From: Geosiphon pyriformis
Taxonomy: Eukaryota > Glomeromycota > Glomeromycetes > Archaeosporales > Geosiphonaceae
NCBI GenBank assembly: GCA_016748015.1
Contig: JAAOMT010000710.1
Span: forward strand, 591,067 to 655,066
Direction of reading: 5' to 3'
DNA length: 64,000 nt
Part shown: positions 1 through 64,000 of the stretch, in pieces
Layout of the letters: each line of letters opens with the position of its first letter
Position numbering within the stretch: position 1 is the stretch's first letter
Made by a program: the position numbers and the translations under genes
The notes under the pieces: model-generated
Told to the model about the DNA's origin: nothing
Databases searched by the model: none
Seen by the model: the letters and a program-made list of their open reading frames with translations, nothing else

Positions 1-229
1 GTTTACAGTGGCTTCCGTATACATAGCAGTGATTGGGCATTTTTTGTCCAATGCTGCTCTACTGAACATAGCCTCGTTTTCCTTTAATTCAAAAAGAAAA
101 ATAGCTGCGAGGCTGCAATCTTCAGTGGCAACTGCTGGTAGTATTGTCTGGCTCAATTTGTTGGAAGAATTTTTGGTTCTGTTTATGTTTCTACTATCAT
201 TGTTTCTGATAATTAGATTTTCCAGTATA
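1..229 (-). pseudogene. Element E-1: start of retropepsin (protease) region, runs off the window
   Basis: Read on the minus strand, this stretch resembles the segment just before the protease active site in A-2 (61960-62190), including an IFLFEL-type run and an AMYTEA motif. It follows the E-1 gag in the expected gag-protease order. The DSG active site lies beyond the left edge and cannot be judged. The open plus-strand frame here is only the antisense of this region. Confidence 0.7.
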
Positions 230-2110
230 TTAAAGTAAGTTTGTTAATAATTTTGATAGTTTGGATTGGTTTGCTGATTGGTTCCAGTGCAGTTTGAATT
301 CCTCTAAACCAATGTGTTCTGGTTCCACATGGGCTGATTTTGGGTCTCGGAATGCCAATTCAGATTGGCTATCATGGGCTGTTGCTGGTAAGCTCCTTGA
401 TTTTGATACATGGTGAGATATTGGCATGGTATTGACGTGTACTGGTTTCTGGGCATTTGGGGTGGTGCATAGTAATTATTTTCGTGTGCTTCCTGCATCA
501 TTTGTGTTTGACATTGACTAATCAAATGTCCTACATGTTTGCAAAAATGGCAGGTGCACATTTCTGTTCTGAATTTCTGGCATGACGAGCAATTATTTCA
601 ACTGTCACTGACTTTTTGGCTGCATCTTTAGGGTGGTTGGTATGTATTTCTTCTCAGATTTGAGATAAGGTAACTTTTTATTTTCTTAGAAAGTTCTTTC
701 CTTAATTGTGTTACTCTTTTTTCTAATGTTTCTGTCTTATTTTCTTCCATTACCATGTTAACCATTTGACTATGGTTAGCTTTTTTCTCAGCCGATTCAA
801 GAGCTCTGGCGAGTGTAACAGCTTCTGGTAAGGAATTAGGGTGGGCAGGGCATACTTTTCCTAAAATGCTGCTTTTTAATCCTCTAATAAACTGATTTAA
901 AACCTGAGGATCAATGTAGTATCCTTGTTCAATTGCTTCAATTTGACAGCGAATTCGATTGAATCAAGCAAGGTATTGGGTAACAGTTTCACTGGTATTT
1001 TGCTTGATAGTATTGAATTCGTTCTGTAGTTGGATTACGGCATTTGGATTACTAAAATACTCCAGAAGTGCATTTTTAAATTCGGCAAAGCTCATGAGTT
1101 TTGTTTCCAGGCTTTGATATCACAAGTCAACTGTGTCTTTCAGAAAGAAAGGTAATGTTTGAATTGCTTTTTGGTTGTTCCAGTTATTTGCTTAAATGGC
1201 TTTTTGTGCTTCTCTGAGCCATGTGTGCATGTCCGTTTCTTCTTCTTCTCCTGAAAAATCTGTTAGTCTTGCAATATATGGTGTGGCTATTTTATCGCTG
1301 TTTTCTGCTAGTGGGCTTATTGGTCTAAGAGGAGGTGGGATAATATTTCCTTGAGCATTCCTGAAGATGGCTTCTCTTATATCTGGTTCTTCTTCTTGAT
1401 CACAAGTTTCTTGGTTTCTGGACTGGCTGCTTGTTCCAGTAACCAGTCTTGTGATTGTTTTTTCACTGGTTTCTTTTTCGGATTCTGATTCAGACTCCTC
1501 TTCATGGTTTTCAAACCCTGTTCCAAATTTTGGCTGAAAAAAAGGGTTTTGGAATAGTGATGAATATCCTTCTGTAATTGGTATGTCTCCCCAGTTATAT
1601 TGTTTAATTTTATCAGTATAACTAGAAGTTCTTGGCGTTTGTGGAGTTGATGTTAATGATAATACAGCTTCTAATGGAATTTGTATCTTATTTTCTAGTA
1701 AAAAATGGTATAATTTATCTTCTGGTGAATAAATACGTTGTTTCTTTATTGATTGAGTGACAGTTTTCTTCGGTGTTTGAACAGATATTCCTAGTTTTTG
1801 CTGGTTACTTTCTTGATTAGTTTCTGAATTTTTTTTGGTTTTGTTGGCGCATTCTCTAATGTTTCCTGTGAATATTGGAAAATTTTTGTTGGCATATTGT
1901 TCAATTTCTCAATGAATTTTGACAATAGTTGTGGCTATTACTGCTACTTCTTTTGTAGTGTATTGTGATAATTTTCTATACAATCTAAGTTTTGCATCGT
2001 GTGGTTCTTCTTCTTTTCCTATATAATAATTTATTTTGGCATTGATATAATAAGTGAGGGCAGATTCTGCTGGACAACACCCTTATGGTAATCCAAGATC
2101 ACTTTGATTT
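230..2110 (-). pseudogene. Element E-1: Ty3/gypsy gag (decayed)
   Basis: Minus-strand translation gives a retrotransposon gag: an N-terminal region (about 2080-1250), a capsid-like core with the usual W...FFLKDT...YQSL...F..F..YF pattern (about 1230-800), and a CCHC zinc knuckle (CHFCKHVGHLISQC) near 510-560. The frame carries several stops at positions where the sister copies have Gln or Trp. Gag would form the particle that packages element RNA. It lies directly downstream of the E LTR at 2252-3125. No intact start codon is obvious. Confidence 0.8.
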
Positions 2111-2251
2111 TGTGTGTAAATAGCATGGCAGAATTCAAGAACAGTAAGATTAGGGGTTTTTTTTACCACTTTTGTTTCTTTTTTTTTAGTAATGAATTAT
2201 TACTAATTATTATTTCCTTTTTAATTTTCTTTCTTCATAAGGTTCACCAAA

Positions 2252-3125
2252 TGTTACGGAATGGTTTTCTTGTTATATTTAATTGCTGATATCCCGTTTT
2301 AATTGCAATCAGTCTTTCATGAGTTCCTTAATTCTATTTGTGTGATAATGTCACTGTTATACTGAAGGCTTTCTTTTTAATGTCGTGATGTAAGTTATTC
2401 TTCAATTTCTGATTGTTGTGTGTGTTTATGTACTTCTTTTTAGAGGCTGAACTGAAATTTACCCGCTGTCTGGAGTCTTCTCTGAGGCTATCTTTGCAAT
2501 TGCCTAATGTGTTTCTCTAATCTAGAAACACAGAATGTTAATGGCCTTTAGCACTTTTCCTAATTCTTACAATAAAGCTTTTATCAATTAGTAACAACAT
2601 GAATAATTTTGATCAAGGATTATTCTTCCAAGGGATTCAGTTGATGAATGATAGTTTCATTCAATAAATAATACAAGTAAGTTTCTTAATACTTTGGGTT
2701 GTGATAATTCAGTTTTAAATATTCTTTTTCATTTCTTTTTGATTTAAAGGTTTCTTGGGATATTTAATTTGAAAGTATGATTTAAAGTGGAGTTTGTTGG
2801 ATAAAATTGAATCTATTGCTTGATAAATTATGATTTTTATTACTTGATTTCTTTTTCTTAATATTAAAGCTACTGTATATATACATGTTTGTAGTTCTAC
2901 AAGAAAACACATTGTAATACTTTCTTTTTGATATTTCAACCTGGTGTTTGCTGCTATTACCAGTTGGTGTTGGCTGCTATTGTGAACTGGTGCTTGCTAC
3001 TATTGTGAAATGGTGTTTGCTATTATGTTAATCATTACCTTTCTAAGATTATTACTGCACTATATTATGATTGAATAGTTTATATTATTTTTATGATTCT
3101 TTTGCTAAATTCTTAAACTGTAACA
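2252..3125 (-). repeat. LTR of element E-1 (5' LTR, minus orientation)
   Basis: An 874-bp LTR with TGTTAC/TGTAACA ends. Its reverse complement matches 63423-64000 almost throughout, which identifies the family. On the gag side the end is followed by AA and then a CCA at 2247-2249: a primer binding site (TGGTGAACC on the minus strand) two bases inside the LTR. The outer end abuts ATGC at 3126-3129. A TATA-like run with CATGTATATATACAG in the related copy marks the probable core promoter near 2875-2890. Confidence 0.85.
2940..3030 (-). repeat. Short tandem repeats in the E LTR
   Basis: Four imperfect copies of a roughly 22-bp unit containing AACACCA and AATAGCAGC are seen on the minus strand. 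The same units are at 63530-63612 in the second E LTR. They lie upstream of the TATA-like run, in the U3 position. Confidence 0.7.
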
Positions 3126-3129
3126 ATGC

Positions 3130-4112
3130 TATTACTGGAGGTTTTTGGTCTCTTTTCTTAAATGTTGTTAATGTCTGTTTATTGCAAATTCACATTTTCT
3201 AGACGTAGTTAAACCTCTAGTAACTGAATTTATCTTCAAATTATTTCTTATAATTTGAATTGCTGAGCTTATAAGTAAAATGGCCAATTTCATGCCAGTT
3301 ACTTTATGTAGTTACATTGTAGTAAACATCAACTCTTTCCCAGGAATTGCTCATCTGGAAGCTCACTAAATGTATAGTTACTTTGCTGTGAAAGTCAACT
3401 TTTCTACAGGAATCTTGTCTGTAAGCTATCCTAATGATTGTAAATAAGAAAATACAAGAAAATAAAAGAAATGTAAAAGAAATATAATGCTGTTAAGGGA
3501 AACGTTTTCTATCCAGGCCTGGAGTTATTAACAGTTTACTGAAATTGGTAGCTAATCAATTTCAAAATGTTAGTTGGGTTTTTGGAGATTTTCTAAGTGC
3601 AATAATTAAAAAATTTGGTTTTTTGAATTATTTGATATTTATTTTTTTTTGTGTGTGTAAGAATGGTTCTAAGTAATAAATCTAAAGTAAGATACATTTT
3701 CTTGAAGAGAAAAGCTTTTCTTTTATACAACTTGTTATAGTACTAGTCTATAAACTTGTACTTTTTCTTTTTGCTCAAATTTCGGCAAACTAAAGATACA
3801 TTTTGATAAACTACAAGTTATTTCACTGAACTATTGATTAATTTGGGTGAACTATTCATAATTTTGGTGAATTTCTATAAATTTCGGCGAATTTCATATA
3901 AATTTTGGCAAATTTCTGTAAATTTCAGTGAATTTTAGAATGTTACAATCTTACTTTCTGTTGTACTAATTGGATTATTAATTGAATCGTGATATGTGAT
4001 AAATTGATTAAATAATAAGTAATAATTTGAATTAATATTAACATGTTAATTAATAATAGAAATTATAAGGATAATTTCATGCTAATTAATAGCTAAAATT
4101 CTACTGATAACA
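3130..4112 (-). mobile_element. Solo LTR of family A (A-1) with perfect 4-bp TSD
   Basis: A 983-bp LTR, minus orientation, alignable over its length with the A LTR at 59070-60033. It contains the family's repeats of the AAATTTCGGCGAA type at about 3780-3940. Both flanks carry ATGC (3126-3129 and 4113-4116), the mark of a clean insertion later reduced to a solo LTR by LTR-LTR recombination. It sits exactly four bases outside the end of the E-1 LTR, so it landed on that element's own flank. Confidence 0.85.
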
Positions 4113-4468
4113 ATGCAAGCCAGCAGATGATTTGCTTGTGAAGTCTGTAGCCATATGTAAATTAAGATGCCACACCAAGAAAGATCTCAACCAATTAATG
4201 TTCAATATCAAATCCTGTCAGAAATTTGGAGCCAGAACCAACTTCCCAATGCATATGATAAACTGACCTAAAAACATCTCAAACAAAATGTCTAAAATTA
4301 CCAGAAATGAATTCACCACCAGCTAAAAGGCAATGACCCTTCAAATAGAGGAGAAGATGTCAATCAAAGTTAAAAGCAACAACAGCAAGGGTATTTGCAC
4401 AATCATTTCCCATAATACCCGAGTGACTTTTTACTTTAATCCAATTTATTCTCAAATTTTTGCAACAA
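4113..4468 (-). pseudogene. LINE-a, 3' continuation: RNase H C-terminus and ORF2 tail
   Basis: Minus-strand translation begins with NLRINWIKVKSHSGIMGND, the C-terminal RNase H motif (K-x-H-S-G...N...A), and goes on into the LINE ORF2 tail (EVGSGSKFL, LHKQIICWLA). It continues in sense the RNase H that breaks off at 35374. The two parts join in frame when 4469-35373 is removed. Stops occur at ancestral Trp/Arg-type sites. Element E-1 with the A-1 LTR cuts it on the left. Confidence 0.85.
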
Positions 4469-4519
4469 ATAATATAGGGAAATAGTAGACCAATAAATAA
4501 ATAGTATGTAGTATATAAG

Positions 4520-4710
4520 CATATTGCTCAGCAATGTAGAGCAATGACAGAAATCACAGCACATTGCTCAGCAATATAGAGCAATGACAGAAAACACAGC
4601 ACATTGCTTAGCAATGTAAAGTGATGTTAAAAAATTAGGGCACATTGCTCAGCAATGAGAGCATTGCTCAAGAAATCATAGCACATTGCTTGGGAATGTG
4701 AGCAATCTTG
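4520..4710 (+). repeat. Palindromic repeat cluster in B LTR
   Basis: Five imperfect copies of a unit around ACATTGCTCAGCAATGT occur at about 30-45 bp spacing. Each is a short perfect or near-perfect hairpin. The cluster lies just upstream of the TATA box, and the same cluster is at about 34560-34750 in the 3' LTR. Confidence 0.8.
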
Positions 4711-4726
4711 TAGAACATCAATTATG

Positions 4727-4734
4727 TATATATA
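4727..4734 (+). promoter_or_regulatory. TATA box of B LTR
   Basis: TATATATA within GTATATATAGCAGTAG. The same context is in the C-family LTRs (24048, 33189, 43190), and a similar one is in the E LTR. It lies in mid-LTR, as expected for the U3/R boundary. Confidence 0.6.
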
Positions 4735-5333
4735 GCAGTAGTGTTAGAAGTAGAAAAATCAGAATCCTTCAGTTAGTAATCTTCCCTCCACAAATATTAA
4801 ATAAATAAATCATTTACCATCCAAATCCACTCTCCACTATCAACACTTCATGTTGATAGTAATTGATACTTAACTATGCTGAAACAATAGCTCTTGATCA
4901 TGACTATTGACGAGATACTAACTTGTGCATTGCCTTGGTTCATTTTTTTATTTTCTTTTATTTTTCTCTTTCTTTGATTTTTTATTGTTAAATACTAATA
5001 GATTAAGGATTAAAGTGCTGAATAATTGATGTCATGGATAGCCTGGTAAAAGACCCAGAAATAAGGATAAAATTATATATATATTAATGGATAGCTTACT
5101 AGAAAGGATGACTGCCAGAATAAACCAGCCACCAAGCTGAAGACAGAAATTGGGAACACAACTCACCAACCAACTACATCATTATTGAATCTCTGTCCAT
5201 TATACAAAGAACTCAACTCTAAAATCTTCAAATACAACTAATGTACTAGTATCACTAGCATTGTCAAGATATTGAGCACCAAGTTACAGATTTGTTATTT
5301 GATTTGAGACCCCAAATAATCATCTCTAACATT

Positions 5334-5350
5334 TGGTGCTCCCTGTGAGG
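5334..5350 (+). other. Primer binding site of B
   Basis: TGGTGCTCCCTGTGAGG starts two bases after the LTR end. D (minus) has the same TGGTGCTCCCTG, and C1 differs by one C-to-T. It predicts a primer tRNA whose 3' end reads CAGGGAGCACCA. The tRNA identity was not determined. Confidence 0.6.
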
Positions 5351-5394
5351 TATAATTCTACAGAAAACCAGCACCAACAACATCCACCCAAACA

Positions 5395-7190
5395 GTGGCA
5401 GAATCCAAAAAAACAGGAACAAACCATTTAGGATTCACAAAATTCTTATTTCAACACTACTGTCAACATTTAGAATTAATTGACAACCACTTATCAGCAG
5501 AATCAGCTTTCAATTTCTACATCCACGAAAGAATTTTATATTTACTAAGAGTACCAGTAAAAACTGACTCAGCCAGAGGAAACTTCTACAATGAATTAAT
5601 CCAGAATACCAACCTACCAACAAATTACAACTTCACAGCAATCCTTACTGAAATTAATAAAGAAATTGAAATTCACACTTAACAAAGATATCCAATTACC
5701 TATGCAAACAAAGGCAAAGGAAAATTACAAACACAAACAGTAACACCTCAAAAGATACAACCACCTATTTGGAAGAAAACAAAAGTTGAATCACCAACTA
5801 ATCTATCATACTACTATACACCTAGAAGTGTCATCAATATTACATCAACAGGCGCATTCACATCAAACATAACATCAATTTTTGGATGATTTCTATTTCA
5901 GAGTAAACAAAGAAAAAAAGATCTTCTAGAACCATACAGTGCGTATTTCAAAGAATTTAAGTCTTGATTGCTTATGCCATTAGGACTTTGATCTCTGCTA
6001 TCCCAACCAGATTTCAGAACCACAAGTCTCTGAAAAGTAACGGAATCAGAAGAGGAAGAAGAAGAATCTGAAGATCAAGAATTCACTTACCAGAATCTGA
6101 TCACTAAAAATTCAGAAATTGAAACCCCAAACTTTCAGACTTAGCAAAATCTAAATTTAGAAAATCCGGAAATTGAAACTCCAAATTTTCAAATGCAACA
6201 CGATCAGAACAATTAAAACCCTAACATTAATAATCAACAACACTTACCTCCAGTAATTGTAAGCAATCTACACCCAGCTCCACCAATGAACAGCAATAAC
6301 AGCCACTTCAACCATCTCAACTACCATAGCAGCTGCTTCTACAGCCACAACCACAACTTCAACAACCAAACTTGGATTCAATGGCCTATGCTCCAATAGC
6401 AAAACTTGAGAAATTCACTGGCAAAGAGAACGATATCCAAATATGGCTTAATGATATAGAAAAAGCCATAGCAGCTAATATATGGAATGATGCCAAAGTC
6501 ATGCAAGCCATCTTATATTTTCTCCAGGATACTGCCAATTCATGGTACCAAAGTCTGATCAACAAACTCCAAGATTTTAATGCATTTAAAATAGAGTTCT
6601 TAGGATACTTCAGCAACAATAACAGCATTAACAGGCTAGTAAACACCTTTACTATCATCAAACAAAGAGAAAATAAAGCAGTTACTACTTATTTAAGATG
6701 CTTCCATAAGAATCTGCACTAGATCTAAGCTATTAACACCAATTATTTCACAGTAACCCAGATCCTAAATCAGTTTATTCACGGATTATGCAGTAGCATC
6801 CTACAATGCATACATTCAATGCATCCCATCAATCTGCAAGCAGCTGTCACAAATGCCAGAAATTTTGAAGCCACTAAACTCGAAGCTAACCATGTCCAAG
6901 CTGTTAATCTAGTAATAAATGAATCATCTGAATTGGATTCCAAATTGAAACAATTTAGTGATTCCATCAATCAGAAATTAGAGAGATACTTAGCTGACAA
7001 TCATGCCATTTATCAACCACCACAATGATGCAATAATTCTGGAAACACAAATCACTTCTAGAATCAGTCACGTCTATCATCATTGACCAATCAATAGTAA
7101 CAACAGAAAATGCATGTTTGCTACTATTGTGGTAAACAAGAACACTTACAAATTGATTGCCACCATTGCTTAAATAACTAACAATTGGGA
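5395..7190 (+). pseudogene. Element B gag (decayed)
   Basis: The N-terminal part (5395-5682) is open from a GTG where an ATG would be expected. The capsid core (6372-6722 and onward) has FTGKENDIQIWLNDIEKAI and the W/F pattern of Retrotrans_gag. The CCHC knuckle (CYYCGKQEHLQIDC) is near 7110-7165. The core is in the same frame as the protease and dUTPase downstream, implying a single gag-pol reading frame. Stops replace Gln and Trp codons of the C1 copy. Confidence 0.82.
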
Positions 7191-7481
7191 AATCAATATC
7201 AAAACTCCAATCACCAGTTTCAAATTCTGAATAACCTTCTAAACTCAGAACCATATCATCAGAATTACTTACTTATGACACAACAGCCACCTTATCAACT
7301 ACCAGTATATTAAATGCCAATTTATTAACTGATAACACTAGCAATTTATCAGCCACAGTCATAATCTATTTATTAGCTGCAGTTTCAGGTAATATATCAA
7401 CCCCAACAAATACAAACACTGCCACCAAACTTACCTCAAAATAGAACCCAAAGGCTGAGATCGACTCAACAAAGCTGGAGA

Positions 7482-8249
7482 TTGTCAATAATAATCCACC
7501 AATTGATCTCCAGTTCTTCTACACAACCAGCAGAATCTAGACAATGGAATTCGGGCACCGAGTATGCCCAAAACCCAAATTCCCAGAACTATTTAAGTCT
7601 ACTGGCTACTCCAGAAGATGCTCAACCCAATAACCTGGAAACCAACCAACACCCAACCCTTACCAGCAACATTCCGCCAGCTACTATTACCGAGAACAAA
7701 TTATTGGATGTCATCTTCCCATTTGAACTCGAAGAACTGTCGACCATGCCATTATTTAGTGGAGCCGTTCTAGAAGAAAAACCTATTACTGTCATGTACA
7801 CTGATATTAAAATTAATGGCCACTCCATCAAACTGATCTTAGACAGTGAATCAGTTGGCAGCATCATTATAAAACAACTCATAGACCAATTAGGTCGCCA
7901 AGTTGATCATGCTGCTAGCACCAGGATTATAACCATTAATGAAGCAACCAAAACTTCTATTGGTGAGATTGATGACTTCTCTTTTGAAGTCAATGGCATT
8001 ATCATTCTCATTAAAGTCCTAGTGATAGAAGCAACCCAATATCAGACATTAGTAAGAAATGACTGGTTATCTAAAACCAACGTCATACTGGACTGGACAA
8101 TGCAGAAGCTCCAACTGAGCCAAAATGGTCAACACACATGTGTACCAGCCACATATGGCCATTTCAAGACCACTAACTCAACAACACCACTAATCGAATT
8201 CAAAGAAAAAGAAAAAAAATTTATCTGGGAAGCCTATCAAGTTTCCTGA
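7482..8249 (+). pseudogene. Element B retropepsin-like protease
   Basis: A 255-residue open stretch that aligns with C1, D and A-2 proteases. A Pro/Gln-rich lead is followed by the retropepsin fold, with the active-site loop at about residue 118-128 and a second hydrophobic loop (EATQYQTLVRNDWL). The catalytic motif, LDSGS in A-2 and C1, reads LDSES here: a Gly-to-Glu change explained by one G-to-A, probably inactivating. The enzyme would process the gag-pol polyprotein in the particle. Confidence 0.85.
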
Positions 8250-9374
8250 GCTGACATAGAACACAACAAGCTGCTGTCAGTACCTTTGTGGAATGACAAT
8301 AGCAAAGGAAAGCAAAGAGAAAAACTTACCTGAAATGCTGACTAAAACTGGGAAACCAACCACAATTCAGAAGAGCCAGCTTGGAAATAAGAATAAAAGA
8401 CAAAAGAAAAAAGAAAGAGAAAGAAAGAAGAATCAATATCCACCAGCACCACTACATATAATTCCTACACTATACTACAACAATCTGCTTATCATCACCC
8501 AAAACTGGTGTGTGTTGATTAAGACAAAAAATTGTCATCAATGGGCACTTGCTATGATGACGATAAGAAGTATACTTCAACAACCAAATTCTATTGTCAC
8601 TCATACATTCTTGAACGTTTTGGAAGACCAAAATGAGTAGGAAAATAGGATAACAAACCCTGGAGAAACTCTTCTGGATGAAGGAATGTGGAATAACATT
8701 TCTGGATAAGGAGGAATGTGTGACAAATTATGTTAATACACAATTCTTATAAGCAACTGGATAAGAAAAGAAATGCCCATAAACACTGTCTGGAGATAAG
8801 CCATCAAACGTCTGGACAGGTGTCCACATAACAATAACAAAATCTGGCAAATGACACTCGCCAAAATCAAAAAAGTGACCCCAGAAGAAATAAAAACAAT
8901 TAAAAATAATCCACCTGAATCTATAGAACTTGACTGGGACCCAGAACCAGTCATAAATCTCCTAGATCCAGAACAATTCCATGAATATTATCAAGAGCTA
9001 GCACCTACCAGAAAAGAACAAGAGCAGCATTTGGAGTAGTTGAATACTTAATTATGTCAACATTGCTTAATTCTCTGTGACTTTTAATATTGTAATGAGT
9101 GTGACCTCATTTACAATCCATCATCATGCATGATCTACATGATCCCAGAAGAAGAACCAATCAGCAGTTGTACATCAGAACAAAATTGGTTTTCAATCCC
9201 AATTCAAACTCTAACAATAATAATGATGAAAACACCAGTTCCAGCTCTGCACAATATAGCAACAAGGATATCAATGATTCAGACTCTAATTTAAACTCCA
9301 AAATATACATTGTGCTTTCTGATCTCTTTAAGGAGCAAGAACTCAAATGATATAATGATAATAATGAAGGTATT
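8250..9374 (+). pseudogene. Element B Cys-rich linker (decayed)
   Basis: It corresponds to C1 27561-28636. Traces of the first CxxC pair (8505-8625), the TIKNNPPESIELDWD segment (8851-9039) and the third CxxC module (about 9055-9125) are visible through frame changes and stops. It is followed by an acidic Ser/Asn-rich linker before the dUTPase. See the C1 entry for the module layout. Confidence 0.65.
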
Positions 9375-10151
9375 ATGCTAGAATGCGTACATGATACTAA
9401 CACAAGGTTTGATCTGAGATATCCAGGAAAAGAAACCATCAAATTGGAACCAAATTCATGCACATATATTGATTTCAAAATAGCTCTGAAAATTCCAACA
9501 ACAATTATGGTTCAACTAGCATTTAGGAGTAGTTTAGTAAAAAAAGGAATCAACATCAGAGGAAGGATAATTGATGCAGGATACTTAAGAAATATCATTG
9601 CCATGTTACAAAATGATTCAGAAAAAGCCTATATTATAGAACCAAATGAAAAAATAGCACAGGCAATATTTTTACCTCTGGTGAAAATAGCTCAGTTAGT
9701 TTCAGTGAGAAAGAGGGAAGAACTAGGTATAATAGCAAGAGAGATACAGGGATTTGGATTAATGAGTAGAATAGACATACCAGTCAATATGGCAAAAGAA
9801 GAAATCATTGACAAAGAAAAAATTATCTCAACTCGTCAATCAATTTCCATTCCACCATATGACCAGTATATATTAGCCATAAAAAGAGAAGTAAAGAATC
9901 AAACTCAGTTGTTTGAAGTAAAGACCACTATTTGCAAATCAAGAGAGATTGAACTCACTAATCTCTATATATTAGCCAAAAATATCAAAATTCCCATCTA
10001 CAACACAATAAGAAGTGTTATTAAAATACCAAAAGGAATCATCATTGGATATTTAACCACCAAAGTTGAGAATCAATCACCAAATCACATTCCAGATTTT
10101 CCACAGCTTTGTGGATATGTGGACATTACATCACAAACCATTTATGGATGA
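9375..10151 (+). pseudogene. Element B dUTPase-like domain and linker
   Basis: This is the longest uninterrupted dUTPase copy here (258 residues). Motifs are visible in order: TRFDLRYPG near the start (motif 1), FRSSLVKKGI (motif 2), IIDAGY with the catalytic Asp and the Tyr (motif 3), NEKIAQAIF (motif 4), and QGFG (motif 5; the Ser/Thr-Gly part is altered to LMS). Trimeric dUTPases convert dUTP to dUMP and PPi. The C-terminal half (YILAIKREVKN... CGYVDITSQTIYG) leads to RT. It is in frame with protease and gag. Confidence 0.82.
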
Positions 10152-10716
10152 AGCAAATATTATCTGCTCCAACTGGAACAATTGGAACAGATAAACATGG
10201 GGAATTTAGACTCACTCCAACAGATGCAACTAAAGATGTTACTCAATAAATTCAATGACATCTTTGCCAGTAAAAATAAATTTGGCAGAACCAACATAAT
10301 CTAGCATTAGATTAAAACTGAAGATACAATGCCAATTAAACAAAAAACATACAGAGTACCATCAGCTAGTCATGAGATTATTCATCAAGAAATCAACTGG
10401 ATGCTTAACAATAGGCTAATTCAGCCATCAATGAATCCATGGTCGTTACCAGTAGTACTAGTCCATAAGAAGAATGGAAAAATCCGTTTTTGTGTAGATT
10501 ACTAGAAACTGAATAGAGTAACTAAAGATAATAATTATCCAACTCCAAAGATCCAAGAACTATTCAATGCTTTTGGAGGAAATAAATAGTTCTCAACACT
10601 AGATTTAGATAGTGGTTACTAGCAAGTAGCCATAAACCCAGCTGACAAAAAGAAAACAGCATTTATCACAAAAGAGGGAAATTTTAAGTTTGAAGTCATG
10701 CCATTTGGTTTGATGA
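10152..10716 (+). pseudogene. Element B reverse transcriptase, N-terminal part
   Basis: RT fingers/palm start is seen: TYRVPSASHEI, SLPVVLVHKKNGKIRFCVDY, FSTLDLDSGY, and GNFKFEVMPFGL at the end. Several stops are present, for example after FCVDY. Element D cuts it at MPFGL; the next residues (MNAPATF) resume at 21481. Confidence 0.85.
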
Positions 10717-11344
10717 TATTACAGGTAAACTTGATAGGTATGGGAAATAGTAACGTTTGGTGCTCTCAATTATTAACAATGCATCTTCCACGTAATTTTG
10801 TTGGCTTAGTCTTGATTATCAGTCTTTAAAGATCTATTTCTGGATGTGAATTTACTTGTTGAGTTTTTTTGTTATAAGGCACAGAGTTTGTCTTTTGTCA
10901 ATTGCAATGTTTTTTATAGATGAAATAAGGAGGATAATAAATAATAAAGGGTTATAGATATTTGATTCTTGTCTAAAAGTTCGTATCTATCTGTCTGTCT
11001 GTCTTTTCTAACTTCTACAACTACTTGCTTTTATACATTTTTTTGGTTTTACAGGATTGCTTTCAATTGTCTCACTATTGCTAGCTATTGCTTTGTTATT
11101 TCTGTTATTGCTTTGTTTTTCTATATTATCACTAGTTATTCTATGTTATAACATATTATCTGACATTATTATATGTTATTCTGTGTTATCCTGCATTATA
11201 ACACATTATCCTACATTATTACATGCTATTCTGTGTTATAACATGTTATCCTACATTATAACGCATTATCCAATATTATTGTACTATTCTGTATTATGTC
11301 ATATTTTTTCATAACTTTGGATTGGTTTTTCTATTCAGGTAACA
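10717..11344 (-). repeat. D LTR, left copy (3' LTR), internally deleted
   Basis: A 628-bp LTR with TATTAC (from TGTTAC) and GGTAACA ends. It matches 20417-21480 except that about 430 bp (20630-21060 in the other copy) is missing. It contains the same GTTATAACACATTAT-type repeats at about 11060-11300. Confidence 0.85.
11060..11300. repeat. D LTR short repeats (TTATNACANNTTAT type)
   Basis: About ten imperfect copies of a 14-17-bp unit around CATTATAACACATTATCC. The counterpart lies at 21230-21430. Frames across it look like hydrophobic peptides, but this is compositional. Confidence 0.7.
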
Positions 11345-11361
11345 TTATTCCTCTCTTTTTA
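11345..11361 (-). other. Polypurine tract of D
   Basis: On the minus strand, AAAAAGAGAGGAATAA directly precedes the 3' LTR, overlapping the stop codon of the env-position ORF. This is the usual site for plus-strand priming. Confidence 0.7.
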
Positions 11362-12115
11362 AAATTGAGCTCCTGTGAAACCATATGTATCTGTTATTGT
11401 GGCTTTATTCGTGTAATGTTTGATTGTTGTCTTGAGTATTGTTTTTTGTAGGTCTTTGAACTATTGATTGGTTATTCATCCTATGTTGTTAACTGTTATG
11501 GTTTTCATAGATCCATTTAGTAGTATGTTTGGGCAATGTTGGAAGGTAGTGTAAAATCGGTATGCTGCTTTGTAATATAGGATTAGGTTGTTTTTCTCTA
11601 TGAATTTTTCTACTTGTTGTATTGCTTCTTTGTTAAACGTTTTCTGGCTGAGATCTTTGTATGGTGTTTTCAAGTCAAGCTGTTCTCCAAATTTGTAAAA
11701 TCAATAAGCTGGAGGAAGTCTTTCTTTCCATTTCTGGGCATTGTTAGGTGTCCACTTCCCTGTTTCAGGGAGTTCAGTTCCATGAGCTAAAGCTTCTTTT
11801 ATTTTTTTGAGCTTGGAGACCAAGTATCTTCTTTTGTAACCTTTTTCTTGTTCTTTGCCTCTTTCTTCTTCACCTTCTACTCAAAGGCAATTTTTCTTCC
11901 AACATTGCATTTCAGGTGGTGGGTAGGGAAGGGAACATTTAGTTCTAATTAAACTCTTGTCCTCTTCTCTTTTGCTCTTATCTTTGTACTGTATCTCTTT
12001 TTTATCAATTGTTATTTCTATTTGAGATGTCAATATTTGAATTGTTTCAAATAATTGTTTAGATAATTTTAAAATTTGATCTGAAAGGTCCATGTTGAAA
12101 TTTCTATCATTTTTT
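11359..12115 (-). pseudogene. Element D env-position ORF (unknown function)
   Basis: It lies downstream of integrase and ends GAQF-stop at the PPT, matching C1 32364-33011 in position and pattern: an N-terminal SDQILKLSKQLFETIQIL segment and a C-terminal IEKNNLILYYKAAYRFYTTF segment. It has stops and frame breaks. I see no signal peptide or membrane segment, so it is not an obvious envelope. No domain recognised. Confidence 0.6.
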
Positions 12116-12179
12116 GCTGCTTTTCAGATGTTATATATATTTGAATTCCCCAATTTAATTTGCTGCATATTGTCTACAT

Positions 12180-13331
12180 TTCGATAATGATAATTGGTTC
12201 CAGATCTTGTGGTATATCTTCTGGTCTGATTAATGAAATTTGTGTTTCTAGTTGAAGTACTAATGATGATAATTCCTGTTTTGCATGATAAATTTTTAAC
12301 CAATTTCCATGCACTACTTTTTTTAAAATCCTGTCTTCTAATTATAGTTTGTAAGCTCCATTTTCTAAAGCTTCGTGTATGTAAAATAGACTGTCCCACT
12401 TTGGGTCAAACTTTCCATTCCACTGTTTCTCAGCTTTTGTATGGTGTAACAGTACCTGGTCTTCAATCTTGAATTTCATTGGTTGTTCAAATAGGCAATT
12501 GTCATGTCTTTTCTTTTATCATTTTTGAGCATTACTAATGTTATCAGCTGCTGTTCTTCAATTGTTTTCTAACATTTCCATTAGCTAGTATGTTCTGTGG
12601 TACAAGGTAGCTTTAAAATTCTCTTTGGTGATTGTTTCTGTTTGATAGGACAATATTTTTCATTCAATAGGTAACATAGCTTTCTTTTCATAGACTAGTT
12701 TGAATGGTGTAAAGTGTGTCGTATTTTGCTTTAGTGTTCAGTATGCAAAGAGTACTGAAGATATGAATAGGTCCCATTCTTGTTCGTTTTCTTGACTTAT
12801 TTTTGCTAATGCTTCACACAGTGTTCGGTTAAACTGTTCTACCAGTCTGTTAATTTGTGGGTGGTATGGTGATGATAAAGGACATTTTATATCAAACCAT
12901 TGGCTTAATTCTGTTAATGTATTATTGACAAAATACATTCCTTGATTGGATAACAATTCTTTCGGACATCTATGTCGGCAAATTAGGTCTTGATATACAA
13001 ACTCGGCTACTGTTTTGGCATTGGCCACTTGAATTGCTCTGGCTTCTGGCCATTTTGTAAGATAATCAATGGCTACAGTGATATACTGATTTTCTTTGGA
13101 TGTAATTGAGAGAGGACCAACCAAATTGATCCTAATTCTATTAAATAGATTTCCAACTGGAATGGGTCGAAGTGGTTCTGTTAATCTTGCTCCTCCTCTT
13201 TGCTGATATGTGTTATAATTGAGCACATATTCGAAAATGTCTTTGTACATCATTGGCCAATAGTATAAATTTAGTGTTCTTTTGAGGGTAGCATTTTTGT
13301 TAAAGTGTCCTGATGTCAAATCTGAGTGCAT
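12180..13331 (-). pseudogene. Element D integrase with GPY/F module
   Basis: The zinc-binding N-terminus keeps its His pair (MHSDLTSGHF) but the Cys pair has become Tyr (YNTYQQ). In the DDE core the first Asp is Asn (INLVGPL), the second is Asn (LSNQG) and the Glu survives (RLVEQFNR). All these changes are G-to-A. The GPY/F-like C-terminus (WDSLFYIHEALENGAYKLQL) is at about 12240-12480. Integrase would insert cDNA; this copy cannot. Confidence 0.85.
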
Positions 13332-13439
13332 GCTATATAGTATAGTTTCTCTTTTACTGTCCTTGATTAGTCATTGTAGAGTGGGGTGGTTTCGGCGTTC
13401 TCGTCAATATAGTTGGTTGTCTTGAATAAAATAATTTCA

Positions 13440-14994
13440 GGCTTGTTTTCTTATGGTACTTTGTTTCTGTTGAGATAATATCTCCTTGAAACGTAGTGTC
13501 AATAGGTACTGATGTAGTTGTTGATAAGTGAGTGTGTTTATGAGTCTGGGATTAGGTTTGTGACATTCTGGACAAACTGTTGGCATTGGTGTTCTTGGAT
13601 TCTTCTTTGTAATAGACTTTGAGTGAGAATTGTTGTAGATAAGTACTCCATCTCGCATATTTTCCTTCTAATTGTGGATTATTGAGTAACCAAATAAGTC
13701 TTTTGTGATTGGTATATAGATCAAATAATTGACTAAAGTAATGTTTCCAAGTTTGTATGGCCCAATAAATGGTAAGACATTCCAGATCTGTTGTGCTGTA
13801 ATTTTTTTCTGCTGGGTTTATGCTGTAACTGGTGTAGGCAACTGGATGTTCTTTATTGTCTGGTCCTATTTGGAATAATACTGCTCCTAGAGCATTTTTT
13901 GAAGCATCCGTAGTGACAATGAACTATTTAGTAAAATTTGGGTAGATCAGAATTGGGGATGTGATCAATCGCTGCTTGAGATAGTCAAATGCTTTTTGTT
14001 GATCTTCCTTTTACAAGTACAGTATGTATTTGGACAACAATTGATGAAGTGGTTTTGTGATGTTTAAGAAATCTTTAACAAATTAACAATAATATCCTGC
14101 CAATCCTAGAAATCCTCATAATTCTTTGAAGTTGATTGGAGCTGGAAAATCTTTGACTTTTTGTACTTTATCTGGATTGGGTTTAACTCCATTCTTGCTG
14201 ATTACATGTTCTAGGAACTTTAACTTGGTTTTTCCAAAGAAGCACTTCTCAGGATTGAGTTTCAATCTGGCACTATGAAGGCATTTGAAGACTTGTTGCA
14301 GGTGGAGCAAATAGTCATCAAATGTTTTGGAGAACATGTTTGTGTCATCTAAGTAGACTACTATTGATTTCCAAAGGATTCCTTTGTATACTACATCCAT
14401 CAGGCGTTGAAACATGGCAGAAGTATTACAAAATCCAAAAGACATTATGTTAAACTCGAAGTTTCCATCTCGAGTGATAAACACTGTTTTTCTTTTGTCT
14501 TTGGAGTCTATTTTAACTTGCCAATAACCACTTGCTAGATCTAATGATGAGAACCATTTTTTTTTTAGATTGTCCAAAATTTCTTGGATAAGGGGAGTGG
14601 GATAACTATTTCCTTGTGTGATACTATTTAATTTTCAGTAATCTATGCAGAATCGTATCTTTCCATTTTTTTTGGTGACCAGGACTACTGGAAAGAACCA
14701 AGGACTTAACAATTCTTTAATTAGGCCGTTATCAAGCATCTGTTGTACTTCTTGCTTAATTAGATTATTGCCAAATGGGAGTATGCAGTAAACTCATTGC
14801 TTAATCATTCAAGTGTTTCCTGTATCAATCTGATGCTTTACGATGTCAGTATGTCTGAACTCATTTTTGTTGGCAAAGACATTAACATGCTGATTCAGAA
14901 AGACTTTGAGTTGCATTTGTTGCAGGGTACTTAAGTTTCCTAAATTCAATTTATTGATCTTTTCTAGTGTAAACAAGTAACTTTCTTTTGGCAA
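13440..14994 (-). pseudogene. Element D reverse transcriptase and RNase H
   Basis: RT is best seen at 14116-14577: FSSLDLASGYWQVKI, the catalytic YLDDTNMFSKTF box with both Asp residues intact (unlike B, C1 and C3), and FLEHVISKNGVKPNPDK. The N-terminal part (14580-14994) and the RNase H (about 13640-14115) are interrupted by stops. It converts element RNA to cDNA. Confidence 0.88.
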
Positions 14995-15349
14995 ATTCCA
15001 TACTTGTGAGGTAATATTGCAGAATAAGAATAATTGTGCGAAGTCTAGAATGGATTGGAGTTTTTCAGAATTCTGAATATTTGTGGATATGGAACCTACA
15101 AGGGTCCCTTTGGAGATTTCAATGACATCTTCTGTCAGGTTGTGAATGGGAATTTTGAAGTGTTTATGGGCTTTGGCTAATAGGTATAAATTAGCAATAT
15201 TAGCTAGAGAACAGATTTTGGGACTGGCTTCGAATAACAGGGCTTGATTTTGGATCTTTCAATTCACCTTGAGGATGTATTGTCAGTATGGGGGAATAGA
15301 GATGATGGTGTCGGTGTAGATAAATTCTACCTGGTTACTGTCTTCTTTC

Positions 15350-15790
15350 ATGAAATTAACTGGTACGTTTCCTCTTCTACTTGATCCAAACCCATTGATT
15401 CCTCGAACAGTGAGGCCTAATTCTTCTCAAGTTGTTACCAGGGTCAATTGGGGTATTTTGACTAGAGGTAGAAAGATAGCTTGGACAATCTTTTCTTGTG
15501 ATTCTATTTTGTAGGGTCTGTCCAAATTGTTTTGTAGCATCATGATGATGTTCTCCATGTAACCGGCATTGATGATTCCTTTTTTTATGTCGATTTCTTT
15601 CTTGGCTAGACTAGATTAAAAGGCAACTTGTACCATTGTACTAACAGGAATTTCTAACACTATCTTAAGATCTATTTTTACAAGGAAATGTGGGACTATA
15701 ATGATGAGTGATTGTCTGAGGTATTATAGGTCAAACCTGGCATTGGTATTATGTGCTCTTTTAGGGCAGATTTTTTTCTCATTGTCACTG
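15350..15790 (-). pseudogene. Element D dUTPase-like domain (decayed)
   Basis: Minus-strand translation shows the dUTPase motifs in order: NARFDL, SSLAKKEIDI, GIINAGY, QEKIVQAIF, and GINGFGSS. The catalytic Asp of motif 3 is Asn (G-to-A), and stops interrupt motifs 1 and 2. A linker follows to RT. Confidence 0.75.
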
Positions 15791-16817
15791 TATCATTTTA
15801 GCTTTAGTTCTTTGGATAGGTCGGAATATGCAAGATACTGTTCTGTTTCAGTATCCTCAGTTGAATCTTAAAACGACATGTCCTTGGTGATCAATACCTC
15901 TTTTTCTTCAGACTCAGGTAGTTCAGGAATTGGAAACAGTATTTTTGGAGACAGATTGAACATGAGATCACATTTATTGCAGTACTGGAAGTAACAGGGA
16001 ATCAAACAGTGATCGCACAGTTTGGTATTTAAATCGGCTAACCTTTGCTTTTGTTCTTCTCAAGTTGGGGCCAATTCCTAATATCAGTTCTGAAATACAT
16101 CTGGGTCATCTGTGAAGAAATTGTTCGTGGGGTAGTTAGATCTATTATATTCGGGCATCCAGAAGTTATCCTTAATTTCTCATATCTCTTCAGGCATGGT
16201 GTCTTTGGCTTTGGTGCTTGCCATTTTCCAGATTTTGTGGTCATTGTGTAGATAACTGTCCAACCTGTTGAGTGCTCATTTCCAAGCATCTTCGATGGGG
16301 GTTTTCTTTTATATCTAATTGTTGATTAATATGGTGTATTTACAAGTCTTATCACATGTTCCTCCTCTACCAGGCATATTATTCCAAAGTCTTTCATTGG
16401 GCAGGATCTTGCCATATGCGAGGCACGATGTGTTGTCTCACTTGCCTTGTTATTTTGGTCATCTAAATTTTTCCAATAAACAAAATCTGCAGTAGTATTT
16501 GGTGACAGTGGGCCATTTTTTGTTGTCTCCAATACATGTGCCCATAGTGAATAGCTTCTTTTCACAATTAACACATATTAGTCTTGGAGATTGGTAAAAT
16601 AGATTTCTTTGGTCCAAAATTACATATCTTATTGATAACAATTGGGGCTCTTCTTCAGCTCTGCCTTTTCTTTTTTTTTCTCAGGTTGGTGGTGGGAGTA
16701 GTTTAGTTTGATAATCATCCACCCATGAAACCTGATAGGTCTTGATGGTTGGTAGCAGTGGTGTGTTTTTGAATTCAATAAGGGGTTTCTCAGTATGTTG
16801 GGTTTTAAAGTATCTGC
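15791..16817 (-). pseudogene. Element D Cys-rich linker
   Basis: It includes the first zinc-ribbon-like module with both Cys pairs kept (CVNCEKKL...YYCRFC, about 16490-16600), then degenerate CxxC modules. Its upstream end, RYFKTQHTEKPLIEF, joins the protease at 17828 in frame once the solo LTR is removed. Confidence 0.7.
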
Positions 16818-17827
16818 TGTTACCATTAGAATTTTAACTATTAATTAGCATGAAATTACCCTTATAATTCCTATAATTAATTAGTATAATAATATTATTT
16901 CAAATTATCATTTATTATTTCATCAATTATCACATATCACGATTCAATTAAATAATTCAATTAGTATAACAAAAAGTAGGATGATCAAATTACACAATAC
17001 CCTGAACTTTGTAACATTCAAAAATTTGCCAAAATTTACAGAAATTCGCCGAAATTTATAAGAAATTCGCCGAAATTTATAGAAATTCGCCGAAATTATG
17101 AATAGTTTACCCAAATTAATCAATAGTTCAGCAAAATAACTTGTAGTCCATCAAAATGTATCTTTAGTTCACCGAAATTTGAGCAAAGAGAAAAAGTGCA
17201 AGTTTATAGACTAGTACTACAACAAGTTGTATAAAAGAAAAGTTTTTCTCTTCAAGAAAATGTATCTTACTTTAGATTTATCTCTTAGAACCGTTTTTAT
17301 ACACACAAAAAGAAATAAATATCAAATAATTCAAAAAACCAAATTTTTTAATTATTGCACTTGGAAAATCCCCAAAACCCAACTAACATTTCAAAATTGA
17401 TTAGCTACCAATTTCAGTAAACTGTTAATGACTTCAGACCTGAATAAAAAACGTTTCTCTTAACAGAATTCTATTTCTTTTACATTTTTTTTATTTTCTT
17501 GTATTTTCTTATTACAATCATTAGGGTAGCCTACAGACAAGATTCTTGTAGAAGAGTTGACTTTTACAGCAAAGTAACTACACATTTTAGTGAGCTTTCA
17601 GATAAACAATTTCTGGGAAAGAGTTGACATTTACTACAATGTAACTACATAAAATAATTGATATGGAATTGGCCATTCCACTTATAAGCCCAGCAAGTTC
17701 AAATTATAGAAAATAATTTGAAGATAAATTCAGTTATTGAAGGTTCAACTACTTCTAGAAAACATGAATTTACAACCAACAGACATTTACAATATTCAAG
17801 AAAAGAGACCAAAAACCTCTAGTAATA
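16818..17827 (+). mobile_element. Solo LTR of family A inside D (A-3)
   Basis: It is 1010 bp, with TGTTACC and a decayed GTAATA end, and carries the GAAATTCGCC repeats at 17035-17170. Flanks are CTGC (16814-16817) and TTAC (17828-17831): the same 4-bp target after one C-to-T and one G-to-A. Excision with one copy of CTGC restores D's protein in frame (VPAMC then RYFKT). Confidence 0.85.
17035..17170 (+). repeat. GAAATTCGCC repeats of the A LTR
   Basis: Three near-perfect 20-bp tandem units (GAAATTCGCCGAAATTTATA), then looser copies of AAAnTnGCCnAAA. Similar clusters are at about 3780-3940 and 59285-59400. Confidence 0.75.
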
Positions 17828-18408
17828 TTACACATAGCTGGAACTCGGGCATGCTGTCCATTGAATGTGAGTTAAAGTTCTTGGGTGTTCCAGTCAAGAA
17901 TAGCATTGGCTTTTGACAACCAATTGTTTCCCACTAAAGCTTGATATTGAGTAGCTTCTATGATGAGTACTTTGATAGGGATCTGAATTCCATTAATCTC
18001 AAAGGGGAAGTTGTCAATTTCTTCTATTGGGATTTTTGTGTTTCCATCTACTGTGATGATCCAGGCAGTAACAGCATGGTCTACTCGGCAACCTAATTGG
18101 TCCATGAGCTGCTTTATAATTATGCTACTGGCTGATCTACTATCCAGGATTAATTTAATGTCTATTCCTCCAACTCTGGCATTAGTGTATAGAGCCATTA
18201 TTGGTTTATCTTGATTGATGGCTGCTCCACTAAAAAAGCTATGGATGTTTAAATTATCGATGTCGAAAGGAAATATGGTGGCTACAGTGGTGTCTTTGGT
18301 AATAGTGGCTGGTAAGATATTGCTTTTTGTTTGCTTGAAAGATTGGAAAATTTGTTTTACATCCCTCCTTTCCATAGATGTAGATTTGTCAAAACTCTGG
18401 TCTTCCAT
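17828..18408 (-). pseudogene. Element D retropepsin-like protease
   Basis: A 178-residue open stretch. The active-site loop reads LILDSRSASSII, where the Gly of DSG is Arg (a G-to-A-type change), so probably inactive. The second half (ATQYQALVGNNWLSKANAILDW) is as in the other copies, then QHARVPAMC up to the solo LTR. Confidence 0.85.
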
Positions 18409-18419
18409 AAGACCAAGAT

Positions 18420-20370
18420 AAGAAGCTTGATTCAGGTATTCAGTTGGTATTGGTCGAGATTGGGCAGGACCACAAGGGATTGGTCAAGATAGTCCACTGT
18501 TGGTTTGCACCTAATTGTTGTTGAGATTCCTTCATCCCTGATTATAGTCTATGGCTCGAGGTCTGGATGGACTGTAAGGAGAAGTTTGATAGTGAGGGAT
18601 TGCTTGTATTATCAGTGGTGGTTGATAATAATTCTGGGGTGGTGGTTGAGTGTACGGGACTTGTTGTGTGTATTGAAGTGGTTGATTCTGAAGTATGGAA
18701 TATTGGGGTACTATGCTTTGCTGATATCTGGATTGCTGGTATTAGTTCCCTTGATTTTGGTCTATTATCTTCTTTTTGCAGTCACAGGCAATGTGTCCAG
18801 ATTTCTGGCAGTAGTAACAGTTGTGGAAATTGGATCTCCAAGGTTGTTGCTGTTGCTGATGGTTCTGTTGCTGTGGGTATCTGCTGTTGTTATTATTTTC
18901 TTTCCATTGTGGTAGTTGATAAGTTCTTGTGCTTCTGGCTAAGAATCTCTCAATTTTTTGAGTTAATTTCTCACTTAATTGGGTTATCTTTGCATCGATA
19001 TCAGAGGTTCTATTGATGGCTAAATTAATGGCTTGAGTATGGTTTGCTTCTTGCTTGGCCGACTCAAAATCATGAGTGAAAATGACTGCTTCTTGTAGGT
19101 TTGCTGGATGGCGAGGTTGTATAGATCTTAGGAAACTGCTCCTTAGTCTTTTGACGAATTGATTGAAGACTTGTATGGTGGTATAATAATTCTGTTCGAT
19201 GGCTAGGATTTGTCAAAGGACCTGATTGAATCTTTTGAGATAAGTAGTTACTGTTTCATGATCATTTTGTTTTATTATACTGAATTGATTTTGCAATCGG
19301 ATAAGTGTATTAAGATTACAGAAGTATTGCAGAAATGCAAGTTTAAACTCTGTAAAAAAGATAGACTTCTCTGTAAGGCTCTGGTACCACAAATTAGCAG
19401 TTCTGGTCAGAAAGAACAGCAGTGCCTAAATTGTGTGGTCGTTGTTCCAATCATTAGTGATAATTGCTTTCTCGATGTCTGTAATCTAAGAATATGCATT
19501 ATCTTCTTTACTAGAGAATTTTTCTAATTTAGCAATATTCTGGTAAGCCATGATCTGATTAATGAGTAGAGTATTACTGGTTATGTTTAAGGGGATTGGT
19601 GTCTGCATATTCGAGTGTTCTTCAGGTACTAATGCTGGTTGTTTCTCTTTGTCACTTAAACCAATAGATTGTAGGATAGCTGTTCCTTCTATCAAAGAAG
19701 ATGCTGATTCTGTTGGGTTTTGTGCTAGTGGCTGTTTTCAAGTTGACATGTTTCTTTCTGGTTGACTGGCTGCTGGGGTAAGATTTCCAAACAGCGATTC
19801 ATATTCTCCCAGTAATTTGTTCCAACTTTGTTGATTCCAAGAGTGTGGGTTTCCAAGAGTTTGTGGTGTTTCCAACTGGGTTTCTGGAGATGGGTTGAAT
19901 ACAATTCTACTTTGGGGTGTCTAATGATATAATGGAGTTGTTAGGGAGAGGATCCTTGGTTTCTTGTTGACCATGGATTTGTTTTAGGCAGTTGTGGGAT
20001 TATTGGATCTGTATTCGTATTCCTCTGAATTGGATTCTACTGGTTGTTGTACTTGAGAGAATTGTTTTGTCACATAGTGTTTAATGTCTTTATCAACTAT
20101 GTGTAGGGTTTCAACAATCGCTCGAGTAGTAGTAGTTATTAAGTACCTTAGTAAGCTTTGATGAATTTGTTCTCCAAATCTTTTTGTGTTTGTTGTATGG
20201 TCTAACAAGTAGTTGATTTTTGCATTGATATAGTTGCAAAAGTCACTTTCTGTGATGGTAGTTTCTGTTGGTATTCCTAGATCTTTTCGAAAGTACTGAA
20301 ATAGTGCTTTTCCGTATGAGAAGTGGTCTTTTTCTATTGTTTCAATAGTCACCACTTTTGTGTATTTCTG
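18420..20370 (-). pseudogene. Element D gag
   Basis: The N-terminal domain (19984-20355) opens with MVTIETIEKDHFSYGKALFQYF. The capsid-like core is at about 19000-19500. A CCHC knuckle (CYYCQKSGHIACDC) is near 18775-18830, then a Gln/Pro/Tyr-rich tail runs to the protease. Stops and small frame breaks are present. The plus-strand frames at 18505-19016 are its antisense. Confidence 0.82.
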
Positions 20371-20402
20371 GGGTGCTCTGTTTTTGTGGATTTATAATCT
20401 TA

Positions 20403-20414
20403 CAGGGAGCACCA
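20403..20414 (-). other. Primer binding site of D
   Basis: On the minus strand TGGTGCTCCCTG follows the 5' LTR after two bases, identical to the PBS of B. Confidence 0.6.
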
Positions 20415-20416
20415 AA

Positions 20417-21480
20417 TGTTATAGGTAAACTTGATGGGTATGGGAAATAGTAATGTTTGGTGCTCTTAATTATTGATGATACATCTTCTATGTAATTCTG
20501 TTGGCTTAGTCTTGATTATCAGTCTCTAAAGATCTATTCCTGAATGTGAATTTACCCATTGAGTTCTTTTGTTATAAGGCACAGAGTTTGTTTTTTGTTG
20601 ATTGCAATGTTTTCCATAAATGTAAGCTTTTTTCTCCGAGTTAATGAGTGCAGTTATTAGGGTCTGGCATTGTCTTTTCGCCCTTTTGGTAAGCTAATAA
20701 GATAATGTTAATATCCAAAACTTAGGGGAAGCTCCTTTTTTTTACCAGGCTATCACAAAGTCTATTCTCAGGCAGTTAATTTTACTATGTTGCCACTCTA
20801 CAAAAAAAATAAGAAAGAAAAAAAAAAAGGAAAAGAAAAAAAAAAAAAAAAAGATAAATTAATATCGTCAATCACTGTGATCAAGAGTGATTGGTCCAAA
20901 TTGTTGATCATTTGAGATGATTATACTAAGAGCATCTGTCCTAAAACAAAGGTACGAGACAAGGATTAATTCACGTAAATTCTACAAAGTTTAGGAACAT
21001 GAATTTGTGACTCTGATTTTTTTAATAATTGGTTTATTTCAGAAGATGAAATAGGAAGAATAATAAATGATAAAGAAGTATGGATATTTAATTCTTATCT
21101 AAAGGTTTGTATCTATTTGTCTGTCTGCCTTTTCTAACTTCTACAACTACTTGTTTTTATACATTCTTTTGGTTTTACAGGATTGCTTTCAATTGTCTCG
21201 TTATTGCTAGCTATTGCTTTGTTATTTCTGTTATTGCTTCGTTTTTCTATGTTATTGCTAGTTATCCTATGTTATAACACATTATCTGCCGTTATTACAT
21301 ATTATTCTGTGTTATCTTGTATTATAACACATTATTCTATGTTATTGCACACTATTCTGTGTTATCTTACATTATAACACATTATTCTACGTTATAATGC
21401 GTTATCTAATGTTATTGCACTATTCTGTATTATGTCATGTTTCTTCATAACTTTGGATCAGTTTTTCTATTCGAGTAACA
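20417..21480 (-). repeat. D LTR, right copy (5' LTR), full length
   Basis: It is 1064 bp, with TGTTATAGG and GAGTAACA ends. It contains the segment lost from the left LTR, including an A-rich run at about 20805-20853 and a sequence resembling the GATCAAGAG...GATTG palindrome region of other LTRs. Repeats are at 21230-21430. Confidence 0.85.
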
Positions 21481-22365
21481 ATGAATGCTCCAGCAACATT
21501 CTAACAGCTCATAGAAATTGTTTATACTAAATTATTATGGAAATCAGTAGTCATATACTTAGATAACACAAATGTATTCTCCAAGACATTTGATGACCAT
21601 CTATATCATCTCTAACAAGTATTTGAAAGACTCAGACGAACAGGATTAAAATTAAATGCCAACAAATGCTTCTTTGGCAAAACCGAGCTCAAGTTTTTGG
21701 AACATGTAGTAAGCAAAGATGATATTAAAATGGATCCAGATAAGATTGCAATAGTAAAAAACTTTCCAGTACCAACAAACTTGTTAAAACTAAGGGCATT
21801 TTTGGGATTTACAGGCTATTATCACTATTTTATCAAAGATTTTTTTAAACTAGCTCCACTTTACCATCTACAAACCAAGAATGTGAAGTATGAATGGACT
21901 GAAGCTTAACAAGAGGCATTTGATACACTGAGAAGAAAGCTTATTCAAGCTCCAGTGTTGATGTATCCAGATTACAGCAAACCATTTATCATTATTACAG
22001 ATGTATTAGGTCAAGCATTAGGAACAGTACTATCACAGAAATGACCAGATGGAAGAAAACATCCAGTAGTTTATGCCAGTAGAAGCTTAAGTCCAATTGA
22101 AAAGAACTATGGAACACCAGCACTAGAACATTTAGTAATCTATTGGGCAGTTATAAAATGGAGAGAATACTTGAGCCAAAAGTTTGAAATATATACAGAT
22201 CACAAGAGATTGACTTCAATTTAGAAACAAGAATTTGCAGACAATTGTCATGCCAAATAAAAAATAGAACTTTTATCATTCAATTATACAGTACATTATA
22301 AAAAAGGAAAAGACAATGGAAATGCCAACAAATTGTCACAAATGAGACAAATCTAAAAACATTTC
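21481..22365 (+). pseudogene. Element B reverse transcriptase (C-term) and RNase H
   Basis: It resumes exactly at ATGAATGCTCC (MNAPATF). The RT box is YLDN (second Asp replaced by Asn). FLEHVVSKDDIKMDPDK and FLGFTGYYHYFIKDF follow. RNase H (about 21960-22260) has FIIITDVLGQALG, the ALEHLVIYWAV acidic helix and YTDHKRLTS. Stops at Gln/Trp sites. Confidence 0.87.
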
Positions 22366-23762
22366 AACCCAAAAATAGAACAAAAAAATAAACACACAAA
22401 AATACCAACAACTTTAGCATTATATAAATACTCAATTGTTCAAGGAGAAATTATCTCATAAAAAACAAAATAACATAAAACAACAATCAAAATATTTCAT
22501 TAATCATTAAAATATACTTTACTGGAAAAACAGAAAAAATCCAGACCAACCAACCAGAGTAATTATAGAATCAGAAAAAGAAACAATATTGTTTAACATG
22601 TACTCAAATCCAACAGCAGGACATTTTCATAAAGAAGCAACCATAGAAAGAACCAGGAAAAGATACTATTGGCTATCAATGTATCCAGATATCATCTAAT
22701 ATGTTTAAAGTTGTGATGCTTGTCAAAAAAGAGGTAGAACAAAACTCAGTGAACCATTAAGACCAATCAAAGTAGAACAACCATTTGATCACATTGGAAT
22801 CGACTTAGTCAGACCATTAACAATTACCAGTAAAGGCAACAGATATATTGCAGTAGCTATAGACTATCTCACAAAATGGCCAGAAGCAAAAGCCATTCAA
22901 AGAACAGATGCAGAATCCATTGCCAAATTCGTTCATCAAGATTTGATATGTTAACACAGATGTCCAAAAGAACTACTATCAGATTAAGGAACTCATTTTG
23001 TGAATAGAACATTAACAGAATTAAGTCAGAAATTTGGGATAAAAAAACCATTATCATCACCATATCATCCACAAACCAATAGACTAGTTGAAAAATTAAA
23101 TAGAACTTTGTGTGAAGCAATTGCCAAAATCAGTCAAAAAAACCAAGACAAATGGGATTTGTTTATACTATCAGTATTATTTATTTATCGAACAATGAGA
23201 CAAGATACTACACAAACAACACCATTTGAATTGGTATATAATAGAACAACAACATTACCAATTGAAATAAAGGTCAACACATATCCAACTGAACCAATAA
23301 CAGAAGCTAATTTTCAAGAAACATTGTTAAGAAGAACATATGACTTAATAGAAACACTAGAAAGCAGATGATGAAAAGCAGCTGATAATATCTAAAAGTC
23401 TCAAGAGAAGCAAAAAAAATGACATAATAACCAATTACCAGATAAACCAGTTGAATTCAAGATTAGAGACAAAGTACTTTTACATTATACCAAAACAAAA
23501 AAACAATGGAATGGAAAATTTGACCCCAAATAAAACAGACCATTTCACATAGAAAAAATTCTTGAAAATAGAACTTATAAATTAAGATGGGACAACAAAA
23601 TTTTAACCAAAGCAGCACATGGTGATCGACTGAAACCATATCACCAAATAGTATTATCATCCACCAATAACATTCTACAATTGGGAGTACAACAAATACT
23701 AGTTCAACCAGATGAGATTCCACAAGATCTGGAACCAATCATAATTATTGGACTAAACACGT
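22366..23762 (+). pseudogene. Element B integrase with GPY/F module
   Basis: The region from 22366 to about 22590 is a Lys/Asn-rich linker. The zinc-binding segment is at about 22600-22740. In the DDE core the first Asp is kept (IDLVRPL), then SD(stop)GTHF, and RLVEKLNR holds the Glu. The open part is 23000-23371. A GPY/F-like domain (PFHIEKILENRTYKLRWD) is at about 23460-23760. It ends near the insertion point of C1. Confidence 0.83.
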
Positions 23763-23877
23763 AAAATCAAACAATAAAAGAGCATATAAAGACATGGTAT
23801 ACATTGTTACTCATAGAAATATAGAAAATATATTAGTATAATTATTAGCCAATCAGAAGTAGGCGTAGTAAATGTGG

Positions 23878-24035
23878 AATTCCAGGATTCCTCTCAGGAA
23901 TTGCAGGATTCCAAGAATTTCAGGATTCCCTGACGAGGAATCACAGGATTCCAGAATTCCAGGATTCCTCTCAAAGAAATTGCAGGATTTCGGCAATTCC
24001 AGGATTCCTGTCATGAAGAATCAAGGAATTGGGGA
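23878..24035 (+). repeat. GGATTCC/GGAATTCC repeat cluster in C LTR
   Basis: About ten imperfect units of CAGGATTCC, many with flanking GGAATTCC or AATTCC, so that neighbouring units form palindromes. The cluster sits in the U3 position just before the TATA box. Shorter in the 3' LTR (33100-33170), and reading as EcoRI-like palindromes in C3 (54890-55020). Confidence 0.8.
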
Positions 24036-24047
24036 ATCTCAAATATG

Positions 24048-24055
24048 TATATATA
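24048..24055 (+). promoter_or_regulatory. TATA box of C1 5' LTR
   Basis: TATATATA in ATGTATATATAGCAGTAG, the same context as in the B LTR. Confidence 0.6.
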
Positions 24056-24678
24056 GCAGTAGTGGTAGAAACAGAAAAGACAGAACTGATATTACAGAAT
24101 CCTTAGCCTAGAAACAAAATCATCAAATAAATAATTATTTCATATCTCAACTCACTCTCTACTATCAACACTTTATGTTAATAGTAATTGATACTTAACC
24201 ATACTAGAACAATAGCTCTTGATCACAGCTATTGACGAGATACTAACTTACCAAATTGCCTTGGCTTATTTTCTCTATTTTCTTTATTTTATTTTCTTTA
24301 TTTTATTTTCTTTCTTTTTTTGATTTTGTTGTTGTATACTAATTAATTAAAAGATTAAGCACTGAATTATTAACGTCAAGGATAGCCTGGTAAAAGACCC
24401 AGAAATAAGGATAAGATTTTATATATTATTGGATAGCTTACCAGAAGGGCACAATTACCAGACTAAATCTGGCCACCATGTTAAGAAAGAAATTGGGAAA
24501 ACTCTTGAAAAAATACATCTACTATTGACACTATTGAATCTCTGTCTATTATACAAAAAACTCCATCAAAACCTTCAAATACAACACTTACAGAACATCA
24601 TCAATGGAAATAGCTTTTAAGTACCAAGTTACGGGTTTGTTATTCAATTCAACAGCAGAAATAATTACCTGTAATATT

Positions 24679-24695
24679 TGGTGCTCTCTGTGAGG
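24679..24695 (+). other. Primer binding site of C1
   Basis: TGGTGCTCTCTGTGAGG, two bases after the LTR. It differs from the B and D sites by one C-to-T. Confidence 0.6.
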
Positions 24696-24725
24696 TATAA
24701 TTCTATAGAGAACCAGTACCAACAA

Positions 24726-26503
24726 CACCAAACCAAAAGTGACAGAATCAGAAATAATAGGGACAAACCATCTAGGATTTGCAAAATCCTTATTTCAACA
24801 ATACAGCCAGCAGCTAGATTTAAACAACAACCATTACCCAGCAGAATCTAGCTTTCAACTTCTACATTAACAAAAAAATCACAGATTTCCTAGGAAGACC
24901 AGTTGACATTTAATCAGTAAGAAAAAATTTCTATTCGGAACTAATCCAACACACCAACTTACCCAGAAACCACAGCTTTGCACCCATCATTAGAGAAATC
25001 AATCAAGAAATTGAAAGATATACACAAAAAACATTCCCTATTACTTACCAGGACAAAGGCAAAGGAAAACTACAGATACCAGCAGTAACACCCAAAAGAA
25101 TACAAATTCCTAACTGGAAGAAACAAAGAATTAAATCTCTGATATACCCATCATACCATCATATGCCCAGAAGTATCATCAACATTGCCTCAGCAGATGT
25201 GTTTACCAGTACAAAAACGCCACTAGCAAGAATCATGTTTCAGAGTAAACAAAAGAAAAACAAACTATTAAGAGCATACAGTGATTATTTTAAAGAATTT
25301 AAATCGAAATCGCCAATACCATCAGGATTTCAATCACCACCTTATCAGCCAGATTTCGGAACTGTCAGTCCCTGAGAAATTACTGAATCAGAAGAAGATG
25401 AAGACAAGAATTAGGAATTTAATTACCAAAACCCAATCTTAGAAGACCTGAACATTCAAACACAGCAACATTTAGAAAATTCGGAAATTGAAACTCCGAA
25501 TATTCGAACCCTGCCAAATCAAAGAAATCAAAATCCCGAATTAATTCAGCAGCAAAATCTACTTCTAATTATCATCATTGATTAACCACCAATTGAGCCA
25601 ATTCAACCACCTCAAGTACCACCCCAACAACTATTACTTCTTCAACAACCATTTCAATAGCCACCACAACCACCCAACTTAGATCCAATGGCCTATGCAC
25701 CAATTACAAAACTTGACAACTTTACTGGCGAAGAGGACAATGCTCAAGTATGGCTGAATGATGTAGAAAAGGCCATCGCAGCCAACAGATGAAATGATGC
25801 CCGAGCAATGCAAGCCATTCCCTACTTTCTCAAGGATACTGCCAATTCATAATATCAGAGCTTGGTTAATAAACTGCAAGATTTCAATGCCTTCAAAGTG
25901 GAATTCCTAAGATACTTCAGCAATAAAAACAGCATCAATCACCTAGTCAATACATTCACCACCATGAAACAAGGAGAAACTGAAGCAGTTACCACTTATC
26001 TAGAATGCTTCCATCGAAATCTGCGCCAAATTCAAGCAATTGATGCCAACTACTTCACAGCACCACAGATCCTCAACCAGTTTATCCATGGCCTGCGCAG
26101 CAGCATCTTGCAACATGTACAGTCATTGCACCCAGGCACCCTTCAAGATGCAGTTACACGTGCCAGAGATTTTGAATCTGCTGAGTCAAAGGCTAACCAT
26201 GCTCAAGCTGTTAATCTAGTAATGAATGGATCATCTAAATTGGATTCCAAATTGGAGAAGTTCAGTGAATCAATTAATAAGAGACTGGAAGGATACTTAG
26301 CTGACAATCATGCCATTTATCAGCCTCCACAACGACGCAATAATCAAGGAAACTTTAATCATGCCCAAAATCAACCACGTCCATCTTCATTAACCAATCA
26401 ACAGTGGCAACAGGAAATGCGTATCTGCCACTATTGTGGTAAACAAGAACATATCCAAATTGACTGTCATCAGCATTTAAATAACCAACAATCGGGAAAT
26501 TAA
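24726..26503 (+). pseudogene. Element C1 gag
   Basis: The N-terminal third is frame-shifted. From 25688 (ATG, MAYAPITKLDNF) the capsid core runs in one frame to 26503 with only two stops, both at ancestral Trp codons (NR-stop-ND and NS-stop-YQ). The core has YFLKDTANS, NKLQDFNAFKVEFLRYFS and FIHGLRSSILQHV. It is followed by a CCHC knuckle (CHYCGKQEHIQIDC) at about 26430-26472 and a Gln/Pro-rich tail. Same frame as protease, linker and dUTPase. Confidence 0.87.
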
Positions 26504-27560
26504 TATCGAAACCCCGATCGCCAGTTCCAAACTCCGAATCAATATCCAAATCAAAACCAACTTACTTATCTACTAGTGACGCAGTCATTAATCTATCAAT
26601 CTCTGGTGTATCAAGCTTCAATCTATCAGCCATAGCCACAAGTAATTTATCAACAACTGCAGCCACAAATAATCTATCAGCCCCAACAAATCCAAACACC
26701 ACTCCAAAGCTTACCACCTAATGGAACCCAAAGACTGAAAACGACTTAACAGAGCTGAAGATTAGCAATGGTAGTCCATTAACCAATCCCCAGTTCTTCA
26801 CAGCAACTATCTGGATTACACCAGCGGAATTTGGGTATTGGTCAACCCCAGAACCCAAATTCCCAGAACTATTTAAGTCTCCTGGTCACCCCAGAAGACA
26901 CCTTAACCAATAACCCAGCATTTGCCCAAAAACAACTACTTACCAGTAATATCCTACCTGCTACCATCACTGAAAACAAGTCTTTGGCTGCTATATTCCC
27001 ATTCGAATTCGAGAAAACAACTACAATGCCATTATTTAGTGGAGCTGCTCTGGAAGCCAAACCAATCACCATAATGTACACTGATGCCAAAGTTGAGAGA
27101 CAATCCATCAAATTGATTCTCGACAGCGGTTCAGTAGGCAGCATCATTACATGACAATTCATGAATCAATTAGGTCGCCGAGTTGATTGAGCTGCCAGCA
27201 CCAGAATCATTACAGTTGATGGAGTGACCAAAACTCCAATCGGCGAAATCGATGACTTCTCTTTCGAAATCAATGGTATCATGACTTCTATTAAAGTTTT
27301 AGTGATGGAAGCCACTCAATACCAAGCTTTAGTTGGTAATAACTGGCTATCCAAAGTCAACGCGATGTTAGACTAGAACATCCAGGAACTCCAGCTAACA
27401 TATCAAGGCCAACACATACGTGTACCGACCATGTGTGGCCACTTCAAGACTCCTCCAAAAGAAAAACTATTAATCGAACTGGAGAAGGAGAAAGAAAAAC
27501 CTACCTGGGAAGCTTACCAAGTCTCCTGGGCCGATGCCGACCACAATGAACTACCACCAA
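26504..27560 (+). pseudogene. Element C1 Gln/Pro linker and retropepsin-like protease
   Basis: The Tyr/Gln/Pro-rich linker is at 26504-26830. The protease has an intact catalytic loop LILDSGSVGSII (about 27110-27145), immediately followed by a stop (ancestral Lys/Tyr-Gln). A further stop occurs at RRVD. The second half (ATQYQALVGNNWL) and the QGQHIRVPTMCGHF tail are readable. In frame with gag. Confidence 0.85.
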
Positions 27561-28636
27561 TACTCTCATGAAACGACAACCCTAAGGAAAAGCAAAAAGA
27601 GGAAATAACTTGGGAAACAGACAATTTGACCTGGACTGACAATGAACAGGAAGAACCATTGAGTTGGGAATGAAAAGAAAAAAAAGGAAAAGGTAAAGAA
27701 AGGGAGGAAGAAAATACTTAAGCCAACAACACTTATATCTCATACACCTATGGTCAACAACAATCATCAACCTATCACTGATCCAAACCAATATGTGTTG
27801 ATTATAGTAAGAAATTGTTGTCAATGGGCACATGCTGTGGTGATGATGAAGAATATCAGATGGCAACCAAGTTCTATTGCCATGCATGCCATGTCAAACA
27901 TTTTGGAAGACCAAAACAAGTGAAAAAATGGGATAATACACCATGTATAGCCTGTGGAAAAACTCTCCTCGACGAAGGAATGTGGAACAACATTCCGGGG
28001 AGAGGAGGAACATGCAATGTGTTCTGCCAATACACGATCCTCATTAGCGACTGGGTTGAAAAAAGAACATCCATAGAAGCTGCCTGAAGAAGAGCTGTAC
28101 AGCAATTGGACAGTTGTCCACATGATGATAATAAATTATAGTGGATGGCAATTGCCAAAATTGAAGGTGCGTTGTCAGAAAAAATCAGAACAATTAAAAA
28201 CAACCCACCAGAACCCATCGAGCTTGACTGGGACGCAGAGCCAATCATAAATTTTCTGGAACCAGAAGAGTTCCATGAACACTACCAAAACTTGGCACCC
28301 ACTAGAGAAGAGCAAGAATAATGGCTAACACAGTTAAATACAAGACTGTGTTGCCATTGTTTAATTCCCAGTGACTTTGAATATTGTGACGATTGTAACC
28401 TCATTTACAATCCACCATCACACATGATCTACACAATCCCTAAAGAAGAAGAACCAATCAGCAGCTGTGCATCAGAATCAAAATTGCTGATCAATTGCGA
28501 TCCAGACTCTAATGACGATAACAAAAACACCAGTTCCAGCTCTGTTTAAAATGACAATGACAACAAAGACAATTCAAACTCTGATTTAAACTATGAACAA
28601 TACATTGCACTACCAGATCTCTCCAAAAAACAAGAG
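27561..28636 (+). pseudogene. Element C1 Cys-rich linker with three zinc-ribbon-like modules
   Basis: It lies in frame between protease and dUTPase. Module 1 (27795-27905): C-x2-C...C-x2-C, with the second Cys Tyr here (CVDYSKK) but Cys in A-2, D and C2. Module 2 (27940-28030): CIACGKTLLDEG...CNVFCQ. Module 3 (28340-28405): CCHCLIPSDFEYCDDC. Between 2 and 3 lies a helical, charged segment ending in LEPEEFHEHYQ. An acidic Ser/Asn stretch follows. I do not recognise this as a named retroelement domain; nucleic-acid binding is a guess from the zinc-ribbon pattern. Confidence 0.72.
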
Positions 28637-29395
28637 TTGAAATGGTATAGTGACAATAAGGAAGGGATTATACCAGAACATGTGCATAATACTAATGCAG
28701 AGTTTGATCTGAGGTATCCAGGAAAAAAGACCATCAAATTGGAATCACATTCACACACCTACATTAATCTGAAAGTAGCCCTAAAAATTCCGACAACAAC
28801 AATAGTTCAATTAACATTTAGGAATAGTTTAGCGAAAAGAGGGATTAATATAAGAGGAGGAATAATTGATGCGGGATATGTAAGAAATATCATCGCTATG
28901 CTACAAAATGACTCAGAAAAGGCCTATATAATAGAGTCCAATAAAAAGATAGCACAGGCAATATTCCTGCCTCTGGTTAGAGTAGCTCAGTTAGTATTAG
29001 TGAGAAAGAGGGAGAAATTAGGAATAACAGCAAGAGAAATACAGGGATTTGGGTCAACAGGTAAAATAGATGTACCAGTAATATGGCGGAGGAAAAAATT
29101 GTTGGCCAAGAAAAAATTATCTCAACTGGTCAAGCTATTTTCATTCCACTATATAACCAGTACATGCTAGCAATAAAAAGGAAGAAAAAAGACCAAGCAC
29201 AAATTTTTGAAGCAGAAGCCAGTCTTTGTGAATCAAGAGAAGTTGGACTCATCAATCTTCACATACCAACCAAAAATTACAGCCACATTAAAATTCTTAT
29301 CTACAACAACACAGGAAATGTCATAGTAATACCAGCCAGAATCATTATTGGATACTTAAACACTAAAATAGAGGATTAACCACCAAACTTCATTT
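28637..29395 (+). pseudogene. Element C1 dUTPase-like domain and linker
   Basis: dUTPase motifs: NAEFDLRYPG; FRNSLAKRGI (the second Ser of RSS kept, first altered); GIIDAGYVRNI with catalytic Asp and Tyr; NKKIAQAIF; and IQGFGSTGKID, the classic Gly-rich motif 5. A single-base deletion near 29081 (DVPV then a shift) breaks the frame just after motif 5, and the linker resumes at 29083 in another frame. Trimeric dUTPase topology is inferred from motif order. Confidence 0.83.
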
Positions 29396-30895
29396 CAGAC
29401 TTTCCACAACTTTGTGATTATGTTAATATCACATCACAAACAATACAGATGAAGTGAATGTTATTTGCTCCAATCAAAACAATTAAAACAAATAAACATG
29501 GGAAACTTAGATCCACTTCAACGTATGCAACTCAAGATGTTGCTCAACCAGTTCAATGACATCTTTGCCAGTGAAAATGAGTTTGGCCAAACTGACATCA
29601 TCTAACATCAGATCAAGACTGGAGATGCAATGCCAATTAAACAAAAAGCATACAGAGTGCCACCAGCCAGTCATGAGATTATTTGTCAAGAAATAAACCA
29701 AATGCTTGACAATGGGCTAATTCAGCCATCAATAAGCCCATGGTCATTACCAGTGGTACTTGTTTATAAGAAAATTGGAAAGATTCAATTTTGTGTAGAC
29801 TACAGAAAACTCAATGGTGTAACTCATGGAAACAGCTATCCAACTCCACGGATACAGGAATTATTCAATGCTTTTGGCGGAAACAAATGGTTCTCAACAT
29901 TAGACTTGGACAGTGGTTACTGACAAGTGGCTATGAATCCAGCTAACAAAGAGAAAATGGCATTCACCATAAGAGAAGAGAATTTCGATTTTTTGAAGTA
30001 ATGCCATTCAGTTTAACCAACACACCAGCCACTTTCCAATGGCTAATGAAAATTGTCTATACTGGCTTATTATGGAAATCAGTAGTTGTATACTTGGACA
30101 ATACTAACATATTCTCAAAAACATTTGATGATCATCTTCATTATTTTCAACAAGTGTTTGAAAGACTAAGAAAAGCAGGACTAAAATTAAATGCAATAAA
30201 GTGCTTTTTCAGCAAGACAGAACTAAAATTCTTGGGACACATAGTCAGCAAAGACAGCATCAAAATAGATCCAGAGAAAATAGAGATAGTAAAGAACTTT
30301 TCAGTGCTGACCAATATGACAGAACTGAAATCATTCTTAGGATTCGCCAGCTACTATTGACATTTTATCAAGAATTTTTCCAAGATAGTACAGCCATTCA
30401 ACCAACTGCAAACCAAGAATACAAAATATAAATGAACAGAAAGTCAACAAAAAGCTTTTGATATTCTGAAAAGAAAACTCATTCAAGCTTCAGTACTGAT
30501 TTATCCAAATCACAGCAAACCATTTATCATTACCACTGATGCATCCGGCCAAGCATTGGAAGCAGTATTATTTCAGAGAGAACCAAACAGCAGAGAACAT
30601 CCAGTAGCATATGCCAGCAGAGGTTTAATACCAGCCGAAAAGAACTATAAAACACCGGAACAAGAACACTTAACAATATACTGGGCAGTCATGAAATGGA
30701 AAGAATACTTGAGCCAGAAGTTTGAAGTATACACAGATCACAAGAGATTAACATCACTCCAAAAACAAAAATTTGGAGATGAAAAACAGTCAAGATAGAA
30801 AATGACACTTGTACCATACAATTATACTATACATTACAAAAAAGGAAAAGACAACAGAAATGCTGATGGTTTGTCACAAATAAGACAAATCTAAG
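29396..30895 (+). pseudogene. Element C1 reverse transcriptase and RNase H
   Basis: RT: KAYRVPPASHEI, SLPVVLVYKKIGKIQFCVDYRKLNGV, FSTLDLDSGY, MPFSLTNTPATF. The catalytic box is YLDNTNIFSKTF, with Asn for the second Asp. FLGHIVSKDSIKIDPEK follows. RNase H (about 30520-30790): TTDASGQALEAVL, PEQEHLTIYWAV, YTDHKRLTSL with its acidic residues in place. Frame breaks near 29450, 29990 and 30400 and stops at Gln/Trp sites make it non-functional. Confidence 0.88.
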
Positions 30896-32338
30896 AACAT
30901 TTTAACACAAAAATATAACAAAACCAGAACAATACCAACGAAAAATATAACAAAAGATGAACATACAAAAATATCAACAACTTCAACATTATATAAACAC
31001 TCAGCAGTTCAAGGAGAATTTATCTCAAATAGAATGAAAGAGTATCAAACAACAATCAAAATATTTTATCACTCACCAAAATATACTTTATCAGAAAAAT
31101 AGAAAAGATCCAGATCAACCAACCAAAGTAATTACAGAGCCAGAAAAAGAAACAATATTATTCAACATGCACTCAAATCCAACAGCAGAACATTTTCATA
31201 AAGAAGCAATCATGGAAAGAACCAGAAAAAAATACTATTGGCCATTAATGTATCCAGACATCATCCAATATGTTCAAAATTGTGATGTTTGTCAGCAAAG
31301 AGGAGATACAAAACCCAGTAAACTGTTAAGACCAATCAAAGTAGGACAACCATTTGACTGTATTGAAATTGATTTAGTTGGACCATTAACAATCACCAGC
31401 GGAGGAAACAGATATATAGCAGTAGCCATGGACTATCTCACTAAATGGCCAAAGGCAAAAGCAATTCAAAAAGCGGATGCAGAATCCGTTGCTGAATTTG
31501 TTCATCAAGATTTGATCTGTCAACATGGATGTCCAAAAGAATTATTATCAGACCAAGGAACTCATTTTGTGAACAAAACATTAACAGAATTGAGCCAAAG
31601 ATTCGGAATTAAGAGGCCACTATCATCATTATATCATCCACAAACCAACAGATTAGTCGAAAGATTCAACAGAATATTGTGTGAAACAATAGCTAAACTC
31701 AGCCAAGAAAACCAGAATGATTGGGATTTGTTGATACCATCAGTTCTATTTGCTTATTGGACAATGAAGCAAGATACTACACAAGCAACACTATTTGAAT
31801 TAGTATATGGTAGAACAGCAACACTACCAGTGGAAATAGAAGTCAGCACATACCCAACTGAACCAATAACAAAAGAGAATTTCAAAAATACATTGTTGAG
31901 AAGAACATATGACTTAATGGAAACATTAGAAAACAAACGATGAAGAGCAGCTGATAACATATAAAAGTCACAAGAGAAACAAAAAGAAAGACATAATAAC
32001 CAACTACCAGATAAACCAGTTGAATTCAGGATTGGAAACAAAGTACTACTACATTGTACCAAAGCAGAAAAACAATGAAGTGGAAAATTTGATTTCAAAT
32101 GGGACAGACCATTTCACATAGAAGAAATTCTAGGAAATGGAGCTTACAAATTAAGACTGGATAACAAAATTTTAACCAAAGCAGCACATGGAGATCGACT
32201 AAAACCATACCACACCATTACACTACCATCTACCAGTAATATTCTACAATTAAAAGTATAGAGAATATTAGTCCAACCAGATGAGATTCTACAAGATCTG
32301 GAACCAATCATGATTATTGACAACAACACGTTAAATTG
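30896..32338 (+). pseudogene. Element C1 integrase with GPY/F module
   Basis: The core is open for 258 residues (31167-31943). The zinc-binding HHCC is complete (MHSNPTAEHF ... CDVCQQ). The DDE residues are all present: IDLVGPL, SDQGTHF, RLVERFNR. The GPY/F module (PFHIEEILGNGAYKLRLD ... HGDRLKPYH) at about 32040-32230 follows after a stop. It is the only integrase here with an unbroken catalytic triad. The 30896-31160 lead has stops. Confidence 0.88.
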
Positions 32339-32363
32339 ATTCATAACAAAAATATATAAAGAC

Positions 32364-33011
32364 ATGGTAGACGTGACAGGAAATATCAGAAAAATAGAAA
32401 TTACAGACAACATTCACTCACTAGCACAACAACTCTTTCAATTAATCCAACACCAGGAAATGGAAATTACAATCAATCAACAAACCATTCGATATCAAAA
32501 TACTAGAAAGACATTGCAACCCAGAACACAGAAGAAAACTGAAAATACAGTGGACAAAATCATTGTGAAAGTAAAGTTAGCAATAAAAAAGTCACTATAT
32601 CAAGAGTTGACTAAAGAAACTTGGAATTGGTGGATACAACAATTTCCACAAAACTATTGTTATTTTTATTTGAGACAACACGTAAATATTCAGAATCTAT
32701 ATACGGATAAAACAAAGCGATTATTTGACAAAAGAATACTATGACAATTAGAACATTTTGTGGGAAAGAACAACTTATCTACACAGACCTGAGCCATATA
32801 CCAAATACACACAGCATTTCAGGATAGACCAGAAATATTACTCAACAAAGCAATGGATATGGTTACCAGTAATCAATTGGAAAAAATTACCAATGCTCAA
32901 TTTGAAAAATTACAGACCCAAATAACACAAGTAATTCTCGAAAACAAAATCCAGGAAATACTTCAAGAGGGAGAATTAAACGAGGTGGATTTTGACAGAG
33001 CTCAATATTAA
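32364..33011 (+). pseudogene. Element C1 env-position ORF, about 215 aa, unknown function
   Basis: It starts at an ATG (MVDVTGNIRKIEITDN) 25 bp after the integrase frame ends and stops (AQY-TAA) inside the PPT. Two internal stops (near 32742 and 32790). The N-terminal part is a helix-forming LAQQLFQLIQ plus MEITINQQTIRYQN; the centre is basic; then ETWNWWIQQFPQNY and LYTDKTKRLFD; the C-terminus is a Gln/Glu-rich probable coiled coil. No signal peptide or TM segment. The same ORF is in B, D and C3, so it is a conserved part of the element. Confidence 0.68.
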
Positions 33012-33024
33012 AAAGAGAGAATAA
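33010..33024 (+). other. Polypurine tract of C1
   Basis: AAAAAGAGAGAATAA ends at the first base before the 3' LTR and overlaps the env-position stop codon. Confidence 0.7.
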
Positions 33025-33817
33025 TATTACTCATAGAAATATAAGAAATATATTAGTATAATTATTAGCCAATCAGAAGTAGGTGTAGTAAATATGAAAT
33101 TCCAGAATTCCTTTCAGAAATTGCAGGATTCTAGGAATTTCAGGATTTCCATTGTGAAGAATCAAAAAATTGGGGAATCTCAAATATGTATATATAGCAG
33201 TAGTGATAGAAACAGAAAAGACAGAACTGATACCACAGAATTCTTAGCCTAGAAACAAAATCATCAAATAAATAATTATTTCATATCTTAACTTACTCTC
33301 TACTATTAACATTTCATGTTGATAGTAATTGATACTTAACTACGCTGGAACAATAGCTCTTGATCACAGCTATTGACAAGATACTAATGTACCAAATTGT
33401 CTTGGCTTATTTTCTCTATTTTCTTTATTTTATTTTCTTTATTTTATTTTCTTTCTTTTTTTGATTTTGTTGTTGTATACTAATTGATTAAAAGATTAAG
33501 CACTGAGTTATTAACGTTAAGGATAGCCTGGTAAAAGACCCAGAAATAAAGGTAGGATTTTATATATTATTGGATAGCTTACCAGAAGGGCACAACTGCC
33601 AGACTAAATCTGATCACCATGCTGAAAAAGAAATTGGGAAAACTCTTGAAAAGATACATCTACTATCGACACTATTGAATCTCTGTTCATTATACAAAAG
33701 ACTCCATCAAAACCTTCAGATACAACACTTATAGAACATTATCAACGGAAGTAGCTTTTGAGCACCAAGTTACAGGTTTGTTATTCAATTCAACAGCAAA
33801 AATAATCATCTGTAACA
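33025..33817 (+). repeat. 3' LTR of C1
   Basis: It is 793 bp, with TATTAC (from TGTTAC) and TGTAACA ends. The TATA box is at 33189-33196. It aligns with 23805-24676 apart from a contraction of about 80 bp in the GGATTCC repeats. Confidence 0.9.
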
Positions 33818-34476
33818 ACGTGACAAAAGCAACCAAGAAAATGGAAATACCAGATCATATTCACATTATAGCTCAACAATTATTCCAGGCATTAATTCAA
33901 CAACCATTAGACATAGAAATTATCATTAACAACCAAACAATCTGCTATCAAAACACCAAAAGAAAAACAAAAAATACACCATATTAGCAGATACCAAAGA
34001 GTAATAAAAACTGGTCAAATAACATAATAGAAAAAGTGAAGAACACTTTTGGGAAAATATTTATTATGACACTAACAGAAGAACTCACAAAAGAGAATTG
34101 GAAGCAATAGACAGAACAACTTCCAATATTATATTGTTACTACCAGTTAGGTCGAAAGTTGAATATTCAGGAGTTGTATATCAACGAATCCAAGAGAATA
34201 TTTAACTAAAACATAATACAGCAAATTAAAAAATTTATTGAAAAAAAAACAAACTCAACACTACATGTGAGAACAATTTATCAACTATACAATATATTTC
34301 AGAACTATCCAGAAATACTATTACACTCTAACATGAAAACCATAACCATTAACCAATGAAGAAAAATGAACAATGTACAAGTAGAAGATGTAAAAAATAA
34401 AGTCGAACAAACAATACTAGAAAAAGAAGTATTAGAGCTAATTCAGAATGAAGATTTTGATGGAGCTCAATATTAA
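33818..34476 (+). pseudogene. Element B env-position ORF (unknown function)
   Basis: It continues across C1 from about 23785 (KDMVYV). TKATKKMEIPDHIHIIAQQL parallels C1's GNIRKIEITDNIHSLAQQL. The C-terminus ends DGAQY-TAA at the PPT. Stops near 33986 and later at Trp/Gln-type sites. Same size and layout as in C1, no membrane segment seen. Confidence 0.65.
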
Positions 34477-34490
34477 AAAGAAGGAAATAA
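34475..34490 (+). other. Polypurine tract of B
   Basis: AAAAAGAAGGAAATAA directly before the 3' LTR. Confidence 0.7.
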
Positions 34491-35373
34491 TATTACTCAT
34501 AAAAAGAAAACAGATATAGGGAAATAGTAGACCAATAAGCAAATAGTATATAACATGTGAACATATTGCTTAGCAATATAGAGCAATAACAGAAATCACA
34601 GCACATTGTTCAGCAATGTGGAGCAATAACAGAAAACATGGCACATTGTTCAGCAATGTGAAGTAATGTTAAAAAATTAGGGCACATTGCTCAGCAATAA
34701 GAGTATTGCTCAAGAAATCATAGCACATTGCTCGGAAATGTGAGCAATCTCATAGAACATTAATTATGTATATATAGTGGTAACATTAGAAGTAAAAAAA
34801 GCAGAATCTTTTAGTTAGCAATCTTCCTCCACAAATATTAAATAAATAAATTATTTACCATCCAAATCTACTCTCTACTATCAACACTTCATGTTGATAG
34901 TAATTGATACTTAACCACACTAGAATAATAGCTCTTAATTATGGCTATTAATGAGATACTAATTTGTGTATTACCTTGGCTCATTTCTTTATTTTTTTTT
35001 ATTTTTCTCTTTCTTTGATTTTTTATTGTTGAATACTAATGGATTAAGGATTAAAGCACTGAGTAATTGACGTCACAGATAGCCTGGTAAAAGACCCAGA
35101 AATAAGGATAAAATTATATATATATTAATGGATAACTTACTAAAAGGGCACAACTGCCAGAATAAACTGGCCACCAAGCTGAAAACAGAAATTAGGAACA
35201 CAACTCACCAACCAACTACATCATCATTGAATCTCTGTTCATTATACAAAGAACTCAACTCTAAAACCTTCAGATACAATCAACATACCAGTATTATCAG
35301 CATTGTCAAGATATTGAACACCAAGTTACAGATTTGTTATTTGATTTGAGACCCCAAATAATCATCTGTAACA
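34491..35373 (+). repeat. 3' LTR of element B
   Basis: It is 883 bp, with TATTACTCAT and TGTAACA ends. The ATTGCTnAGCAAT palindrome cluster is at about 34560-34750, followed by ATGTATATATAG. On its right, LINE-a RNase H resumes at 35374 (ATGTCCAC). Confidence 0.88.
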
Positions 35374-36149
35374 ATGTCCACAATATGCTGATGCTCAACC
35401 CAACACCAAACATGAAAATCCAGACAAATAAAACACAGCTCCGATTTGCATGCATCCAGAGCAGCCTGACTATTAGAGTGTAAGTGAATTGAGCTAAGAA
35501 AAGGAACACATTCCAATACCAGAACTATAGCCTGTAGCTCCACCAAAGTAAAAAACAACAAGCCAGTGACTCTCATGCCCAAACCCAAACCAATGTTGTC
35601 AAAAAAGACAGCAGCACCAGTCTTCTTCCATATAGTGTTCAAATCTCTTAGAGAACCATCCATATAGACAGACAGATTACCAGTACTAATACAAAACAAC
35701 TGATCACATACCAACTTAAATTCCTGAAACTCTAGAATGTTCAAAGGCTTACCAACACCCCCAAGAAAAGATGAACCAGGAAGACAGGAAGCCACACTAC
35801 TAAGAAAGGTGACAGAAAGACCAAACCACTCAGGGACCAGACCACAAGGATCCAACTTCTTCCAGTGCTTAAAGATTTTCCAATTAAAAATAGCACCATG
35901 GCAATCATAGAGCTAATTCACAAAGACAACACCATACTGATATAAAGAGGGGAGACACACACAGAACTTAGCTTTCCCAAAAACCACTGACATAAAGATT
36001 CCACCCTGATGACAAAATGAATTACCCGAAAATCTGCTCAGAGAAAGATTATTTTTTGCCAAAATATGGACCACACCAGCTAAAAAATTATTTAAAAAAC
36101 TAATGCAAACATGCACTGGGGAACTCAGGGGTGAATAGAATGCCAACAC
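35374..36149 (-). pseudogene. LINE-a ORF2: C-terminal region and RNase H
   Basis: RNase H motifs: LSVYMDGSL (first Asp), ELQAIVLVLECV (Glu), HLHSNSQAALDAC (third acidic position is Asn, a G-to-A change), WVEHQHIVD at the break. The frame differs from the upstream RT, so a frameshift lies near 36130-36150. Element B interrupts the domain, and the last part is at 4113-4468. Confidence 0.87.
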
Positions 36150-37825
36150 AAAACTTGTAAGTCGTGAGACTTATAAAAGAACATACAACCCAAAGTCCCA
36201 CCAGAGTTTGCAAAACTCACAAGTACGGCTATTTTGTCTTCAGATTGCACCTGCTCAAAAGACTTTAAACCATAAAAGAAAAGGTGGTGGATCGAATCAT
36301 TTGGGAAGTCAAGAGGAAGGCCAGATTTCAATATAAGGTCTTTTCAAACCAAAGTATCTTATTTGTTGTACACATTAAAAGATGTGAAGCTGAATTGAGT
36401 CCTATAGCTTACAACAGGATGGAGAACAGCCAAAACTAAATACAAAAATTGTTTATTTGAAATGGTCTTTCTCAGCACAAGGTTAAAGAAAAACTGAATA
36501 TCCAACTGTGCTTTGGCCAAGTTAGGCTTTAAAAAACCCTCAGTTGAAAAAAAGATGCCCAGGTATCGATGAGATTTCCTTTTTTTCACAATAGCAATAG
36601 GCGAGCCACTGATAACCAAAAAAGAACTACCAACTTTACAATTAATAGGAATGACAACAGTCTTGTCTGTATTAATAGAAATGTCATTAACCCGAAAAAA
36701 TTCACTGGCAACATTGAGAATATGCTGAGTAGCACTCTGACTGCTACCAACCCAAATCATATCATTAACAAAAGCTCTAGCAACAAAGAAAGAAAACAAC
36801 CCAACAATGGGTTTTGAACAACTATTTTTTGAGATGAAATAAGAATTCAATTTGTACTTGCACACACTTTCCTGTCTTTTAACTTCACAAAGAAGAGGAT
36901 CATAGAATATGCACCAGAGAAGTGGTGAGAAAACCTCCCTTTGATTCAAGCTATTATGAACATAATATCTATCAGTTAAGCCAAAGTTAGTCATAACTTT
37001 GTTGATGTGGTTGCAATGAATACTACCAAAAAAATGTATGAACTTGCTATACATTTTAATTCTAATTAAACTCTTTCTAAGATGCTTCCAGCCAACAGAA
37101 TCATATGCTTTTCACATGTCCTATAAAACTAGCCAGAGTTCATGGTTCTTTTCTAGAGCATCTTTTATTACCAAGCCAACTGCAAAAATGGGTAATTGTG
37201 TAGAAGTATCCTACAAAACAGAAAAGTTGTTACCATGAAAAACATTGAATCTGCTATATGCCAGAAAAATTCTATTAGACAAGATCTTGAAAAGAATCTT
37301 ATGGGCTGTTTCAATTAGAGCAATAGGATAGGTGTTTATGAGAACTTTCTCCCATTCATATGGTTTAGGGATCATCAAGATCCAAGCCTCTTTCCAAAAA
37401 CTAGGCACAAATTCAATAATCAAACAAGTGTTCAAAAGCTCCAAAAGCATACCTATAATAGACTTGTCACAGTGTTTCCAAAATTTGTTGAGAATACTGG
37501 AGAAACCAGCAGCTTTGTCATCAAGCAGATCAGAAATCACACCAAACAATTTATTGAAATCAACTGGCCATATCACATCCAAAAAAGCACTATCAAAAAC
37601 ATACTCCAGAGGCTGGTATTGACCAAACCATTTACTAGAGACATCAAAAACCACCTTGTGTCTCCTAGTCCATTCCTCCATAATCACATCTACCTTAGCC
37701 TTGACCAATTCAGGCTCCAAAATCAATTTGTCACCAACAACTAGATGATCTAATTCCACCTTATGGAATGAATGTTCTAAAATACTCCTGATAATGTGAC
37801 CCTTATCAGAAGCAAAGCCCTCCAT
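36150..37825 (-). pseudogene. LINE-a ORF2: reverse transcriptase
   Basis: Non-LTR RT in one frame with a few stops: KAAGFSSILNKFWKHC, MIPKPYEWEKVLINT, KAYDSVGW (motif A, Asp kept), VFSPLLWCIFYDPLL, and the catalytic box AFVNDMIWVGSS, where the first Asp of the DD pair is Asn. ISINTDKTVVIPIN and SHRYLGIFFSTEG follow. Stops such as in DM-stop-KAYD fit CGA-to-TGA. Confidence 0.88.
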
Positions 37826-39115
37826 ATGCCTATTAATAGCAGACCTAATATTTGACTCTCAAGCTCTCAAAGATTTGGCAAGTTTGGAGGCATGATAAGA
37901 TTTTCACACACCAAAAAGAGCAGATCTAACACAATCAAAATTCGCACCAAAGTCCAAAAGAACCTGTATTGCCAAGACTTTGCCAGAGTCCAAAGAAGCC
38001 CAATGACTCATCAAAGATATAAACCTCACAGAGTTCTGTCCACAAAACACTTTGACTATTCACAAAACCAAAATTTCCAATCTGTGAAACCTAGAAGAGC
38101 CCTTGGTAAAGACGCTATCAAAGCTTTTGAACCATTTTTTTTTAAATGAATCATTAGCTGAAAAAACCATTATCTTATGAACAGTATCCCACATAGAATC
38201 TAGATTAAAAGAAACCACAGAGGAAGCAAACTCCTCAGAAAACATAGCAGCATTCACTGTTGTTGACATTTTGAACCCACACTACTTAACATTGTTAACA
38301 CCTTTGATATCATACTTCCAATAATCTTTATTTGCTTGCTTGTGAATGGAATTCAGATGCACATCCAAAAGTCTATCCAAACCCACATGCACAGAAACTG
38401 CTCTATGATCAAAGTCAAAATGGTCACCAATATCAGCTACACCATGATTAATTACTGTACTAACCAAGTTGTAAGAAACAAATATGTAATCAATAGTCTT
38501 AGAAACACCTCAAGAGTTAGTCCACATTGGCATTTTAACAAACAAGCTCCCACCCAAAGAATTAACCAAGCTGAGATCCAAGCATTTCTTGAAACTAGCA
38601 CTCTTACATAAACTATTTTCATTGAAATCACCACCCAGCACAATGAAAGAGGATTTATTCACAGCTCTGGCAATCAGCAAATTGATGTTACCAGCCTGAG
38701 AAAACTGAACATCCAAAGAAGTGCCAGCATACAGTCCCAAAATTGTAACAGAAAGTTTGTTATTAAAAAGTAATCTAATAGAGAAGAGCCTTCCAGACAC
38801 CTCAGAAACCTTACAAACATATCTTGCCAGAGAGTTGTCCATGATGATTGCTACACCAGAACCCAAGTGACCAGAATTCAGACCAGAGGTAAAAACTCGA
38901 ACACCATTGAATTTATTAATAATCCAAGAACAAACTCTGTCTCTTAACTTTGTTTTAGTAAAAATTGAAATCAAATTGTTCATATTTTTGTGCCAATGAA
39001 TAATGTCATCCTGCTTGGCAGGATTGTTTATCCCTTTAACATTGCAAGTGGCAATCTTCCAAACTAGACTGGTCATTAAGATGGAAGAAGAACTAAAGAA
39101 CCCGCACCCGAACAC
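37826..39115 (-). pseudogene. LINE-a ORF2: AP endonuclease-like domain and spacer
   Basis: Exonuclease-endonuclease-phosphatase fold motifs in one frame: WKIATCNVKGINN (motif with Asn), IFTKTKLRD where the catalytic Glu is Lys (G-to-A), VLGGDFNENSL, and FDFDHRAVSV (final Asp/His kept). Stops at 38510 and 38282. The spacer to RT (37826-38269) is also in frame with occasional stops. The domain nicks target DNA in target-primed reverse transcription. Confidence 0.87.
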
Positions 39116-40959
39116 AAACGATCTAACCTTTCCAAAACTGAACCAATTAAGACCTCAAAAGCTACCATTTTCGATTCCAATTCACCCACTTTGGAGGTCA
39201 GAACCTTGGAAAAACTTGAACTAGAATCATGGACAATGTCATCAACAGCTAAGGGAGGAGAAGTAGAAGCCAATATCATATTATCCAAAACCATATCCAC
39301 ATCCAAACACAGTACCAAGAGGGTGGGATTGGCTGGGGGAAAAACACTAGAAGAGGTTACCATTGGTACCAGTTCCATGCCATTTAACTTTTTCAATATG
39401 TTGGACATCTGATCCATTAAAAGCTCCAAGGAGCATTCCAAAATGTTCAGACAAGCATTCAAAAAAGAGTTATCAGCTAAGATGAGAGGAGAATCATTGA
39501 TTGAATCTGAGACACCAAAAAAGGGGGGACTAGTACTGGAACCATTACTGAAATGAGAACCACCAGAAAAACCAGCAAGTGAGACCACTTAAGCCCAAGA
39601 TTTGCCACCAAAGGCAGTGGGCCAAGATATCAAAACATCTTTTTTTTCATATAGCTTTGCCAATTGAAGATGACATTCATCAGGTGCAACTCTTTTAAAT
39701 ATTCTTGAAGGCCTAAATGGGGATGCAACAGGTGCATCACATTCCAGAGCAGAATGACCAAACTTCCTGTATTTTTCACACCAAACCAGATCCATCCTCA
39801 CCCAAGAAAGTTTAATGCCACCAAGAATTGGCTCTGTACAAAAAGCAGATTCTAGATCATTATTAAATTCAAAACCAACTACAGCACAACGAATCCTATT
39901 ACTGGTTTCCAAAGATCTGTTTATAACACAAGTTTTTCCACCAGTCTTATTCAGAAGAGTTCCAAGATCATGTGCTGTTGTTCTCACCAGCAAAGTAAAC
40001 AAAAGTGCTCTAAATTAATTCCTCGAAGCCCAAGTCTTATGATCTCCCACTGCTTTGGCCACATGCACAGAGTCCTTACCAATCAAGAAAAACCACTTAA
40101 AGGCCAACAAATTAGCTTGGTCAAGCTTAGCAAACTCTACCATAGCTTTTTGCCACATTCCAATTAGTTGAATTTTGATTGACTTAATTTTCCCAAATTT
40201 GGATACTGTGACAATGATCATATCTTTAGGTGTATCCATGAGAATTTCTTTAATTATCACAGCCTGATCTGACCTCATTTTTTGTCTCTTAAGATCGCTG
40301 TTTACGTCAATCCCTTTTTTTCTGGCCAATGATACAGCCATTTCTATGCTCTGTTCAGAAATAAATGTTGATTGGATGATCTCTTCAAATTTTGAGAGAA
40401 TAGTGGCCCCCCCAAAACCATTGACTGAAAAAAATAATTTCCTGATGACTTGAGTTTTGGCTGTTGCAGATTTCTCTTCCACAGCTAATAGATTAATGTC
40501 TAAAGCAAAAAACTTTTTGACTAACACTTCTATTGGGGTTTTAATGATATTTGGGTCAATCCACTTTTTTTCCAGAGAGATAGACAAGCAAGGAAGAAGC
40601 ACAATTTCATCATCATCCATAGTGAAATCAGGAGACCCAAGTGGAGAACCAAACATAGTACTAGTATTAACATGTTTCACCTTGGGAGTAGTTGCAGCTA
40701 AACCCAAAAGAGACCTTCCATTCACACCTGACATGCCAACATCCTCATTATTACCAGACAGACTATCCAAATCAGAATACACACTATCACTAAGCCCAGA
40801 TTTACTCAAAGAAATATCCTTCTTGTCACCAGAGTATTTAACATTTCCAAGAACCACCTTTTTTTTCTGAGTGAAAGAACTATCAGCAGGACCATGGAAA
40901 GCACTTTTGGGCGCCTTTTTTTTTGACATATTACCACCCAAAGCAGTTTTTAAATCCAT
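39076..40959 (-). pseudogene. LINE-a ORF1: RRM-like and zinc-knuckle nucleic-acid binding protein
   Basis: Starts MDLKTALGGNMSKKKAPK. One frame of about 628 codons, broken only by two TAA codons (near 40012 and 39589), both at positions that look like CAA. A central segment (TPKDMIIVTVSKFGKIKSIK) has RRM-like spacing. The knuckle reads CEKYRKFGHSALEC, the second Cys changed to Tyr. The C-terminus has a predicted coiled coil (LESKMVAFEVLIGSVLERL). It overlaps the ORF2 start by about 40 bp. Confidence 0.85.
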
Positions 40960-41780
40960 GACAAAAGAGTTATTATTTAAAAAAATATTGAAAAAACTAA
41001 CAAGAAAAAATAAAAAACTTCTATTTCAGAAAATGTGCTTTTTTGAGAATTTTTAGAGGTAAGAGAAAAAGAAGTTTTTTTTATATTTTTTATTTTATAA
41101 AATTTTTTAAAATTTTATTATCTTTTATTATTTTTATATTATTTTATTATTTTATATTTATATTATTTTGTATTATTATTATTATTTATTTTATATTATT
41201 TATATTTATTTTAAATTATATTTTTGTCCTATTTTTTTTGTAATTAATTGGTTTTTTATTTAAATAATATATATAAAATTAAAAATATTTTATAATAAAT
41301 ACAATTTATGTTTTGTTTATATATTATTAATTATTTAAGTTATATTATATATTACAACTTAAATTTTTAAATAATTTATTATTAATTAACATATAATTAA
41401 CTAATAAATAAATACTTAAAAAAAATTAATTTTATTATATAAATTAAAATAACTTAAATACTTAAATTTAAAAATAATTTTAATATTTAAATATTGCTTA
41501 GAATAGTGGAGACATTTGGTGTTTGTTTTGGTTTTTGTAAATCTTGTTGTTTTTTTTCTGGTGTTAATAGTATAATATCAATCAAAATAGACTTATAGTA
41601 TTGTTTTGATCAGTCCAAGTGACTGGTTACATATAAAAAGTATAATATATACCTAGTTTAGATTACTTAGTTTAATGTATTATGCTAAGTGGTATTTGGG
41701 TCTTATTTGTAAAATGTCAAAAAAAAATTATGATTTAAATTATTATTATATAATATTTTTAATATTTTAAGTTTATTCTA
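40960..41780. other. Very AT-rich spacer, possible LINE 5' regions
   Basis: No gene is visible. 41060-41480 is almost pure A/T with many TATTTTA and TAATTA runs. 40960-41060 may be the LINE-a 5' UTR. 41500-41640 is slightly less biased, but I recognise nothing in it. Confidence 0.6.
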
Positions 41781-42951
41781 AAAAAGATAAAGTTTAAAGT
41801 AAACAATATCATAATAAATTGGACAAAAAAGCACAAAATCTTATTAGTTCTGTCTAATTTATAAGCTTATCAATATGTATCTTTAAAACATATAAGAAAT
41901 AATGCATTTTTTAGTATTATGAATAATATTAACTTGGATAAGTTGGCTTTAGTGATAAGTAGACTGTTTAATGACAAGATTACTGATTTTTCTGGTATAT
42001 TAAATAAGCTATAAAAACACTATAATGATAATTTAATAAAATACCTCTTGATTTTGTTGAATTCATATCTAAAACTTGGTAATATTTCAGATCTATGAAA
42101 GAAGACATGGATTTCAATAATTCTTAAGCCTTATGAATAAGATGGTATTCTGATTAACATTTGTCTCATTGTATTAATTAAAACTAAGAAAAAAATTTTG
42201 TTCAAGATTCTGTTAAATCAAATTTCTTCTGTTTGTAACAAGCTTAATATTTTTTATAAAAACAATTTTTTGGTCCTAAAAAATACTTCTACTTAGTTTT
42301 TTGTGTTTGTTATTGGCTTATTAATTGAAGATGCTCTTAAAAAAGGCCGAAAAATCTGGTTAATTCTATAAAATATGTGTAAAGCTTATGATTCAGTTGG
42401 TTAGCATTATTTGAAATTAAGTTTGAATTATACCAAGATATATAACAGGTTTATTAAGTTTTTTGGAAATATTTATAAGAACAGAGTTAACAAGATGATA
42501 ACAAACTTCTGTTTTTTAAATAGTTACAAAGTACATAATAAGCTATATTAGAGTGAAGTTTTTTTATTACTTCTTTAAAAAAATTTTTATGATTTTTTAT
42601 TGTGTGAGATTAAGAGATATGAATATTTGTGTGAATATAAAATCAACTCTAATTTTGTGGCAAAAATAGGCAAAGTAGAAGTTAGTAAGAGCAGATCCTT
42701 ATTCTTTGTACCAAGTGTTTTTGTTGATGATATAATATAAGTAGAGAATGAACAGACTTTAACACAATATATTTTGAACATTGCAAGTGAATTTTTTAGT
42801 GTTAATAACATTTTTATCAATAATAACAAGACAGTAGTAATTTTCATTAACCAAAGAATAATTAAAGTCTCTTTATGTATTAGTGATTAGCTGATTTCTA
42901 TAGTTAAGCATAGTATGTTTCATAAATATTTAAGTATTTTTTTGTTGACAA
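41780..42951 (+). pseudogene. LINE-b: decayed RT fragment, plus strand
   Basis: Translation follows LINE-a RT: NWTKKHK, QYVSLKHI, DFSGILNKL, ILKPYE, KAYDSVGW, then FVDDII (catalytic Asp pair kept, unlike LINE-a) and INNNKTVVIFIN. There are stops throughout and the sequence is extremely A/T drifted. It is cut by the C2 LTR at 42952. The 5' boundary is approximate. Confidence 0.78.
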
Positions 42952-43841
42952 TATTACTCATAGAATATAATAATTATATATTAGTACATAAATTAGCCAA
43001 TCAAAATAAGATGTAATAAAAAGTAGAATTCCAGAATTTTTCTTAAAAGAATTGCAGAATTGCAGAATTACAGAATTTCAATATAAGAAATCACAAAATT
43101 CCAGAATTTCAGGATTTCTCTTAAAGAATTCCAAGATTTTTGACTAGAAAATTAAAGAATTCAAGAAATCTTGTATAATAAAATTTATGTATATATAGCA
43201 GTAGCATTAAAAGCAGAAGAAAAAAATACTTAGTTTAGAACTTACAGTTCTAATTCTCTATTTATCTTTTTATATGATAGTATTTTATAACTTGAAATAG
43301 AAACATCAAATATTAAATAAAATACTTATTATTATTACAATTTATTTGTTCACTATTAACAATTCATGTTAATACTTGCCAATACATAATTACACTAGAT
43401 CAATAGCTCTTAATCATGATTATTAATAGAATATTAATTTTTTTTTGTTTTGACTTATTTTCTTATTTTCATTTATTTATTTATTTTGTTTTGTTGTTAT
43501 ATATTAATTGATTTAAAAAATTAAGCATTAATTAAATTAATGTTAAAAATAACTTGGTAAAAAACCCCAAAAAATTTAAGGATAAGCTTATCAAAAAAGC
43601 ACAACTGCCAAATTAAACCAGTTATCATGCTGAAGACAAAAATTGAATGGAATTGTAATTCTGAAAAAATACTAAACAACACTTAAATCTCTGTTTATTA
43701 TACAAAAAACTCAACCAAAACCTTCAAATCACAAAATCTTTAGATCACAAAATCTTCAGAAATTACCAATAATATTAGCTATTAAGCACCAAGTTACAAG
43801 TTTGTTATTTGTATCAACATCCCAAATAATCACTTGTAACA
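42952..43841 (+). repeat. 5' LTR of element C2
   Basis: It is 890 bp, with TATTACTCATAG and TTGTAACA ends. The TATA box is at 43190-43197. The GGATTCC cluster has drifted to AGAATT/AATTCC. The PBS that follows has TGG changed to TAG. This is the most A/T-drifted C LTR. Confidence 0.87.
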
Positions 43842-46800
43842 TTTAGTGTTCTCTGTAAAATATAATTCTACAAAGAATTAGCACTAACAACAACTATTTA
43901 AAAGTAACAGAATTATAAAAAAGAGGAACAAATCATCTAAAATTTGCCAAATCTTTATTTCAATATTACTGTCAATACTTGGAATTAACCAACAACCAAC
44001 TATTAGCAGAATTAGTCTTCAACTTTTACATCAACAAAAGAATTAAATATTTTCTGAGAGAACCAGTAAATACCAAATCAGCAAGAAAAAATTTCTACAA
44101 TAAATTAATTCAATACATTAACTTATTATTAAACTACAACTTTGTCCCAATTATAACTAAAATCAACAGAAAAATTAAAAATCACACCCAACAAACATTT
44201 CCTATTACCTATGCAGAAAAAAACAAAAAAAACTACAAACACCAGCAAGAACTCCAAAGCAAATACACTTATCTACTTGGAAGAAACAGAAAATTGATTT
44301 ACCAGCTAATCCATCATATTATTACACACCTAGAAATATCATTAATATAATATCAATAGGCATGTCCACAATAAACATGACAACACCACTAAACAAAATT
44401 CTGTTTTAAAGTAAACAGAAGAAAGCAGAGTTATTAAGAACCTACAGCAATTATTTTAAAAGATTTAAATCATAATTTTTAATGCCATCAGAATTTTAAT
44501 TACTACCACTTCAACCAAATTTTGGAATTGCTAGTTCTTGAAAAGTAACAGAATCAAAAAAAAGAAAGATGAAGATCAGGAATTTAATTACCAAGACCTG
44601 ATTCCAAAAAACCTAGAAATATAAACCCCAATTGTTCAAACTCAGCAAAACCCAAACAATCTAAACTTTGTTTCTATTGTTCACCAAAACTTACTTCCAG
44701 TAATTGTGATAGACCCACCAGTTGTCCCAATTGCCAAACATCAACAACAATAACCACAACCATTATCTCAGCAACAATTTCAACAACAATCACAACCACA
44801 ACAATTACTATTAACACCAATAATATATACACTAATCACAAAACTCAAAAAATTTACTGGTGAGAAAGACAATACACAAGTATGGCTCAATAATGTAAAA
44901 AAAACTATTGTAGCCAATGGATAAAATGATGCCAAAACATTATAAATGATCTTATATTTTCTTTAAAATACTGCTAACTTATGGTATCAAAGTCTAATCA
45001 AGAAATTCTAAGACTTTAATGTGTTTAAACTGGAATTTTTCAGATGTTTTAATAATAATAATAGTATTAACCATCTAACAAATACATTTACAACTATCAA
45101 ACAAAAAAATATTGAAGCAGTTACCATATACCTAAGATGTTTCTATAAAAATGTGCATTAAATACAAGCAATTGATGCAAATTACTTTACAGTACCACAA
45201 ATCTTAAACCAATTTATTTATGAGCTACACAATAGCATCCTCCAGCACATATATCCAATGTATTCACAAACTCTCTAAGACACAGTTACCAATGCCCAAG
45301 ATTTTAAATTAGCCAAGCTAAAAGCTAATCATGTCCATACTATTAATCTAGTAATGAATGAATTATCTGAATTAGACTTTAAGTTAAACAATTCAGTAAT
45401 TCTATTAATCAAAAATTAAAGAGATACTTAGCTAACAATCAGACAATTTATCAACTACCACAATATTATAATAATCCAGAGAACTCAAATAGTCTCCAAA
45501 ATCAACCATGTCTATCATTATTAATTAATCAACAGTGATAACAAAAGATACATAATTGCCATTATTGTGGTAAACAAAGACATTTGTAATTCAAATATTA
45601 TAAACAATTAAACAATCAATGATCAGGAAATCAGTATTAAAACTCTAATTACCAATTTTAAATCCAGAATTACATCAGTAATCATTTATCCAAACAATTT
45701 TAACATTAACCACATTACACTCAAGTAATGCAGCCAATTTATTAACCCCCAATCTATCAAACTTCAGCTCCAGTTATTTATCAACCACAGCCATAAGTAA
45801 TTTATTACCCTAATTTATTTCAATACTATCACAAAACCCAACTCAAATATTATTCAGAAACCAAAAACTGAAAACTACTCAAATTTATTAGAATTGACAA
45901 TTGGCAATAGTAATACATCAACCAATCTTTAGTTCAGCTGCCCAGTAAACTAGATCTCAACAATAAAATTCAGGAACTAATTATGTTAAAAACCCAAATG
46001 CTTAACACTATTTAAGTTTTTTGGTAGTCTTAGAAACAGCCACATCCAATTCATTAGAAATCAATTAAGAAGAAACCATATCTATTAGCAATATCTCATT
46101 AACTGCCATTACAGAAAATAAATTGCTCATTGTAATATTCCTCTTCAAAATTGAAGAATCAGTCCCTATACTTTTATTTAGTAAAACTGCCCTAGAATGA
46201 AAACTCATCACAGCAATATATACTGATGTTACAATAGATGTTTAGTTTATCAAACTGATTTTGAACAGTGGATCAGCTGGCAGCATCATTATACAATAAC
46301 TTATAGACCAATTAAATTACCAAATTGATTGTGCTGTCAGTATCAGAATTATTACCACCAATAAAACAATGAAAATATCTATTGGTAAGATTGACAATTT
46401 CCCATTTGAAATTAATGACATTATTACATTCATAAAGGTTTTTATTATAAAAGCCACACAGTACCAAACTCTAATTGGTAATAACTAACTGTCTAAAACC
46501 AATGCTATATTTAACTAAACCACCCAAAAATTGCAACTCAACCAAAATGATTAATACACTTAAGTACCAACCACCTGTGGTTATTTTAAACCCAACACCA
46601 CACTGGTACCATTTATTGAATTTAAAAAAAAAAGAGAAAAAACCTACTTGGAAAACTTATCAAGTCTTTTAAATTAACAATGACCACAACAATTTATCAC
46701 CAATATCTATTTAAAAAGAAAAGAAAAAAAAAAAGAAAAAGAAAGAGAAAAGAAAAAACTCCAAGCAACTATCTTTACATATATTACATATATTGCTACC

Positions 46801-47417
46801 ACTCAATGCCAGCCAAATTATTATCAACCCAAACTAATTTGTGTCAATTGTGATAAAAAATTGTTAACAATAAGCACATGTTGTGGTAACAATGAGAAAT
46901 GGCCAATTACAACAAAATATTACTGTCACTCATGCATTTTTAAACACTTTGAATAGCCAAAAAAACAAGAAAAATAGGACAATAAACTATGTCTTACTTG
47001 TAAAGAAACTCTCCTAGATGAAGGAATGTGAAACGACATTCCTAATCATAGAGAAACATGCAACAAATTATGTCAGTACATGATTCTGATCAGCAATTGG
47101 GTAAGAAAAAAAACACCAATAGACACTGTTTGAAAAAAAGCTGTTAAATGTTTAGATAATTGTTCATATAATAACAACAAAATCTGGAGAATCGCAATTA
47201 CCAAAATTGAAGACATAATGTTAGAAGAAATAAAAACAATTAAAAACAACCCACCAGAATCCAAAAAAATCATTTGAATCCTAAACTCTGATATTATCCT
47301 TGATGTTATAGATCCAGAACAATTTCACAAACACTACCAAGAATTGGCACCCACTAAAAAAAAGCTAAACACCCAACTATGTGACCATTATTTAATACTA
47401 TGTGACTTTCAATATTG
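43842..47417 (+). pseudogene. Element C2 gag, protease and Cys-rich linker (heavily decayed)
   Basis: The gag N-terminus is open at 43979-44350 (ELVFNFYINKRIKYFLREP). The capsid core is at about 44840-45420, the knuckle (CHYCGKQRHL) near 45555, protease about 46140-46570 (active loop ILNSGSAGSII, DSG changed to NSG). Cys-rich module 1 is at about 46840-46960 (CVNCDKKLLT...YYCHSC). Numerous stops. It ends abruptly in linker module 3 at the border of the island. Confidence 0.82.
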
Positions 47418-47701
47418 TAATAATTACGTATTGTAGAAGCCGCAACAGTCTTTTCTTTAAGTAATTTATAAATTTCGAACGCCAATTTGTTAAATGAGAA
47501 TTTTGGATCCGATTCGGTTCTTTTATCGTACAATTGTCTTAGATGCCTCCACAACGTTTCGACATCTGGCGAATAAATTTTGTTCTCTGTTCGTTTCGTT
47601 ATTGGTAAATTTCTGGACTTCATAGTCTTATTTAATATTCTCATATTGTGAGAGTTGGCTATTACAGAGCATGCCAAGAACGAAACCAAATAATATTCCA
47701 A
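47418..47701 (-). pseudogene. Truncated gene joined to C2, unknown function
   Basis: From ATG (MEYYLVSFLACSVIANSHNM) the frame is open for about 94 codons of non-retroelement sequence, ending KTVAASTIRN; it then runs into C2 antisense and stops at 47354. Composition is CpG-containing and unlike the elements. The segment SFNKLAFEIYKLLKEKTVAASTIRN looks like a small helix-turn-helix-like unit, but I cannot name a family. The 3' end is lost. Confidence 0.45.
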
Positions 47702-47991
47702 TGAAGAATTCGCTTGTGAATGTGAACATTTTTCGCAAAGCGAATCGATGAAACTGTTTGATATATTTGTTGATATATTTTGGTTATTTAACGATATTTA
47801 ACGTGTTGTGGTTGCTTTTTCTGAAAGTAAGCGACTAGTGCTTGCTTCTATAATAAAATCTTGCGCGATGATGCTTAAATAGACAAATGCGCGTTGCTGC
47901 GCATCAATTATCATTGGTCATTCTGCATACAATGGACAATCGTGAAAGATCTCGAATGTTCCTACAAATACGTCATTGATTAAGCCACTGA
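47702..47991. promoter_or_regulatory. Intergenic, between the truncated gene and the Crinkler-type gene
   Basis: 290 bp with an unusual density of CpG for this window (for example GCGCGTTGCTGCGCATC at about 47890, a short palindromic run). TTAAATA at about 47875 is a possible TATA-like site. It probably holds the upstream regions of the two divergent genes, or a lost first exon. Confidence 0.35.
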
Positions 47992-49928
47992 TCAGCGTTA
48001 GTATATTACGGTATTAGATCGCATTGCGCAGCACTCTTCCTTACGAAAAAAAAGAAGGTCGAAAAAGTTGAACAAGCATTGACGAAGGCGGAGAAGGAGC
48101 TAGAAGATGCGAAGATGGCGTTGCAAGAGTTTAATATGGGAGAGGACGGACAGTGGTTGGCTGAGCTGAAGAGGAAACTACGGAAGGAAGAAGGGACGGA
48201 GGCGCAGCGAGCCAGGTGGGAGACGGAGAAGACGGCGCTGGCGGACGAGGAGACCAGGCTGAAAGCAGAAGTGACCAAGTGGAGTGACGAGGTGCTGAAG
48301 AGGAGTGAAGACCTGCGACGGGCGCGGGCTCAACCAGGTAACGACTTTGTGACTCGGGCGTTGGGGACATAGGGTAGAGTAGACGTAGAACAGTGTTAAT
48401 GCGTTTTATTCTATTAAGTATTCCATACACACTCTTATTGCTTGCACCTTGTAATGTTATCCAATGTTTATTTAATCCGTTTTTTATACTTTCAGAACGT
48501 CTCCTAAATGAAGAAGAATATCTATCATCTATTCCTCCAACCATTGTTTATCCTCTGGATGCTAGTACTTCGACACGTTCTACGCGTAACGGGGGTCTCT
48601 GGCCATCAAGAATAATTCCCTGGAATGGATTTCTTGAAGAAGTAACTCAATTCAGCTTCGATCAAAAAGAGCGAAAGTTCAGTAGGCCCCAATTCGTTGA
48701 AGGTTTAAGAGCTCGTGTCGAAAATAGTGTTGAAACTGCTATGGAAGTTAATATTTTTCATATATTGAACTCGCCTTTGTCCCCAACATTTGAGTTTTCG
48801 AAACAAAAAGATTCTGACTTTAATCCCGATGACCCGAACATTGGCCTTGGAAAACCAGATTTCACTTGCCGAAAGTATGATGGTCCTAATGATCATACAG
48901 GAAAAAGGATCATAAACATAGAAATCAAAAGAGATTGTGTTATGACACAGTTACGAGAGACTAATTTAAGTGAATTATTTGATGAACACTTTACTGGTCA
49001 TGCACGTGGCGATTTGGTTAACGTAATTAGTCTGATTTACAACTATATGGTCGCGGACGAATTACAATATGGCATACTTGCAACCCATGATTACCATTGG
49101 TTCCTTTGCCGTCCAAGTGCTAATCCATCAATACTATTAATTTCTAAATCTCTTCCGTTACAGTCAACAAGTCCGCCAGTACTCAAAACTTATGCATACT
49201 TGGTCGGCCTGGCAACAAGTGAACCTAATTCACCTCATCCAAATGTAATTTCAGGACGAACTAGACAAGATATCAGAGTACAAGGTTCCAGAATTCAAAA
49301 CTCGGGTTTCTATAACCAAAGTTTCAGTCAAAGTTTGGGTCCAGATAGTAGTTATCACAACCAGCAAGGTTCCAGGGACCAGAGCTCTGAAGATCAAGAT
49401 TCTATAACAGGAATAGAAGAACAGACTTATGGCTACAAGGATTTCAAGCTTGAGGGTATTCTAGGATGTGGACAAACTGGGAGGACATTTCGAGCCAGAT
49501 TCCATGGAGAGCCAATTGCTTTGAAGGTTATTGATCTATATAAGGAAGCTGATCTCTTGCATAAAATTCGAAAAGAAATTGAAATATACAAAAATCTTGT
49601 CAAAATTCAAGGAATATATATTCCCAAATTGGTGTGTCATGGTTATTACGGATATGGGATGGGCTATTTTATGGGTGTCACTATTGTTGGTACTACTTTG
49701 AACAACCATAAAGTAAGTAGTAACCAAAAGTATAGAGCATTGGAGGCCTTAAATGCTATTCATAGTTATAATATTCTTCACAATGATATCCGACAAGAGA
49801 ATATTTTGATTAATGAAAAAGGTGAAATTTATATCATTGATTTTGGGATGTCTGTTGTAACTGATAATAGGGAGCTATTTTGTGAAGAGGAATGTGAATT
49901 ATCCAGTTTATTAGATCGCTATATGTAA
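47992..49928 (+). CDS. Crinkler-type protein: coiled coil, PD-(D/E)XK nuclease, protein kinase; one intron
   Basis: Exon 1 is open from 47992 to 48337 (no ATG before 48115; start or an upstream exon uncertain). Intron 48338-48495 has GT...TTTCAG; exon 2 is 48496-49928, and splicing keeps the frame (RAQP-ERLLNEEE). Exon 1 encodes a Glu/Lys/Arg-rich coiled coil with Trp at intervals. Exon 2: REase-like core LGKPDF...IINIEIK (PD...ExK, about 48850-48930), then a kinase with GCGQTGRTF glycine loop, ALKV lysine, HNDIRQENIL catalytic loop and DFG. Catalytic residues are intact. This matches REase-kinase effectors of fungi and oomycetes, thought to act in nuclei of hosts or rivals. No secretion signal is visible, perhaps because the 5' end is missing. 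Confidence 0.75.
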
Positions 49929-49951
49929 TGAATATTTGCACTATTAAAAGT

Positions 49952-49957
49952 AATAAA
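49952..49957 (+). terminator. Possible polyadenylation signal of the kinase gene
   Basis: AATAAA 24 bp after the stop codon, with a second at about 49979. Confidence 0.4.
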
Positions 49958-50043
49958 AACCTATTTGCTTAGAAAACGAATAAATGTATGATTGTCATGA
50001 TTAGTGTGTAGAATTAAAATTATATATATAGGATTACCCGTAT

Positions 50044-51548
50044 ATGGAAAATGATAACTATAATGGTTCTACCGAATATGAAAAGGCAATACGTTTTTTG
50101 GAGATAGGTTGCAATTGTGATTGTTCGAAAAAGATTCCGAGAGAAAGGTTTGCTGAATTACGTGAAGCGTTTCAAGCACTCTCTGGACCCGAGCAAGATA
50201 TATTTTTAATGGCCCAACTGAAAGCAATGAATGGCGGGGAAATAACTGCCAGTCAACGTCTTAAAAAGAAAACGCGAACTAATAAGCGAACGTTTTACTA
50301 CTGAGATCGCAATACGCAGCTTTGTCAGAAAACGTATCTCAACATGTTAGGAATTGGTCGCACTCACTTCGAAAACGTCAGAAATCACCTAACGACGAAT
50401 GGTATAATACCGCGTGTTCATGGTAATGTAAAAAGAGTGCCGCGATGGAAAACTAAAATAACCATTGATATAACCGTTGCTACCGCCGTGAAGAATTTTC
50501 TCGAAAACTATGCTGAAATTCATGGACTTCCAAGTCCTGGCAGAAACGTCAATCGCATTACTCAATCGCTTACACTTTTGCCAGCTGAAACAAGTTACAA
50601 GTCAGTCTATCGTGATTTTATTGCAGGTCTCGAAAATGATAGCACGTTAAAATTGTTAAAATATGACGCATTTCGCAAGTTATGGCACCAATTAATGCCT
50701 TATATTCAAATTATGAGTCCAAGAACGGATTTATGTGACACGTGCCAACATTTTCGGAACGGCTTACAGTATAACGCTCGTAAAGAAGAAGAGGCAAAAG
50801 ACTTACTAAAGAAATTCAAAGAACATCTGGTTAAGGCTAAATTAGAGAGAAATTATTACAACAAAAATACGAAATTAGCAGAACAACAGAGGAAATTGGT
50901 AAATGAACATTTTATAACAAGAGGTAAAGCTGATTATTGTAGCGTTGACGCTACTGCTCATTACAGTTACGATTGAGCGCAAAACGTTCACGTACCCCAT
51001 TCCGATCAACAGGTAAGTAAAATTTATTATCTTAGTCCGCGTAAAGTACATTTATTTGGTATCCAAGATGAAGCAGTACGCGAACAAATCAATTACGTTC
51101 TTGATGAGAACGAAATAATAGGGAAAGGCCCTAATGGCACCCTGAGCATGGTATTCAATGGAATTAAGAGACTGAATAAAGGCGAAAAACATCTAAAGAT
51201 TACTTGTGATAATGCGGGTGGTCAGAATAAAAATAATGCCACCATTTGATTTTACCTATATTTAGTAATTTGCGGTTATTACGAAAGTATCGAATTAAAT
51301 TTCATGGTACCTGGACATACCAAATTTAAGTGTGATGGTAGGTTTGGATTGATTAAAAAGCTTTATCGAAAAACAACAGTAGATTGTGTGGATCACATTG
51401 TTGAAGTTGTGAAAAAATCAAGTACAGCGGGATTAAACAAAGTTCAGTGTTATGAAAACGGCAAAGGCTTTCAATACTTAGATCTTAATTCCGTGTTGGG
51501 AATTTTTTTTAAGAAATTGAGTGGTTTACAAAAGTATCAGCATTTTCT
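50044..51548 (+). pseudogene. DDE-type transposase-like ORF (DUF7869-like), three in-frame TGA, runs into gap
   Basis: A single frame from ATG at 50044 to the gap (501 codons) is broken only by TGA at 50302, 50974 and 51247. Order: N-terminal region with CRETHF-like LCQKTYLNMLGIGRTHF, VHGNVKRVPRW; CDTCQHF Cys pair; SVDATAHYSYD (probable first Asp); ITCDNAGGQNKNNATI (second Asp); VPGHTKFKCDGRFGLIKKLY; KKLSGLQKYQHF. These are hallmarks of the DUF7869 family of transposon-borne proteins, known to me from animals, oomycetes and others. TIRs were not found. Trp is TGG at two places and TGA at up to three. Confidence 0.7.
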
Positions 51549-52095
51549 NNNNNNNNNNNNNNNNNNNNNNNNNNNNNNNNNNNNNNNNNNNNNNNNNNNN
51601 NNNNNNNNNNNNNNNNNNNNNNNNNNNNNNNNNNNNNNNNNNNNNNNNNNNNNNNNNNNNNNNNNNNNNNNNNNNNNNNNNNNNNNNNNNNNNNNNNNNN
51701 NNNNNNNNNNNNNNNNNNNNNNNNNNNNNNNNNNNNNNNNNNNNNNNNNNNNNNNNNNNNNNNNNNNNNNNNNNNNNNNNNNNNNNNNNNNNNNNNNNNN
51801 NNNNNNNNNNNNNNNNNNNNNNNNNNNNNNNNNNNNNNNNNNNNNNNNNNNNNNNNNNNNNNNNNNNNNNNNNNNNNNNNNNNNNNNNNNNNNNNNNNNN
51901 NNNNNNNNNNNNNNNNNNNNNNNNNNNNNNNNNNNNNNNNNNNNNNNNNNNNNNNNNNNNNNNNNNNNNNNNNNNNNNNNNNNNNNNNNNNNNNNNNNNN
52001 NNNNNNNNNNNNNNNNNNNNNNNNNNNNNNNNNNNNNNNNNNNNNNNNNNNNNNNNNNNNNNNNNNNNNNNNNNNNNNNNNNNNNNNNNNNNNNN
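51549..52095. other. Assembly gap (547 N)
   Basis: Run of N. The sequences on the two sides are not obviously parts of one gene, and they differ in composition and in how TGA is used, so the join should be treated as a scaffold link. Confidence 0.99.
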
Positions 52096-52908
52096 TTTTG
52101 AGAAAATTCCCAAATTGTTTATTCTACTACCCGTGGTTCTAGACTAAATGAAAAGGCATGAGAATATTCTTATGTTGACAAAGATGATCCAAATGAGAAA
52201 AAGAATATTGAAATGTTAGCTAATGGAAATTTAAAAAGAAGAATAAAAGCCAATCTAGAACCTCACTATAGTAATCTTCCCAAATTCTATGACCGAACCT
52301 TTTATCTTTCATTAGCCCAAGAATTATTGCAGGCTTTAAAAGAACTAATTAGTGAATTAGTGATTATCAGTGCTATGGTCAAAGGTCGGAAAAATGCTGG
52401 AAAAGCAAAGAAAGACAAATTCATTAAAAATTTTGCTAATTTTTCTCAAAGCAGATTGGTTTTAATAGAAACAGTAATTCCCAAAAAAAGTGAAGAAGAA
52501 AGAAGGGATGGCTATAAATCTACTCGCTGAGATTATATAAAAGAAAATATTCCTGATTTTGATATTTTTATTGATGATTCTCTGATCATTATTGAAGAAA
52601 CTAATAAGTTATTACCTGATAAAACTTATGTCATACCAGCTTATAAATGCAACCAAAATCTCAAAGCTCCCAACATCTATCATGTAGCAACTAGTGCCAC
52701 TGATTTAAAAGACAGTGATTTTGTTATTGCTGTCTTTGAGATGAAAAATAACCAGTTAAAGAAAAAATTAAAATTTCTGCAAATACAAGAGAGAAACAGT
52801 TGAGTTTTTTGGATGATAATTAGTGGATCACTAATTTTTATCTTAGTTGCTTTAGTATTAGTAGTTAAAATTACAATAGTGCAGAAAAAACGTTTTAGAA
52901 AGAATTAA
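52096..52908 (+). CDS. ORF open only with TGA=Trp; 270 aa, C-terminal TM segment, start in gap
   Basis: Frame 1 from the gap to TAA at 52906 has four TGA codons (52099, 52162, 52528, 52801) and no TAA or TAG. Read as Trp they give FWENSQ, KAWEYSY, STRWDYI and NSWVFW. One Trp is TGG. The protein is Lys-rich and helical (FYLSLAQELLQALKELISEL), has a mixed region DIFIDDSLIIIEETNKLLP, a Lys-rich coil, one TM helix (MIISGSLIFILVALVLVV) and a basic end. No family recognised. Use of UGA for Trp is the rule in Mycoplasma-type Mollicutes and in fungal mitochondria. Its convergent neighbour shows the same. Confidence 0.65.
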
Positions 52909-53095
52909 AAATTATTGACAAAGATCAGATCAAGCCATTATTTTTTGTTCTTGGTAATTCATAAGTGATTTTTTCTTGATCTAGATATTTCTGGAGAGTT
53001 TGGGTATCATTGATTTTAAAAACATAAGGGGCAATTTTTTCTCCTTGAGCTTTCTTTAAAATGCTTCTAATGGTGCTGTAATTTTTGAATTCCAT
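52895..53095 (-). CDS. Small convergent ORF open only with TGA=Trp; 66 aa
   Basis: ATG at 53093-53095, TAA at 52895-52897; reads MEFKNYSTIRSILKKAQGEK at the N-terminus. A single TGA (GLI-W-SLSII) would be Trp. The 3' end overlaps the plus ORF by 14 bp, a compact arrangement typical of bacteria. Under the standard code it stops at 54 residues. No Shine-Dalgarno sequence is evident upstream. No known domain. Confidence 0.5.
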
Positions 53096-53371
53096 AGTAG
53101 ATTTAATGTAAATTAGTTTTATATTAATATTTTTTTATATAGTAATAGAGATAATCCTATATTAATTATGTTATGGTTTATATTCATCATATTCTGGTAT
53201 AATAAAGTGAACATTAAAATTTACAAGTTCATAAGTTATGAATGAACACCATTATTACTTTTCAAAATGTCATCAATCATACTAGTCAATTTTACAGTCA
53301 TATTACAATCAGCTTCTCATTTATGTCACATAGTAAAATGTTTACTTTGTCTGGTTTTGTTATAGCATGCC
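53096..53371. other. Untranslated stretch between code-4-like ORFs and C2
   Basis: AT-rich, no ORF of note on either strand under either code. The junction to C2 sequence is near 53372 (ATATTATTAAACTAAATG resembles B at 9628). The exact breakpoint is uncertain by tens of bases. Confidence 0.5.
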
Positions 53372-54234
53372 CCATATTATTAAACTAAATGAAAAAATAG
53401 CACAGGCAATATTCTTATTTTTGGTAAAAATAAATCAGTTAGTATTAGTAAAAACAAGAGATTACAACAAGAGAAAAAAATAAATTTGAATCAATAGATA
53501 GAATAAATATATTAGTTAATATGACAGAAAAAAAAATTATTAACAAGAAAAAAATTATCTTTACTAGTTAATTGATTTCCATTCCACCATATGATTAGTA
53601 TTTAATAGCTATAGAAAGAAAAATAAGAAATTAGCCCCAAATTTTTAAAGTGGAACCAACTATTTGTAAACCAAGAGAGATTGTTATTACTAATCTCTAT
53701 ATACTGGTTAAAATTAACAAGCATATTAAAATTTTTATCTACAACACAATAGAAGACACCATTAAAATATCAAGTAGAATAATCATTGGATATTTGAGTA
53801 CTAAAGTTGAAGACCAATCACCAAATACCATTTTAGATTTTCTATAACTGTACAAATATGTAGACATTACATCACAAACCATATACAAATGAGAAAAATA
53901 CTATTTGCTCCAATTAGAACAATTAGAACAAACAAACTTGGGAAATTTAAACTCATTTCAATGAATACAGCTCAAAATTTTACTTAACAATTTTACTAAT
54001 ATCTTTGCAAATAAAAACAAATTTGATAGAATTGACATTATCTAGCACTAAATTAAGATTGGAGATACAATGCTAATTAAACAAAAAACATACAAAATAT
54101 TACCAATAAGCCATGAAATTATTTGACAAAAAATCAGATGTTAGATAATGGGTTAATTCAACTATTTATAAGTTCATGATCATTATTAGTGGTATTAATT
54201 CAGAAAAAGAATGGAAAAATTTATTTTTGTGTGG
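53372..54234 (+). pseudogene. Element C2, right part: dUTPase motifs 4-5, linker, RT start
   Basis: Begins in dUTPase motif 4 (NEKIAQAIF), goes through the linker (53650-53847 open) and RT N-terminus (KNGKIYFCV). Compared with B, about 530 bp equivalent to 9095-9627 is missing between the two parts of C2. Interrupted at FCV by C3. Confidence 0.8.
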
Positions 54235-55102
54235 TGTTACAGATGAGTCTTCGGGGTGTCAAATGAGTAACAAATCCATAACTTGGTGCACAAAGTGATT
54301 AGTGATGATGATAATCTGAAGGTATTTTATCTAAAGGTTTTCCAATTGAGTTCTTTGTATAATGGACAGAGATTCAATGGTAACAGTTTATCAGTAGTTT
54401 CCTGAAATTATAGTTTTATCAATTGCTTGCTCAGTTTGATGGTTGATAATTCTTTTGATATAATATCCTCCATAAGTATATACCAGTGCTGTTTCCTGAT
54501 GTCAGTTCCTCTGTAAGTCCTCCAAGAGTAAGTATTGTTTAAGCAAGTTTATTTCTCCGTAAGTCCTCCAAGAGTAAATCTTTTAATTAAGTTAGTAGAC
54601 AACAAAGAAAATAAAGAAAGATAAAAGAGAAAAAATAAGAAATCAACCAAGGCAATTTGCAAGTTAGTATCCCATCAATAGCCATGATCAAGAGCTATTG
54701 TTCCAGTATGGTTAAGTATTAGTTACTATCAACATAAAGTATTGATAGTGAAGAATGAATTTAATAAAGTGAATAATTATTTATTTGAGAATTGTGGTAA
54801 CTAAGCTAAGAATTCTTAATGTCTTTTTTTTTTTTTTTCTGTTTTTACTGTTACTGCTATATATACATATTTGAGATTTCTCAATTTCTCAATTCCTTGT
54901 GACAGGAATCCTGGAATTTCTGATAAGAGGAATCCTGGAATTCTAGAATCCTGTGATTCTTTGTCAGAGAATTCTGAAATTTCTGGAATCCTGCAATTCC
55001 TCTGAGAGGAATCTTGAAATTCCACATTTTACTACATTTACCTCTGATTGGCTAATATCTACTGACTAATAATACTATATTTTCTATATTCTATGAGTAA
55101 CA
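54235..55102 (-). repeat. 3' LTR of element C3 (minus orientation)
   Basis: 868 bp, TGTTACAGATGAG and ATGAGTAACA ends, reverse complement of the C LTRs. The palindromic GGAATTCC/CAGGATTCC cluster is at about 54890-55020 and TATATATA at about 54857-54864. It is inserted in C2 RT; the other LTR is outside the window or lost. Confidence 0.88.
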
Positions 55103-55117
55103 TTATTCTCTTCTTTT
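55103..55117 (-). other. Polypurine tract of C3
   Basis: AAAAGAAGAGAATAA on the minus strand, next to the LTR. Confidence 0.65.
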
Positions 55118-55802
55118 AATATTGAGCTCCATCAAAATCTAATTCCTTTAATTCCTCTTCTTAAATTATTTTTTGAACTTCTTTTTCGAGTATTACTTGT
55201 GTTATTTTAGTTTGTAGTTCTTTAAATTAGATGTTGGTCATTTTTTCCAATTAATTATTCGTAACTGTATCTATTGCTGGATTGAGTAAGATTTCTGGTC
55301 GGTCTTGAAATCCCATATATAGCCAGTAAATGGCTTGAGCTTGTGTGATTAGATTGTTTTTTCCCACAAATTGTTCTAGTTGTTTCAGTATGGTTGTGTC
55401 GAATAACCATTTTGTTTTGTCAGTGTACAAATTCTGGATATTTATGTGTTGTCCCAAGTGGAAATAACAATAGTTTTTTGGAAATTGTTGTATTCACCAA
55501 GTCCAAGTTTCTTTGGTAAGTTCTTGGTGTAATCTGATTATTTGTTGTTCTTTTATGGCCAATTTAATCTTGGTCATGATCTTGTCAACAACATTTTCAA
55601 GTCATTTTTGTGCTTTGTTTTGTGGTATCTTTGCTGTATTTTTGTAACAAATCATTTGTTGATTGATTGTAATTTCTATTTTCTGGTGTTGGATTAATTG
55701 AAAAATTTGTTGGGCTAGTGAATAAATATTGTCCGTAATTTCCATTTTTCTGATCTCTTCTGTCATGTCGACTATGTTCTTATATATTCTTTTGTCAATC
55801 AA
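55116..55802 (-). pseudogene. Element C3 env-position ORF (unknown function)
   Basis: Two open pieces: 55602-55802 (IRKMEITDNIYSLAQQIFQL) and 55251-55457 (NIQNLYTDKTKWLFD), ending DGAQY-TAA at the PPT. Very close to the C1 ORF; broken by stops at Trp/Gln positions. Confidence 0.65.
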
Positions 55803-57240
55803 TTGGACATGTTGTTGTCAATAATAATAATTAGTTCCAGATCTCGTGGAATCTCATCTAGTTGGACTAGTATTTTCTGTACTCCTAATTGTGGAATATT
55901 ACTGGTAGATGATGATACTATATAGTAGTATGGTTTCAGTCGATTTTCATATGCTGCTTTGGTCAAGCTTTTGTTATTTAATCTTAATTTGTAAGCTCCA
56001 TTTCCTAGAATTTTTTCTATGTGAAATGATCCATTCCATTTGGGATCAAATTTTCCACTTTATTGTTTTTTTGCTTTGGTACAATGTAGTAGTACTTTGT
56101 CTTCAATCTTGAATTTAACTGGTTTATCTAATAGTTGGTTATTATGTCTTTCTTTTTGTTTCTTTTGTGACTTTTGTATGTTATCAGCTGCTCTTTGTCA
56201 TTTGTTTTCTAATGTTTCCATTAAGTCATATGTTTTTCTCAACAATGTGTTTTTGAAATTCTCTTCTGTTATTGTTTCGGTTGGATATGTGCTGACTTCT
56301 ATTTCTACTGGTAGTGTTGCTGTTCTACTATATACTAATTCAAATAGTGTTGCTTGTGTAGTATCTTGCTTCATTGTCCGATAAGCAAATAGTACTGATG
56401 GTATCAACAAATCCCAATCATTCTGGTTTTCTTGGCTGAGCTTAGCTATTGCTTCACACAATGTTCTGTTGAATCTTTTGACTAATCTGTTAGTTTGTAG
56501 ATGATATGGTGATAATAGTGGTCTCTTAATTCCGAATCTTTGGCTCAATTCTGTTAATGTTCTGTTCACAAAATGAGTTACTTGGTCTGATAATAATTCT
56601 TTTGGACATCTATGTTGACAAATTAAATCTTGATAAACAAATTCAGCAATGGATTCTGCATTCGCTCTTTAAATTGCTTTCGTCTCTGGCCATTTAATGA
56701 GATAGTTCATGGCTACTGCTATGTATCTGTTTCCTCCACTAGTAATTGTTAATGGTTCAACTAAATTAATTCCAATATGGTCAAATGGTTGTCCCACTTT
56801 AATTGGTCTTAATGGTTCACTGGATTTTATACCTCTTCTTTGTTGACAAACATCACAATTTTGAACATATTGGATGATGTCTGGATACATTGATGGCCAA
56901 TAGTATCTTTTTTTGGTTCTTTCCATAGTTGCTTCTTTGTAAAAGTGTCCTGCTGTTGGATTTGAGTGCATGTTGAATAATATTGTCTTTTTTTCTGGCT
57001 CTGTAATTACTCTGGTTGGTTGCTTTAGATCTCTTCTATTTTTTTGATAAAGTATATTTTGGTAAGTGATAAAATATTTTGATTGTTGTTTGATACTCTT
57101 TTGTTCCATTTAAGATAAATTCTCCTTGAACTGTTGAGTGTTTATATAATGTTGCAGTTGTTAATATCTTTGTATGTTCATCTTTTGTTATATTTTTCGT
57201 TGGTATTGTTCTGGTTTTGTTATATTTTTGGGTTGAAATG
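55803..57240 (-). pseudogene. Element C3 integrase with GPY/F module
   Basis: HHCC complete (MHSNPTAGHF...CDVCQQ). The first catalytic Asp is Asn (INLVEPL), the second is kept (LSDQ), the Glu is Lys (RLVKRFNR): two of three lost by G-to-A. The GPY/F-like part is at about 55850-56110. Open pieces at 56669-57109 and 56198-56569. Confidence 0.86.
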
Positions 57241-58680
57241 TTCTTATATTTGTCTTATTCGCAACAAACTGTCAGCATTTCTGTTGTCTTTTCCCTTTTT
57301 ATAATGTATAGTATAATTATATGGTGTGAATGCCATTTTCTATCTTGACTGTCTTCCATCTTCAAATTCTTGTTTTTGAAGTGATGTTAATCCTTTGTGA
57401 TCTGTGTATACTTCAAACTTCTGGCTCAAGTATTCTTTCCATTTCATGACTGCCCAGTATATTACTAAGTGTTCTTGTTCCAGTGTTTTATAGTTCTTTT
57501 CGGCTGGTGTTAAACTTCTGCTGGCATATACTACTGAATGTTCTCTGCCATCTGGTCTTTTCTAAGATAGTACTGCTCCCAGTGCTTGGCTGAATACATT
57601 AGTGGTGATGATGAATGGTTTGCTGTGATCTGAATAGATCAGTACTAGAGCTTGAATGAGCTTTCTTTTCAAAATATCAAAAGCTTTTTGTTAACTTTCT
57701 GTCCATTCATATTTTGTATTCTTGGTTTGCAGTTGGTTAAGTAGCTGCACTATTTTGGAAAAGTTCTTGATAAAATGTTGATAGTAGCTGGTGAATCCCA
57801 AGAATAATTTCAGTTCTGTCATATTGGTCAACACTGAAAAGTTCTTTACTATCTCTATTTTCTCTGGATCCATTTTGATGCCGTTTTTGCTGACTATGTG
57901 TCCCAAGAATTTTAGTTCTGTCTTGCCAAAAAAGCACTTTGTTGCATTTAACTTTAGTCCTGCTCTTCTTAGTTTTTTGAACACTTGTTGAAGATGATGA
58001 AGATGATCATCAAACATTTTTGAGAACACATTGGTGTTATCTAAGTATACAACTACTGATTTCCACAATAAGCCAGTATAAACAATTTCCATTAGCCATT
58101 GGAAAGTGGCTGGTGCATTGGTTAAGCCAAATGGCATTACTTTAAATTCAAAATTCCCTTCTCTGGTGGTAAATGCTGTCTTTTCTTTGTTGGCTGAATT
58201 CATGGCTACTTGCCAGTAACCACTGTCCAGGTTTAATGTTGAAAACTATTTGTTTTCACCGAAAGCATTAAATAATTCTTAGATCCATGGAGTGGAGTAG
58301 CTATCTTCATGAGTTACTCCATTGAGTTTTCTATAATCCACACAAAAGCAGATTTTCCCATTTTTTTTCCAGACAAGTACTACTGGTAATGACTATGGGC
58401 TTATTAATAGCTGAATTAGCCCATTATCAAGCATTTGGTTTATCTCTTGACGGATAATCTTGTAGCTAGCTGGTGGTACTCTGTATGCTTTTTGTTTAAT
58501 TGGCATTGCATCTCCAGTCTTGATCTGATGCTGAATGATGTCAGTTCAGCCAAACTCGTTTTCACTGGCAAAAATGTCATTGAAATTGTTGAGCAACATC
58601 TTAAGTTGCATATATTGGAGTGGATCTAAGTTTCCCATGTTCATTTGTTCCAATTGTTCTGGTTGGAGCAAATAACATTT
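57241..58680 (-). pseudogene. Element C3 reverse transcriptase and RNase H
   Basis: The longest open piece, 57691-58203, spans MPFGLTNAPATF, the YLDNTNVFSKMF box (Asn for the second Asp), FLGHIVSKNGIKMDPEK and FLGFTSYYQHFIKNF. The RNase H first motif is ITTNVFSQALG (Asp to Asn). The N-terminal RT (58204-58680) has stops at Trp/Gln sites. Confidence 0.87.
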
Positions 58681-58683
58681 GCT

Positions 58684-59069
58684 TCATCCATATATTGTTT
58701 GTGATGTGATATCAACATATCCACAAAGCTGTGAAAAATCCAGAATGGTGCTTGGTGGTTGATTCTCTATTTTAATGCTTAAGTATCCAATGGTGGTTTT
58801 GGCTGGTATCACTATAACATTTCCTGTCTTATCATAGATAGGAATTTTGATATGGCTGTAATCTTTGGCTGTTATATAGAGATTGATGAGTCCAATCTCT
58901 CCTGATTTACAGAGAGTTGGTTCTGCTTCAAAAATCTGATTCTGTTCTTTTATCTTCCACTTTATCCCTATCATGTACTGGCCATATGGTGGAATAAAAA
59001 TTGTTTGACCTGTTGAGATAATTTCCCCTTGGTCAACAATTTTTGCTTCTGCCATATTGACTGGTATAT
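58684..59069 (-). pseudogene. Element C3 post-dUTPase linker, truncated by A-2
   Basis: Open from the A-2 junction (IPVNMAEAKIVDQGE) through IFIPPYGQYMIGIK to LCGYVDITSQTIYG, the segment between dUTPase motif 5 and RT. The dUTPase itself and everything upstream are displaced or lost beyond A-2. Confidence 0.8.
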
Positions 59070-60033
59070 TGTTACCAGACAAAATTAAAGATATTATTTA
59101 GCATGAAATTATCTTATAATTCCTATCATTAATTAGCATATATTATTATTCCAAATGATCACTTATTACATTAGCAAAAAAAATGTCCAAAATTATCATT
59201 TAATTAATAACTCAAATTGTACACAACACAAATGTAACCTAATTGCGATGATCAATCATGCAATACCCTGAACTATGTAACATTCAGAAGTTTGCCGAAA
59301 TTTGTAGAAATTCACCAAAATAATTGATAGTTCACCAAAATAACTTGTAGTTTGCCAAAATGTATCTTTAGTTTAGCAAAATTGTAGAAAATAGCAAAGT
59401 TCAAGTTCATAGAATAGTGTTACAACAAGTTGTATAAAAGAAAAGCTTCTCTCTTCGAGAAAATGTATCTTACTTTAGATTTATTACTTAAAACCATTTC
59501 TACACACACAAAAAGAAATAAATACCAAATAATTTGAAAAACCAAATTCTTTAATTATTGCCCTTGGAAAATCCCCAAAACCCAACTAACATTTCGAAAT
59601 TGATTAGCTACCAATTTCAGTAAAACTGTTAGTGACTCCAGGCCTGGATAAAAAAACGTTTTCCTTGATAAGATCCTATTTCTTTTACACTTCTTTTATT
59701 TTTTCTTTCTTTTCTTATTACAATCATTAAGGTAGCCTACAGACAAGATTTCTGTAGAAGAGTTGACTTTCACAGCAAAGTAACTACACATTTTTAGTGA
59801 GCTTCCAGACAAGCAATTCCTGGGAAAGAATTAACGTTTACTACAATGTAACTACATAAAGCAACTGGCACGGAATTGGCCATTCCACTTATAAGCCCAG
59901 CAGTTCAAATTATAGGAGATAATTTGAAGATAAATTCAGTTACTGGAGGTTCAACCACATCCAGAAAATGTGAATTCACAGCAAATAAGTATCAACAATA
60001 TTACAGAAAAGAGACCAAAAACCTCCGGTAACA
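59070..60033 (+). repeat. 5' LTR of element A-2
   Basis: 964 bp, TGTTACC...GGTAACA with a 7-bp terminal inverted repeat. It aligns with the solo LTRs 3130-4112 (inverted) and 16818-17827. The PBS TGGTGCTCTCCC starts at about 60036. It is inserted in C3. Confidence 0.9.
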
Positions 60034-60060
60034 TTTGGTGCTCTCCCACGGAAATAACAC

Positions 60061-61626
60061 AGCAAAAACAAATTCAAAGTGGCAATCACACCAGACGCAA
60101 CAACTCTAGAGTATTACCAATTAATTTACATCCACTGCAAGCAAAGATTCAACATTCCAGACGGAATTAAAGTTGTCAAGAAATCAGTATAACAATACAT
60201 TGAAAACCACATCAACAATTATCTTTTTGGAAATTTTAATATCTCAGAAGTTAGAAGCAATCTTTACAATAATTTAGTACACTATTCACAGTTGGGAACT
60301 GAAGACCTTAATAGTGAAACACTTGCCACTTACTTTCACAAACTTAATTTTAACATTATCAAATACTGTGAAGAAACATATCCAGTGCAGTCTCAATACA
60401 CTATTGATTTTGAATCGGAAACAGAAACAAGCAACAAAGGCAAAAACAAATTAAAGCAATATTCAAAAACCACTCCAAATACTCCAACACTACCAAAAAC
60501 AACTGCCAAACATTTACAAACACCTGAACAAGGAACCAGTTCAAAACTTCCACTTACTATCACACTTTTTCCAGCTTCGCTTGCATAAGCACAAACACCT
60601 AATTCACCCTTGAATCAATTTACAAGACCAAAAGATTTTACATCACTCAGAAGTTCCACCAAACAACAAGAACCTCTTCAAACTAGTTCTAATCTCCTTG
60701 ATTTTCTAGCTGAAAATCAAAGTGAACACTCTGAGACAGCAGCAAATGAAGAAAACAACTCTGAAATAACCAAAGAAGAATCAATAGACAGTGAAAATAA
60801 AGAAAACAAAATGACAACATACATTGCAAAAATCCCTGAATTCAATGGAGAAGATATTGAGACCAGTCCTCAAGAATGACTCGACCAAGTTACTAAAGCT
60901 GGAGATGCAAATGGATGGAATGCTGCCAGAATGTTAAGAACAATTCCCTACTTTCTCAAAGGAACAGCAGAAGAATGGTTTGAAAACCTTGCCGCCTCAT
61001 TCAATGATTGGAATGCTTTCAAAGCAGCCTTCCTTGAACAGTTCACTGACAATAATACCTCTATTACTCTTCACAATCGTTTTCGAAATATCAAACAAGA
61101 ACCCTCTGAATCCGTTATGACTTATATTGGGAAATTCAACAAACTTCTCAGACGGATTCGCCAACTCGAGACAAACAATTATTATTCCAATGCTCAAATC
61201 TTGGATCAATTTATTGCTGGTCTAAAAGATAAACTAATTAAAAAAGTTTGCCCACATGTGCCAGAAGATTTAAACTCTGCAATACAGCACGCGAAAAGAT
61301 ACGAAATGGCCATAGAAGAAGCCAATCGTACAAAACTTGTAAATTTGGCAATTGGAGAAACCAGCTCAGCAGCTGAGGAAAAAATTGACCAATTCACAAA
61401 GAAGGTCGAAAACTATTTTACCAACCAACAACAACAACCCCAAAGATATCAATCACCCCAAAGACAAAATCAAAATAACTTTGCACCACTTTCCAATAAC
61501 CAGCCCCAAAATTGCCATTACTGTGGAATCTTTGGCCACTGGAAAAGAGATTGCAGAAAGCTGCAACGAGACCAACAAAATAGGGGTAATCAACGTTACT
61601 CTCCACCACAGCAATCTTATTATTAA
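60061..61626 (+). pseudogene. Element A-2 gag
   Basis: One frame, three stops before the natural tail: TAA at 60190 and 60586, TGA at 60877 (PQE-stop-LDQ, ancestral Trp). No ATG is clear at the 5' end. The capsid core (60931 on) reads YFLKGTAEEWFENL, FKAAFLEQFTDN, FIAGLKDKLIKKV. CCHC knuckle CHYCGIFGHWKRDC at 61516-61557, then a Gln/Pro/Tyr-rich tail. Less drifted than C2 or C3, consistent with recent insertion. Confidence 0.87.
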
Positions 61627-62646
61627 CCATTACCACCAGCTTACTATTCACCAAGACCCCAATACCAAAATAACTATTATCAGCCTGCCCTACAACCAAT
61701 CCAACAGCAATACCAATAACCACCCACACAACATTATCAAGTCCCTGCTTGAAGACTGATTACATAAAATCAATTCACACCACAAAACCGATACCAAGTA
61801 AACAACAGTAGAATCAGTTCGAACAACCAATTGGTTCCCCGAAATACCACTCAATCAAGACCCAACCATTACCACACTCAACCCAGTTATTTAACAATGT
61901 TAGAAGAACAGGATTTTCACCATACTGTACTCTCAGAAGGTAGAGCTGCAGCACAACAACAACGAAACCCTTCTTATAACCACACCACTATTCCACCAGC
62001 CCGAATTGCTGAAAACGCCAATCTCTCTGATATCTTTCCTTTTGAATTTGAAGCAAATAAATCACTATTCTTGCTTAGCAATACAGCGGCCAATGAGCAA
62101 AAAGCCATCACTGCAATGTACACAGAAGCTGAAGTAGAAGGAAAGCCAATTCGCTTGATCCTAGACAGTGGATCTGCTGGAAGCATTATTACCTACCAGT
62201 TAATGTAACAGTTGAAAAGAAATGTCGACCAACCAGCTCAAACAGTAATTGTCACTGTCGATGGCATAAAAAAGACACCAGTAGGAGAAATTGACAATTT
62301 TCCATTCACTTTTGATAGAATCACCATTTCAGTTAAAGTTCTTGTAATGGACGCACCCCAGTACCAAGCTCTCGTCGGAAATGATTGGCTTCAAAAAGCC
62401 AATGCTAATCTGAATTGGGAAACACAAGAGTTAACAATCTCCTACCAAGGACAACACACCCGAGTACCTGCAATTTGTAGTACATTCAACAAATGCTCTG
62501 AAAAAGCCCCAGCTTTTGAATTTGAACCGGAAGAAGAAAAACCAATAATCAAAACATTCATGGCTCTTGGATCAACGTCCAACTGGGCCGATGAAACAGA
62601 ACAAGAACATTTTACCACACACACTAAACCTGAAACCTCTGGATGA
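61627..62646 (+). pseudogene. Element A-2 protease
   Basis: Same frame as gag. Gln-rich linker with TAA/TGA stops to 61830, then the retropepsin: intact LILDSGSAGSII loop near 62155-62190, a TAA at 62206 and the second half (APQYQALVGNDWLQKANA), QGQHTRVPAICSTF. Ends at TGA 62644. Confidence 0.87.
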
Positions 62647-63422
62647 AATATATCTTACTCCAAACCTGAACCAAGAAAACAACGCCCCTATATTCCCCTT
62701 AAATGTAAGGACTGCTACAAAAAACTATTGTCAATGGGAGCCTGCATTTCACCTGAAGAAGAATATGAGAATCATACTTGTTATTACTGCAAGGCCTGTC
62801 ACAGAGAGCGATAGGGCCACCTAATAAAAAGGAGCAGAAAATAGGACAACACTGCTTGTTTGACTTGTGGAGATATGCTACCGAAAGAATGCAATTGGAT
62901 TAATGTAGCAATGAGAGGAGGCATCTACAATCAGATCTGCCAATATGCCTTATCAATTTCAGAAAAAGTAAAAAGAGGAACACCCTTTAATGCAGCATAC
63001 AACAGTGCTTTCAACAAACTTTATCACTACCCTCATGATGCCAAGATGATTTTCGACTTAGCAATGGCATTAATTAATGGAGCTACCAAAGAAGATGTTC
63101 ATCAAATGAAGGAAGCAGAATACATTGAATACACTATGGAATTAGCTGGATTCGATTACGAAGATGAAGTAGAAGTCTATCACCAAATTGCAAGTCACAC
63201 CTATCCAACCCAAGAAGGTCAAATTCAACAATTAGAGCAAATGAACATTAGGCTATATGAAGAATGCATTATGTCTTGTGATGAACAATAATGTCCTGAA
63301 TGCTATGCTCTTAGTATCCCCTTGCCCAGCGAAAATGATGAGAATGAAATTGAATTTGGAGAACCTGAAGAAATGGAAAAAATTGAAACAACTCCCATCT
63401 ACCTTATTGAAAATCAGCCTGC
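62647..63422 (+). pseudogene. Element A-2 Cys-rich linker, cut by E-2
   Basis: Same frame. Module 1: CKDCYKKLLSMGAC...CYYCKAC with both Cys pairs. Module 2: CLTCGDMLPKEC with a following helical, 143-codon open stretch (62860-63291) that has no counterpart sequence of equal length in C1. Module 3: EECIMSCDEQ-stop-CPEC. The frame stops (TAA) at the very start of the E-2 LTR, and dUTPase/RT would lie to its right. Confidence 0.72.
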
Positions 63423-64000
63423 TGTTACAGTTTAAGAATTTAGCAAAAAGAATCATAAAAATAATACAAACTATTCAATCATAATATAGCACAGTAATAA
63501 TCTTAGAAAGGTAATGATTAACATAGTAGCAAACACCATCTCGCGATAGTGGCAAGCACCAGTTCACAATAGCAGCCAACACCAACTGGTGATAGCAGCA
63601 AGCACCAGGTTGAAATATCAAAAAGAAAGTATTTTCTCGTAGAACTACAAACATGTATATATACAGTAGTTTTAATATTGGGAAAGGATAAATCAAGTAA
63701 TAAAAATCATAACTTATCAAGCAATAGATCCAATTTTATCCAACAAACTCCACTTTAAATCATACTTTCAAATTAAATATCCCAAGAAACCTTTAAAATC
63801 AAAAAGAAATGAAAAAGAATATTTAAAACTGAACTATTACAACCCAAAGTATTAAGAAACCTACTTGTATTATTTATTGAATGAAACTATCATTCATCAA
63901 CTGAATCTCTTGGAAGAATAATCCTTGATCAAGATTATTCACGTTGTTACTAATTGATAAAAGCTTTATTGTGAGAATTAGAAAAGCGCTAAAGACCATT
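63423..64000 (+). repeat. LTR of element E-2, partial at window end
   Basis: Starts TGTTACAG. It matches the reverse complement of 2252-3125 over the visible 578 bp, including the AACACCA/AATAGCAGC tandem units (63530-63612) and the TATATATACAGTAG core (about 63655). Flank on the left is CTGC (63419-63422). The right end is outside the window. Confidence 0.87.

Follow-up and report, generated by a model that had tools for sequence, protein, structure and literature searches.

A multi-copy DNA transposon with TGA-encoded tryptophan in the Geosiphon pyriformis genome, and its likely link to Mollicutes endobacteria

Results

Genes and features of the locus

The window considered throughout is the whole stretch of 64,000 nucleotides of a Geosiphon pyriformis contig. 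The original prediction described in it two convergent genes that are open only if TGA encodes Trp. The plus-strand frame at 52099–52908 contains in-frame TGA codons at 52099, 52159, 52528 and 52801 and a single TGG at 52810, and ends at its first TAA (52906); both codon reading and homology confirmed that it is open only when TGA is read as Trp. As it begins directly after an assembly gap of 547 N (51549–52095), where other copies hold the C terminus of a transposase and the N terminus of the present gene, only the 3′ portion of a cut gene is present, referred to below as the passenger gene, which is HAD-like by the fold of its homologue P0001 and carries a C-terminal hydrophobic helix. A TAA/TAG-free frame of 270 codons was reached in none of 2000 Markov shuffles of 52096–53100 (mean 92, maximum 191). 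The number of TGA codons in it is unremarkable (4 observed vs 5.4 expected from composition) and, since this number alone fits composition, it is homology that proves the code. Weak Pfam matches, all below the cut-off, were rejected.

The minus-strand frame (53095–52895) is as had been described, with 66 codons, one TGA and a 14-bp overlap with the plus frame, and its length is ordinary, having been reached in 1854 of the 2000 shuffles. A small ORF belonging to the element aligns with this frame up to ..KITYEL; the TGA of the frame is uninformative on the code because it is located past this match. We therefore rejected it as a code-4 gene: it belongs to a truncated small inward-facing ORF (52895–53122, minus strand; tblastn match at 52955–53122, 68% to the small protein of locus L047) that adjoins the right terminal repeat on its inner side. 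The supposed pair of convergent genes thus consists of the passenger gene and a truncated terminal-repeat remnant.

Upstream of the gap lies the transposase gene (plus strand, 50044 to about 51549, where it runs into the gap), assigned to DUF7869 (PF25273, E 6.2e-16) and by the fold of its homologue P0006, with in-frame TGA at 50302, 50974 and 51247, at conserved Trp codons. This ORF with its three TGA, which belongs to the same element as the reported frame, had been missed at first reading. It is adjoined upstream by a standard-code kinase gene (47992–49928, plus strand; Pkinase PF00069, E 9.6e-16), with a first exon to about 48337, a predicted intron from 48338 that was read by eye from a GT common to the C331 copy, and an open frame at 48378–49928; its two pieces contain 6 TGG and 0 TGA. 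As the left end of the element is lost here, placement of the kinase gene inside the element cannot be demonstrated from the window copy.

The right terminal repeat occupies 53120–53373 (plus strand), ends in ..GTTATAGCATGCCCC and is defined by recurrence of the ends across copies. Outside the element, 53374–54243 (plus strand) was identified by repeat comparison as the right part of a fungal repeat, which in other copies bears a dUTPase-like ORF, while its left part is found at 46975–47425 (plus strand), where the upstream halves of other repeat copies match (these matches reach about position 470 of 1000). The element end at 53373/53374 is the exact break of the fungal repeat, in unbroken sequence; at 26 other loci that were fetched, the repeat is continuous across the junction site. 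Beyond its left part, about 530 bp of the repeat are absent from the window, as is the left terminal repeat of the element, which was looked for and not found. From the right-end junction and the repeat's left part it follows that the window copy lies within the fungal repeat and that its left end has been lost together with those roughly 530 bp. A left edge at about 50025, an early idea, was abandoned once an inverted copy of the right end turned up some 6 kb upstream. The dUTPase-like repeat is very abundant (2447 first-look candidates), and further copies of it lie in the window at 8661–9627 and 27932–28920.

Copies, ends and insertion sites

In the G. pyriformis genome, at least 98 pieces match the transposase and at least 29 the passenger, with several pieces per copy; the transposase count is a lower bound, as 86 of 197 candidates were scored. 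Thirty transposase loci were fetched with their flanks (L043–L072), among which the C387 copy is present twice (L057 and L068). Copies are bounded by inverted repeats of about 300 bp (in C331, 80% over 295 columns), the same ends recur at separate places, and pairs of inverted ends were found at 8 places, 4.1–7.3 kb apart. At C401:141769–143647, two inverted ends are just 1.9 kb apart, perhaps in a shortened derivative.

These ends bear on whether pieces of endobacterial DNA were inserted passively into the nucleus, as mitochondrial inserts are, holding the transposon by chance and being copied later with nuclear DNA. Such an origin, which we consider unlikely, would agree with the flanks of the two copies with both ends read, where a target-site duplication is seen in just one (ATTT/ATTT in C404; ATAT/ATAC in C331), and with the flanks that C258 and C393 share past the element end, by which duplication of nuclear DNA does occur. 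It fits poorly with the same ends at separate places and with the exact meeting of the window copy and the fungal repeat at the element end, and an unsystematic look at the flanks of the copies read revealed none of bacterial origin. As to C258 (L040) and C393 (L041), their right flanks are alike past the element end either through nuclear duplication or through the same other repeat.

Reading of TGA and selection

In six transposase copies, the sole stops in the aligned stretch (for L044 to column 490, for L049 from column 30) are TGA at Trp columns, with 18 TGA and 12 TGG, and the two codons swap at the same Trp column between copies. Towards the C terminus of the transposase, the frame of L044 and of L046 changes, and L045 is a seventh near-intact copy, with one extra TGA at column 498. 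Among the seven near-intact copies, dS is unsaturated (0.18–1.6) in 9 of 21 pairs, for which omega is 0.05–0.14, the other 12 pairs being saturated; eleven decayed copies compared with the window copy gave omega of 0.09–0.30. For the passenger, omega is 0.20–0.69 in 27 of 28 pairs, and the remaining pair, C258/C393 with its shared flanks, shows 1.28, as after duplication in the nucleus. The TGA/TGG exchange and the omega of 0.05–0.14 indicate, on the sequences compared, that the near-intact copies diverged while being made into protein by a cell that reads TGA as Trp. If fungal copies are untranslatable, the mostly synonymous differences between them predate landing, and several separate landings would then be required.

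The original prediction was to be refuted by nuclear homologues that have TGG where the frame has TGA. Some copies indeed have TGG there; this is synonymous exchange within code 4 and does not represent a standard-code original. Decay of CGA to TGA was rejected, given Trp in relatives and 1 TAG vs 82 TGA. In both genes, TGA occupies conserved Trp codons. More distant relatives of the transposase have F, Y or Q at columns 87 and 402; for the passenger, P0004 has Gln at column 144, and P0001 lacks Trp at column 235, where C150 has TGG.

One may ask whether the element is instead a nuclear transposon that the fungus itself translates, whether through read-through of UGA, with a suppressor tRNA or after UGA-to-UGG editing. 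Numerous copies, several with a fungal-code gene, and close Rhizophagus relatives on large fungal contigs speak for this. It is nonetheless improbable, as the Trp codons of the two code-4 genes are mostly TGA (82 vs 44 TGG), an excess which is common to both genes and thus fits a genome-wide code, while the upstream genes use TGG only (40 TGG and 0 TGA in 11 pieces, whose frames were chosen as open in the standard code), and as a relative is present in a code-4 bacterium (see below).

Integrity of the assembly

Older copies contain TAA, TAG, frameshifts and gaps, and their degree of decay varies. This should be considered together with the part of the original prediction that took the sequence for a piece of a bacterial genome that was either transferred or co-assembled. 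That part is not supported: a multi-copy element with inverted terminal repeats was found instead, its copies are unequally decayed, and the window copy breaks a fungal repeat. Furthermore, among the matches listed (5 of 277 candidates scored), a single small-subunit rRNA match was found, of 1.8 kb on a contig of more than 1 Mb, which we read as 18S. The joining of endobacterial contigs or reads to fungal scaffolds, by contamination or misassembly, might be suspected from the N gap inside the window copy and from the endobacterial sequence reported, in the parts of these sources considered here, for published Glomeromycotina assemblies (PMC10507103, PMC11423566). We regard it as very unlikely, as the C331, C376, C404 and C150 loci are free of N, as old copies carry TAA, TAG and frameshifts, and as the fungal-repeat junction and the rRNA result described above also speak against it.

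Standard-code genes upstream of the transposase

In 11 of the 30 loci (L043, L050, L051, L053, L054, L056, L058, L060, L063, L067 and L071), the transposase is preceded on its own strand by a standard-code gene that is kinase- or nuclease-like. No such gene was seen upstream in the other 19, of which L044, L045 and L061 have N upstream and L046–L049 showed none within the 1.4–1.5 kb read. The genes of the window, C376 and C331 have Pfam support and that of C280 is supported via gene model P0039, those of L050, L056 and L060 were assigned by likeness to the window gene, and those of L053, L054, L063 and L067 resemble each other and are presumed to be kinase- or nuclease-like. The C331 host-code gene is enclosed by the terminal repeats, and its introns were predicted by eye. 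Omega between upstream genes is 0.96 for C401/C117 and 0.35 for C370/C302, the latter with two stops; these two pairs do not demonstrate selection on the genes in host code.

The same order recurs in gene models of other fungi, P0052 of Ambispora leptoticha among them. In Funneliformis geosporum (P0101), a PF00069 kinase is followed by the transposase; P0106 of Diversispora eburnea combines the start of the small ORF, a long part without assignment and the transposase start. In a Pfam scan of four models, a kinase match was obtained in P0101 and none in P0052, P0105 or P0106. The upstream genes resemble Crinklers in layout. They were not classed as Crinkler effectors, as the Crinkler domain (PF20147) was not among the matches for five gene pieces, of which only some include an N terminus, and the four models.

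Passenger genes and the small ORF

The passenger of the C258 copy (L040:3192–4178) has 329 codons, with 6 TGA and 1 TGG. It belongs to no Pfam family and is predicted, from the fold of P0001, to be a HAD-phosphatase-like, membrane-anchored protein. A pattern search for passenger relatives in genome_contigs gave 55 stretches, none of them confirmed. A passenger-relative gene model of Endogone sp. FLAS-F59071 (P0110) lacks the stretch with Trp column 144, as if a TGA had been spliced around. In three loci, coiled-coil-like code-4 frames, all with TGA, replace the HAD gene (L046:3368–4030, L047:3353–4288 and L048:1136–366), and that of L047 has 312 codons with 5 TGA and 0 TGG and belongs to no Pfam family.

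A small protein, beginning MEPKNYSTIRSILKK.., is encoded near the terminal repeat or the transposase in L047, L048, L049 and L074. It contains no Trp, so that its ORF reads alike in both codes, and in these four loci its C terminus is a basic RKKRK-like stretch, which resembles a nuclear localisation signal; it might, as a guess, serve nuclear entry.

Relatives of the transposase

The transposase has an RNase-H-like catalytic core in a predicted DDE/RNase-H fold (from homologue P0006); a search of PDB sequences with the transposase profile gave a best match of only E 0.2. A relative is found in a Candidatus Moeniiplasma metagenome-assembled genome (P0065, 59% over 49% of the query), in line with the original link to Mollicutes endobacteria, and in an environmental protein, P0086, the DUF7869 part is fused to a leucine-rich repeat (PF12799). 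The fusion in P0086 is what recombination of the element within a bacterial genome might leave. That the sequence is fungal mitochondrial DNA, in which TGA is Trp as well, is the least probable of the explanations considered: the code alone cannot tell mitochondria from Mollicutes, but the code-4 relative of known affiliation is a protein from Mollicutes and P0086 carries the domain fused to a leucine-rich repeat.

In a tree of 34 rows, rooted for drawing only, P0065, P0086 and four environmental rows form one clade (100/99), and its sister clade (98/99) comprises 14 rows from Geosiphon, Ambispora, Diversispora and the environment, with the Rhizophagus proteins outside the joint clade (100/99). 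The Moeniiplasma protein thus falls in the 6-row sister clade and not among the 14 rows with the Geosiphon copies. Rows of Ambispora and Diversispora stand among the Geosiphon copies, so that the phylogeny of the element departs from that of its hosts. Of the public gene models, P0105 of Ambispora (small ORF, then transposase) ends just before column 87, and P0008, P0010 and P0052 omit stretches holding columns 87, 311 or 402.

Discussion

Taken together, the reported ORF is best explained as the 3′ part of a passenger gene of a multi-copy code-4 DNA transposon, which likely entered the nucleus often, by transposition from Mollicutes endobacteria. Geosiphon hosts Mollicutes-related endobacteria. 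Inside such a bacterium, where UGA is Trp, the transposase would be made and would use DDE chemistry to cut the element at the terminal repeats; the element DNA would then get into the fungal nucleus and insert at AT-rich sites, where copies would be unable to make transposase and would decay unless moved in trans. A bacterial copy with the same ends was not seen: the search for transposase relatives yielded 58 stretches in genome_contigs and 29 in viral_contigs, none confirmed, and no match in plasmids.

The element shares with DDE/RNase-H transposons (Mos1 mariner by fold, Rhizophagus DUF7869 proteins by sequence) the predicted catalytic-core fold, inverted terminal repeats and many copies, and with the latter DUF7869. 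Unlike them, its transposase is open only with TGA as Trp although it lies in a fungal genome, and it has terminal repeats of about 300 bp with a small ORF, and code-4 passengers. Prokaryotic insertion sequences, e.g. of the IS607 type, occur in eukaryote genomes and likewise represent a mobile element common to bacterium and eukaryote; here, however, code 4 would record repeated arrivals, the domain is also found in standard-code fungal proteins, and fungal-code genes lie beside or inside some Geosiphon copies. The passenger differs from the class B acid phosphatase AphA and other HAD phosphatases in its C-terminal hydrophobic helix and in having no Pfam family, its phosphatase role being a prediction. 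Gene traffic between fungi and Mollicutes-related endobacteria is documented for MGMT and PknD kinases (PMC10507103). As far as the parts of that source considered here go, the two partners are the same and kinases are among the genes exchanged, but the direction there is from fungus to bacterium and no transposon is named, whereas here a mobile element would have moved mainly from bacterium to fungus. Our literature search found DUF7869 in no paper and, in titles and abstract starts, no description of such an element or of a vehicle for gene traffic between fungus and endobacterium.

A more far-reaching and tentative reading, which we hold possible though doubtful, is that of a two-code shuttle transposon, in which one pair of terminal repeats encloses an intron-containing kinase or nuclease gene in the fungal code, which only the host can read, together with genes for a transposase and a membrane phosphatase, which only the Mollicutes endobacterium can read. 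Such an element might alternate between both genomes, spread such genes among arbuscular mycorrhizal fungi and be a vehicle of the known gene traffic; if true, it would be a new kind of element.

A transposase dependent on the bacterial code, together with fungal copies of unequal age, offers a vehicle, a marker of direction (the code) and a clock (decay). The route thereby becomes testable in terms of the cell that makes the transposase, the entry of DNA to the nucleus and the fungal kinase genes that may ride along, and such a transposon would also explain public mycorrhizal gene models that stop before, or skip, the Trp columns.
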